Shown here: positions 1 through 64,000 of the stretch, one piece after another | How positions within the stretch are numbered: the stretch's first letter is position 1 | Layout: the number at the start of each line of letters is the position of its first letter | Made by a program: the position numbers and the translations under genes | The notes under the pieces: generated by a model | The model's database searches: none | What the model saw: only the letters and a program-made list of their open reading frames with translations | Told to the model about the DNA's origin: nothing | Assembly: GCA_030737835.1 (NCBI GenBank) | Contig: JAUJYN010000103.1 | Coordinates: 1-64,000, forward strand | DNA from: Acorus gramineus | Taxonomy: Eukaryota > Streptophyta > Magnoliopsida > Acorales > Acoraceae | Length of the DNA: 64,000 nt | Direction of reading: 5' to 3'

Positions 1-563
1 AACTATTATCAAAAAAATTGAGTTTAAAAATGAGTTTGTAAAAAATTATCTAATCACATATTATGAAAAAAACTAATTTTTAATTATTTTTTATAAAAAT
101 ATATTTACAGCTTATAATTAAATTGTAATTTATTTTTATTTATTTTAATTTTTTAAAAACTGAATTGAATAAACTCAAAAACTTTTCCAACCTATTTTGA
201 GACTAATTTTAAATATTTGTAAATTCCTGATTGGATATTGATAAAGACTGTATTAGCACTCAATCAATCCAATCTCTTTTGCTACTCTTCTTTTCAATTC
301 AGTGCCTTCCGCCACGTTTGACTGAGTCGTCAAATCGGTTCTGATTCGCTTCTCTAACTCACTCATTAAAATATCCCCATTTTTTTTTAAAAAAAAAAAA
401 ACAGAGCAAAGACGAAACAATCAAAAGAGAGGAACAAAAAAAAAAAAAACCAACATTTCGAAAGAATCTCCAAAAACTGCAGATCAGAGTTTCCTCTTCT
501 TCTTTAGAGTTTCAGATTTTGTGAATTAGGGTTTAATTAGGGTTTTTGGGGGGAGGAGGAGAG
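1..563 (+). promoter_or_regulatory. Upstream region and 5' UTR of the ABCB6/20-type gene
   Basis: AT-rich up to about 240, then mixed sequence with A-runs near 389-450. A pyrimidine-rich stretch and two AGGGTTT-type words (about 528-546) precede the start codon at 564; such words are common in 5' leaders of plant housekeeping genes. No ATG lies between the AGGGTTT words and 564 except one at 546 that is in frame with the CDS. I see no convincing TATA box, so the transcription start is not assigned. Confidence 0.5.
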
Positions 564-3500
564 ATGATGATATCGAGGGGGCTCTTCGGGTGGTCTCCCC
601 CGCACATACAGCCGCTGACGCCGGTCTCGGAGGTCTCGGAGCCACCGGAGTCACCGTCGCCGTACTTGGACGCCAACGCGGATGCGACGAGGGCGGCCGC
701 GGCGGCGGCGGCGGAGGAGGAGGCGGAGATGGAGGAGGACGATGAGCAGGAGGACGCCGAGCCGCCGCCGGCTGCCGTGCCGTTCTCGAGGTTGTTCGCC
801 TGCGCCGACCGGATCGACTGGGCGCTCATGGCCGTTGGAGCGGTGGCTGCGGCGGCGCATGGAGCGGCGCTCGTTGTTTACCTTAACTACTTCGGGAAGG
901 TCGTCAACCTTCTCAGGTTGCACAGATTCGACGAGAAGGTGTTTGATGAGTTCAAGAAGGTGAGTGTGTCTCACTCGTTTTTTGTGGAAATTCCAGAGTT
1001 TTAATTGATCGATGTGGGTGTTGATTCTGAATTACACGGGGGAGTTTTTTCTGCTGCCCCAGAAATTTTCGATGTGTATTTGCTACAGTGGAGATAAGAA
1101 GATTTGATAATCTTTTTCACCATATATTTCCATTTTCTCCCAATTTATTGTGTTCAGTTGGGGAGCTGTTGTGGTCAGTTTAGATGTAATTGAATTCCCA
1201 AGTCATGGGAAGTTTGGTGTTTGGTGTGTATTTCTCTACTCTACTCGTTTGATTCTTTAAAACATGGTCTTTGTAGGCAAAAAATTGTTCTATGTAATTG
1301 GGAATGCTTGTTTAAATGTTTGTGTGTTCGTTGAATCCATAGCCTCTATTTTGAAGGTACTTTTGGGATTCTTGTTGTCCTTTTTTTAATCATCTTCTAC
1401 GCTTCAGAACTTCGAACTGAGTTATGTATGAATAGATAATTATTTGTTGATCTCAGGTTGCTATTGGACTTGGTTCCTTCATTCATGAATAAGAGTAGTT
1501 CACTTGGGATAGAACATGGATACAGAAATGTAAACTAAAATTCTTCAATGTGTTTGCGGACATTTATGGTGCTTGTCATACAATCTAGATTGGGAGAAAT
1601 AGGAAAGCCTCTGAAGATGAATCCAAACAAAGTACAATGGTAGGCTTTTTGTGGCGTTGGTTTTAATTGATCAGAGCATTTTATGATGTAATTAAATAGG
1701 AAGTTTAGAGAAAGTGTGATATGTGATGTAGGTTACTGGTGGTGTGGGGGTTGTTACTTGATTGATTTCATGGCTTCCATATGAGATTCTATATGAAGTT
1801 ATCAACTTAGACTTATTTCTAATAATAAAAATATGGTTGTAATGCCCACCTTTTATTCTGAAATTGAGTACATGTCTATGCTCTAATTATTAAGTAATTT
1901 GACGTCTATTCTAGAACACATTTAGCGTGGGTGATCTATCGAAGGCACTCTACATGAATTAACATAATTTTTGTTACAAGAAGCTGTATATCTTCTTTCC
2001 AGTATCTAGGAATTCTTCAGTCAGCCTTAGCTTCAGATGGACAATAATATGTCGATTTCATCATCCTAATCAAGATTGGAGGCATAATTGATATACTTTT
2101 GTTGTTTAGCTAATGAAGACATTTGACCTTTTAAATCAATTGATAAGGGACCATTGCTTGGAGAAATGGTAAAATATTCATGTTAACAGGATCCTGGGTT
2201 CGAGCCCTGAGAGTGGTTATTTTGTGTAAAAGATCATATCCTGTATCTCCCCTCCTAGGATCATGTTTTATGCGGGAATCAATGAAATAGTTGGCATATG
2301 GTAAACATGACATGAACAATGTTTTAAATCTTGTTATCGATAGCAGTGTCAGTTTTCTTGAACTGATGTGTGCCCTTCTTACTGATCATATGTCATTTGT
2401 GTCGATCAATATGGATCAGTTTTTTTTCTTCTGATTTGTTCTTGCATTACTAATGGAGGAAAATAGGAAAACATACATTTAAAAATTATATATTATGTAC
2501 ACTTATTGAGTTGATCAAGTTGAAACATTGGTGGTTATGAGTTTGTATAAGCTATAAGGTCTGATTTCATGTCTCTAAGCTTTGTACTCGTATCATTTAG
2601 AAATTTACTTACTGAGTGTTTTAAGCACTAGTTTGAAGTAAAACACACTTCTAGGGGTTTTTGAACATGAAGTTTTGTATCTGATGTTCCTGTTTTTTTT
2701 CCCCTGTCATTGGACAAGTGGTTTTCTGCTAATTACCATTGTCTTAGACTTCTCTTTAAGTAATTGAATACATCATATTAGACCTTGTGGAACCCTTTTT
2801 TAATGAATGGTAGAAACCCTACCACCTGAATTCAATATGAATAGAAAGGGGTACAGTTTTGAAACGGAAAACAAACGAGGCATTTCAGTATAAGAGAATA
2901 AATGACCCTAGAAATTAAAACAAAAGAAACATAAAGAGTGGACCTTGATGAACTTCTGCTAGTTTTCCTTTTTTCTCCTTGTAAAATGAGACTAATGGTA
3001 TCAATACCTGTAATTATAGTTACCGGTTTCTTTTTATATCAATTTGTTTTTAAATTTTCTATGAATTCCAGGTGCTCATATTCTTTTGTGATTGACTTGG
3101 TTTGCGCTTTTGCAGCACGCTTTGTACATTATCTATATTGCTTCAGGAGTTTTTGTGGCTGGATGGATAGGTAATATCATGCTGATGTTATTTCTTTTAT
3201 ATCATGGTATGCCAATTTTGTGAAGATAATCCATGTCTTCTAACTTGTGTGTTGATTTAATATGTTAAATAGAGGTCTCATGCTGGATTCTTACTGGAGA
3301 GAGGCAGACTGCAGTCATCCGGTCAAAGTATGTCCAAGTACTACTAAACCAGGACATGAGTTTTTTTGACACTTATGGGAACAACGGGGATATTGTGAGT
3401 CAAGTATTGAGCGATGTTCTACTCATTCAATCTGCTCTAAGTGAGAAAGTATGTTCCAGATTTATTAATTGCTACATGCAGTGGAAAATTCTTATTTAGT

Positions 3501-6500
3501 ACTCTTTGTGAATCTAATTAAATTTATATCCCATTGTGCTGTGGCTCACAGGTCGGGAACTACATCCATAACATGGCTACATTTTTCGGTGGTCTTATTA
3601 TTGGATTGATCAACTGCTGGCAGATTGCACTTCTAACTCTAGCCACTGGCCCTCTCATTGTTGCCGCAGGAGGTATATCAAATATATTTCTTCACAGACT
3701 TGCAGAAAACATCCAAGATGCATATGCTGAGGCAGCTAGCATAGCTGAGCAGGTGTCATTTCCTTCTTAGAACTTATTTCTGTTGCATTGTATTAGTTTC
3801 AGGATTCGATAAAATCACTCTGGTAACCATATATCATTTTTAAAGGTTTAAAGAATTTGCACATGTACTAGTGTATTGCATGATATTTTTGTTTCATAGA
3901 CTGGTTTGGTATGGGAATGTCTTGCATACAGTGCAGTGAATGAACAGTTGAATCAATATAACAATGCAAATTCTGATTCAACCATGTATCCAAAAGTTCA
4001 GATATTATCCAAACATATTAGAATCCAGTAATTTTTTTTTAATGTAGTTCAATGCTAGACAAAACCTGTAAATGTCTTTAGAGCTATCCTACAAAGCATG
4101 TTATGACCCTTCAAAGCAAAGTAAAATAAAACTGAAGTCAACAAACTATTGACCTCTTTGTTGATTAGTAATGAACTTCTCTTGATCTCGGAGGTCGAGC
4201 GAAGTGAATCAATTCAACTCCTAACTACCCTCGATCTAAGTGCCTCTTTCTTTTGTCATCACTTTGATTCTTCGCTGAACTCCACTAACTCGGGCACTTT
4301 GGTTTCATTCTTTGACATGGATCCCCACCCCAGACCTATTGTTTCTTCCAATATGTCCAACATCCTCATTGTTCTTAGAAATACAGAGCACCACCAGCTT
4401 TGAGTCTCTCTGAAGCATCACAAGAGAGCTATAGTCAATGCACCGCCCACTTCAAAAAAGGAGGTTTCAAAAAAAATAATAATAAGTAAATTAGAATTAA
4501 AAATTAAAAAAATCAATGCATTCCATGCATTCATTGGTGATGATTTTTAATTTAATTGTCTTTTAGTTTTGTTGAACAAGTTAAAGAGGTGTGAATGTTC
4601 TGATAAAAGAGGTTGTAAAAATTAGCATGGAATTGAGTTGATATTTTCATCTTTGCAGGCCATCTGTTACATCAGGACTATGTATGCATTCACAAATGAG
4701 ACATTGGCAAAATATTCTTATGCAACGTCACTTCAAGCGACACTGAGATATGGAATAATGATAAGTCTTGTACAAGGCCTTGGACTTGGATTTACATATG
4801 GACTTGCTATATGTTCATGTGCTTTGCAACTTTGGGTTGGAAGGTTCCTTGTTTCACGTGGAAAAGCCAATGGTGGTGAAATTATAACAGCTATCTTTGC
4901 TGTGATCTTGAGTGGCCTGTAAGTATCCTCTTTTCCTTTCTCTTTTCCAATACTTTTACAATTCTATTGTGCTTGATGCAACATATATATTGTTTATAGG
5001 GGACTGAATCAAGCTGCAACTAACTTCTATTCCTTTGAGCAAGGGAGGATTGCCGCTTACAGACTATATGAGATGATAAGCCGTTCAACATCTGCTGTTA
5101 ATCAAGACGGAAATACTTTACCCTCGGTGCAAGGAAACATCGAGTTTCGTAATGTTTATTTTAGCTACTTATCTCGTCCAGAAATCCCAATTTTAAGTGG
5201 GTTTTTCTTGACAGTTCCTGCAAGAAAAACTGTAGCGCTTGTTGGAAGGAATGGCTCAGGCAAAAGCAGTATAATCCCTCTTATGGAGCGCTTTTATGAT
5301 CCTACATTAGGTATGATGATTGTTGTCTCTACCATTGGTATATAAACAAAAAGGTTCTTTTGTGTGTGTGTGTTATGATGTAAAGTTGAATCTTAAAGGA
5401 TTTTTGCATGTTGTTTTTTTCCTGAGGGCAGGGGAAGTCCTCTTGGATGGAGAAAATATTAAAAGCTTGAAACTTGAGTGGTTAAGAAGCCAAATAGGAC
5501 TGGTCACCCAGGAACCTGCCTTGCTGAGTTTAAGCATCAGGGAAAACATAGCTTATGGTCGTTCTGCAACTTTTGATCAGATTGAAGAGGCTGCCAAAAC
5601 AGCTCATGCTCATACATTTATCAGTTCTCTCAATAAAGGATATGAAACACAGGTGGATGCATGGAAAACTTGAACTCTGGGAGCATTGCTTATTTTCTTG
5701 AGTTGGTATTTATTGCATGTATACATTTCAGGTGGGTAGGGCTGGTTTAGCACTGACTGAAGAACAGAAGATAAAACTCTCCGTGGCTCGGGCAGTGCTT
5801 TCAAATCCGTCTATTCTTCTTCTTGATGAGGTCACAGGTGGCCTTGACTTTGTGGCAGAAAGGGCTGTCCAGCGGGCTCTTGATGTCCTTATGTTGGGGA
5901 GGTCCACTATAATAATTGCCAGGCGCCTTAGCCTTATTAGGAATGCAGATTATATAGCTGTGATGGAAGAGGGTCAACTTGTGGAAATGGGTACGCATGA
6001 TGAATTATTAATTCAGGATGCGCTATATGCTGAACTTCTTAGGTGTGAAGAAGCTGCAAAGCTTCCAAAGAGGTAAGTTGAGTGTGCAAGTTTGGCTGTC
6101 ATGTATCTACAGCGATACGATATGTTAAGATGCTTTTGTTTATTTTGCTTGATATAATTTTGTGAACTAATCTGGAAAGGCTACTCTCTCTTGCATTCGC
6201 GTTATTTACATTGCTATTTATCTACACATCCCCATTTTTTGTGGAGTCTCTTTCTTGCCAATCCAAAGCTTTTGGGATTTTTTTTTTGGTTGACTGAAAC
6301 AAAGCTTTTGGGATTTTTTTTTTTGGTTGACTGAAACAAAGTTTTTGGGAAATTGCCTATGTTTATTTTAATTTTGTAATTACTCTTGCAGTTGGAGATG
6401 TGTAAAAGCAATTTTTTTAGCTTCCTAGGATTAATTGCCAGAAGTATAGGTACCTGGAATCGATTGACGATTCAGCATGTCTCTTGAGAACTTGCCATGT

Positions 6501-9500
6501 TGCACCCTAAACATCACAGTGCAATTATTTTTTTTATTTTCTGAAAATTGGGCAAAGATGAGGGAATTTGGGCTATTTCGTTCTAAATATGGTGTAAAAC
6601 TGGGGATATGTTCCCTTATTTATTTCTTTCAAAATCTGGGTAGGAATCATGCTTATTTATAGATAATATAATATTATATTAAATTTTAGTATGTAATGAA
6701 ACAATTAAATTATATAGTATGCAATTAGTGTAATTTTACATTTGATGTGGTTTCCATGATCCAAATCTAGCATGCACCCTTTTCAATAATGAATTTAAGC
6801 ACTTTGTAGACTAGCAGTAATAAAAATAATGATCTCAAGACAAGCATGATTTTTTTACATGGAAAATCTCTTAGGGGAAAAAATATTACATGAGTCAGTC
6901 TAGAAATCAAATCTACTAGAAGAAATAAAAACTGCACCCCTACCCCTAATGCTACAGCTCCAACACTATCTAGTTCAACTCAAACCTTGCTTGTTATATC
7001 CTTGTCTCAGTACTGCATTGCCTCCATGCTCAAACCTCCCTCGAATTTTCAATATCATGGTGATTCTGACAGGTGCATCTCGAATCATGTTGGGAAAATA
7101 AAATTTGGTGAAAAAATTCTAGTTCCTGGTTTTAAATGGGAATAAAAAAATACCTAGGAAATTAGGAATAAATCTAGATTTTCAACTCAAATGCTAATAA
7201 GCTCATCTCTAAGTATACTAGAAAAACCAATTCTTTTATAGACCTATAAAGAAAAAAAAATATTATCACAAACTTATATTTAATTGTAACTGCAAAAAAA
7301 CTATCGGAAGTATCCATGACCGTCCAAGCAATTTAAGAAAATTTACACATATAAAACCACTTGAAATCATCGATTTGTGAATTTTCCTAGGCTCAAGGCA
7401 TCCGGATGAAATGTGTCCTTTCAAGATGTTTTTGTCAATTCACCCGAAGTTCAAGAAAGCCTTTCAAAGACACATATTGTGAATTTTGTTTAATCCAGAC
7501 TGTTTGGTCGGTCATCAGGATGCTTTATTCTGAAATGTGCATACCAATTTGAAAAAGTTGTTTTAAAAATCCTTTTAGAATTTGAATATCTTTTAAGTAA
7601 AACGCTTAGGAATCAATTTGCTTAGGAATCAATTGATTGTCTTGATTGCTAAATATTCTCTTTTTTTTATAAGGAAAATGGGTGACCACCACTTGAGATT
7701 TACTAAAATAAGACGAAGCTCCCATATGAGGGGGGTGTAAAACTGAACCTCCAGGGCAAAATGACAAAAAAACCCAGTGTTGCAGTGTATGGGGGATTGA
7801 AATATATGCCCAAGGCATTTGTCAAGGGTTTTATATTAATTTCAACAATACAAAATATCAAAACTTAAGATTTTCTCTTCTTCAATCTTCGCTTATCTAC
7901 ACATGGTTGCACATGCAGGTCCACTGAATTTTTCTCAATGTAACTGGCCGGGTTTCTAAAAATTGTCATTTGTTCCTGAGTTGTCCTTTGATTGAATTTC
8001 TTTGATATTTCCTTATGTTTTGTTGTTGCTGCATGTCTTAAGTTTGTAGCAGATCAGTCATTCAAGTATCATCTGTCTCTATCTGGTATTTCTATCTTAT
8101 TGATCACTTTATTAAAAGATTGACAATGCTTATTCTTTCTTTTTTCAGAACTCCAATTAGGGATTATAAGGAGACCGCATCTTTTCAGATTGAAAAGGAA
8201 TCATCAGCAAGTCATGTTTTCCAAGAACCATCTTCACCTAAGATGGCTAAATCACCCTCTCTTCAGAGAATGCCTGCTGTCCATGCCATTCGGCATCCAG
8301 ATGCTAATTTTAATTCACATGATTCCCCAAAGATTCAGAGCCCTCCTTCTGAGCAGATGTTGGAAAACGGGACACCTTCAGATACTTCAGATAGAGTACC
8401 ACCCATTAAGAGACAGGATAGTTTTGAAATGAGGCTGCCGGAATTGCCCAAAATCGATGTCCATTCTCTGCGTCACCCAACATCAAATTCCTCAGACCCT
8501 GAATCCCCTGTATCACCACTTTTAACATCTGATCCTAAAAATGAGCGTTCTCATTCAAAGACTTTTAGCCGCCCCCTTAATCAATTTGATGATATGCCAA
8601 TCAGACAACATGATACGAAGGATTCTCTGTGTCAGAAGCCTCCATCCTTCTGGAGACTTGCTGAGCTTAGCTTTGCTGAGTGGCTTTATGCTCTTCTAGG
8701 TAGCATCGGTGCAGCTATTTTTGGTTCCTTCAATCCTCTTCTTGCTTATATCCTTGCACTTATAGTGACAACATACTATAGAGCTGACAGTCATGAGCGA
8801 CGACATGATGTGAACAAATGGTGCTTAATCATTGCATGCATGGGTATTGTTACAGTTGTTGCTAATTTCTTGCAGCATTTCTATTTTGGTATAATGGGAG
8901 AAAAAATGACCGAGCGAGTGAGGAGAATGATGTTCTCAGGTTGTTAACATTCTATATTCAAGTTATCCTTATGCTTAAGAAAACATTTTATGGCTTTAAA
9001 GTAACCCATTTTTGTGCCATGCAGCAATTTTGAGAAATGAAGTTGGTTGGTTTGACGAAGAGGAGAACAGTGCTGACACTTTGTCCATGCGTCTGGCAAA
9101 TGATGCAACTTTTGTTAGGGCCGCTTTCAGCAATCGTCTTTCTATATTTATCCAGGACACAGCAGCAGTTGTTGTTGCTGTTCTTATTGGAATGCTGCTT
9201 GGGTGGAGAGTGGCACTTGTAGCTCTGGCTACTCTACCAGTTCTCACAGTATCTGCGGTCGCTCAGGTTAGACAACCTCATGATAAAGCCCAACTTCAAT
9301 AAGTGATTTTCCCCTATCTGATATTTTGTTCACCATCAACCACCATAATGCATCACCTTCTTTGCCAAGGAGTGACATTTTGTAGTTTATTATCTGACAA
9401 TCGATCCATACTCCATCCATGGTTTTCAAGTGGGTTGCGGATTATTATTCGACATGCATGGACCAACGTTCAATGATTTTTAAATGTGACAATGTTGATT

Positions 9501-11324
9501 CAGGAGAGAGAAATTATCATGAGGCCCATTCGTCTAGGTCTTGTCTTTCTCTGACTCCATGCTGTTGAATCACTGACTATATGTGTTTCTGGCCTTCTGA
9601 CTCTAGATCTATGGTTTGCCATGCTTCAAGGAAATGACATCCCCAGACTCCATAGGAGCATAATTGCCCAACCTCTAGAACTTAAAATCGTTCCATTATT
9701 TACAGCCAGCTGAGTCAATTAAAAAAAAAAAATTAAGGTGCTGGCTTATTGATGATTAATACCTAATAGAAGTATAGAACATGTGGTTTGTTCATTATGT
9801 TGACTATATTATTCTTCCATCTTGTTAATGTCAAACACTGACCAACATGATTGTTCCGGTCAGATCGTCCTAGATGCTGTGAAGTTTTATAGACTAAATT
9901 ACAGGAGTCCAGTCCACATCCAGAAAGTTACTACTCTTGAATTGGTCGTCTAATGGTTTGCATTTTTGTTGTAGTAGTAATATTTTTTGAATGACATCAA
10001 ATGTTAAAATAAAATTGCCAATGAAGAAATGATTGTGACAGGTGAACGTAATTGTTATTCTAAAGTTCTAACTATGATCAATTTTCTTCTTTAGAAAATG
10101 TGGCTTGCTGGGTTCTCAAGGGGCATCCAGGAGATGCATAGGAAGGCCTCTCTAGTCCTCGAGGATGCGGTACGAAACATATACACCGTTGTTGCTTTCT
10201 GCGCAGGAAACAAGGTGATGGAGCTGTACAGATTGCAACTTGGCAAGATATACAAGCAGAGTGTCATCCACGGAGTGGCTATTGGTTTTGCCTTTGGCCT
10301 CTCGCAATTTCTTCTCTTTGCCTGCAATGCTCTCCTTTTGTGGTACACTGCTGTATCCATAAAGCATAATCATCTGGACCTCCTCACTGCCCTAAAGGAG
10401 TACATGGTCTTCTCTTTTGCAACCTTTGCGCTAGTGGAGCCATTCGGCCTTGCACCCTACATTCTCAAGAGACGGAAGTCGCTCAACTCAGTATTTGAAA
10501 TAATTGACCGTGTCCCCAAAATTGACCCAGATGACAATTCCGGCCTAAAACCTCCTAATGTCTATGGAAGCATTGAGCTGAAGAACATCGACTTTTGCTA
10601 CCCAACTCGTCCTGAGGTGATGGTTTTAAGCAATTTCAGTCTCAAAGTCAATGGCGGGCAGACCGTAGCAGTTGTGGGTGTCTCAGGATCTGGGAAAAGC
10701 ACGATCATTGGTCTGATAGAGAGGTTTTATGATCCAGTTGCGGGCCAGGCTTTACTGGATGGCCGAGACTTGAAATCCTACAATCTCCGATGGCTGAGAA
10801 ACCACTTGGGGCTGGTGCAGCAGGAGCCTGTAATATTCTCAACCACGATAAGGGAGAATATCATATACGCGAGGCATAATGCATCAGATGCCGAGATAAA
10901 AGAGGCAGCTAGGATCGCAAATGCCCACCACTTCATCAGTAGCTTGCCTCACGGTTACGACACACATGTAGGTATGAGGGGGGTTGATCTGACGCCAGGG
11001 CAGAAGCAGAGGATCGCCATTGCACGGGTCATCTTGAAAAATGCACCTATATTATTGCTTGATGAGGCGAGCTCTGCGATTGAGTCAGAGTCGAGTCGAG
11101 TAGTTCAGGAAGCCCTTGATACGCTGATCATGGGAAATAAGACGACCATTCTCATTGCTCACAGAGCGGCAATGATGAGGCACGTCGACAATATTGTGGT
11201 CCTTAATGGGGGTCGAATTGTTGAGCAGGGAACACATGATTCGTTGGCGGCGATGAATGGTTTGTACGTCCAGTTGATGCAGCCTCACTTTGGGAAGGGT
11301 TTCCGGCAACATCGGCTTGTTTAA
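564..11324 (+). CDS. ABCB20: ABC transporter B family, ABCB6/ABCB20 type (full-size P-glycoprotein)
   Basis: Exons: 564-959, 3116-3170, 3273-3448, 3552-3752, 4659-4918, 5000-5310, 5432-5652, 5732-6072, 8149-8939, 9025-9266, 10095-11324; all phases agree and give 1407 aa. The N-terminus MMISRGLFGWSPPHIQPLTP identifies the ABCB6/20 subgroup, so I start at 564 rather than the in-frame ATG at 546. Order: acidic Ala/Glu-rich N-tail, TMD1, NBD1 (Walker A GRNGSGKSS near residue 445, Walker B ILLLDEV), a long Ser/Pro-rich linker in exon 9, TMD2, NBD2 (GVSGSGKST near 1192, LTPGQ, ILLLDEA, AHR). NBD1 is degenerate: the signature reads LTEEQ and the H-loop reads ARRLS. Arabidopsis relatives are plasma-membrane transporters linked to auxin export; the substrate here is inferred. 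Intron 1 (2.16 kb) and intron 8 (2.08 kb) are the largest. ABCB6 and ABCB20 cannot be told apart, so the symbol is for the pair. Confidence 0.96.
2130..2305 (+). repeat. tRNA-derived SINE-like sequence in ABCB intron 1
   Basis: A near-perfect RNA polymerase III B box, GGTTCGAGCC, lies at 2197-2206 inside intron 1, with a weak A-box-like stretch about 30 bases upstream. There is no clear poly(A) tail or target-site duplication, so this may be an old SINE or a tRNA-like relic rather than a tRNA gene; no cloverleaf could be drawn. Confidence 0.35.
6263..6351. repeat. Two-copy tandem repeat (about 43-bp unit) in ABCB intron 8
   Basis: The unit AAAGCTTTTGGGATTTTTT followed by TTGGTTGACTGAAAC occurs twice head to tail with only a T-run length difference, and a third partial copy starts with CAAAGTTTTTGGG. 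It lies inside the 2.08-kb intron 8 (6073-8148). The rest of that intron is AT-rich and shows no coding signal. Confidence 0.75.
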
Positions 11325-13487
11325 GCGCAGGTTGTTTTGGGGGGCTTATGTACATTATCATGGTTTTCATGATCACATTCACTTTGGCCTAACTTTTCTG
11401 GGTCATCGGAGATGCATATAAAGCCAGGAATTCTAGATTATGTGTAATTCTTTTGCTCACTGGAGCGATGAGGGATGGCCGCGGGAAGGGGTGGAGAAGG
11501 GATTGGAACAATATTTATTTGGGGATGTGGTGGTGGTTCACATTGTGAAGCTGTAGAATGAAAAGTAGGGAAAAAAGAGTGGGTTTGAGAATAGAATTAA
11601 ATGCCAAGACAGTGTTGTGATGTATTCTTTTGGAGGCAGATGTCTCTCTCTTTGCAAGAGGGGCTTCAGTCTCCATTGCCTATTTAATTTGTGTAATCAA
11701 AAAATGGTGTAGCTGCTGTTTGATAAAGAGAAATGGTGTGTCTTTTTTCGATGCCTGCTGCTTCAACTTCTTGCATTTCTGTGCTTGCTTCTCAGGTAAG
11801 TTGGGCAAGTTTCGACCTCACAATGAGTGTTTTCTGATGAAAATGTGGGTATGAGTTTTGATCCCCTTAGATGACTTTTTTCACTAGTTTCTGTGACACC
11901 ATACATGGTCTAGAACGTTATAACTATGTTTAGATAAGATTAGCATCACCTCTCATGGTAATAACGAGGGGCTAGATTAGTTTATGTCAATGGATTAAGG
12001 TAATATTTGAAAATAAGTTTGGAAATATTTGGAAACGAATTTGAAAAAGAGCTTTTCATTTGAAGTAGCTTTTCAAAACAGATTTTTATGAAGCATACTT
12101 ATGTTAATTTTCTGAAAAGCTATTTTAATAACTAAAAGATGTTCCACCACATGCGCCTAGTGGTTGCAGAGTGAGGACCACTATATCGGGCTCGTCTTCT
12201 CTCTAGTTAGATACCTCTTCTAACCAGGACGGGGGCAATGGCACATGCCTTCTGGGCTCTTTTGTTTTTTCTTTCTTCTTTTTGGGTTTTTTCTTTTCGT
12301 CTTTCAATTCTCTTATTTCCCAGGTTTTCGATTTATACTACGAATTCAGTTAATGAAATTATGGTAACAATATCTATCATTTAAAAAAAAAACGATGCTC
12401 GATTCTATTTTGCTTTATTCGAAAGTTGAATTGCAGGGAACATTTGAAAACAATTGAATTAAATATCATTCATGCCATAATAGAATTTTCAAAAGCTATC
12501 TAAACTCATTTTCAAACTTCACTTTAAAACAACTTTTGAAAATAACTTTCACTGAAAACTGTGTTTTTTCCTTCTTGAAAAGCTAAGACTGCGAGTGAAA
12601 ATAGCTTCCACTAAAAACTGTTCTTTTTCTTCTTGAAAAGCAAAGACAGCTAGTGATTGGAAACAAACTGGAATAAGTATGATTCTTGTGAGCTAGTGAT
12701 TGGAAACAGACTGGAATAAGTATGATTCTTGTGAAAGACCATATATTTCCAAGAGCTACCCGAACATGTTTTCAAATATTGTCTTAAGATTAAAAATAAA
12801 CTTTTTCCATGGCATTTAAAAAAAATCACTCTCAAGCATTATTATACATAGTTTTTTGTAGTCTTAGTTCCAATCCTATATATTTTAATAGCATCATGTT
12901 TACATTACTAAAGTATATGCCTCATTTAAAAAATTTGTAGTTTATAAACTTTCATCTTCAATTACCTAATGCGAACGAAACAACAAAAGATGATTTTCTT
13001 ATTATACTATGAGAATAAAAAAAACAACAAAAAAAAAAAACTCTTATTCTATATGGATTGATGCCTCTTACCAGTTAAGGCCAGTTTTGTAACTCTGGTT
13101 TAAAAAGAAAATTCATTCTTCCTAAGAATTCAATTCGGTTAAATTCCTTATGAAAATTTTTGTTTAAGATGTTTAGGAATGAACAAAAGAATGAAGAATT
13201 TGAAATACAATTTTTTTGGGTGTTAAGATAGAAGGAGAACAAGAATAAATGCCACACCAACCGTTAGCTAGTTGGGAGAGCAGCAATTTAAACACACACA
13301 CACACATATATATAGTAGATCAATTATACCAGATGGAACGGACACCATTTGAATAAAGAGCCAAAGTCTCTTTGTCCCAACTTTTATGACATGCAATTGA
13401 GGCTTATCGCCTTGATGAAAAAACAAGCTACTCAAATACATATATACGTATGCATACATACACATAAAACTCAATGCAATGCAATTC
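11325..13487. other. Convergent intergenic region between ABCB and PNSL1
   Basis: Holds the 3' UTRs of both tail-to-tail genes. At about 12652-12738 a 44-bp unit with AGCTAGTGATTGGAAAC is tandemly duplicated. Low-complexity words such as TTTCTTCTTGAAAAGC recur around 12540-12650. No ORF here looks like a real gene. Confidence 0.6.
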
Positions 13488-16137
13488 TCATATGTCAAGC
13501 ACTTTGAAAGAGTCCGCCACCACTTTGAGTTTGTCCCGGACTCGGCTCCACCGTCTCTCGTTAGCTCCAACAATCAGTGTGTACTGTCTCCCTATTTGAA
13601 GTGAAGGTTGCAAATAAGATATGGTAATAGTTATTCAGCATGTTCTGTTATTGTAAACTATGCTATTCGGTGATCTCGTTTAAGCAATGGAACACAATGC
13701 AACTATGAAGATTTCAATTTAATCACTCCACCATGAATCCTGGTGCATTTTTAATAACTAGTAAAAACTTGAATGCAAATGGTGAAGAGGATATACCATT
13801 TCCAATTGATATAGTTGCGAAGGCCACACGTGAATAGCGAGGAGTTGCAAGTTCATATTCAAAGGTCCAGTAGTTCTTCCCATCAATGTTTTTCTGGAAA
13901 GGAGGATTGATATTGAATTATATGCAACATAAAATGTGTTTAAATTATGCTAGCTGTGGTAGCATATATCTTGGGATTACATTAAACGAACTGCACATTA
14001 ATCAATATAGCATTTCATCCAAGCGAAGCAGTTAATAACCACACGATAATGACAAATAACAGTGGAAAAACAAATTTAAACCTGAATTAAACATTCAGTA
14101 AACCTGTATTGCTATGACAAGGTCAACAAACCTCTTGCATGGCATATATAATCGGTGTTTGATTTGGTGCAGCGTACACATTTTTCACCAAATTAGAAAT
14201 GACCTGCTAAGTATAAGGAACTCGGATCAGTTTGCATGGTTTTATTACTCGAAGAAATTTAAAGCACGTGTGAAAGATAAAAAATGAAATTTCTTTAAAT
14301 TGGCAAAAAAACAGTTGCAGAAATACTTGAACAGGTCACCTCTTCCATTTCCCCTAACTCATGGATGTCTTTTTTCTCTGTAGGTATAAAACTGAGCCTG
14401 ACATTCTGAAGTGACAGAATGCGATCTTTAAATGCTGAATCATGTCCTCTGAAATCAAAATCCTGAGCCAAAACAATTGTGACAGAGTTACACCAGTAAA
14501 AGTTTCTATCATGCTCATGTTATGTTTTTCAATCCTTACATAGACAAATCTGACAATAACCCACCCTCCAATCTGAAGGATAATAGTATGAATATCCATC
14601 CCTGGCATCAATAAAAGCTTGATACTTGTCCGGTACTTCTGCACAAACATCAAAACCGTCCTTTGGCACAACCATCCATCAGGAAATTATATGGAGACAT
14701 TTTACATTACATAGATATGATGGTCAAGTTAGTCTTGACATTCATTCTTCCTATGTTATGGTAATTTTCTGAAATGGGTGAAATGGATATATACCTTCAG
14801 CAAAAGCAAAGCTCGCGGGATATAGACCCGCTGCGGTCAACGTCCCTATTCCAGTCAATATTGACCTTCTTGTACAACAATCTGATAATAAGTGGACATG
14901 AAACTTGAAGATAAATAGAATGAATAATACTTCTGTTGTTGAACATATATAAGCTTATGGAGTATGACTGGTTTTTCAAATAAATATGCGCTGCTGCATT
15001 GTTTAAAGAATTTCTATAAATATGAAAAAAATGAATGAACCTGAAGTTTGACTCTATGTTTGGTTACATAATTCTTTTGGCATCTCCAGAAACCTAATGT
15101 AGAAGCCAACTATCACCATGGATTGTAGGAAGATCTTCATGGGACTAGTAAAGTGTCTGCTTGAAAGTGGATTTACTATAAGTTTGGCAAAAGGATTTTT
15201 TGTTTATTTATTTATCATCAGCACCTTTACAATTGAGAATAGTGCCATATCAGCGACTCCATAAATCTTTCCAAGTATTCACTATATTAGACTAGTTTCT
15301 TAAATGGGACATTTTTGTGAATCAACTTAATCTCTCACAGTCACAGATATTTCCAGTTAGTCTCCAAAACATTAGTCTCTGTGCTTATTAAAATGACTGT
15401 ATCACAATGCACAACAAAGATAAAGTGGAGGGACATGAAATTGAGGATAAGACACATGTATGGTAACTTTTATAAGTTCACATGTGTAGTACTGGATATA
15501 ATACCCAAATAAAAGTCAAGCTGACCAGTAGACATGGAAATATGCTTTTTTTCATAGAGGTTTATAAAGATATCTTCATGATGAACACACACCATGAATA
15601 TAGATTTCAAATCTTGCAATTCATTATTAACCCTTTGTGAATCAACAACAAACATCTACACTTCCATCTTATAAGCAATAATAAATTAAAGTGAACTTGG
15701 GAAGTCAAACCACCTAAATCTCTAAAACAACCGAAACCCACATCTAAAATACCTCTCAAAACCCCTCCAAGAGAGCACAAGAACACAATTTTCACTTGAT
15801 ATCACAAATAAAGGCTTCCCAAAAACCATCCAATCTTGGTACCAGCAAGAAACAAATGCACCCTCCATTCAAAAATCAAAGACAAACCCCAGATATTGAA
15901 TCTCACCCTTCTCATTAAAAGCCCTCTCTTTTAAGCTTTCCCTTACAGAACAAGAAGCAGCAATCGCAGCAGAGCGAGGTGGGACTGTCGAATTGGGCTG
16001 CTCAAAAAAAAGACAACCAACTTTGAATTCTCATAAAGTGTTAGACAAAAACACATTATAGGATCGAAATAGTGAGTAGAGAACACCTGTTTGTGAAGGG
16101 TCGAAACACAGAGTCCAGAGAGAGTCGCAGCTGCCAT
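13488..16137 (-). CDS. PNSL1: Photosynthetic NDH subunit of lumenal location 1 (PNSL1 / PsbP-like protein 2)
   Basis: Exons read from high to low coordinate: 16137-16087, 15997-15947, 14903-14795, 14638-14565, 14462-14340, 14203-14132, 13893-13797, 13591-13488; 681 nt, 226 aa, all phases consistent. The N-terminus is a chloroplast transit region followed by a twin-arginine thylakoid signal (TRRSILTGIGTL, residues 45-56) and a lumenal cleavage-like PASFAFAE. The PsbP fold follows: DGYSYYYPSDWR, FDFRGHDSAFKDRI, VRLSFIPTEKKDI, NYWTFEYEL, GANERRW. PNSL1 (PPL2) in Arabidopsis is a lumenal subcomplex subunit of chloroplast NDH, which supports cyclic electron flow. The first two small exons are the least certain part; exon 3 was placed by phase and a good pyrimidine tract. 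The gene is tail-to-tail with ABCB. Confidence 0.92.
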
Positions 16138-17354
16138 TGTTTTGTGCTTTGGACCTGCGAAAGAGAACAATAGCAACCGTAGCTTCAGAAGAAATAGAGA
16201 TTATGTGTTGAAATGACTGTTTTAACCCTACAATTATCAAATAGTTCAAGTATTGAAAATCTGTAAAATTTAAAAGTAATAAAAATGCAGTAAAAAAAAT
16301 CCAAACTAAAAAAAAAACAGAATACACATTTCACAAACATTAAACAACAATTTCACCCTAACACTTCTGCTGAATTCTCTTTATGTAAATCAAATAATGC
16401 TCATCTAGAAGAACAATGCACTCACTATGTGATGACTGTACATAAAAAGAACAACATAACCACAAGAACAAGAACAAAGCAAATAAAAAAAATTCAGAGT
16501 ACAAAAATACAAACCCAAAAAACCCTAACCCTAAAAACCAGAAGAACAATGACATAGTAAATAAACAAACTGAAAAAAATATGCCAAAAAAGTGAAATAT
16601 GAAAACCACAAATTGTGTAAAAAAAAAGACAAAGAACCAAAATAAACCCAAACAATGTCTAAATCCAAAACCCTAAAAACCACGTGAGCAATAATCTAAA
16701 AACCAAAAAATTGTAAAAAAAATTAAAAATAAAACCCCCCAAAAATGTCCAAATCCAAACCCAAAAATTCAGAGGAACACACATCCTAAACCCAAATCTT
16801 ACCAAGCATATGATCTTTTTTTCCTGGCGAGTCTTCGTGACCTCTGTTTTTCCTTTCAGTCTTTCAGAGAGAGGGAGAGGGCTACAGAGACGATGAGGGG
16901 GTGAGCATGGCATAGACGTCCGTCCAATTTTTTGAAAGAGTCCATTTTTTAAAAAAAGAAATACAGAGACGGAGAGGGAGTGATGATCCACACCTGTGCA
17001 GAGTATATTTCATAAATGCCCCTGTTATCTAAATTTGAAGGCCAAAAAAAAACTGAGTCATTTTGAAAGATGCAGGGGGTAGAAAAGGAAAATAATTGTT
17101 TGACCCGCTATTTTGTCGCGATGTGGTTCCTCCCTTTTAAAGAAGATAATAAGATGTGTGTGTTTGACATGATACTGCGATCCCTGTGAACTGCGTATAT
17201 AAATATTATTTATTAAAATATATGTATCAATAAAGAAAATATATCAGCTTATTGAAACATATATTTTATTAGGTTATATGTTTTCTTTATCGATGCATAC
17301 ATATCTTTAAGGGGTGTATATACATGGTTCACACGGACTGTATGACTGCATATT

Positions 17355-17398
<44 letters not shown>

Positions 17399-17924
17399 GT
17401 TTGATTTTTTTTATTTTACCAGCTACTCATTATTTTGCTTTGAACAATATAAAAACACAAAGGCAAAGAGAAGATAACATGTAAAATGACTTATGATCGA
17501 AAGTTTTACAAGTAATGAACTTGTTAGTATCGTTCCAACGTGTTAGATAGACGCTCTTGTCATCGAAGTGTTAGATGTATTTTTTTTTGTGTATTGTTTA
17601 TGTTTGATATATTTTGATTTTGAATTTTTTTTCTTGGATTCATAATTACATTTTCTTTTTTTATTTTTATTTTTATTTTAATTCTTTTAGTGTGAATTGT
17701 TGAAAGGAATATTTGTAATTTTCGTCAGGTTTGCTAGATAGGGCAATTCGATACCTCAATCTATTCATAAATCTAAACTTGACTCATTGCCAAAAACTTT
17801 ATCAACCATATACTAAAAAATTATATGATTAAGATATAAAAATTAAAACAATTAATGATAATACTTCACAAAAAATCGATAATCTCAATTAATATTTGTT
17901 CATTATAATATTTTTAACAAAGTT
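16138..17924. other. Upstream region of PNSL1 and AT-rich spacer
   Basis: About 16400-16760 is A-rich with repeated AAACCCTAAAAACC-type words. A GA/CT-rich patch lies at 16860-16990. A (TA)n microsatellite occupies 17358-17395. No gene is visible; two ORFs on the minus strand here are low-complexity Phe/Leu strings from A/T runs. Confidence 0.5.
17358..17395. repeat. (TA)n microsatellite
   Basis: An uninterrupted AT dinucleotide run of about 38 bp. Confidence 0.95.
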
Positions 17925-17954
17925 GTTCATGCGCAACGCACATGTGCATCCAGT

Positions 17955-17975
17955 AGTGTGTGTGTGTGTGTGTGT

Positions 17976-18035
<60 letters not shown>
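17955..18035. repeat. Compound (TG)n(TA)n microsatellite
   Basis: A run of TG dinucleotides to about 17975 passes through TATACA into a long TA run ending near 18035. It lies just 5' of the LINE and just 3' of an imperfect hairpin at 17928-17944. Confidence 0.95.
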
Positions 18036-18037
<2 letters not shown>

Positions 18038-18190
18038 AAAAAAAATCATATAACCTCACGCAAAGTGTCTAATATTCACCCTAACTTTTAAAAATATCCT
18101 TGTAACCCCCTGCAAACACATGATAAATTTACTAGGAGATTATGTTCTTTTACTACGCGACTATGTTCTTTTAACAAGTTTGGGCGAAGA

Positions 18191-19062
18191 ATGACGCAGT
18201 GGGTCGAGCGTGAGGTGAGCGAGGAGGGTTGGAGGGTGAGGTCGAAGCGGAGAGAGAGGAAGGCAGGAGCTATGGAGGACTCGGTTGGGAGAAGGACGCG
18301 CGGTGGAACAAGATGGCCTTCACGGAGACAAGGAGGTCGAAGCCCTAAGGGCTCCCGCTGCTTCAGGTGCCTAGGCCTGGGCCATTGGCGTCGGGAATGC
18401 CGGGATCCCGTCATGTGCTTGCGGTGCAGGGGGACGGGGCATCGGGCGTTCGCGTGTCCCTGGCAACCGGAGACTTACAGCCATGGCAGACAAGGCGCTG
18501 GAATTACAATTGGGGGACAGCTTTAATCCTTCTGAGGAGGAGAGATCATTGCGGTGCTGTGTGGTGGTCACAGCCTCAGGGTGGTCACCCCCTTCGGAGG
18601 AGTTGACTCGCCTAGTAGAAGACAGGTGGGGGAAAAAGGACTGGGCAGTGGACATGAGTATTGGGACCAGGAAGGGTCTTACTCAAAGTGACAGACCCCC
18701 GGCTTCGGGGCCGGATGGTGAGGCGGAGAACCATCCGTGGAGAGGGGGGCTCGGTTCACATAGAGGCGTGGTCCCCTGATTTCGGGACTCGCCCTGCGGA
18801 AATGTATAGATGGAAGATGAAACTAGTCGGTTTGCCCCTCCATTGGCAATCGCCTGATTGTCTTAGGGAACTCATGTTCGGTTTCGATAAAATCACTGCA
18901 TTCGGGTGGAGTGGAGTGGACCAGTCAGGGGCAGCGTTCACTGAGTTTTCTCTGATGGCGGGGGTGCCCAGACATTGGCCACGGACCATGCGGGCAGCAT
19001 ATGGTCGCGAGACTTTCCTTATTCAAATTGACGCTCGAAGTGTGCACATGGAGTCGAAGTGA
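18191..19062 (+). pseudogene. LINE ORF1 remnant (CCHC zinc knuckles, DUF4283-like)
   Basis: The first frame gives a basic protein with two CX2CX4HX4C knuckles, CFRCLGLGHWRREC and CLRCRGTGHRAFAC, near 18358-18450. The reading then continues in other frames from about 18483 and 18661, the latter with MKLVGLPLHWQSPDCL, which resembles the DUF4283-type domain of plant LINE ORF1 proteins. The order differs from some families, where DUF4283 precedes the knuckle, so frameshifts or rearrangement are likely. Its role in the family is binding the LINE RNA. Confidence 0.7.
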
Positions 19063-20046
19063 TCTTGGATAGAGGTCGTCAATGGGACCTCTAGGTTGAG
19101 CAGCTGCTCCTCATCTCAAGAGAGGGTGAGAGGCAGGGAGCCACAAAGGAGAAGGACGATCCCGGGTCATGAGGCCAGGATGACTCGGCGCAAGTCACGA
19201 CGCAGGAGGACCAGATCTCCGAGGAGGGACATGGTACGTTCTGACGGGACTGTCAACTCAGGTCACGCCGGGGTGTGGATCACGCAAAGCCAGCCGTGCG
19301 TCTCGGGCCCCACAATGCGATCAGAGGTCCATCGGGTGGTGTCAGACGAGACGAGAAGAACACCATCCCCTGACACTCATGGCATAAAGGTGAGTGAACA
19401 GACTCCCGCTTTTGTGAATACCATGGAGTCGGTACGTTTGTGCAGGAAACACAAGAGAGGGAAGGCATGATGGGAGGTGGGTCGGATGGGGGTCGTAATG
19501 GGCCGGGTCTGTTGGGCCAAGGACAAAACTGGGTGTGGATAAGAAGGGACACTTCGGGTCAAGTCGAAACTATGCCCATCTTATTCGGCTCTTTTGAAAA
19601 CTCAAATCCTGGAAGCCCACTCATGGCGCCAAATAGCTCTCGGGCAGCACTTTCCAATGGTGGTGCGGGTGCGGAAGTTTCGACGACAACCCCTGCGGAG
19701 AAGCCGAGCGTCCCTCCGAAGGAAGTCGTTCGTCAACATATGCCCCCAGGGACGATCCTAGCTCATGGCCGCGCGCTATTCTTGGGTTTGAAGGTCTAGG
19801 AACAAAGCAACACAAGTGGCTTCGTGAACAGTGTTAGGGGGGAGTTTGGTGCATGCGGACCGTTCGGGCAGGAGGACGGCGAAGTGAGCTCCCCGGGCAG
19901 GGGAGATGATGAGATCACAGGGGATCAGACAACCCATTTGCGGTTGGAGGATTCAGACCGGCATCATAGGCGGCAGGCATCTCCATAGGACCGACGCCTA
20001 ATCGGGTGTCCTACTTGGAGGAGTAATTAGTTTTTTGATGTTTAAC

Positions 20047-23000
20047 TGTCTAATTTAGAACATTCGGGGTCTACATGACCCTGCAAAGAGGAGGGCTTTA
20101 CGTGACATGGTGGCCACACACAGAATACAGATATGCTGCATTCAAGAAACGAAGATGGATTTGGTGGATGGTCAGACTATCGCAGAGATTGGGGCGGGGC
20201 TACTCGACGGATGGGGTTTCAAGGGAGCGAGAGGTGCAGCGGGGAGAATATTGATTTGCTAGAACTCATCATTATGGAGGGTGGTGGAGCAGTCGGTGGG
20301 AACTTTTTCTCTGTTAGTCTTGTTGGAAGACCTACAATCGGGGGGCCGGTGGTGCTGCTCAAGCATCTATGGACCTAATGAGGATGTAGATCGTGCAATA
20401 CTATGGGATGAGCTCTTGGCCATTCGAGCGCGCTGGTCCGTACCGGTGGCCTTCTTGTGAGATTTTAATGTCATTCGGAGGGTGGAAGAAAGAAATCGGG
20501 CTGGTTATGCATCTCCTACCATGTCTACATTCTCGGACTGGATCGAAGAGGAGGGGCTCATCGATCTTCTGATTTCTAATCATGAATTCACTTGGAGTAA
20601 CATGCACGAGGAACCGTCGCTGGCTAGGCTGGATTGGGCGCTCATCGATGAGGAATGGGAGGAAATGTACCCAGACTGTGGGGTCAGGGGCCTGCCCAAG
20701 GTGACTTCGGATCATGTTCCACTACTCCTCGAATCCTCGACATCCAGAAGACCCCGAGGACCTTTTCGTTTCGAATCTTGGTGGTGCGAGGTCGAAGGTG
20801 TGGAAGGACTAATCCGGCAAACTTGGAACGCTAGCGCCAGCGGCTTTAGGGGTGCAAGGAGGGTTGCATTTAAACTCCGTAGACTCAAGCGGGTACTTCG
20901 GCAATGGAGTATGACGGTTAGAACAGCCAGAGCAGAAAAGAAATGCGATTTGCTTCAGGACATCCTACGCCTAGATAGTGAGGAGGAACAAGCAACATTG
21001 GCAGAGGCTGACCGTGCTGTCCGAAGCAATGCGAAAAGGGAGCTTGCGCTAATCCAAAAAATGGAGGAGATAGAATGGCGTCAAAAATCAAAAGCGCTAT
21101 GGTTGAAAGCGGGAGACAACAACACAAAGTTCTTCCATCAGGCAGTGAGTCAACATCGAAGGGTAAATCATATCTTGAAAATTCAGATTGGAGATAGTTT
21201 ATGGGAGGAACCGGAAGAAATTCGGAGCAACCTGACGACTCATTTCAAGCGCTCCTTCCGTAAACGCCGGGGATGGAAGCCAAGTTGGGAGGACCCTGAA
21301 CTGCCGCGTCTCAGTCCCGAGCAGCTTGCCTTGTTGGAGGCTCCGTTCGGGGAGATTGAGATTTTTGAGGCTATTGCGAAGGCAGAAGGAGACAAAGCTC
21401 CAGGTCCCGATGGATTTAGCTTATCTTTCTTCCAAAGATACTGGTCCATAGTAAAGCATGATGTGGTGGCGATGTTTGAAGAATTTTACGCAGGCTCGCA
21501 GAGTGTGGGTTGTTTAAATTCATCAAACTTTGTTCTTATCCAAAAAAGGAGGGAGCAACGAGGGTGGAGGACTTTAGACCGATTTGCTTGGTTAACGGGG
21601 CCTACATGATCGTGGTGAAGGTCATGGCTAACAGGTTAAAACAGGTGTGCGGGGACCTCATCGAACCCTCCCAAGCGGCGTTCCTACCGGGCCGGCATCT
21701 CCAAGAGGGTTTCCTCACGGTACAGGAACTAGTGGCGGCTCTTCAGAAAGATAAAAGGCAAGGTTTAGTATTCAAACTAGATTTTGCGAAGGCATACGAC
21801 AGTGTGGACCAAGAATTCCTTTTGAAGGTGTTGGGGTTACATGGCTTCCACCCAAGATGGATCCGAATGGTGCAGCAATGTATTGACTCGGTGCGTGCCT
21901 CCCTCTTGATAAACGGAGAGGTGACGGGCTATTTCCCACTCAACAGAGGTTTGCGGCAGGGAGACCCACTCTCCCCGATATTATTCATCATTGTTGCTAA
22001 CGTCTTGAGCCGGTTATGCGAGAAGGCAGCAGGGGCTGGTTGGATCTCCGGTCTAGCAAGTTCGCAAGAGGGAAGCAGGGTGGCGATCCTGCAATATGCG
22101 GACGACACAATCTTACTTAGCGAAGCAAGCGAGCGAAGTGTCCAGGGATTCTGCTTCATCCTATTTTGCTTCGGACTCCTATCGGGGCTCACACTCAATC
22201 TTCGGAAGAGCACAATGCATGGAATACACATCCCGCCAGAGGATGAGACGCGTTTGGCCGATTGCATGGGATGCCCATATAGTCCTTTCCCTACGAGGTA
22301 CCTGGGGCTACCACTTGTGAAAGGACGACTAACAAAGGAGCAATGGGATCCCCTTATCGAGCGGTTCGAGAGGAGATTGTCGGGTTGGAAAGGCAAATGT
22401 TGAGTTGGGGTGGGAGATTGACGCTCCTACAAGCTGTCCTGACCAACCTTCCTCTATTTTACCTGTCGGTTTTCAGGCTACCGGTTGGGGTGCTAGATAG
22501 AATCGATCGGATCCGCAGGAGATTCCTTTGGCAGGGAGGGGAGACTGACCGAAAGACCCTCCATATGGTTGATTGGGAGTCAGTTTGTAGGCCTAAGCGG
22601 AGAGGGGGGTCTGGGAGTACTAAACTTAAGATGCATGAACAAAGCCCTCATTACTAGGTGGGTGTGGAGACGGTTATCGAGGACATCATCGATCTGGACG
22701 CACTGAATAAGGGATAGGTACGGTGGTGCGGGCATGGGGGACCACCGATGGCCATCCCTAAACGTGAGAGCGAGCCAGATATGCAAAGGTCTATTCGCGG
22801 ACCGCATGGAGGTAGTCAACGCCTTCGTATGGAAGGTAGGGGACGGTAGATCAGTGCACTTTTGGCTTGACCGATGGGCTGGAGAAGCTCGACTTAGCGA
22901 CCTGGTTCCGGATATTTTTAGACTCGTCGCCAAGAAGGATGGATCCGTCTTTGAGTTCTTTCACGAGGGATCTGGGAGCTGGCAGGTTGAGCTGCTTCGA

Positions 23001-23693
23001 GGACGTTTGAACACTACAGAGACTGACCAATACGCTGTCTTGATGGACCGGATTAGCTCTCTACGGGTTCTGGAAGGGAGCTCGGATCAGATGCGATGGC
23101 AACCCAACGCGGCAGGGACGTTCTTAGTCAAGAGTGCTTACGCATGGTGGAGATTGACAGGATCTGGGAGTCTTCCGACTTGCCCGAGATTCAGTCAAAT
23201 CTGGCGGCCAAAAGTCCCTTTGAAAATCAAGGTATTTATGTGGTTCCTCTCTCTCGAACGTCTTCTTACGAGAGCGTATCGAGCTCGGTGGGCACCAAAT
23301 GATTCCACGGCGTGCCCCCTTTGTGCGGAGCCGTTAGAAACGGTCCAGCATTTATTCTGCACTTGCCCAGTGACAAAGGAATTTTGGGATGAGGTGGGGG
23401 TGCAAACTGGAGTTTGGATAGCCTTTACTTCGCTAGAAGAGCTGTGGGCAGTGCAGCCCGGAATGGCAAACTCGACGGACAGCAGATTGGAGGCGACGAT
23501 TGCGCGAACCATCATACCGGCGGGGGCGTGGACTATCTGGCGGACGCGGAACGAGGTCATCTTTCGAGGTGCGAGGGTGCACAAAGAAAACATGTGGGAC
23601 ATATTTCGAGGGTGCATCAGGGACTGGGGACGGTTCATTGCGAAGGCGGAGGAGGTGACATTCAGAGGCGGGAGGATATGTGTCACGAGGTAG
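20047..23693 (+). pseudogene. LINE ORF2 remnant: AP-like endonuclease, reverse transcriptase, zf-RVT
   Basis: The endonuclease start is recognisable from NIRGLHDPAKRRALRDMV and CIQETKMD (about 20057-20160) and DFNVI near 20460. It is broken by a TAG where a Trp is expected (about 20055) and a TGA just before DFNVI. Reverse transcriptase runs in one frame from 20482 (KAPGPDGFSLSFFQRYW), shifts frame near 21540, and continues with [30 protein letters not shown] and the catalytic QYADDTILL. Another shift near 22390 leads to the zf-RVT region (CPLCAEPLETVQHLFCTC, about 23320-23370). Inactive copy. Confidence 0.88.
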
Positions 23694-23884
23694 CCATGGA
23701 GTGAGCCTCCTCACCCTTTTTGTCGGTTTAGATGTCTCTTCTAACCTCGGGGAGCGAGGGGTTTTTTTGTATTATATTAGATGTTTTCTTTATGCTTTCT
23801 AATCACCCTCCTTTCGGAGTTTGTAATTCGATATCAGAAATGAAATCGGGTAGCAAACATCTACCTTCCTTCAAAAAAAAAAAA

Positions 23885-24679
23885 CATGTGCAAAATGACC
23901 TTTTGATTTATTAGATATACATTACTTTATAAAAATTCAGAACATATTGGGGATGAAAAAAAACTTATATATAGTAGTGATTTTGATTTTTCATTTAAAA
24001 CGGTTTCTTTCACACCTTAAAACAGCAAAAATTTATTTCTAGAAGTTGGCATCCATTACAAAATTAGCCATCTTTATACGTTCACATACACACACAAAAA
24101 GAAGGGATGAATTGTAATTTTCTATTCTAGTAAACTTTTTGGAGCAAAAGCTGAAGACTTTTTAATGATTTTATGTTTATATTTATATAGATATTTCATA
24201 ATTATTTGAATAGAGGATAGCTTGTGATTTACATTGATTTCTCTCGAATCCATCGAAAATATTTTATTCTCCGGCGTTCTCTATTTGTATAGTAGGTAAA
24301 TAAAATTTTATTTAATATAGTAGAGATTATGCTTCTAATAAACACAATGTTAATATATAATTTATTAAAATATATGTTTTTTTACATATTTTGTGGGATG
24401 AAATATATATTTTCAAAATATCAATTTTCCATTATATTAAGAAATTTTGCAGGTGCAAGAAGAAAAAAAATATGTTCCTACCAATATAAGGATCGTACAG
24501 ATTCTATATGAACGAACACGAGGGAACGTCATCCCCATCTAAATAAAAATTGCGCATCCATATTACTATAAAAAAAAAGCATTTTTAAATAATTTTTGTG
24601 TGTGATAGAAAAACTGAGAAAACAATACTTTTCTATCACTGCTCATGTTGGCCGACACGGTCGTCCGGCTCTAGGTCCC
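23885..24679. other. AT-rich spacer between LINE and Copia element
   Basis: No gene. It contains a Helitron-type 5' end signature on the minus strand at 24311-24326 (separate entry). The last six bases, GGTCCC at 24674-24679, match the far flank of the Copia element. Confidence 0.6.
24311..24326 (-). mobile_element. Helitron-like 5' terminus (TCTCTACTATATTAAA)
   Basis: On the minus strand the sequence starting at 24326 reads TCTCTACTATATTAAA, the typical 5' end of plant Helitrons, and it is preceded by a host A as expected for insertion between A and T. No matching 3' hairpin plus CTRR end was found to the left, and the LINE interrupts that side. This is probably a truncated relic. Confidence 0.5.
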
Positions 24680-25190
24680 TGTTGGGAATAAGTAGTAAAA
24701 ACACGTACCACTGCGGAAGCGTCAATCACGAACCGGAGTTGGACTCACGTCCAAAATTGACTACTCAATTGAGGTAGATAAAAGTGAATATCCCACTTTA
24801 TTAGTCTCTACCAAACGAGAGACTAACTATTATATCCACCCCTCAAGATCTTAGGCTAAAGATGGAAAGCCCTTTTAAATATTACTCAAAATGGAGATGG
24901 ATTTGTGAGTCGGAGTGGAAGCACAAACACTGGTGTACACACACACAGACTTATAGTTTTTTTTATCACACCTTCGTTCATTACCCATGCATGCATATTT
25001 ATAATAGGTGCATGGCGGTGGTGCATGGCGGTTCACATTAATAGGGATAAAGATGATGACAAGGCTTAATCAATTGGGGATAGGGGATAAGAAGGCTCTA
25101 GATGAGTAGAGATGTTCGTAGAAAATGAAAAAATATCAAATGGCCCCCTGGAGAAAAGAATAATAGCAGGGAAGGCTGGATTAACTAACA
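24680..25190 (-). repeat. Copia 3' LTR (511 bp)
   Basis: Aligns along its full length with 30744-31258. It contains a TATA-like TATAAATA on the coding strand near 24995-25003 beside a CATGCATGCAT palindrome, plausibly the LTR promoter. Confidence 0.95.
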
Positions 25191-25207
25191 ATCTCCCACT
25201 CAGACTT
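25191..25207 (-). other. Polypurine tract of the Copia element
   Basis: On the coding strand the bases just before the 3' LTR read GAGTGGGAGAT, the usual purine-rich plus-strand primer. About 1.1 kb of non-coding 3' sequence separates it from the RNase H end. Confidence 0.8.
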
Positions 25208-26333
25208 CACTGGTATACGGGTTTAGTCTTGTCCATCTCCATCGCGAGTAATAAATACACCCAATAACAGACCTGAGGGGTGAGACCAATGGGGATTCAC
25301 ATATACCCTAAAGGTAGGTAACACGCCAAGTCTCCATCTGACCAGCGCGAAACTTCCCATCCTCAATTAGCCTGCCCTAGACTCGCATGACACACACCAG
25401 AGTAAGACTGCTCTAGTCCTATTAGAGCACTACAATCTCACTCGACTCATGTATGCACTTCTTCACTTATCATAAAAACATTTCACAAACTTATCCATTT
25501 TCAATCATGTTTTAATAAGAAAATAATAATATATATAATATCAATAAAATCTCATTGAAAACATAATCCCCGGGGAGGATAAGCAATCAAAGTGCATACA
25601 AAAATGACCTCAGTGTCAAGGTGTAGTCATCAAGGAGTCTTCCCCTCGCACATATGCTCGTCAGCTTCGACCCGGCCGCTTTCCCAGCAGTGCATGTGAC
25701 CCAGCCATATAATCTCATGGCTTTAACATTGCACACCAAAGTAGCGTCACCAGACTTCAGCTTCTTAACACAGTGAAGGGTACATAAGGGCACTAGAGTC
25801 ACCTACGAGACTAGCTCTGCTCGCACAACGATAGAAATAGAACTCTATCGCAGTAGGTAAGTGGTCTACAGCACGTACAACTTCTCTTGCACGCCGTGAT
25901 ACAGGAAAAATAAAACATTGTCGGTTCCTGTAGCACGTAGATCCCTTAATCATCTCAGTCGACTAAGGTGGTCCTCCCAGTGACCAGATCTAGCTTAATT
26001 TTCAGGCCTCATTATATATGATCTTGGAGAGATCTCATCTTGATTATTTAAAAAACCAAGGCGACATCAACACCTACTCGTGTGTGTCTCATCCCCTGCA
26101 TCCCAGTACAGAAGGTTGTCCTACCTGTGCGACTAGGCGGACACGGCCTACCGACAGTTAATGATAATCACTTTTATTTCACAAATTCATTAGATAAATC
26201 AGTCACATAATCATAATGCATGCATGTCAGCAACAGATATATAAAGATGTGCAAAATATCTCATTCATTCATACACAAGCAGTAATAACATGTACACAAA
26301 AGAAGACCCTCCCACTGAATAGAAGGACTACAA

Positions 26334-29300
26334 CTACCAGAATTGCAGTCCCATGCCTCTCACATGACTCACAAAAACATCTCGAGGCATTGCTTTAGTC
26401 AGCGGATCTGCGACCATGTCTCTAGAGGGAAGATAGGACACAACTATCTTGTTTTCAGCAACTTTATCCCTCACAATGTGATACATGGACTCAATATGCT
26501 TGGATCTCTCATGAAATTTAGGGTCCTTGGAAAGTGCAATGGCAGAGTTATTGTCACAATATATCGGTACTGGCTCTTCTGCACTTTTAATGATCCGCAT
26601 ATCTCGCAAAAACCGCTGGATCCACACAGCTTCTCTTGTAGCATGACTACAGGCCACATACTCAGACTCCATGCTAGAGTAGGCTGTAGACTTCTGCTTC
26701 CGGCTAGCCCAAGAGAAAGCTCCACCAGCCAATAAAAATACAAAGCCAGAGGTGGACTTGCGAGAATCAAGATCACCTGCATGATCAGCATCAGAATAAC
26801 CTTGAACTTTAAGTTCACCGCATCCCAGATAGCAAAGAGTCAGGTCTTTTGTGCCTTTCAAATACCGAAGTATTCGCTTCATGGCCTGCCAATGACCTTG
26901 ACCAGGGTTACTCTGATATCTGCTGACCAGCCCCACAGCGAAGCAAATATCTGGACGTGTGCAAACATTAGCATACATTAGACTTCCAACTGCACTGGAG
27001 TAAGGAACTCTCTTCATCTTCTCCTTTTCTTCATTAGTTTGTGGGCACATTCTGAGGCTCAACTTCTGATTCTTGTCAACAGGGGTATCGATAGGTTTAC
27101 AGTCTTTCATGCCAAACCGATCTAATACCTTCTCAATATATGCTGACTAAGATAAGCCAATCTTTCTCTTAGCTCGATCTCTCTGAATCTTGATGCCAAG
27201 CACAAAACTTGCTTCTCCCATGTCCTTCATATCAAAGTTGAGAGAAAGCCATTGTCGAGTGATATTCATTAACTCCATATTATTTGCAGCTAGAAGAATA
27301 TCATCGATATACAAGCAGAGAATAATAAAACTCTTGTCCAGCCACTTCATATATATGCAATGGTCCTCTTCAATCATAGTGAAGCCAAAAGATTTTATGG
27401 CATTGTGAAATTTGAAGTACCATTGCCTCGAAGACTGCTTCAGCCCATATATTGCTTTCTTGAGCTTGCACACTTTTTGTTCCTGCCCCTTAATTGCATA
27501 TCCAAATGGCTGCAACATATAAATTTCTTCGTCAAGATCTCCATTCAGAAAAAGCTGTCTTCACATCCATCTGATACAATTCCAAGTCCAGGCTTGCAGT
27601 TATGGCTAGAATCATCCGGATTGATGTGAATCTAGCAATTGGTGAAAAGGTTTCTTGATAATCTAAACCTTTCACCTAAGTGTACCCTTTAGCCACGAGC
27701 CTTGCCTTGAACTTGTCAATTGATCCATCTGCTTTTCTTTTAATTTTCAACACCCACTTGTTACCAATGGGTTTTCTTCCAGCGGGTAGATCTACAAGCT
27801 CCCAGACCTTGTTTTTCATCATGGAATTGATTTCCTCATTCATTGCTTCAATCCATTCCTTCGATCTTGGATCTGATAATGCTTCTTGATAAGAATCTGG
27901 TTCATCATCATCCATGGAGCTGCAGGTATAGCATTCCCCTTCGATATCAAAATATCTACGGGAAATCCTACCACGAAGGCTTCTCCGAATGTTCTGACTC
28001 TCAGAAGTGGTCCCACTATTTTCAACATTCTCTAGAACACTCCCACTTTTATCAGCATTCATAGGCGAGCTGTCTCGAACGCCAACCTTAGGAGACTGAC
28101 TTGTGCTAGGAGTAGAGGAGTCAAGAACTTCATGCAGTTCTACTGAAAATTTGGCCCTTTTCCTTTGAGGAAATTTTTCTTCAATGAAATCAGCATGTGG
28201 AACCTCCTTTTCAACTATTCAGCCTTTTTCAGTCTCATGGATTACAACATATCCCTTGGACTGAGAAGGGTATCTGATGAATATGCATTCCATAGCTTTT
28301 GGCTCCAGCTTGGTTCCATCAAATGAAGGAATTAGTGCATAACAAGCAGATCCCCATGGGCGCAAATGATCAAGCTTCACTCTACGGCTTGTCCACAATT
28401 CATATGGAGTTTTGGGGAGTGATTTTGAAGGCACTCTATTTACAATATATGTCGTTGTCAAGAGTGCATCACCCCAAAATTCCATAGGCAAATTTGCATG
28501 GGCCAGCATACTTCTCACCATATCAAGGAGTGTACGATTCCTTCTTTCTGCTACACCGTTCTGCTCAGGACTGTACGGCATCGTGAACTGTTTGACTATT
28601 CCATGCTTCTCACATAATTCTTTGAACATGGTAGACGTGTATTCACCTCCTCTATCTGACCTGAGAACTTTAATTGTTCTCCCCAACTGATTTTCAACTT
28701 CATTTTTATATCTGACGAAGCAATCTAACACATTAGCTTTGTAGGAGATGAGATATACATATCTATACTAAGAATAGTCATCAATGAATGTGACAAAATA
28801 GTATGAACCATTTCTGGCTCTCACATTCATAGGCCCACAAACATTAGAATGAATGATACTCAACAATTCAGTTGATCGGGTAGCCTTTCGGAATGGTTTC
28901 TTGGTTGCCTTTCCACATATGCAGTACTCGCATGTAGGGAAATTAACATCTTTTAAGGAACCCAGCAAACCATCTCTACATAAGCGTTAAATTCTGTCTT
29001 TACCAATATGGCCCAGCCTCGCATGCCAATTCAGTCATTTAGAAACACTGAAATTTTCATTATTCATTACTGATGAGGAGATAGGAAAGGAGCAAGATTT
29101 GCATTCAACTTCTAACTTGAAAAGATTTTCATATAATCTGCCCCAGGCAAAAATTACATTGTTCTGCCTTATAGACACCCTTTCACCAGAAAATCGAACA
29201 TCAAAATTATTTTTACATAACTGAGAGACAGACACAAGATTCTTTCTTATATTGGGAACATACAAAATGTCATGAAGCACTAAAACATGTCTAGTCTACA

Positions 29301-30369
29301 TGTATAACTGGTACATGCCGATCCCCAAAACATCCTCCGTGGCATTGTTCCCCATATATAACTTGTGTTGTCCTTCAAAAATCTGGTGAAACTCCACAAA
29401 ACCTTCCCTTTCATTCATCACGTGTTTGGTTGCCCCTGAATCCAGAAACCAATCAGGGCAAGCCTCATCAGTAAGGAGAACCTCAGAACAAACATTAACA
29501 AAACAGGAGGAAGAGATAGGAGGACATACTGTTTTCTTGTCCTTGCATTCTCTAGCGAAATGTCCCTGTTGACCACAAACAAAGCATGTGATCTTGGACT
29601 TATCAGCTCTGCCACGAAAACCTCTTCTTGGCTTGAACTGCTGTTTCCCCTTAGAGTTATTATCAGGTCCGGTTCCCCTCTCATAAGGCTTCTTCTTATT
29701 TTTGAATTTTCTCTTCTTCTTAAACTTCTTAGGTCCCTTTTCTTCTACATTCATGACCACTTCAGAAGAGCTGCCCATTCTACGTTCAGCTTCAATTTCT
29801 AAAGCAGTTCTCAAATCCCCGAAAGTCTTAACAGACTTATCATGGGTCATCAAGAGCTTCATCTGCTCCCAGGATGGAGGAAGTGACCTTAATACAGCTA
29901 GAATTTTCTGATCTTCACTCAGTTTATTACCAGCTGTATCTAAGTCACGAATCATTTGGGACATTTTCCTCAAATGGTCTGACATGGACTGACTATGAGG
30001 CATTCTATAGTTCTCAAACTGCACACTCATTACTCTGAGTCTTGCAGCACTATAGTCGGAATAGGCCTTTTTCAATGCATCCCACATTTCTTTTGCAGTT
30101 TCATAAATCTCATATTCCCCAATCAGATCATACATCATACTGCTCAGCAAAGTATATCTAGCAGTTGTGTTATCATGTGCCCAACTATCATAAGCTTCTA
30201 TCAGTGTACTAGAAGAGCCACTATCAGGTTTAGCCTTAACCTCTCGCAATGTATATTCAACATTTTGCTCATGCAACAAATATGTCATTTTTCTCTGCCA
30301 CTGATCATAATTGGTGCCATCTAATTTATCTCCCTTAATCAAGTCCGAGATAATATTTTTCGATGCCAT
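26334..30369 (-). pseudogene. Copia gag-pol polyprotein (interrupted)
   Basis: Starts MASKNIISDLIKGDKLDGTN at 30369. Gag (UBN2-like) with a CCHC knuckle CFVCGQQGHFAREC; protease DSGATKH; gag-pre-integrase LHDILYVPNIRKNLVSVSQL; integrase zinc motif WHARLGH plus CEYC; DDE core with FVTFIDDYS and RSDRGGEY; reverse transcriptase from IGNKWVLKIKRKADGS to YIDDILLAANN; RNase H with GYSDADHAGDLDSRKST and CDNNSAIALSKD. In-frame stops lie at 29296-29298, 29035-29037, 28987-28989, 28768-28770, 28219-28221, 27676-27678 and 27147-27149. One extra base in an A5/T5 run (27549-27553) shifts frame. The element therefore needs partner enzymes to move. Confidence 0.95.
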
Positions 30370-30730
30370 ATTTTACTGCAAATAAATGAATATGCACATC
30401 CATCAACAAATCATGCATGCTGTGACTGATTTCTAAATTTATCTCATAGTGATTATCATTTTCACACACAACATGACCTACGTGACTTATAGGAAATAGA
30501 ATTAAAATTTACCATCAAGACAACTGCACCAAAATCAACACTATGTGTAGAAATCAAATGCAATCAGCAAGATAATAAAATTAATTCATTTTCTTAAAAT
30601 CACATAAGCCTATTTTCATAATTAATACACATAACTCATTTGGGGACGGTAAAATAAAAATTACCTGTTGCGAGGTAAGCACTGTAATTCCCTCATTTAC
30701 TCCACAAAGAACGAAATCCAACTCACAATG

Positions 30731-30743
30731 GCTCTGATACCAC
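30731..30743 (-). other. Primer-binding site of the Copia element
   Basis: Immediately inside the 5' LTR the coding strand reads TGGTATCAGAGCC, complementary to the 3' part of plant initiator methionine tRNA, the usual primer of Copia elements. Confidence 0.93.
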
Positions 30744-31258
30744 TGTTCGGAATAAGTATTAAAAACACGTACCACTGCGGAAGCGTCAATCACGAACCGG
30801 AGTTGGACTCACGTCCAAAATTGACTACTCAATTGAGGTAGATAAAAGTGAATATCCCACTTTATTAGTCTCTTCCAAACGAGAGACTAACTATTATATC
30901 CACCCCTCAAGATCTTAGGCTAAAGATGGAAAGCCCTTTTAAATATTACTCAAAATGGAGATGGATTTGTGAGTCGGAGTGGAAGCACAAACACTGGTGT
31001 ACATACACACACACAGACTTATAGTTTTTTTTATCACACCTTTGTTTATTACCCATGCATGCATATTTATAATAGGTGCATGGCGGTGGTGCATGGCGGT
31101 TCACATTAATAGGGATAATGATGATGACAAGGCTTAATCAATTGGAGATAGGAGATAAGAAGGCTCTAGATGTGTAGGGATGTTCGTAGAAAATGAAAAA
31201 ATGTCAAATGGCCCCCTGGAGAAAAAAATAATAGCAGGGAAGGCTAGATTAACTAACA
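30744..31258 (-). repeat. Copia 5' LTR (515 bp)
   Basis: Pairs with 24680-25190. It carries an extra 4 bp in a CA-repeat relative to the other LTR. Confidence 0.95.
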
Positions 31259-31264
31259 GGTCCC

Positions 31265-31796
31265 AAATGGGGCTAAAGTGAGGAATGATAAATTGTGTCA
31301 CATGACACGTGTAAGTTATTTTTTCCCTATGTTTAACACATCTACCACGCATGAACATCTATTAGTAGGGATATAACAAAGATGTTAAAAGATTTGATTT
31401 TATTAATTAGGTATTTACTCTGTTTTTAAAAAAGCTATATTTATTTGAATCGTAATTTTATTTGGAAAGAAAATCGGATTTTCAATACTGATTTTAATTT
31501 AATAATAGAATTCAATAAAACTACAATTTTTTTTTTGAGATTTTCATTCATTTATTCTGGTCATTCAAATATTGTGCTCTCTTTCTTTTGCCGGAATACA
31601 ACAGTCTTAAACTGCATTCAATAAACCAAACAATTACTTGGGGCCCAAGCAGTCAAACCAATATATCCGCAAAACATTATCGTCTATCCGGCTAAACAAG
31701 TAGAACACACAAACCATACGTCTCCCACCAACGCAAATTCCCACATTTACATTATCCATGAAAATTAAAACACAAACCGCGACGCACCAGATCATC
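31265..31796. other. AT-rich spacer right of the Copia element
   Basis: No gene, RNA or repeat with clear ends is visible. The sequence to the right starts to match the left end of the large MULE at 57.1 kb. Confidence 0.5.
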
Positions 31797-33195
31797 ATAG
31801 TGATGATACTCAGCCTATAATATAAACCCCACTTATAGGCTCCATGAGGTGTCATCATTTCATTGGTTGGTTTGTTTGGTTTGTTGACTTTTTCAAAAAA
31901 TTGTAAAATGACAAAATACAAATTTGCCCTTCATTAAAAATTTGTCTTATTAACCCAAATCCCCCCATTTTCTCTATTTGGTTATGACTCTTCCATGTAA
32001 ATCTTAAAATCTATTTACCTATTTCAAATTTTGAATTTTGAAATCATTACCTAAATTATAATTGAACCTAGATTATCGAAATTATTTTCATTAAAATCCT
32101 TCAAATGGCTCATTTTCTCTAGGTAGTTATTGTATTCAAATTTAAATAAAAAAACACATATAGTTAACATATGAAACAATTACATTTTATATTGGTAGTT
32201 ACAAATACATTTCTTAAATGTTTACATCTCTCACAACGATTTGTTACATTTTATATAAAAACTGTTACATTTATATAGATGGAACAAACAATTACATTTA
32301 CCTAAATGTCAAACAGTTACATTTACTATTTGAAATTATCTATTTCAATTTCTAGTGCACTGCCTTCCAAAGAAAATGTATCAGAATCCTCTGTAAAAGT
32401 ATGTACTTCACTGTTACATTTATACGTCATTTCTATTTGCATTGTTAAAATAAATGCACAACATGAGATAATGTTACATTTCAGAGTGTTACATTTATGA
32501 ATGTAACAAAATTGTGTAAATGAATATTCGAGTTCGGGAGTCTAATATAAACATCACACGAACCAGTAACAATTAAATGTAACAATATCAAAATTACATT
32601 TATGAAATTATAACGAAACAAATATAAAAAAAGTGTGAAATAGTGATCAAAACATAAAAAAAAATTCATTTTTTAAATTGAAACATGTAACATAGATTGA
32701 ATATTTGATCATCAAAAATTTAATTTCAAATTCGATGTGACTTTCATTCAATAAGATAAATAAAAAATAAAAAAACAATTGACAAACTTGATCCGAAAGA
32801 GAGATCAATTTCAGGATTGCTACGAATAAATTATAGGGATTAATGATTTTACACAATGCAAAGAAGAAGAAATACAGTAATTAATTAATGAAATCTCCAC
32901 AATTCTAGGAATAAATTAAATCGTTTTCCTTGTTTAGAGGTGGTTATCAATTAGAGGGTATAATAGGTAATGTCCTATTACCACATCATGGGCCTGTGAT
33001 GGGGCCTGAAAAGTTGGAGGAATCATTATTGTTAAGTTTAATGATTTTACATTAATTAATGAAATCTCCACAATCCTAGGAATAAATCAAACCGTTATCC
33101 TTATTTAAAGGTGGTTAACAATTAGAGGGTATAATAGGTAATGTCTTTATTGCCCCATCATGACGTGTGATGGGGTCCGAAAAGTTGGGGTTTAG
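31797..33195. mobile_element. Non-autonomous MULE-like element related to the Ulp1-MULE at 57 kb
   Basis: Its left end (about 31797-31930, with CTCCATGAGGTGTCATC) aligns with the left end of the large element (about 57107-57240, with CCCCATGAGGTGTCAAC), including the word order before and after. The right part is an imperfect inverted match: GAGGGTATAATAGG at 32953 and 33125 mirrors CCAATTATACCCTC in the 57-kb terminus. The interior (32160-32620) is dense in TGTTACATTT words, as in the 57-kb element. There is no coding capacity. Both borders are approximate, and no 9-bp duplication was identified. Confidence 0.6.
32883..33190. repeat. Direct duplication (about 135 bp, 173-bp offset) at the right end of the MULE-like element
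   Basis: The stretch TTAATGAAATCTCCACAA through GAGGGTATAATAGGTAATGT to GAAAAGTTGG occurs at about 32885-33017 and again at about 33055-33190 with a few percent divergence. It may be a duplicated terminal segment. The second copy ends about 70 bp before the DUF2828 start codon. Confidence 0.85.
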
Positions 33196-33260
33196 AAATT
33201 ATTATTTAAAAACATAACCCTCCCAAAAACCTCGTCTCCTCCAAAACCCTAAAAAAAAAA

Positions 33261-35243
33261 ATGAAATCACTATTGAAGATTCGTCGATTCCATGCGTTGG
33301 CGAGTGAAAGCACGACGCATGCCATGGCCCCTCCTCGTCGTCTTCTCGGCCCTCCGGAGATCCACATCAAACCGTCTGATCCACCCCCCTCGAACTCTCC
33401 ACCGCCCGATCCCTTCATGGATCTAATGACGGAGCGTTTCAACGACCCTCCTCTGCCGAAGACCCCCCCTCCTCCGATGGGCCGAACGGAGAACAACTCG
33501 GCCACCTACCTCTCCTCGGGGAACCCCTGCCTCGACTTCTTCTTCCAAGTCGTCCCCGACACGAAATCGAAAACCATAACGAGACTGTTAAAATCTGCCT
33601 GGGATCGCGATCCGTTGAAGTCGTTGAAGCTGGTCTGCCACTTGCGCGGCGTCCGCGGCACCGGCAAGTCCGACAGGGAGGGCTTCTACTCCTCCGCTCT
33701 CTGGATCCACGATCACCACCCCAAGACCCTCGCCCTCAACGTCGCCTCGATCGCCGGATTCGGTTACATCAAGGACCTCCCCGAGATCCTCCACCGGATC
33801 CTCAACGGCGCCGACGTTCGGGAGGTACAGAAGCGCCAGTATTTTTCATGGAAGTCCAAGGGATTCCTGGGATTCAAGAATTGCAAGAAGGGCAAGCCCG
33901 GTCACAAGACCCCAGAGGAAGTCAAGGCGGAGGCGTCGGCGAAGCGGAAGGAGAAGAGGGAGAAGGCGGCCGCCAAGGCACTCGAGAGGTACGCGCGCGA
34001 TCCCAATTATCGGTTACTTTACGATCTGGTGAGCGATTTCTTCGCGGAGTCGCTGGTCACCGATCTCGAGCGGCTGAGATCGGGGAAGCTGAACGAGATC
34101 GGCCTCGCCGCGAAGTGGTGCCCGTCGCTCTACTCGCCCTACGACTGCTCCACCCTCCTCTGCGAAGGGATCGCCACGCGCGTCTTCCCTGTTGAGTCCT
34201 ATCCGGAGTACGCGGAGATCGAGGAGGCGTATTATGTTTACAGAGTCCGCGACCGCCTCCGCAAGGAGGTGCTGGTCCCGCTGCGGGCGGCGCTCGAGCT
34301 CCCGGAGGTGTACATGGCCGCGAACAAGTGGGGGTCGCTGCCGTACGAGCGCGTCGCGTCGGTGGCGATGAAGAACTACAAGTGCCTTTTCATGAAGCAC
34401 GACGGGGAGCGGTTCGGGAAGTATCTGGAGAGCGTGAGGAAGGGTGAGAAGAAGATCGCCGCGGGGGCGCTGCTTCCGCACGAGATCCTCGCGGAGGCGT
34501 ACGATGAAGAAGTTGAGGACGTTGCGGAGCTGCAGTGGCGGAGGATGGTGTCGGACCTGCAGGAGAAGGGGAAGCTGAGGAACTGCATCGCGGTGTGCGA
34601 CGTTTCGGGGAGCATGGAAGGGACGCCGATGGATGTGTGCGTGGCGCTGGGGATGCTCGTGGCGGAGCTGAGCGAGGAGCCGTGGAAAGGGAAGGTCATC
34701 ACCTTCAGTGCAAGGCCGCAGCTGCACGTGATCAAGGGGGACACGCTCGCAAAGAAGATGTGCTTCGTGAAGAAGATGGACTGGGGTATGAACACGGATT
34801 TCCAGGCGGTGTTCGATCGGATACTGGAGGTGGCGGTGGAGGGGAGGCTGGAGCCGGAGAGGATGATAAAGAGGGTGTTCGTGTTCAGTGATATGGAGTT
34901 CGATGAGGCGTCGAGGGTGCGGCCGTCGTATTACATGGGGTATGATGAGGCGTCGGATGATGAGGCGTCAGTGAGATCGTGGGAGACGGATTACATGGTG
35001 ATAAGGAGGAAGTATGAGGAGAAGGGGTACGGGTCGGTTGTGCCGGAGATCGTGTTCTGGAATTTGAGGGACTCGCAATCGATTCCGGTGACGAGCAAGG
35101 ACAAGGGGGTGGCGCTTGTGAGCGGGTTCTCGAAGAATATGATAAAGGTGTTTTTGGAGCGTGATGGGGTGATAGACCCGGAGATTGTGATGGATAATGC
35201 CATTGCCGGGGAAGAGTACAGCAAGTTAGTCGTCTTTGATTGA
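33261..35243 (+). CDS. DUF2828 / von Willebrand A-like domain protein (intronless)
   Basis: A single uninterrupted 660-aa frame, very GC-rich. After a short Pro-rich leader come CLDFFFQVVPDTKS and LKLVCHLRGVRGTGKSDREG, which I recognise as the plant DUF2828 family (L728-like proteins, often intronless). A C-terminal vWA-like half carries a MIDAS-type motif DVSGSM (D447, S449, S451), VITFSARPQ, and FVFSDMEFDEA near the end. A Lys/Ala/Glu-rich helical segment lies around residues 220-245. The first ATG at 33261 adds 21 residues before a second in-frame ATG at 33324 in better context (GCCATGGCC), so either may be used. The molecular function is unknown; the layout recalls TROVE/Ro60-type proteins, but that is only an analogy. 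Confidence 0.93.
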   Translation: MKSLLKIRRFHALASESTTHAMAPPRRLLGPPEIHIKPSDPPPSNSPPPDPFMDLMTERFNDPPLPKTPPPPMGRTENNSATYLSSGNPCLDFFFQVVPDTKSKTITRLLKSAWDRDPLKSLKLVCHLRGVRGTGKSDREGFYSSALWIHDHHPKTLALNVASIAGFGYIKDLPEILHRILNGADVREVQKRQYFSWKSKGFLGFKNCKKGKPGHKTPEEVKAEASAKRKEKREKAAAKALERYARDPNYRLLYDLVSDFFAESLVTDLERLRSGKLNEIGLAAKWCPSLYSPYDCSTLLCEGIATRVFPVESYPEYAEIEEAYYVYRVRDRLRKEVLVPLRAALELPEVYMAANKWGSLPYERVASVAMKNYKCLFMKHDGERFGKYLESVRKGEKKIAAGALLPHEILAEAYDEEVEDVAELQWRRMVSDLQEKGKLRNCIAVCDVSGSMEGTPMDVCVALGMLVAELSEEPWKGKVITFSARPQLHVIKGDTLAKKMCFVKKMDWGMNTDFQAVFDRILEVAVEGRLEPERMIKRVFVFSDMEFDEASRVRPSYYMGYDEASDDEASVRSWETDYMVIRRKYEEKGYGSVVPEIVFWNLRDSQSIPVTSKDKGVALVSGFSKNMIKVFLERDGVIDPEIVMDNAIAGEEYSKLVVFD

Positions 35244-35968
35244 GAATGTGATTTTTTTTTTCGTCTGTCATAAATTGTGAATGTTTTTTTTTTTTTTGTT
35301 GAATTAAGGAAAGTTTGAAATTGATGTCTTGCTAGCAATCCAAATTATTTATATTTATATCATTGGGTTTCCCACTGGCACTGAGTCTCAGTAGCAGTCA
35401 AAGTAAAAGTATATACTAGGGTATATTTTTATTTATGTTCCCATTAGTCATAACACAACGGTTTATGGTTTAGTGGTGTTACTGATAAGTCCTGGATCGA
35501 GTTTTGGTGTTGACTTACCCATCTGTTTGTTGGATGGTGATGTTTGTTGGCTATTATTCGAAAGAATTTTTTGTGGGACCGGAACAAACAGACGGAGGTA
35601 GCGTTCCCCGGCTCCACCTTAAGATCAGCCACGGAGGGTCCATCCGATGTAAAAAAAAAAAAAAGTACGTTTTTATAAAAAAAATTATTCATATTCAAAT
35701 AAATTCGAATACATATATTTTACTATTTTTTTTGTAATGAAATGTATATCAAATAGTGAATTATATAATGTATTAGTGATGTGAGGATTGTAAATAGGAC
35801 TACAAAATAAACTTCATGGATCAATGTCAATAGAAATTTTTGAGATCTGGAATAATGGATGTCTGTTTTTTTTTTTTTTTGTTTCCAAGGGATGTTAAAT
35901 CTCCGATTTTGAAGGGTTAAAAAATCATAATTTAAAACATTCGATGTTTTTATGGTTATTTAAATTTT
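35244..35968. other. 3' flank of the DUF2828 gene
   Basis: T-rich 3' UTR, then a SINE-like element (35452-35664, own entry), then AT-rich sequence to the foldback element. TTAAATTTT at 35960-35968 nearly matches the far flank of that element. Confidence 0.5.
35452..35664 (+). mobile_element. tRNA-derived SINE with A-tail
   Basis: An A-box-like TGGTTTAGTGG at 35466-35476 and a B-box-like GGATCGAGTT at 35493-35502 have plausible spacing. They are followed by a non-tRNA body and an A14 tail at 35651-35664. No clean target-site duplication was found. Confidence 0.55.
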
Positions 35969-36925
35969 GGGTTAAAGACATTTAAGTCCCTACAAACATG
36001 GAAAAACCCATATAAGTCCCTACTAAAATTGGGACAGACGTACGAGTCCCTGAAAACTCAAAAAAACCCAATTATCATCCCTGAGTTAAATTTCTATCCA
36101 AATTTAACGGAATATTCCTAAAATATTCCATCACATATAATTGTGTAGACATTGAAGTCTTTATAAATAATCATAAAGACAAATTAGTCCCTGCAAAAGA
36201 TAAAATTGCCCATAAAAGACTTTTACATTAAATTGTGTATACATTGTAGTCCCTATAAATAATCATAAAGACAAATTAGTCTTCGCAAAAGATAAAATTG
36301 CCCTTAAAAGACTTTTACATGTAATTGAATAGACATTACAGTCCTTATAAACAATCGTAAAGACAAATTGGTTCATCTAAAAGACAAAAATACCCTTGAA
36401 GTATTTTTACATTTAATTGTGCAGACATTGCAATTTAAAAATTAAATACCCTCTAAAAGACTGCAATTTCTACACAATTAAATGTAAAAATTTTTCAGGG
36501 GCATTTTTGTCTTTTACATGTACCAATTTATCTTTACGATTATTTATAAGGACTGTAATGTTTATCCAATTAAATGTAAAAAATTTTAAGGGGTAATTTT
36601 ATCTTTTGCAAGGACTAATTTGTCTTTATGATTGTTTATAGGGACTGCAATGCGTACACAATTTAATGTAAAAGTCTTTCAGGGGTAATTTTGTCTTTTG
36701 CAGGGACTAATTTGTCTTTATGACTGTTTATAAGGACTTCAATGTCAACACAATTATATGTGACATAATATTCTGGGAATATTCCGTTAAGTTTGGATGG
36801 AAATTTAACTCAGGGATGATAATTGAGTTTTTCTGAGTTTTCAGGGACTCGTACGTCTGTCCTAATTTTAGTAGGGATTTATATGGGTTTTCCTATGTTT
36901 GTAGGGACTTAGATGTCTTTAACCC
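35969..36925. mobile_element. Foldback / long-TIR element (957 bp) with internal repeats
   Basis: The left arm starts GGGTTAAAGACATTTAAG and the right arm ends CTTAGATGTCTTTAACCC. The arms are inverted copies over at least 150 bp, and the symmetry continues inward through repeated units with AAAGACAAATTAGTCCCTGC. The whole element is close to one large palindrome centred near 36450. Flanks TTAAATTTT (35960-35968) and TTTAATTTT (36926-36934) match at 8 of 9 positions, suggesting a 9-bp duplication as made by Mutator-type transposases. Non-coding. Confidence 0.85.
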
Positions 36926-36934
36926 TTTAATTTT

Positions 36935-38469
36935 TCATGATTGCAATTTTGAGATTCCAATTATTCTTGACAGTTAGGATTAAAAATTTTTCTCATAATT
37001 TAATTGTAAGTGTATCCTTATATGTATTAATGTGTGTGTATCAATTATTTCCTTTGTATTTAGTTTTAAAATTGTTTGAAGCTTCACTTTCAAAAAAAAA
37101 TTTGATGGAAAATAGTGAGATTTTAAGATATTTTTGGAAGATCTTTAAATTTTTCAAGATCGTTAGATGGGGAAAAATAAGTAAAAAATAAAATTTCAAT
37201 CTCAGTCATGTATAATTTTGAGGACTCGGTCATTATCCGTCGATCATAAATTTATCTTAAATTATCATATATTTATATATTTGTATTATTTATAAGTCTT
37301 TTTTTATTTTACATATTTGTATTAAACGAATATATATATATTTTTTTATGATTTTCATAAGTACTGTATTTAACAATATGATTACTACATGTAAGGTTGC
37401 AAAACAATCTGGGTGTTTTGGAATCGATCGTTGAAAAGAGCATTAATACACTCAATTCATTTTGCAATCCTATCCCTAGCCGAAAAACGCTCCCCCTCCT
37501 CAACCATCTATACACCATTTTATTAAGAATGTATATTGTTAAAGTGCAATATATATATTTCACTAACACAGTGTATAATTTTTTTTATTTTATTTTTCAA
37601 AGATAAAAATTATTCAAGTTTATCAAAATAAATATTTCATTTCTTATAATAATATACACTTTAATGGGTGATGTTATTTATTTTAAGAAAAGAAAAATAA
37701 TGAAGGTTGTTGACGAGGCTACAAACAAAGTTGGACCATCATTTTCCCCATTAAGAAATTCGTTGAGAGGGCCACCAACCAGGCCTGGCCTCAAAATTAT
37801 CCCCGAGTCTGGGCCTGTTATGGGCCAGGCTTCACACACTCGGAGCCAATTGTTCAATTAAATCTTGTTTCAAAATCATCACCATGCATAAATAAGCTAG
37901 TTAGAGTGCAAGTTGAGCAGGTTGAACCTAACCTAAGGAACTCTCTGTCGCCTTCTATCGCCTGCCCCAAAGCGATAGAAGAATACATATACTATTTTTG
38001 TAAAATTTTAAGACATTTATTCTTGCAATCTCTCTTACAACCCCAGTATGTCAGACATATACTTGTCTAGTGGCTTATATACCTTATGAAAAAGAAGTAT
38101 ATGAATTAAATACATAATTTTTTCATTGTATATACTAGGTAGGAGAAAGTGGGGCCACAAAAGGGTTAGCAGGAATAATTGTATCAACGCCTTGTAGCCT
38201 CAATACACTGCTTGGGTGACAAAATGAACCTTACATAGCAGCACTTTGTGCTTTAACAAACAAAACATAGGAAAAAGGGAGTACAAGATGAGAAAACATT
38301 TTCAAACTCATTTTGTTCACTCTCAAACAATGAATGGTGATGAAGGAAAAATAGCAGTGCTTACAAATTTATAACAGGACGATAAATTAGCTCCATGAGA
38401 GAAAGAGAGGAAAACAAATCAAGACCCACAAAATTTTTCTTTTTATACTCTGATGGCGAGGAGCAAGAC
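36935..38469. other. AT-rich spacer and 3' flank of PPL1
   Basis: No recognisable gene. Several short ORFs are AT-driven. The part nearest 38470 is the PPL1 3' UTR. Confidence 0.5.
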
Positions 38470-41400
38470 TCAGACATTGAAGATCTTGAAAGAATCGATG
38501 ATTGTGTGCAATCTGTCCTTCATCTTCTCCCACCTCCTTTCATTGGCACCCGTCGTCACCGTGTAAAATTTACCTGCCAATTCAAGCTTAGGTCCAACTT
38601 TCATTTTGCAGGGGCCAGTCATATGTTTATGGATTCAAGAACATCATAGTTTATTATAGGAAAAATAGTCATTGATGTTGTTCAACTGATAACTTGATAA
38701 AAGAAACTTCTAATTCAGATTCTGGTTCCATAATTCATATTTTTAAAAATGGTGTTATCACTCCATACTCTTTTTTCTTTTATTTCATGGCTCAAATAAA
38801 AAATAATCTAATAGAATGGGAAAAAAATCAAGAATTAAAATTGATAAATTGTTGACAGTAAGAGTTTTGTGAACCACAAATAACTTTGGTAGAATAGTGG
38901 TTCAGGATTCTATCAGGCTAAATATTATAGTCTTTGTTCATAATTTTTGTAATAATCATCCATCCATATATTTGTAACAAAAATCAAACCACCATTTAGC
39001 AGTTTAGAAGAGGAACCCTTAAGTTTGAGTTTACTCCCATTGATAGGATAAGATTTTACCAGCAAATAAAATAGAAAACTTGCCTACCAAAGAAATCTCT
39101 GTATAAAATGTTTGCAGTAGCCCATGATTGACTTGTGAACTAAGTTTGCGGTATATGGTTTCTTTCTAGTGGGACATTGTTACACTTAGACACTTCTGTA
39201 GTTGTCTAACATAGTATGTATAAAATCATTTAATGTAGTATATAATCTACTATATCAATATATAATCTAGCACAAAAATGTACAAATTTATGCATTCAAT
39301 TCATTCAAGTATGTACTTCATTTTTGTAAAAGTATGTACTTCATACAACTATGTGTTTCTTCATACAACTATATATTTTTAAAAATTCAAACCATGTGTG
39401 ATTTACAAAAGTAATCGCAGGAATGACTAAATAAAACATTTTCTTTTCTAAAATTTTCAAGGTGGAACTTTGGAAAACATATGCTAGAACTTCATATAAG
39501 AGCAGAAGAGACAAGTGATACATGCAAAAACTAGTTCTCAAGGTGGGAAACTGTAAGCAACAGAAAATGCGGGAATGAATATCTTTTATAGACCTCAGCA
39601 TTCAAAAAGCAAATTAGGAGATCAATGGAACAGCAAGTTAAAAAAGTATATACCATTGCCAATGGAAACAGTTCCAAGACCATGGCGAATATAGTTTGGC
39701 GCCTGAGCAATGAACTCAAAAGTGTAATAAGCCTTCCCGTCCACGTCATGCTGCGTCATAATAAAATACTGTAAATGAGTTCCATTTAACAACAAATTGC
39801 CAAAATAGCAAGGTACACAAACACGACTGTATGTGTTCAGAATAATGGGTGGTAAATAAGTCCCAATTGGTACTTACAACACTTTTTGCAAAACAAGTCT
39901 CTTAATCAAGAATCAACCCTACACAATAGTTAGTTACTACTTACTACTAATGGATTATGAAAAAAACCTACAGATGTGACTGGATATTTCGTAGACTTGG
40001 CGTACATCATAGTAAAGTGTTTTTATTTCTTGAAGAAAATGGTGAGATATTTCCCAGATTTGTTAAGATTAGTAAACATGAGTCTCCAATAACCCTTTAC
40101 TCAATAATAAATACCCCTTAAAAATCAAAAATAAAAAATTTGCCCCTGAGATACCATGGTGATAATAGTCTATACATGCAGGTATCCAGATAAATCTGGC
40201 ATTGTAAGTTGTAACTAAGAATTAATGACTGGTAGATACATGATTTATTTAACATGCATTTCTAAACCATCGAAAAACACCATGATGAGTGAAAGCCAAT
40301 AACACAGTGCATGTTGAGGAAGGGTAATGAGTTGATTGTGCTTTGGTCTTCTACTCAAACTCTGTTTTTTTTTAATTATTTTTTATTTTATTTTATTTTT
40401 TTTGCTCCAAAAAAAAAAGTGTTTTTGCAGGAAAAATCCTCTGCTTACCTTTTGAAAGGTGATATATACCTACCTATTAAGTAAAATGAATCATTGAACA
40501 AATATTGTTCTATGTTATTTGGTAGAATCATATTCCAGGAAGTGAAGCTACAAGAATTTCCTATTATGACAGAATTCCATATCTCAGATTTGTAACAAGA
40601 TAGTAAATAGGAAATTCACATACAGAACAACAGTTGTGCAATGATTCATCCTTTCCTAGTAACACCAACACCGCTCCTTTTGTTCTATTTAATTTAAAAC
40701 AATTGGAAAAAAAGATTCCCCATCGAATCTAGACTTATCATTCACAACACCTGAGCCATGACCCAACTAATTGGCAACAAATTGCATAGATCATTGGGCA
40801 GTACTTCTGAAGACTCAGCTTGGCATCCATTCTCCATGTCATCACAGATTTCTCATTAAATTTATCTTTCAAAATTGATCTGGACATAGGGAAACCATTG
40901 TGCAGCTCCCAGCCACTACGCAGGCATGAAAAATTCATCATGATATCTACCTTGCCAGATCTACATGGTCAATTAGATTCTAGGATTTTGAAAATGAACA
41001 AAAGAATCTTATGAACGGGTCAACTAGACACACTTTTCTGCATGTCTAAATCAATTTTCATCCAATATCTTTTAAGCACATAGTGATTTAGAAAACCATT
41101 AGTCATGGCTGATCCCTTACAGTAGAAGCATTCAAGTTTAAAAGCAAGTGAGAAAAGGTTACACTTAATTCTTTAGAATCAATTCAAAGCTTATAAATAA
41201 AAAGGAAACTAACCTCTGCGGCCTCAACAAGCTTTGTTTTTTGAGAAGCAGGAGCCAAGACCTTTTTAATTAAAGCCTCAGCAACCTGAATGAATCACAT
41301 GTCCTTATTAGGCGAAGCAATCAATGTTCGCTAAAATAAGGAATTCCATTGAATTATGCATTTGTGGCAGAAAATTTTTTTGCAAACCTGCTGTGGAGAT

Positions 41401-43304
41401 CCTAAGTCTCGAATGTCTTCTTTGTTGGTTGGAACCATGTTCACACTCACACTTTCTAATGGCTCAATCACATCTTTAAAAACTTTATCTTGGCCTTGGA
41501 TGGCAACTTCCTAGGCAATACAAATGATTCTGTTATTACCTGGCATAACCAACATTTCACAGGCTGCAAAAGCTGAAAAATGGAGCTGTACAAAGAAGTG
41601 AAGCAAAGATTTATATGAAAGAAGACCTGCCATCCAAATGGGTAGAGGAAAGTATATCCATCCTTCCTGTCTATGACGTCCTGGAATCCTTTCTTATTCT
41701 CTGCTGCAACTGAGCCATATCAAGGGTGTTCTCTTAGAACATGCATCATTATTTCTAGGAAACCACGCACTGCACAATCAGCAGGCGTGCTTTTAATGCT
41801 ACTCCCGCAACAACAGACATAAGCACAAATGATCCTTGTTTCCATTGAGAACAAATAAATATAGGTAAAAGAAAAAAATACTTACACGATGCAGGATTCG
41901 CGTTAGATAGTGAAAGTCCAGTTGCAACCGCACCAATTGCAAGCGCTTGACGCCTTCCAGGTCTATCTGCAAATAAATTAACTAAAAGACTCTTCAACTG
42001 ACCCATTCTAACTTTTACTATCCTGAGTGTCATCAAATGGAATATTATGCCAAACTAATAATCAAATATTCGAAGAGTTCAGTAATTTATTGAGTAAGGT
42101 TTTATGAGAGAAGAGGTTAACATCTTTAACATAGTAAAGAGAAGGTTTACTAGATCAGCCAATTCTACACAGGTAAGCACATCTCAATGCATTCCATGGA
42201 AGCTGTTTATCACTATCTGATTTATGAACAAAAGAATTACAGTGCCAATGTTTAGTCCATCCACATTTCTTTATAAGATTGTCATCATCAGATCATACAT
42301 TCCTCAATTTCTTCTAATTACATCAATACCAAAGGTAACTCTATCTCCGACAAGCTGTGTTAAATGTTCAAAATAAAAAAAAACAACTAGGCCAAAGAAA
42401 CTTGTTAATTGCCTAGCCGATGATCCTCAAAACCATATGGGGATAAGAAGCGGAACACTAGATCTTTTATCACCTAGGATAGTAACATACCGCCATGCTT
42501 CACAAGTCACAACAATTGTCATCTAGCAGACTAATCCTTTCCCAGGTTGTTCCAAATTCAAGCACCCGTCATACAATCTGATACCAAATGTTAAATTGCA
42601 AAATAACACTTCTCGAAAATATTTGTCTTTAAAGTTAAGGAACCTATGAACATTATACAGCCAGATACCAAATGTCAAGCCATTAAATTTTGAGTATGCA
42701 ATTCAAGAAATGGGTGAAAATGGAATCCCGACTCCCGATTACATCAAATTCACCAGTTAGGATTATCACATAAAAATAGAATTATAAATCCAAAGTCACT
42801 TCAACTCACTCCTTTCAACTTCCACCTAAACGTATGGGTGTTCCAATTCCAATCAATCCTCTCAATCCAAAGTTGCGGTGACAAATTTTACGTTACCGGT
42901 CAGTCCAAATACCATGGCGCGCTGTGCGTCACTCAACTTAGTGCCATGTAATCCAATTCTACACATACCCAACTTTTGCTACATTCATAAAAAAAATCTA
43001 GGCAAAGATGAAAACACGCGCGCACACACAAAGAACACACATAAAAATGTCACCTTGTTGGGGAGATTGAGGCGGCGATTGCTCCGACCTCACGACGAAA
43101 CCGGCGACTCTGCTTGGGAGACGGCGCCGTCCCACACTAATTAGTCCCTACAAATTCCAAACACACCCAAAGAATTCAAATAATGAATTATAAAAAAAAA
43201 AAAGTGGAAAGAATGGGGAGAACCTGAGACGAAGGGGAAGGAGAGGCGTTGAGGAACGGCGTGCGGTGGACCGGAGGCGCGTTTTGCAGGGATGACGTCG
43301 CCAT
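38470..43304 (-). CDS. PPL1: PsbP-like protein 1, chloroplastic (thylakoid lumen)
   Basis: Exons from high to low: 43304-43224, 43147-43054, 41966-41886, 41709-41627, 41510-41388, 41285-41214, 39750-39654, 38573-38470; 735 nt, 244 aa, phases consistent. A Ser/Pro-rich transit peptide leads to a twin-Arg thylakoid signal (GRRQALAIGAVATGL, residues 62-76) and a lumenal cleavage-like PASFA before AENKKGF. The PsbP fold shows YTFLYPFGWQ, GQDKVFKDVIEPLESVSVN, APASQKTKLV, YYTFEF and GANERRWEKM. Arabidopsis PPL1 helps repair photodamaged photosystem II. Exon 2 uses the TTGTAG acceptor (start 43147), which keeps phase; a nearer AG at about 43139 would not. It is on the same strand as PNSL1, and the last four exons have identical lengths in both. 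Confidence 0.94.
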
Positions 43305-45431
43305 TCACTTACAAAGGAAACCTTTCGATAGAGAGAGAGAGAGGGACTGCTGTGTGTGTGTGTGTGAAGTGTAGGTACAGATAGAGAATTCAATGGTCTC
43401 CCCTTCTTTCATGTACAGCAAAAGCAGCCTTATCTGAGGGAGAGCGGTTTTTATCCGTTTATTAGTCCGAAGCGCGGAGGCCTCTATCGAAATGATCGTT
43501 TTGCCCATGGATGGTTTGGAGCTGTGTTTTGGGTTAAACGCTAACATGCTCCAGTGTAGTGTCATTTATTTTCAGTTTTCTCTACTCACATAGACGTATA
43601 ACTTGTTAAAAAAAATTTATATGTTTTTTTATAAATAATACTATTTAATTCATTATATTATATGTTTCACATTTTATAAAAGAATGTATCTCATTGTTGC
43701 TAAAACGGACCCGTCGGATCCGGGTCGGGTCCGGGTCCGGGTCCGACCCAACCCGGATGGTTGATAAAAAAAAAAAACAAACAAACAAGAAGAGCTCATG
43801 TATTTGTTTGCCTTATCATTCTATTTGAAATTTTTTATAATAAAACATTATTATTAATGAGACTATGTTTGAATATAATTTTATACAATTCAAAAAAAAA
43901 CAAATGAATTATTAAACAGCATCCAAAACAATAATTACTAACATAAAAAACATATTAACCTAAATAATAAACATAACTAATTATACAAACATTCAAAACA
44001 ATATTAATCTAAACAACATTCAAAACAATAAACACTAAATATTAACCTAAATAATAAACATAAATCATGCAACAAACTAATTAATTATACAAATTCAAAA
44101 GCTAATAAGTTAATTGTTCAAAACAAACCGACGACAATACATTACTAAGTTTATTACATATTAAACAATCAAGTTTTTGCAAGTTGCAACATCAACACAA
44201 CGAAAAAAAATGTTATGATTATGATTATGACTTATGATTTATAGGCTTGTTATGATCATGATTTATGAATTTGTGGATACAAAAATAAGTTAAGTTAGAA
44301 ATAAAATGATGTATTAACTAATACTAATGGTCTTATAATATATGAGCATATTTTAATAAAACAATCGGGTCTCGGGTCCAACCGGTCAGGACTGGGTGGA
44401 CCCTGACCCGACCCGTTTGTTTGTTCGGGTCCGTCAGGTTGGGTCCAAATCGGGTCGGGTATATTATACGTGTAATCGGGTCTGGATCGGGTCGGGTCCG
44501 AGTCTGGACCTGACCCGTTGATAGGCCTAATTTGAATAGTGACAATACCATGATATGAAAATATATTAATTTTTATTGCTAAATAAATAAATTTAAAAAA
44601 TATGAAATATAAATTTTATTTTTAAAATAAATATGCTATATAAGCTTTTATTTAACATCATATCATGATTTTATAATATAAAATTTAATTTATTTTAATC
44701 AGATGTAATATTAAACGAGTAGATAATCATATTTTTTATGAATAAATTGATTTAATCAATCTCCAATCGGTTCTCAAAAAATTGTTGGTTCATCTGGCGA
44801 ATTATTTGATTTTAAGGGTTTTTATACCATCGAGTTTTCATAGCAAACTAAATCAAAATTCATATTAGTTGAAGATTTAACCAATTTAACCACCCAGAAT
44901 AGGTCGGATTTTAAAATATTGCATTTACGAATAATGTGAGGGATAGCCTTCTTGCTAATGTCACGTAAAAATGTACAATTTAAGTCATTCGAGTATGTAC
45001 TTTATTTTATTGATAAAAATATATTCTTCATTGGATACTTCTATATTTTAATAAGATTCAAAATGTGTTACGGCAATAAAGTTATTTATTTAATAAGCAA
45101 AGAATTTGTGGAATTTATTGAAACATATAGTTATTTTTTTATTAATGTAGTTTTAAAATAATTATCCTTTTTTGAAAAACTAATGCATTTAAGATTATAA
45201 AAAAAATGGTACATATTTTTGTCAAAGGGCGCTTATGCACTCAATCTTAATACATTATATACTTTACTACGTGAATATATGCTTTATTATAAAAATTTTA
45301 AAAATACGCATCGATTCATATCATCTTGAGTTTTATATAAAATATATTTCATTAATCAAGTATATATTTCAAAGAAAAATTTAAAATGTGTGTAATTGTA
45401 AATGATGCTAAAAAATACTGAGCATAGTATA
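43305..45431. other. PPL1 upstream region and GGGTC-rich repeat zone
   Basis: The PPL1 5' flank has a GA-rich and (TG)n patch at 43331-43370. Then come GGGTCGGGTCCGGGTCCG-type words at 43708-43760 and again at 44365-44515. The second block ends with GTTGATAGGCCTAA, the inverted form of the hAT terminus at 45432, so 43.7-44.53 kb is probably a diverged relative of that element with an unclear left end. No gene. Confidence 0.5.
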
Positions 45432-46550
45432 TAGGCCTGTCAACGGGGTGAGTCCATATCGAGTTTAGTTGGGTCGACCCATTAACAAAGCCCAGGCCAT
45501 ACAAAGAGAGGAACATCTTAAGGGCATGCAATGGCTTCATTTTATTTTTCTTTTTAATAGAGTCTAGTGTATTAGGGCATCTCTAGCCCTTACTTAAACA
45601 TATACTCAAATTTTAAAATTTGAGTAAAAGCTTGATTTGATATGATAATGGTTCTCCAACCATTACATTGTGTTTTACTCAAACCCTTTCAAAAATTTAT
45701 TTCTTCTAATTATTTTCAATAAACAATTTCAAAGTCAGTCCTCAAACATTTTTTCTACTTAATTTTTCTTCCTTTCAAGATATTTAAATTTAAAAGTTAT
45801 AATCATCCAATTTCTTTAAAAAGGTAAAAATAATTTTTTTTTATTGGAGTAAAAATAAGAAGTTAAAAAACAAAGATGAAGACTTAAGAATACCACTTTT
45901 TTTTTTTTTGTTTGTTTCAAGAGATGGTGAAAATTTAGGAGGGTTGAAAGACATTTAATATAATTCAACTAAAGTTAGAGTTGAAGGAAAAAATGTCATA
46001 TTAAAAGAAAATGTAGAGATAAAGGAAAAAAAAAAGAAACATTGAAAATTTGGGTAAATATTTGAGTCTCCGTTGATTCGGATAAAAATTTAAGTAAAAG
46101 TTTGATTTTGTATGGATATGGGTAAATGGTTGGAGGGGGTTTTAGGTGAGTAAATGTGTGGATATATGATTGGAGATGCTCTTATAAATAGTTCTTCACT
46201 ATTTTGATTTTTTAATGTTTTATGAAAAACCATTTTAAATACGTTTTGGATTATTATGCTTTTAGGTGAAGTCAAAAGGTTGTAAAAACACTTAAATGTT
46301 TAAAATTTTATATGATTATTCAATATTTAGTTAAAAATGTTTGATTGAATTATGAGTGATAGGTTGGATCATAAATTAAAAAAATCACATAATATTTGGG
46401 TTGGGTCAATCGGGTCCAACAGGTCCATAGGATGGGGTTGAGGTAGACCTAGACCCGACCCGTTTTGATTGTCCGGTCATTTAGGTCGGGTATTTAAACC
46501 TTTTATCGGGTCGGGTCCAGGTCAACCCGAGTGATCCTTTGACATGCCTA
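45432..46550. mobile_element. Non-autonomous hAT-like element with GGGTC-rich ends
   Basis: The left end TAGGCCTGTCAACGGGG mirrors the right end CTTTGACATGCCTA. Flanking 8-mers ATAGTATA (45424-45431) and ATAGTATC (46551-46558) match at 7 of 8, as expected for hAT target duplications. The subterminal regions carry several GGGTC/GACCC words. The interior holds a nested Tourist-like MITE. Non-coding. Confidence 0.78.
45575..46181. mobile_element. Tourist/Harbinger-type MITE nested in the hAT element
   Basis: The left end GGGCATCTCTAGCCC and right end TTGGAGATGCTC are imperfect inverted repeats. TTA flanks both sides (45572-45574 and 46182-46184), the 3-bp target duplication of PIF/Harbinger elements. 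No ORF. Confidence 0.72.
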
Positions 46551-46558
46551 ATAGTATC

Positions 46559-48709
46559 TTCCAGAGCCAGCCCTGGAACAAGACCACCAAAGCAATTACC
46601 TAGGGCACCCACTCAACAGGGGCCCCTAAGAACCATCTATTAAATGAACTTTAATAAAATGAACGGTGAGATATATTACTTTAATTAATCCCTCCAACAA
46701 ACTTTCTCAATCTTTTTGATATTCTTCTAAAATTTTTCTTTTCCTTAAATCTCTCCAACCATAATAAACATTTCAATTTTTAAAATTTAATTTTTTTTTA
46801 TTTTATTAAGTGCATATGATATTATATAATATTTTAATTTAAATTATTATATAATATTATGCATATATATAGTAATATTGATAATGTGCTAGATTAAAAC
46901 AATTTAAATTTTCTTTAAAAAATAATGTGTGGGGCCCACTTTAAAATTATCTAGGGCCTATTCAAAAAATTAAATTATCAGGATCGGGTCAGATATCTTC
47001 CTATTATTCAAACAACACACATTCTTATTGGGCACGAGAGCCCTTGTAAAGTCCCTACGTTAAAACAACCCACTTATTAGCCCGAATGGCCTGATTTCAT
47101 TGGCATTATTGTTCATTGATATACTCAAATCTTGTACGCATCCCGGTTTATAGTTCCAAGACAATCCTTTAGTCGACTATACACTCTATTAGTCGAGTCT
47201 ATATTATTTAGTGCAATATATATTTCATGAGTATGCTCGATTAATTTTTTTTAATAGTTTATCTAAAAATAAAAACATATTGATTTATCTAGATATACAC
47301 ATAATACCATGTATGCCATAATATACATTAAGAAAATTTAAAAGTTGAGAGATGATAGATAAACTTAGAAACAAAACTGCACATACCAATTTTCAAACTT
47401 CGGTTAAGACACGTTCAAATCTAGCCTGGCCCAACAGAACATGGAATGACTGTGTGCGAAATCGGGCTCTCTTTGAATAGCATCCGAACGATTCAAGGCC
47501 TGTTTGGATAAGAGTATTATATGTCAAGATTGAGATTGAGAGAATATTTAGATCAATAAATTGTTTAGATAAATTTTATAAAAGAGATTGGGATTGAGAG
47601 TCCTTGATTAGGGGGATTGAAAATCAAGATGTGGTATTCCCTCAATCCCATTGGATTGAAAAAAAAAAAAATTTTTACCCAAGTTTTTTTATCTCCCTTA
47701 ACATATATATAAATAAATATATATATATAACTTACTTATTAAAAGGATTCCGTGACCCAATATTTTAATTTCCCTTTTTATCCTTTAAATAGTTAATCAA
47801 TTACTAATATACCTATTTATTTAAATTTTAAAATATATAATGGATAAATACATTATAAATATATCTATTACTTACTTATTAAAAGTATTCTGTGACCTAG
47901 TATAGTCATTTCCTTTTTTATCCTTTAAATAGTTAATCAATTACTAATATACTTATTTCTTTAAATTTTAAAATTTTAAAATATATAATGAATAAATAAA
48001 TGATAGATATATCTATTACTTACTTATTAAAAAGATTCTGTGACCCAGTATTTTCATTTCCTTTTTTATCCATTAAATAGTTAATTAATTACTAATATAC
48101 CTATTTATTTAAATTTTAAAATTTTAAAATATATAATAGATAAATACATTATAAATATACATGGATTATAAGATTCTGACCCCAATATTTTCAATTTAAA
48201 TTTTAAAATTTTATAATATATAATGTATAAATACATGATAGATATACATGGATTATAATAAATGAAATGATTAAAATTAATTAAATAAAAGTATAGATAT
48301 GATAGTTGGTTTTCACTTTTATATATATTTTAATTTTAATTTAAAATATATAATGGATATGTTAGATCAATTTATTTCCCTTAACCCTACCAGCATTTGA
48401 TGTATTTTTTAAAATAAATTATAATTGAAATTAATTAAAATTCATTTAGACATTCTCTAACAATTAGATATTTGATAAGATCAAATGATATATTATGTTT
48501 AGGGATTCAAATATATCTTAGATGGTTCAAATATCATTTTCATTTTTATCTTTTATTTTTGGTTTTTAACAAATTCAAGATCTAGGATTATGTTTGTGAC
48601 CATTCATTTTTCTTTAATATGTAAGATCTATTTAAATTTACAAAAAAATTAAAGCTGAGTCACATTCTCATCTTTATCCATTGGTTTTTAACAAATCCTT
48701 CCCAAAATA
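46559..48709. other. AT-rich repeat zone with diverged TE pieces and a tandem array
   Basis: A GGGCCC/CTAGGGC-rich stretch (46561-46990) resembles a diverged hAT-type MITE; a similar style of sequence lies at 56660-56870. From about 47730 a roughly 135-147 bp AT-rich unit repeats (own entry). No gene seen. Confidence 0.5.
47731..48260. repeat. AT-rich tandem array, about 140-bp unit, 3-4 copies
   Basis: Each copy starts CTTACTTATTAAAA and runs through TTCTGTGACC, a run of T, TCCTTTAAATAGTTAAT and ATATATAATG. Copies begin near 47731, 47868 and 48015, and a shortened fourth follows from about 48150. Confidence 0.8.
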
Positions 48710-50021
48710 TGTGGGGAGAAAATAAATCCCGACTGCTAAGATCCGTCGATCGAGGTATAGACCGGATAACAAATTTTTTTTTATAAAATCTTCTTCATGC
48801 AAATCCTACAAGACAGAATTAGGGTTTACCTCAGAACTCATATAAGAGTTCTATCTTCTATCGTATGTACTGTAGATCCGCGGCGGAGTGTGGCCTCTTT
48901 CTTGTTTTGAACGGCAACCACGAATCTCTTCGGTCTCTTTGTCTCATTTCCTCACCTTTTCTGAATCTAGGGTTAGGGTTTTTGATTTCGGCGAAAATCA
49001 GTTATCTCTGAGAGAGAGAGGAAGCCACGAATTTATAGGCTAGGGCAGAGACCTAAATGAGAAATCAGTAATTGGCTCCTATGGGCCTGGGTACCATAAC
49101 CCAACCTACAGTTAAAAACCAAAAGCTTATAAGTCATAATTCAATCCACTAAAGAATTATGATTGCACTCCAAATACACTAATCTCAAAGTAATATTTTG
49201 AGCTCTTTATATTATATGCTTAATATCTCCCCACGCTAAGATTCTAATACTCTTTATGAAATAATTATCACTGACAATATTATTTCACAACATCTTATTT
49301 TCCTTGAGATCTTCCGTTTAACTTTTTGACATGTCGGATAGTTAAATCCACCAGCCGGGTTAGACATGACCAAAACTTATAAGTATCCTCAAGAGAGTAT
49401 CATCAATCTCCTATAGGATACGTGGATTCCATCAATAGCAAATATTCATCATACAAGCGTAATTGTCACCCAACTCACTGAGTCTATTAATCCATAAGAG
49501 AATCTCGCTTTTTAATGAATCAAAATGACAAATAACAAATGCTAATGTCTAAGAACCATTTTAGGATTAAGAGCATAAGCAATCATAATGAAAATGGAGT
49601 GTAAATTATTTTATCTAGTCAGTACAAAAATAATTATCCCAACTTGGTCCGTTCAATACACACAAGGTGTATTAGTACAATCACCCAAAAACCTATGAAC
49701 CGATCTTTCATAGTCAAGATAGACTACGTAAGATGAATTGCACTACAACCTTTATCCAATGGATTATCTAAGTCCATCTAAAGTTGTGAACCTCAACTTA
49801 TAATTCACAAGGAACCGATAATCTGATTTTCCGTGTGTAAGCCGAACTCTACACACCAGATTATCTACAGTGTAAATTAAAGGACTAAATTAGAACAAGC
49901 TCAATATTTCAATCAATATAATACAAGCATTTACCAATAATAATTCTCATCAAAATGCTAAGACCATCTTAATAATAGAGTTTATTACATAAGTCATGGC
50001 TTTTAGAACACTACTCTAACA
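48710..50021 (-). mobile_element. Solo LTR (about 1.3 kb)
   Basis: On the minus strand it begins TGTTAGAGTAGTGTTC and ends CTCCCCACA, the TG..CA form of an LTR. Flanks AAATA and AAATC match at 4 of 5 bases. A TATA box CCTATAAATT on the minus strand near 49037 precedes a CT-rich start region, fitting an LTR promoter. No internal retrotransposon domains lie on either side, so this is probably left by recombination between LTRs. The borders are inferred. Confidence 0.6.
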
Positions 50022-51436
50022 AAATCCTCTACAAAGGACCCCAAAATTCTCCATAAAAAAATATATCCAACTACCTCAAACTCCATACACTCCATCTCTC
50101 ATTTGATTATCAACCTAGCTAACAATAAATTAATTTTTATTTTCTGTTTATAATATTTAAATTTTTTATTTTGGGTCGATGATTTATTTATTGTTTTTAA
50201 GATTTTTCTCAATGAATATTTTAGGTTTTTTCATTTTTCATTTTAATTATGTTTTTTTTTACTATAACAAGTGAATTGATTCATTCATTCATAGAGAAGT
50301 GAGTCCTCTCCAACACGAAATCAAGGTGAAAAAGAAAAAAAGGAACCTAGAATTAGTTTTTCTATGTTTTCATCATGTAATTAATTATTTTTGTGGATTA
50401 GTAATTTTTTTTTGGTAAAAAAAGAAATATGCTCAATCAATTTCTTTTGAATTCATAATTTTTGCATTTTTTGAATTCTAATTAGATAGGTAATAGGTTT
50501 TACATGATTTTATATGTATATATTATTTGTGTAGAGGGTCGCCTTGTTAATGTGTTTTCTACTAATTAGAACACATGCATATAATATAGGATTCTCTTAA
50601 TGATTGGGATGATTTGGAAGGTTCAATTAATTAAACTTGTATATTAGCATTACAGTTTCTAGATGTTAAATTGTAGAATTTAAAATCTTATTTTTTTTGT
50701 CATGAAGATGACACGATGTGAAATTATATTGATATAGTTTGTGTTTTCAAAATTGGCAGAAAGGAACCTTTGGTGGATTTTTTTGTTTTACTTTAGTGTT
50801 AAATTTTATGATTTATATATACCTCATTTAATTAGATATAATATGTTGTTTTTATATGTATTAGATTTACATATCAATGTATTTACCCTTTGTAACATTG
50901 TATTCATAAAGCATATATTTGTTTAATGATTATTAAGTTTTTCACTTCTTCTACCTTGCCAATGCCTTAGCTATTCTTTATTTTGTATTTTTGGTGTTTC
51001 TACTCGTATAGGCAAAATACATATGACAAAAAATCAAGTATATTTTTATTCGATCAAGCTTGTCATTCTAATAAGTTTCAATTTTTATTTTATTTATATA
51101 GTTAAATTCACCTCTTGTTTATATCAATTTGGAATTTTATTTGGTTCTTAATGTTTGATGTTGTAGACCTATATAACATGAAATTCAAGTTATAAAGAAT
51201 AAATTTCCAACTACAACTAAAAGTAATGAAAATTCGGACCTATATAACATGAAGTTCAAGTTATAAAGAATAAATTTTCAACTACAACTAAAAGTAATGA
51301 AAATTTGTTTTAGTTTATTTATTATTATGTAGTTGACTTTTATGGCATTGTTCTTCATTAATTTTAGTTAATAATTATTTAATTTTATGTAATTAGCATT
51401 ATGTTTTTATTTACATATATAATTGAAAATGTTATA
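50022..51436. other. AT-rich stretch, possibly the body of a Helitron
   Basis: No gene. At 51166-51307 a 71-bp unit beginning GACCTATATAACATGAA is tandemly duplicated. The right end leads into a Helitron-type 3' terminus at 51438-51467. Confidence 0.5.
51166..51307. repeat. 71-bp tandem duplication
   Basis: Two head-to-tail copies, starting at 51166 and 51237, with only a few mismatches. Confidence 0.9.
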
Positions 51437-51437
51437 C

Positions 51438-51467
51438 CACGTGCTTTGGCACGTGCAAGATAACTAG
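51438..51467 (+). mobile_element. Helitron-type 3' terminus (hairpin plus CTAG)
   Basis: A perfect 7-bp stem CACGTGC / GCACGTG with a TTTG loop (51438-51455) is followed eight bases later by CTAG (51464-51467) and a host T, the textbook Helitron 3' end. A 5' end beginning TC was not found with confidence; TCCTCTAC near 50025 is one candidate. Confidence 0.65.
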
Positions 51468-51498
<31 letters not shown>

Positions 51499-51504
51499 CT
51501 TTTT

Positions 51505-51735
51505 TTGGAGGTAATCCAAAGCTAGGACCAGCTCCGGCTTGTAGAACTTGAAATTTGATCCAATTTTTATCAATGATCACGGTTTCGAATGGATTTGGTG
51601 GTTTTTGGAGGGGATGGAGAGGCAGACGTACCTGATGACTTCATCAGAGAACATCTTCTCTGTCTGCCTCCATCTCAACAAGTTCAGATCGCCTCCGGAG
51701 CAGAAATCCATGGTGAATCCAACGATCCGATCGGA
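51505..51735 (-). pseudogene. AGC-family protein kinase fragment (two exon-like pieces)
   Basis: The minus strand at 51735-51632 reads IVGFTMDFCSGGDLNLLR, then RQTEKMFSDEVI, and stops at a perfect donor AG|GTACGT. The second piece (51546-51505) reads FYKPELVLALDYLQ. Together they match kinase subdomains V to VIa of plant AGC kinases (pattern FCSGGDL ... RFYxAELVLALEYLH). Nothing before or after is kinase-like; both sides run into TA repeats. A captured or eroded gene fragment, not a functional gene. Confidence 0.65.
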
Positions 51736-51736
51736 G

Positions 51737-51738
<2 letters not shown>

Positions 51739-51776
<38 letters not shown>
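51739..51776. repeat. (TA)n microsatellite
   Basis: An uninterrupted TA run between the kinase fragment and the MITE. A shorter TA run lies at 51471-51499. Confidence 0.95.
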
Positions 51777-51780
<4 letters not shown>

Positions 51781-51783
51781 AAT

Positions 51784-52064
51784 GATAAGATGTGGTCATC
51801 ATACCCTCTTCCTTAGGTATGGTCACTATGTCATTATCATCCAATTAAATGGATTTTAATCAGATGGTTAAAATAATCACCCATGAAATCACACATATCC
51901 CTATAAATCGTGATCCCTCTTTTTTCTTCACACAATCTCCCTATTTTTCTCTTGTGATTTTTTTTATGAAATATCTTCTCACCATCCGATTAAATGCACC
52001 CCAATTGTACGGTGATTATAAGGTGACTGCATATTAAAATGAGGTATGATGTCCGCACCATATC
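51784..52064. mobile_element. MITE with 22-bp imperfect inverted ends, between TA repeats
   Basis: 51784-51805 (GATAAGATGTGGTCATCATA plus CC) and the complement of 52064-52043 (GATATGGTGCGGACATCATA plus CC) agree at 18 of 22 positions. TA runs flank both sides, so a TA target is plausible but the exact duplication cannot be read. No ORF. Confidence 0.65.
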
Positions 52065-52065
52065 G

Positions 52066-52067
<2 letters not shown>

Positions 52068-52150
<83 letters not shown>

Positions 52151-52176
52151 ACACACACACACACATACACACATAC
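52068..52176. repeat. Long (TA)n followed by (CA)n microsatellite
   Basis: About 80 bp of pure TA repeat, then CA-rich repeat to about 52176. All ORFs made of alternating Ile-Tyr here are artefacts of this repeat. Confidence 0.95.
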
Positions 52177-52235
52177 ACATTTGTATATTTATATCATCTA
52201 ATATATATATTGGTGTGGAGGTAAAATCCACACCA

Positions 52236-52910
52236 TGTTAGAAAACGACACATGTTATGCCAAGACGGATATGAGCCGAGTCACTTAGAGTCCACAGATC
52301 CAGATCCGAATCCAAGCTGTCATGATGACACTCACGACCACGTGGCATGACTAGATCCAGGGTCTAGTTGAACAGTCAGACACCTCATGAGCAAATATCA
52401 CCCCGAGTAGTTAAGACATGATCAGGTTAGAGGCCTAGTCGGACGGCCTTACTCCTCGCGAACGAGCAGGAGAGACGCGACCAGATAAGGGGTCTGGTCG
52501 GGTGATCTTCCACCTTGCAGATACACTTAAAGGGGTAACAGACGAATGAGCAGGCCAAAGGGCCAGGAGCAGAACAAAAGAAACTGTCAGAAGACCATAA
52601 ACGCCTGTAACTGCCAGGCAGACAGTTGAGGCCCATTAATTGCGCAACGTGGACAATTAGTGGACACGGTGTGCTTCATTAACACATGGGGTTTATACCA
52701 AAATCGCCTACTAAGTGTTTAATGGAGAGACGGTTATAATAGCCAAAGGAGAGTGGAAGCGGCAATCTAACTGAGGTGGTCCTATAAAAAAGAAAGTAAC
52801 TCATGCAGCTAAGGTATCGAATTAAATCTCATTTACTATTTTCAAGCCACCAAAAATTTAAGTGAGTTTTATATTAAATCCTCGAAATCCTCGACTGATA
52901 CATCTCTTCA
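52236..52910 (+). mobile_element. LTR-like sequence (probable Gypsy-type LTR remnant)
   Basis: Starts TGTTAGAAAACGACAC. It has moderately GC-rich plant-LTR composition and a TATA-like TCCTATAAAAAAG near 52781 followed by a transcript-start-like region, and it may end at CTCTTCA (52910). No target-site duplication or internal domains were seen, so this is a composition- and promoter-based call. Confidence 0.4.
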
Positions 52911-53220
52911 GAGATCCTTTGGTTGGCAGCACACTGATGTCCCCTTGATTTCTTTGTGAAGGAAGGCTCCGAAAACAGATAGTTTAACTGAAGGGGAAAA
53001 TATCCTCTTCAATTAGGTATTTTTAAAAATATATATTTTTTCTATTGTAATACAAGCATTATCAAATACATGATTGAGAATGTGAATTTCAATCTTATTT
53101 TTTAAATCATGTTTCTTATTAAATAGATTAACATGATTGACAATCTCAATCGATTTAGATTTAAAATATGAGGATTCAAAGAACGTGCATTCCACTTTTC
53201 AACCAAAAAGGGTTGTCTGG
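52911..53220. other. AT-rich flank between the LTR-like sequence and the RIBA3 promoter
   Basis: No gene or repeat with clear ends seen. Confidence 0.4.
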
Positions 53221-53323
53221 TTCCTTTCCTACGTGGCTCCAAATCCAATAGAGATAAAGCAGCCATATCAAATTTCCTTTCCTACGTGGCTCCAAATCCA
53301 ATAGAGATAAAGCAGCCATATCT
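53221..53323 (+). promoter_or_regulatory. Tandemly duplicated 53-bp promoter block upstream of RIBA3
   Basis: The block TTCCTTTCCTACGTGGCTCC through CAATAGAGATAAAGCAGCC occurs at 53221-53273 and again from 53274 with almost no change. Each copy carries ACGTGGC, the core of ABRE/G-box-type bZIP sites, and a GATAA element. It ends about 140 bp before the start codon. Confidence 0.65.
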
Positions 53324-53465
53324 AAAAATTTGAGGCTGCTACTCTCTCAAGAGCCCCACCCAAACAAAATTGTAAAAAAAAGAAGAGTACAATCAATGGA
53401 AGATTATAAAATGTGGATTTCTCTCATTTCCAAACCTTCTGTCCTCTTTTTAGAGTCTCTGTTAC

Positions 53466-56318
53466 ATGGATTGCCTTCTTTTTGGTCAACCCATCCTTCC
53501 CCACACAGTGATCATCTCATCAAGGTATGCGAACATCGAAAGAAACTCTGGGCGTGTTTAAAATTTCATCTTTTCCCTGGTATGGGTGTGTTATTTTTGT
53601 ATTGATTCTTCTCTGTTTCAGCTACCAAAGAAACTTCACTTATTTGCATGGTGTTGGATATGGGTTGAGGCGAACAGGGTCGTTGAGCTATGGATGTTTT
53701 GCGGTCGGTGGAGATGAAATTGGAGGTGGGGAAGTGAATCAAGTGATTGATGGAGGGACTATGAAGGGGAAAGATAATGGGTCTCTTTTTGATGGGTCTG
53801 TTGATCAGTCTGTTGTTTCTTCTTTTGGGACTTTGGATGCTGAGATTACTACAGATACCGTTGGTTTCTTTGTTAGCGATATGGAGGGCGATCCCGACTG
53901 CCCGTCGGACGGGTTCTCCTCCATCGATCGGGTGGTTGATGCGTTGCGAGAAGGAAAGGTTGATTCTTTACTTATCAATTCCTTGTATTCAATTAATTCT
54001 TGGTGATTTGTATGCATAGTTTGGGCATAAAAATGATCTGCTTGAAATTTGATTGGCATGGTTTCAAAGAATAAAAAGATGCATTTTTTACAACCCAATG
54101 TGGATTTTCAGTGGTTGTTAGGGGAGAGTGGATCAAATAATTTTTGTCATCCGTATCTTTTACATTTTGATGATTTAGTTCATTGAGCCGGTTCTCATGT
54201 GTTCAATCACATGAGATTCCCTTTTTAAACATCTTAGCAGTGATGTATTTGTCAAATTTCCTAACAGATGCGATGACATGAGATATGGCTGGACATATTG
54301 TCTTATTGTAATTCATGTTCAGAATTTGCAAAAATCTAATCTATTGGGTGCTGGGTATGCTCATAACTATTCTTCAATTCTCCAGTTTGTGATTGCAGTA
54401 GACGATGACAATGGCGATGGTGGTGGAGATCTTATCATGGCAGCATCGCTTGTGAACACAAATGCTGTTGCTTTTATGATCAAGCATGGTTCTGGGATAG
54501 TTTCTGTAGGAATGTTAGAAGAGGATGTGGAGAGACTGAGGCTTCCTATGATGTCTCTTATCAGTGACATTGAAGATTTGTCTTCTTCAGCTTCCACAGT
54601 AACAGTGGTATGTGTGGATTCATGTTTCATGAATTGGTCATTTTTAATAGGTGGACATGGTATGTTGTCTTATAGTAATTTATGTATGCTTTTTTTTTAC
54701 ATTGCTAGGATGCAAAAACAGTCACATCTACTGGAGTGTCAGCCGCAGACAGGGCTAATACAATTCTTGCACTTTCATCACCTGACTCCAAACCGGAGGA
54801 TTTTAAAAGACCAGGCCATGTATTTCCTCTAAAATACAGAAATGGTGGTGTTCTGAAGAGAGCTGGTCATACTGAGGCTTCGGTTGATTTGGTTACTTTG
54901 GCTGGGCTTCGTCCTGTGTCTGTTTTATCTACCATTGTTGATCCAGAAGACGGATCCATTGCAGGTTTGCCCCAGCTAAAAAAGATTGCTGAGGAAAATG
55001 GATTGCCTATCATCTCCATTACAGATCTTATTAGGTGAGCTTGTTGTAATGATAAATGTCAGATTAAACATTGTTTCCTGACATCCATATGCATTCTGTT
55101 TGCAGATACAGAAGGAAGAGGGAGAAATTGGTCGAGCGGACAGCTGTTTCCCGTCTACCGACAAAGTGGGGCATATTTCAAGTGTATAGCTACCGTACAA
55201 AGTTAGACGGAACAGAACATATAGCTGTAGTAAAGGTATATATATGATACTTGCTTTGTATATCTATTTAATCATAAGTTTTAATCAGTATATTTCCTTT
55301 TGCTAGTGTGGATCTCTAATGTTATCATATCTTTTTTTATCTTACTTGTGTATTCAATTTCGTTATCTTTTGATTTTCATGCTTGTCACTCAAATGTCGT
55401 CTATAGTCAGAAAATTTAGCCAAAACTTCTCTTGCCTTCATATCATATTCATTAAACACATATGCATGGATTCACCTTGATATAATATGGGCCAAACCAA
55501 TAAAAAATCCCTTTATTTAACTATAACTTAATAGACAGTAATCACATCATTTTTGACTTGTGGGTGATATCACATTTTCATTAACGCAAGCATTATTTTC
55601 TTCAGATTACTTGTTAATTCTCATCTACAGCCTGATTCAATATAGATGATGAATAATTGCAGGGAGATATTGGAGACGGACAGGATGTCCTTGTAAGAGT
55701 GCACTCTGAATGTCTGACCGGAGACATTTTGGGATCTGCTCGGTGTGATTGTGGAAACCAATTAGCTTTAGCATTGCAATTGATCGAACAGGCTGGTAGA
55801 GGAGTGCTTGTCTACCTTCGTGGTCACGAAGGAAGGGGTATCGGCTTAGGTCACAAACTACGCGCATACAATTTGCAAGATGAAGGACATGACACAGTTG
55901 AAGCTAATTTAGAACTTGGGCTGGCTGTTGATGCTCGCGAGTATGGCATAGGAGCTCAGGTTAGTTAGCCTTTTCATTCGTTATTATTGTTTCAGCTCAG
56001 ATGCTGACTCAATACCTTCAAATTCTCATAAACTGATTGGATTCTTTGATAATAACTGAACAGATGCTGCGAGACATAGGAGTGCGAACAATGCGCCTGA
56101 TGACTAACAATCCATCCAAGTTTATTGGTCTGAAGGGTTATGGTCTGGCCATCGTTGGGCGCGTTCCCGTCATATCGCCTATAACGGAGGACAACAGGAG
56201 ATACTTGGAGACGAAGCGGACAAAGATGGGTCATGTTTATGGTTCAGATTTGCCAGGTTTCTTACCTGGAATCCCTGGTCCTGATTTATCTAGTACTGAT
56301 AGAAACAAAGAGAACTAA
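53466..56318 (+). CDS. RIBA3: Riboflavin biosynthesis protein RIBA3-like (GTP cyclohydrolase II; DHBP synthase half degenerate)
   Basis: Exons 53466-53524, 53622-53958, 54386-54607, 54709-55034, 55106-55235, 55663-55959, 56064-56318; 1626 nt, 541 aa. The start at 53466 is the ATG whose frame joins exon 2 correctly; longer upstream frames do not. A plastid-transit-like N-terminus leads to the RIBA3-specific GSLFDGS and [20 protein letters not shown]. In the DHBP-synthase half the acidic metal/active-site stretch reads [15 protein letters not shown] (from residue 137) where active enzymes have an Arg-Glu-Asn-Glu-Gly run, although [11 protein letters not shown] remains. The GTP cyclohydrolase II half is intact: zinc ligands C375, C386, C388 ([17 protein letters not shown]), [20 protein letters not shown], and [13 protein letters not shown]. 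Arabidopsis RIBA3 is reported to keep only GTP cyclohydrolase II activity, opening the GTP ring in riboflavin synthesis. Confidence 0.95.
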
Positions 56319-57106
56319 TTTGGCAGGGAAAGCTTTGGTTCTTGAAGCACGTACAAGTAGCTGATTTATTCGTTTCATACCAATTTAACACTTTACCCGG
56401 ATCATGGAAATTTAGTTTTTCAAATTGAGAAATTATGAAATGAACAACAGCATCTGCCAATTGTGAATATATATAGCCATCGGAGATTGATCTGAGTCAA
56501 ACTTCTTGGATCACTGCAGTTTGTAACTACAATGAAGTCTTGATTTCAAATGAAATCATCAGTGAAGAGAGTTTCGACACTATCAGACACTAGTTTCTGT
56601 TACAAGTGCACATATTCAGGGTCAAATACCAAAAATAAATAAAGTCATTTTAACCCCATTTTCACTCTAGACCCGCATCACTTCTTTGGGGCCGGAGCAC
56701 CCACCCAGGAGGTGTTCCCAGATTCCATAAATAATATTTTTTTTTGTATTAAGTACTTCAAATTTGTTTTATCTTTGTAATTACCAACTTTTTCCTTTTG
56801 AACATGTATAGACGCCCCATTTTAAGAATTCGTCTAGGACCCATTTTAAGAGTCGGCCCTGCTTACAAGGAATTGAACCATCTGTTAAAACCATCTTCGG
56901 TTGCAAGGATGCCTGCATCAAAGTTAACATCTAACCAAACAAAATAAAAGTACATATATTAGTACGCGTATCCATGCAAAAAATAAACTTGTTTGTGTGT
57001 TTGTTTATGGGCAATTTCTATTTTTGACCGCAATAATTTTTTGATTATAAAATTAGCATTGGACCGGTTTTAAAAGTCAGCGCTTCAATTTTAAATTATT
57101 ATTTTC
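56319..57106. other. RIBA3 3' flank and TE-like remnants
   Basis: 3' UTR of RIBA3, then a GGGGCCGGAGC / GTCGGCCCTG-bounded stretch (about 56680-56870) that looks like a diverged hAT-type MITE. No gene. Confidence 0.45.
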
Positions 57107-57950
57107 AGTGGTGATACCTAGGCCCCAAAATATAAGCCTCACTCACAAGCCCCATGAGGTGTCAACCTGTCATTGGCTCATTATTTCACTTTTCAAAAAG
57201 GGTAACAAAGCAAAAACCAATTATACCCTCTCATAAAAACTACTCGAAAACACGCGCGCGTATCAAAGAAATCCGGATTCGACGTCCACGATTAAACACG
57301 ACCGTCACTTTCGGCGAGCCAAAACGATCTTTCAAATTCTCTCACCACCAATATTCACGTTCGTTGCAGAAGGGGAAAAAAAACCCTAAATCTGTCTCTA
57401 CGCATCGTTTTTTCTTCCCCGAACTGCTTGGATTCTCTGGAAAAACAAAATGGCGACAAGCGGTAAGAAAACCTTGTTTTCCTTTATTTCCCGAATTTCT
57501 TTTTTTTTTTCTGTGTGTTTGAACGAAATGCTTCGTTTTTCCAAAATAGGGTTTCGAAACAGCTCCTACATTCGTTTGAACTGTACATATGACAGATTGT
57601 TTTAGGGTTTCGATTAGTTTATGAAGATCTTGGCAACATAATGTAACAGATTGTTTACAATACTAATAAATTAAGAGGTGCAAATGTTTTTATTTCTTTT
57701 TTATCAAATGTTTTGATTTTTCCAAACAGGGGATTCGAAGATTCAAAGATTTAACTTGCAGAGTAAATGTAACATATCATATTAGGTTTTACATAATAAA
57801 TGTAACACAAATTGGATTAGCTTTTTTTATTAGGGTTTAGATGTTTTGATTGAATGTAACAAAATATTAAATGTGCTTCTGTAAATGTGACATTTGCACT
57901 CTAAATGTAACAGATTGTATTAGGTTTTGGATTACGGTTTAGATGTTTTT

Positions 57951-58545
57951 GATCAAATGTAACAAAATGTGACATTTGCACTCCAAATGTAACAGATTTG
58001 GTTTTGGAATACGGTTTAAGTGTTTTTGATCAAATGTAACAAAATGTGACATTTGCACTCTAAATGTAACAGATTTGGTTTTGGAGGTTTTCATATGAAA
58101 ATATTAGGTTTTGGATTACGGTTTAGATGTTTTTTGATCAAATGTAACAAAATGTGACATTTGCACTCTAAATGTAACAGATTTGGTTTTGGAGGTTTTC
58201 ATATGACAATATTAGGTTTTGGATTACGGTTTAAGTGTTTTTGATCAAATGTAACAAAATGTGACATTTGCACTCTAAATGTAACAGATTTGGTTTTGGA
58301 GGTTTTCATATGAAAATATTAGGTTTTGGATTACGGTTTAGATGTTTTTTGATCAAATGTAACAAAATGTGACATTTGCACTCTAAATGTAACAAATTTG
58401 GTTTGGGAGGTTTTCATATGAAAATATTAGGTTTTGGATTACGGTTTAAGTGTTTTTGATCAAATGTAACAAAATGTGACATTTGCACTTTAAATGTAAC
58501 AGATTTGGTTTTTGGAGGTTTTCATATGAAAATGTGACATATACA
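57951..58545. repeat. 107/108-bp minisatellite in Ulp1 intron 1
   Basis: Copies of the unit starting GATCAAATGTAACAAAATGT begin at 57951, 58028, 58136, 58243, 58351 and 58458. Each holds several AAATGTAACA or GTGACATTTGCACT words. From 58028 copies alternate between TTTAAGTG and TTTAGATG versions, so the real period is about 215 bp. Confidence 0.9.
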
Positions 58546-58567
58546 TAATAAATGTAACACAAATTGG

Positions 58568-58770
58568 ATAAGATTTCTGTATACCCATCAATGACCTAAG
58601 AAATTACAAGTAAATACATTAAATGTCGCATATGGTTTGTAATATTCACAACTGTTACATTTACTCAAAAGTTGTTACATTTATAAGTACATACTCAATA
58701 GTTGTTACATTTACCTAATAGTTGTTACATTTACTCAATAGTTGTTACATTTACTCAATAGTTGTTACAT
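58568..58770. repeat. Left arm of a 200-bp inverted repeat (antisense of the intron 6 / exon 7 junction)
   Basis: ATAAGATTTCTGTATACCC through TTAAATGTCGCATATGG to repeated ATAGTTGTTACATTTACTC is the reverse complement of 61836-62061, with only a few differences. It lies in intron 1 of the Ulp1 gene. Confidence 0.92.
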
Positions 58771-60020
58771 TTGCAAACTTCATATAATCATGTTCATTCT
58801 TTTTTCAGAGAACAATAGGTCACACAAAGCTGCAAATAAGAAGGGAAAATCAATTCAACCACACTTCAGATCATCCTTGTATAGGATTTATGAAATATTT
58901 TCCACTCTGAAACTGAAGGAAAGACATCTGAATATGCTACAAGCAACACCTTTCTGGAGTCTGTTCAGTGGGTTGTTGGACAAGAAGTATGATTGTAAAC
59001 AAGCTAAAAAGAACGATGAAGATGTAGTGCGGATAATTCAATGTTATGATCCACATTCTGAATCTTTCAAGATTGGTGGCAAAACTTTGAAGATAACTCC
59101 CACAGAAATAGACATTATATTGGGCATCAAATCTGGCAAAAAAGAAGTAAAAGGTAATCAGAATTTCCTGTTTTGAATTACATTTAGTTTTCCAAAAATG
59201 TAACATCATGATCATGATTAATGGGTTTGACTGCACTTTGTTACAGTGAACTATGGCACCAAGCCAAACACAGAGTTCATAAAACGAAGATTTGGGTCCG
59301 TGAGCAGACCTAATGCTCCATATATCAAGGAGCAACTTCTGGTTGCATTGGAGGGAGAATCAAGCCATGACCTCAACGATTTCACGAAGTTGTGCTGCCT
59401 GTACTTGTTTGTGGGGTTATTTTACACAAACAGTGGTCACACCATAGGGTGGGCTACCTTTCAGTATTTAGAGGACATCAACAAATAAAAGAGTTTGATT
59501 GGTCAACATCAATACTAGATTTACTGATGAAGTCAATTCATAAGCATCAGAATAACCCAGCAAGTGTGACTGGCTGTGTTGCTCTGCTACCTGTAAGTTA
59601 ACAACAAATTGTTTTAGTTGAAAACTGCAATCAATATATTTACTGACACTGTTCTTTAACTTCTATGCAGTTCTGGTTATGTGAGCACACAACATTGATT
59701 TCTCCCTCACGTCCATCAGTGTTCCCAAGGTTCAAGAAATGGGATTTGAAAAAATTCCACAAAACCATGTCAAAGATAAACATTCGCAAGTTTAAAGCCT
59801 CACAGGTTATAATTTGAATACTCATAACTCCATTACTGATTCAGTAAAACAATTATTCACATAACTCTATTATAGAACATTAGTATACAAACAATGTAAC
59901 AATAATATTATAAATGTAACAATATAAATATGTGCTACATTGTCTCACACACTATGTGTTGATAATGTAACATTCTGTGATTTAGAAATTAACATATTAA
60001 TATTAGCATTCTAGTTAGGT

Positions 60021-60147
60021 TACATTTATAAGTACATACTCAATAGTTGTTACATTTACCTAATAGTTGTTACATTTACCTAATAGTTGTTACATTTACC
60101 TAATAGTTGTTACATTTACTCAATAGTTGTTACATTACTCAATAAAT
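60021..60147. repeat. Third array of ATAGTTGTTACATTTACC words in Ulp1 intron 4
   Basis: Five or six tandem 19-bp-type units of ATAGTTGTTACATTTACCT occur in the same orientation as the array at 58650-58770. Without the flanking junction sequence this is a separate expansion. Confidence 0.9.
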
Positions 60148-61835
60148 GGATGTATCTCTTATATTTGGAACAACTAACTATCATTGCATGTTAAATTGTT
60201 CAAAACTTGTTACATTTGTCAAGCTGTCTCCATTCCATATGTTATGTTGTACCAATATAGCAGATATTATTAACAATAGTAATATGAGATGAAAATGTAA
60301 CATATCTTTATAAAAGTTTGGTTATGTCTAAACTGCACTGATGCAATTAACTATTATGATCATAAATGAAATAAATGAAAATGTTATGACTTTGTTACAT
60401 TTTGACTAATATAAACTTGTCTCTTACATGAAACAGTTATCCATAGAAGAAATTGAACCAAGGCTGATAGAGCTGCAGCAGCTGGGGGTAAGGGCCTCTG
60501 CACATACTGAAAATGAAGAAGAAACGTTGGAACACAATGAAGAAGATTTGACTGGTAGTGGGGAGACTTCATCAGATAATGAGGAATCCAATGAAAAAAG
60601 TGAGAATAACCCGTCAGGTGAAGAGGAAATTGATAGAGAACTTCTGAATAGTGAAGGTGGGGGTGATTTAATACATAGTGGCTGGGGGGATATGAATGTC
60701 TGTGCTGATAGTAACAATGAAGACAATCAACCAGTAATGGAAGATGATTGTGGGGGGCAGTTTGGCGACTCTGCAATTGAACGTCAGAGTGAAGGAGTAC
60801 AAATAAGAAACTTGTCACCAGATAATGTTAAAAAAACTCTTGCTATGGAAGCCCTAGAAGAAGAAAACACAAACCTCAAAATAACAGTGGCAGCACATGG
60901 GATTGACATGCTGAGAATTATGGCAGATAACAGTAGTAAGAGTTTCAGGTTGAAAACAAGTGCCCGCAATTTAGATTGTCTTTTCAAGAAATGTGGTTTA
61001 CTAAGGAGAAAGATCCGTGGTTTAAATCAACAGATAGGAAAGTTGAAAACTGTGAACTCTAAATTGAAAAAAAAAGTCAGTGTAAGAGATGATGACATAA
61101 AAGGTTACAAAGATCGAGAAAAAGGCTATCTGAGTGTCATTGCAAAACAGAAACAGATAATCTCTGACATGGAAGACAATGCCTCTGTGCATGACATTAC
61201 ACAGAAGACAGCTTTGGATGCAGAGATCATGAGTCTGAAAGAACTGATCACTGAGAAAGAGAACTTGATAGCACAGCAATCTGTAATGCTAGATTTCCTT
61301 CAGACACAACACCCATCACAGGAAGCAAAACCCCTTGATGTGATTCCACTGAACTCATATACACCAGATATTCAATATGTGGAGGTGGACATGGGAGAAG
61401 CAACACATGAAAAAAAAAGCAGACAAGGTCAATGGTTAGAAGAATCAAGATGAGGGATAGGAAAGCACCCATAAACCCTGAATTTCAATACTCTGATGCT
61501 GGAAAAGGAGCCAAAAGAGTGGCTATTGGAGTTCCACAAGAGAAAGAAACCAAAAAACAGAAATTTAGTTTCAGAATTCCAAAAAATAATGTAGCCAAGG
61601 CACTGGGACAAAAAGATGTCAAGATATTGAGGCAAATAGTTGGCCTCACCTCTGGAAGGTAATTTTACTGTCATTAATTGTTCTGAATATCACATCTTCA
61701 AATAGTTGTTAAATGTAACTCTTTTTGTATATGCAGTGGACCAATTTGGCAAGGGGGTCTTTCAGTTATTCATTTTGAAGATGTCATGTCAATATTGAAA
61801 GAGGATGAAATTTCCAGTAATGTGAGTATTTACTT

Positions 61836-62061
61836 ATAATGTAACAACTATTGAGTAAATGTAACAACTATTGAGTAAATGTAACAACTATTGAGTAAAT
61901 GTAACAACTATTGGGTAAATGTAACAACTATGCAGTATGTACTTATAAATGTAACAACTGCTTGGTAAATGTAACAATTGTGAATATTACAAACTATATG
62001 CAACATTTAATGTATTTACTTGTAATTTCTTAGGTCATTGATGGGTATACAGAAATCTTAT
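61836..62061. repeat. Right arm of the 200-bp inverted repeat (intron 6 and start of exon 7)
   Basis: Tandem TGTAACAACTATTGAGTAAA units, then the 3' splice site TTTCTTAG and the first 28 bases of exon 7. Because the coding junction is native here, this arm is the likely source of the copy at 58568-58770. Confidence 0.92.
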
Positions 62062-62780
62062 ATGATGAGCAAGGAGTTCCAATGCGGATCAACCGATCTT
62101 CATTTTTCGTTTCTGCAAACATCTCTCAGTCACTGCAAAATGAAAAACAGCGTCACCTCTTCAAGGTGCTAGTGAAGGAAAGGATAGATCTCAGCCTGTA
62201 TCGGTACATACACTTCCCTCTGCATAATAAAGGGCATTGGACTTTGGCGGTGTATGACATAGTTGAAAACATATGGAGACACTACAATTCACTACTTCAA
62301 GAGTATGCAGACATGGACACACATTTGCAGATGGTTAACAAATTGGTAATCACTACTTAAAGTTTCTGACCATATATATGTTTAACTTAATTTAACATCT
62401 CATGCATATACATTATAATTTACAGATGGAAACATTCATTGAACATTATGAAGGAATTGAACCTGGACAGATCATCTCTGTTCAGAATGCACCGCAGCAG
62501 CCTGATTTTTCGTAAGTTCATTTACTTTGTTAGGTAATTTCATTATATATTAAAGGAACATACTGATTCAAATTTTTTTTTTAACTGCAGCATAGAGTGC
62601 GGAATTGTGGTCATACATGTAATGACTCAGTATGCCTTACAAACAGATATATCATCGGTAATGACTCGCCAGATGTGCAGTAGTACCAGAGCCCAAATAA
62701 TACATAAGTTCATCAACGACAAAATAAGGACGTACACAGAAGAGGATCACAAGTTGTTTTCTTTGAATATTGATGATTGA

Positions 62781-63688
62781 ACTCTTAGATTTTTGTTGTG
62801 TCTGTCTGTAAATCGAACAAATAGCAATTTTGGATGTAAACAGCTTATAACAAATGTGTTTGGAGCCATGAAATGAAAATATAGATATATTTTGTCTGAT
62901 GCTAAGTTGTGATTTACTATTCATGTGTTTCCATGAACAACATGTGTTGTAATAACGTTCATGTAATATAACAGTCAATTAACAATGCAAAGCATGTTAC
63001 TGTGTATATGTAAATGTAACTAGCCAACAATGTCACAATCTGGGTATAGTAAATGTAATTACAATGGTTAAATTGTGACAGATACTTCTAATGCAACCAA
63101 CTATTGATTTGATTGTTTTAGGGATAGACCCTGTTACATACAGGAAATTGTTACATTTCTCTATGTAACAAAAAACTCAGAGTGGTTCAAAGTACAACAT
63201 AATATTGAATATTAAATCTGGAATCTACAAAACATAAATCACTTATGCAACAATATGAATTTAAAAATGTGACAGATGTCTCTGATACAATCAGTTAATA
63301 ACTCGATTGTAATACAGGTACACACAACACAAATACACACTGTTACATATCATTAAACCTGTTACATTTTCTAAATGTAACAAAAAACTCAAATGATTCA
63401 TATTATAACATAATATTGAATATTAAATCAAGCAACTGCAAAACAGACTTCACTTATGCATCAATATGAATTTCAAAAGGGACAGATGTCTCTGATACAA
63501 TCAATTAATAACTCGAATGTAATACAAGTACACACTGTCAATGAATTAAAATTTGTTACATCTTCAAATGTAACAACAACCCAAGACTGATACATTGTTA
63601 CATTATTGTGGAAATTAAACCTGAAAAATATAAAAAGAAAATCAATTGAGACAGAACAAATCACTTATGTATCGATCTGCACATTGCT
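62781..63688. other. Convergent spacer between Ulp1 and transposase genes, rich in TGTTACATTT
   Basis: 3' UTRs of both genes. Two related stretches (about 63070-63250 and 63290-63480) share GTGACAGATGTCTCTGATAC-type words and paired TGTTACATTT / AAATGTAACA copies, so the spacer itself is partly duplicated. No further ORF looks real. Confidence 0.55.
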
Positions 63689-64000
63689 TTATGTATTCTT
63701 CACGTGCTTAGTCTTCGGCCTGTAAACCTTTGCTGCCTTCCTTTTTGTCGGTGGTCGCCCTTTGCTTCGAACTTTTTTAGGTGAATGTACACATCTAACC
63801 GGCGATGGTGTTACGCCAACAGAACTACAGTTAGCATTCGCAGATGAAAAATGCAACAAAGATTCCTGCAAAGAATCCATGTATTGTGTACAGAAGACAT
63901 ATTTTTCTTCAGATACAACTGCAGCTTCCACAACATATGAAAATTTGGAATATAATTCATTATGCCTCGACATGTGATCATTTGGCATGTTGTCCAAATA
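63689..64000 (-). CDS. FAR1-like MULE transposase, C-terminal part (runs off the right edge)
   Basis: The minus-strand frame is open from the window edge to a stop at 63689. The visible 100-odd residues include HNELYSKFSYVVEAAVVSEE, a helical segment seen near the end of FAR1/FHY3-type proteins. The basic tail SPKKVRSKGRPPTKRKAAKV resembles the KGRP-type C-termini of FAR1-related transposases. The catalytic domain would lie beyond the window. The call rests on C-terminal style and on the neighbouring Ulp1-MULE gene, so it is a reasoned assignment. Confidence 0.6.
   Translation of the reverse strand, partial: YLDNMPNDHMSRHNELYSKFSYVVEAAVVSEEKYVFCTQYMDSLQESLLHFSSANANCSSVGVTPSPVRCVHSPKKVRSKGRPPTKRKAAKVYRPKTKHVKNT

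Follow-up and report, generated by a model that had tools for sequence, protein, structure and literature searches.

A ten-base word repeated through the non-coding parts of a Ulp1-carrying MULE in Acorus gramineus: a candidate address tag for family-specific anti-silencing

The end of the window (the whole 64-kb stretch of Acorus gramineus DNA analysed here) is occupied by the left part, 57107-64000, of a 10.5-kb MULE which extends from about 57106 to contig position 67639. The first-pass annotation had taken 57107..64000 for the element itself; a MULE with a Ulp1 gene is indeed present, but that span stops where the window stops and the element continues to 67639. At least two genes, converging on a common spacer, were recognised in the full element; KIU MULEs are defined by three coding genes, and a fast-changing third may have gone unrecognised here. 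The features are listed below, with copies of the ten-base word TGTTACATTT (complement AAATGTAACA) given as “words”.

32242-33060, no strand assigned: diverged right-end piece of a related element, 6 words
57106-57130, forward: left end, CAGTGGTGATACCTAGGCCCCAAA..., a break point common to copies, from comparison of ends and flanks
57450-62780, forward: Ulp1 gene, VANC-like candidate, from splice sites, exon reading frames and copies
57450-57462, 58809-59153, 59247-59592, 59671-59805, 60437-61658, forward: Ulp1-gene exons 1-5
61737-61821, 62034-62345, 62426-62511, 62591-62780, forward: Ulp1-gene exons 6-9
57463-58808, forward: intron 1, 22 words; 108/215-bp tandem repeats at 57996-58533, 20-bp array at 58653-58772
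58868-59482, forward: N-domain in exons 2-3, weak similarity to the plant mobile domain and DUF1985, both under Pfam cut-offs
59154-59246, forward: intron 2, 1 word
59806-60436, forward: intron 4, 8 words; 20-bp array at 60042-60136
61822-62033, forward: intron 6, 6 words; 20-bp array at 61838-61931
62034-62780, forward: Ulp1 (Peptidase_C48) domain, 34.1 bits against a cut-off of 20.7
62781-63688, no strand assigned: spacer separating the convergent genes, 4 words; repeats of 211 bp
63689-64000, reverse: 3' end of the MULE transposase gene (FAR1 and MULE domains), its open frame running on to contig position 65992

The earlier description of a Ulp1-carrying MULE is borne out by the Peptidase_C48 match and by that of the transposase to PF10551 (E 3.2e-35), the latter accompanied by a FAR1 match (9.7e-11). 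The left end matches the right end, at 67639, imperfectly and in inverted orientation; no long inverted terminal repeat was found in the window element, only this imperfect match of about 24 bp. The flanks carry a putative target duplication of 9 bp, mismatched at one base (TATTATTTT/TATCATTTT). Among the eight elements in which such a duplication was sought, 8/9 bases match in the window element, in L018 and, less surely, in L022; four others have AT-rich or shifted matches alone, and L023 has none.

Splice sites of the Ulp1 gene were read by eye. The window copy has two single-base frame breaks, and all six other copies from which nine exons could be extracted are also broken, so that there is no working copy among them. 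The N-domain falls below the cut-offs for both DUF1985 (23.0 bits, E 8.5e-5, cut-off 35.1) and the plant mobile domain (27.8 bits, cut-off 34.9), and among eight N-domain members, four give a weak DUF1985 match at E of 0.1 or less, 0.0036 being the best value. No N-domain relative of solved structure was found at E up to 10, using one read-through sequence and an 8-row profile. Exon 2, judging from dN/dS values of 0.07-0.40 in the 15 of 17 pairs for which the ratio was computable (with dS above 1 in several pairs), is under purifying selection. In the Ulp1 domain, His-Asn-Cys replaces the usual His-Asp-Cys, and the same three residues occur in the class-C relative L047. When the Ulp1 part was compared with solved structures, chance-looking interleukin-18 matches ranked above SENP-type proteases; a trimmed query gave a weak SENP8 alignment (E 1.3), under two unrelated proteins. 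A. thaliana VANCs have DUF287. Assignment as a VANC21-type protein was set aside because no DUF287 match was found up to E = 1 in the pieces scanned.

Within 57107-64000 the word occurs 41 times on either strand (5.9 per kb), against a mean of 0.13 and a maximum of 2 in 1000 dinucleotide shuffles, so the earlier report of dozens of copies in both orientations stands. So does its rarity elsewhere in the window: the other 57.1 kb has 6 copies (200 shuffles: mean 0.37, maximum 2), all at 32242-32575. The “related element” proposed near 32 kb is related and does carry words, but its sequence shows it to be a diverged fragment from the right-hand portion of such an element: 32338-32786 aligns with parts of 65900-67093 and 32955-33060 with 67557-67666 (longest matches 69-82%). 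Genome-wide there are 13,020 exact copies of TGTTACATTT, against 2,653 of its reversed control (0.0067 per kb). In the first 100 genomic places listed (contig C1, up to 2.58 Mb), 19 copies are isolated (0.0074 per kb) and the others clustered, the two being told apart by eye. The comparison of density with background that had been named beforehand thus came out in favour of the earlier reading: the word is far sparser in shuffles, in the rest of the window and in the genome. A literature search with TGTTACATTT found no transposon paper, judging open-licence papers by their titles; other searches of open-licence papers brought up none on these words, judging by titles and the starts of abstracts.

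The whole element contains 55 words, 53 of them non-coding, and 37 of the 55 lie inside introns of the Ulp1 gene, whose 2,734 nt of coding sequence in this copy has none. Exons 2-9 from the window and 11 further copies (some partial) lack even the 8-base word. The introns had been named as 1, 3, 4 and 6; by the present exon model intron 3 has no words, intron 2 has one, and the other three are as named. Word numbers differ among close copies, and several have fewer words in intron 4.

The N-domain has at least 194 exon-wise matches in this genome. Fourteen relatives were picked by hand for their protein identity, with their words still unseen; by word they form three classes: A (TGTTACATT), B (AGTTACATT) and C (TGTATCTKA). 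The names B and C were given on the strength of the first six loci, and the eight that followed needed no further class. Each relative has 6-26 nine-base words of its own class and 0-2 of the others, with shuffle maxima of at most 3. Exon-2 identity to the window element is 65-78% in the five class-A relatives, 58-61% in the four of class B and 54-56% in the five of class C. The difference between A and B is one of a single base: GTTACA is preceded by T at 92 of 101 sites in the five class-A relatives and by A at 41 of the 45 sites of class B. Genome-wide, the other two words are enriched as well (class B 7,687 against 2,979 reversed, class C 13,284 against 2,849 reversed). It had been proposed to ask whether the word is kept while its surroundings drift; this is so in class-A relatives L034, L039 and L043, where intron 1 with words masked is unmatched to the window and 12, 18 and 16 nine-base words are present, but more distant relatives carry other words. 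Same-strand neighbouring words are about 19-20 bp apart in all three classes. With all spacings pooled there is an apparent periodicity near 10-10.5 bp (p at most 0.04), lost once tandem copies are reduced; helical spacing was not significant among the distinct spacings then left (p 0.05-0.74). Words also form inverted pairs. In class A their starts lie 14 bp apart (13 of the 47 convergent pairs no more than 60 bp apart, from 6 of 14 sources) and in class C 11 bp apart (4 of 5 loci); these pairs may be shared by descent.

Gene-less elements also carry the word. Of the six examined, L017, L022-L024 and L027 each retain the two ends together with 5-16 ten-base words, the remaining one, L029/L030, has 2, and no clear coding match was found in any of the six; some gene-less derivatives, by these matches, are element ends plus words. 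Loci L010-L024 were chosen for a 30-mer holding two words and L025-L031 for their position at or beside word clusters, and they are therefore no test of word conservation. Among the cluster loci, L026 and L028 match neither element ends nor body, and L025 and L031 match one end alone.

What reads the word, if anything does? MULE transposases bind end motifs. One possibility is that the word is a site for the transposase (FAR1) extended from the ends into the element, and the transposase does have a FAR1 DNA-binding domain. Of the 14 words beyond the window, the 163-nt intron of the transposase gene holds two, the opening codons of its frame another two, and the DNA upstream of the frame the other 10. 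This explanation is unlikely. The outer 0.66 kb or so on the left and 0.82 kb or so on the right have no ten-base word, most words are in the other gene, and the word differs in the class-C elements L038 and L045, whose transposase cores are 94% identical to that of the window element; the array is thus not a terminal or subterminal transposase array. In the same two elements the N-domain exons are 55% and 62% identical and the Ulp1 exon 65%. Class-A cores are 79% (L034, with 4 stops) and 63% (L046, with 7 stops) identical to the window's, and FAR1 identity is 77-78% in class C, against 78% in same-word L034 and 86% in L046. With core and FAR1 identities so uneven across classes, the transposase does not sort the word classes; on these comparisons word class goes with the N-domain of the Ulp1 gene (in the N-domain tree, class B is not a clean clade, L035 standing apart from L040, L041 and L044). 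Module exchange between elements is possible, and the transposase may still play some part. The extended binding array first suggested is the best reading; of the two readers then offered for it, transposase or Ulp1-related, the second is the one supported.

A second possibility, also improbable, is a passive satellite: with nothing to read it, a short sequence would have multiplied along the introns by tandem and segmental duplication. Much of the copying of the word was, to judge from the repeats, done by duplication. Besides the 20-, 108/215- and 211-bp repeats there is a repeat of about 225 bp upstream of the transposase, and intron 6 with 28 nt of the next exon has an inverted duplicate (95%) in intron 1 at 58568-58772. 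A satellite does not readily account for information confined to about 10 positions in representatives with dissimilar flanks (six core positions being fixed by the search), for retention of the word in the three distant relatives without intron-1 similarity, for class-specific words, including a clean one-base difference, or for word-free exons in the Ulp1 gene. Least likely of all is a site for a host transcription, splicing or chromatin factor exploited by the element: an AT-rich 10-mer in introns and 5' regions could be read by a host protein, but sister elements of one genome differ in word, following the element's own protein, and words occur in gene-less derivatives too, and in both orientations. 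Transposase array, satellite and host factor were all rejected as first choices on this evidence.

The explanation preferred here, with a probability of roughly 0.7, is that the word is a family-specific address tag, read by the Ulp1-gene protein in a sequence-specific anti-silencing system of VANDAL/VANC type, a precedent absent from the first-pass annotation. According to PMC5735166, VANC21 and VANC6 each work through a short motif of their own (YAGTATTAY and AGTTGTCC/AGTTGTAC for VANDAL21 and VANDAL6), arranged in tandem arrays in non-coding regions, and the transposase is more conserved. There as here, a MULE-type element pairs a conserved transposase with a second gene that changes faster, a short motif crowds the introns, intergenic stretches and other non-coding DNA, tandem arrays vary between copies, and related families differ in motif. 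Different motifs alongside a more conserved transposase are seen here for class C against class A. VANDALs also have degenerate terminal repeats (PMC6446971 and PMC10398659), comparable to the imperfect match in the window element. The VANDAL21 and VANDAL6 motifs differ from all three words, and unlike VANC21 and VANC6 the candidate gene described here has a weakly matched DUF1985, no DUF287 found and a Ulp1 domain. PMC13317346, citing Sasaki et al. 2022 (EMBO J 41:e110070), reports that Ulp1-carrying VANC genes recognise motifs in non-coding regions, and a passage of it also names Ulp1-containing MULEs of melon, grapevine and rice, with no mention there of word arrays. The last share MULE plus Ulp1 domain with the window element; the Kaonashi/KIU MULEs, compared by description in that paper, share the Ulp1 domain in a VANC-type MULE gene, and motif recognition is reported for their group. 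The overall pattern, as far as the DNA tells, is thus that of VANDAL/VANC anti-silencing, with the Ulp1-carrying form already in print. The present analysis supplies the words of this genome, their sorting into three classes and the single-base step between A and B.

Most likely the protein made from the Ulp1 gene recognises the word and lifts silencing from its own family. Arrays, their non-coding placement, three N-domain-linked classes, retention of the word after intron-1 drift, purifying selection on exon 2 and gene-less elements built of ends and words can be read in the DNA; from the Arabidopsis precedent we infer binding of the word, removal of methylation and a contribution from the Ulp1 domain. 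The second-gene protein, with its weak DUF1985/plant-mobile N-domain and Ulp1-type C-terminus, would bind the TGTTACATTT arrays of its own family, in introns, in the spacer and upstream of the transposase, and those of its gene-less derivatives. Once bound, it would strip silencing marks, leaving element and derivatives expressed and mobile, and the Ulp1 domain might help, for example via SUMO-modified chromatin factors. Subfamilies would have shifted word together with protein, each system acting mainly on its own family.

There is about an even chance that sister MULE families of this one genome hold at least three diverged Ulp1-type self-recognition systems, two with words one base apart and a third with its transposase core almost unchanged. 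How do transposons escape silencing without harm to the host? How do a DNA-reading protein and its word change together? If the proposal is true, an anti-silencing protein's change of DNA specificity could be followed stepwise, readers of address words would be re-targetable within one genome, and gene-less derivatives would live on ends and address words alone. With its three classes of word, its switch of one base and its derivatives lacking genes, this one genome would provide ready-made pairs for comparison. The findings also suggest that what looks like a satellite, a short word recurring along introns, can serve as a functional tag, and that word identity might be a means of sorting transposon families.

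The ten-base word TGTTACATTT, counted on both strands, is strongly over-represented in the window's portion of the Ulp1-carrying MULE, as the first-pass annotation had claimed: 57107-64000 holds 41 copies (5.9 per kb), where 1000 dinucleotide shuffles averaged 0.13 and never exceeded 2, and the remaining 57.1 kb of the window hold six, every one at 32242-32575. Across the 398.6-Mb genome (in which the window is contig C15, 1-64000), the exact word occurs 13,020 times versus 2,653 for its reversed control. Among the first 100 matches listed, which cover 2.58 Mb of contig C1, 19 words appeared isolated by eye, at about the control rate, and the others were clustered. The 30-mer TGTTACATTTACTCAATAGTTGTTACATTT, holding two words, has 170 exact genome matches, and its control has none.

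Copies break off on the left at a common point, ~57105-57107, and a single copy, L018, sets the right end of the element at position 67639 of the contig, giving a length of ~10.5 kb. Its ends, CAGTGGTGATACCTAGGCCCCAAA and CAATAATGATTCCCAAGCCCCAAA, match imperfectly over ~24 bp, and the putative 9-bp duplication flanking the window element has one mismatch. Open frames just beyond the right end (L009:4070-7533) resemble a copia-type retrotransposon by eye. The element carries two convergent genes:

ATG at 57450, plus strand: Ulp1 gene, nine exons, splice sites placed by eye
65992 to 63689, minus strand: FAR1-MULE transposase open frame with one in-frame intron, from frame reading and Pfam

The Ulp1-gene product runs from an N-terminal domain (N-domain, exons 2-3) through an acidic, coiled-coil-like middle to an Ulp1-type C-terminus. 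Peptidase_C48 scores 34.1 bits, exceeding its Pfam cut-off of 20.7; the plant mobile domain (27.8 bits, cut-off 34.9) and DUF1985 (23.0 bits, cut-off 35.1) fall under theirs, and Pfam gave no DUF287 match up to E = 1 in the pieces of this product that were scanned. The reading frame of the window copy is broken at two places by a single base each; the six other copies from which all nine exons were extracted are broken as well, and no intact gene was found among the seven. The Ulp1 domain (62034-62780) has His-Asn-Cys both in the window gene and in L047, the one relative from the class C described below in which these residues were inspected; in both, His and Cys are kept and Asn stands at the place of SENP8's Asp (HYNSL versus HYDSH, in a weak alignment).

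The whole element holds 55 words, distributed as follows:

Ulp1 intron 1: 22 words
Ulp1 intron 2: 1 word
Ulp1 intron 4: 8 words
Ulp1 intron 6: 6 words
Spacer between the two genes: 4 words
Transposase intron (163 nt): 2 words
Transposase open frame, opening codons before the FAR1 match: 2 words
Region upstream of the transposase: 10 words

The 2,734 nt of Ulp1-gene coding sequence contain none, nor do the outer ~0.66 kb (left) and ~0.82 kb (right) of the element contain the ten-base word; the seven-base TGTAACA is present at 57642. Exons 2-9 of the window element and of 11 copies, some partial, lack the 8-mer TGTTACAT as far as they were recovered. Its number per intron differs among copies: intron 1 holds 17-26 in 9 copies, intron 4 holds 5-11 in 11 copies and intron 6 holds 5-9 in 10 copies. 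The arrays also differ in repeat unit: 20, 108/215 and 211 bp, with one of ~225 bp in the region upstream of the transposase. One stretch, 61857-62061, comprising the intron-6 array and 28 nt of exon 7, recurs inverted in intron 1 at 58568-58772 (95% over 205 nt).

An N-domain protein search of the genome gave at least 194 exon-wise matches (150 of 442 candidates scored), from which 14 diverged loci were hand-chosen to span protein identity, their words still unseen; all 14 were retained. Counts of k-mers in the first six yielded three distinct dominant words, and the remaining eight added no further class.

Word classes among the 14 diverged relatives, with exon-2 identity
Class A, TGTTACATT: L033, L046, L034, L043, L039; 65-78%
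Class B, AGTTACATT: L035, L040, L041, L044; 58-61%
Class C, TGTATCTKA: L036, L037, L038, L042, L045; 54-56%

Each relative has 6-26 words of its own class per 3.2-3.5 kb (shuffle maxima at most 3, 200 shuffles per locus) and 0-2 of the others. A single base separates class A from class B: the one preceding GTTACA, which is T at 92 of 101 sites in the five class-A relatives and A at 41 of 45 class-B sites. Genome-wide, class-B words number 7,687 versus 2,979 in the control, and class-C words 13,284 versus 2,849; among the matches listed, one class-B cluster of eight words (C1:5031508-5034374) encloses an independently found Ulp1 match at C1:5032296. Some words form inverted pairs. Of 47 class-A convergent pairs no more than 60 bp apart, 13 are spaced 14 bp start to start; these come from the window element, the word-bearing piece near 32 kb and loci L026-L029; class-C divergent pairs occur at a fixed 11 bp (L036-L038, L045). 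Such fixed pairs could be dimer sites or could reflect shared descent.

The word is kept although its surroundings have drifted in L034, L039 and L043. With words masked, these align with the window across exons 2-4, short introns 2-3 included, and near where exon 5 starts, and none matches it in intron 1; despite this loss they keep 12, 18 and 16 nine-base words, respectively. Parts of intron 1 remain alignable in L033 and L046, which are nearer relatives. Where representatives have dissimilar flanks, the information is confined to about ten positions, the six core positions being fixed by the search. For N-domain exon 2, dN/dS is 0.07-0.40 in 15 of 17 pairs, two giving no value and several having dS >1.

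Judged by sequence comparison, the word tracks the N-domain of the Ulp1 gene better than it tracks the transposase, because transposase cores are 94% identical to the window's in two relatives with another word and diverged in relatives with the same word, and FAR1 identities overlap. Class-C L038 and L045 share the window's layout (N-domain, Ulp1 exon, transposase on the opposite strand); it is their cores that reach 94%, against 55% and 62% for the N-domain exons and 65% for the Ulp1 exon. L036, also class C, has 87% over a partial core. The cores of class-A L034 and L046 are at 79% with 4 stops and 63% with 7 stops; FAR1 identity is 77-78% in class C, 78% in L034 and 86% in L046. Module exchange between elements could produce the same pattern. 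In the N-domain tree, classes A and C form separate groups (support 0.998 and 1.000); class B does not form a clade, with L035 placed apart from L040, L041 and L044.

Words also occur in gene-less derivatives. The six short two-ended elements inspected were picked for holding words, and so serve as illustration rather than as a test. Five (L017, L022, L023, L024, L027) are 1.4-1.9 kb long with 5-16 ten-base words each, and L029/L030 is 1.4 kb with 2; their sole protein match is 19 residues in L027 (E 0.8). All words of the fetched stretch lie within the element at L022, L023, L024 and L027, and L017 has 11 further words outside it. Of the other loci, likewise chosen for their word clusters, L025 and L031 show one element end only, and L026 and L028 have no match of at least 40 bp to the element. 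In the window, the 32-kb piece is a diverged right-end fragment. A 171-bp direct duplication at 32880-33188, including right-end-like sequence, lies a short way upstream of the long open frame at 33210-35243; adjoining arrays of 92-bp repeats (36133-36430 and 36459-36761), ~28 bp apart, appear mutually inverted by eye.

Sasaki et al. 2022 reportedly named the sequence of the motif, its density and its helical periodicity as determinants, and are said to have described how DUF1985, DUF287 and Ulp1 were gained and lost. In Arabidopsis, VANC21 binds YAGTATTAY in non-coding parts of VANDAL21 (introns, intergenic and terminal regions) and thereby causes methylation to be lost, VANC6 targets carry AGTTGTCC/AGTTGTAC, and VANC motifs often lie in fast-changing tandem repeats, the transposase being more conserved (PMC5735166). 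The same non-coding regions are described as RdDM targets (PMC10398659), and a 2026 review, citing Sasaki et al. 2022, states that some VANC genes have an Ulp1 domain (KIU) and recognise motifs in their own group (PMC13317346). This kind of system is thus already in print, and the present element is most likely one more member of it, using words of its own. The main weaknesses of a VANC-like reading are the DUF1985 score under cut-off, the missing DUF287, the frame breaks in every copy with nine exons extracted and the sample of 14 relatives. Under that reading, the Ulp1-gene product most likely binds the arrays that its own family carries and, once bound, would remove silencing there, with demethylation and a part for the Ulp1 domain both putative. 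Between sister families, word and reader would then most likely have changed together.
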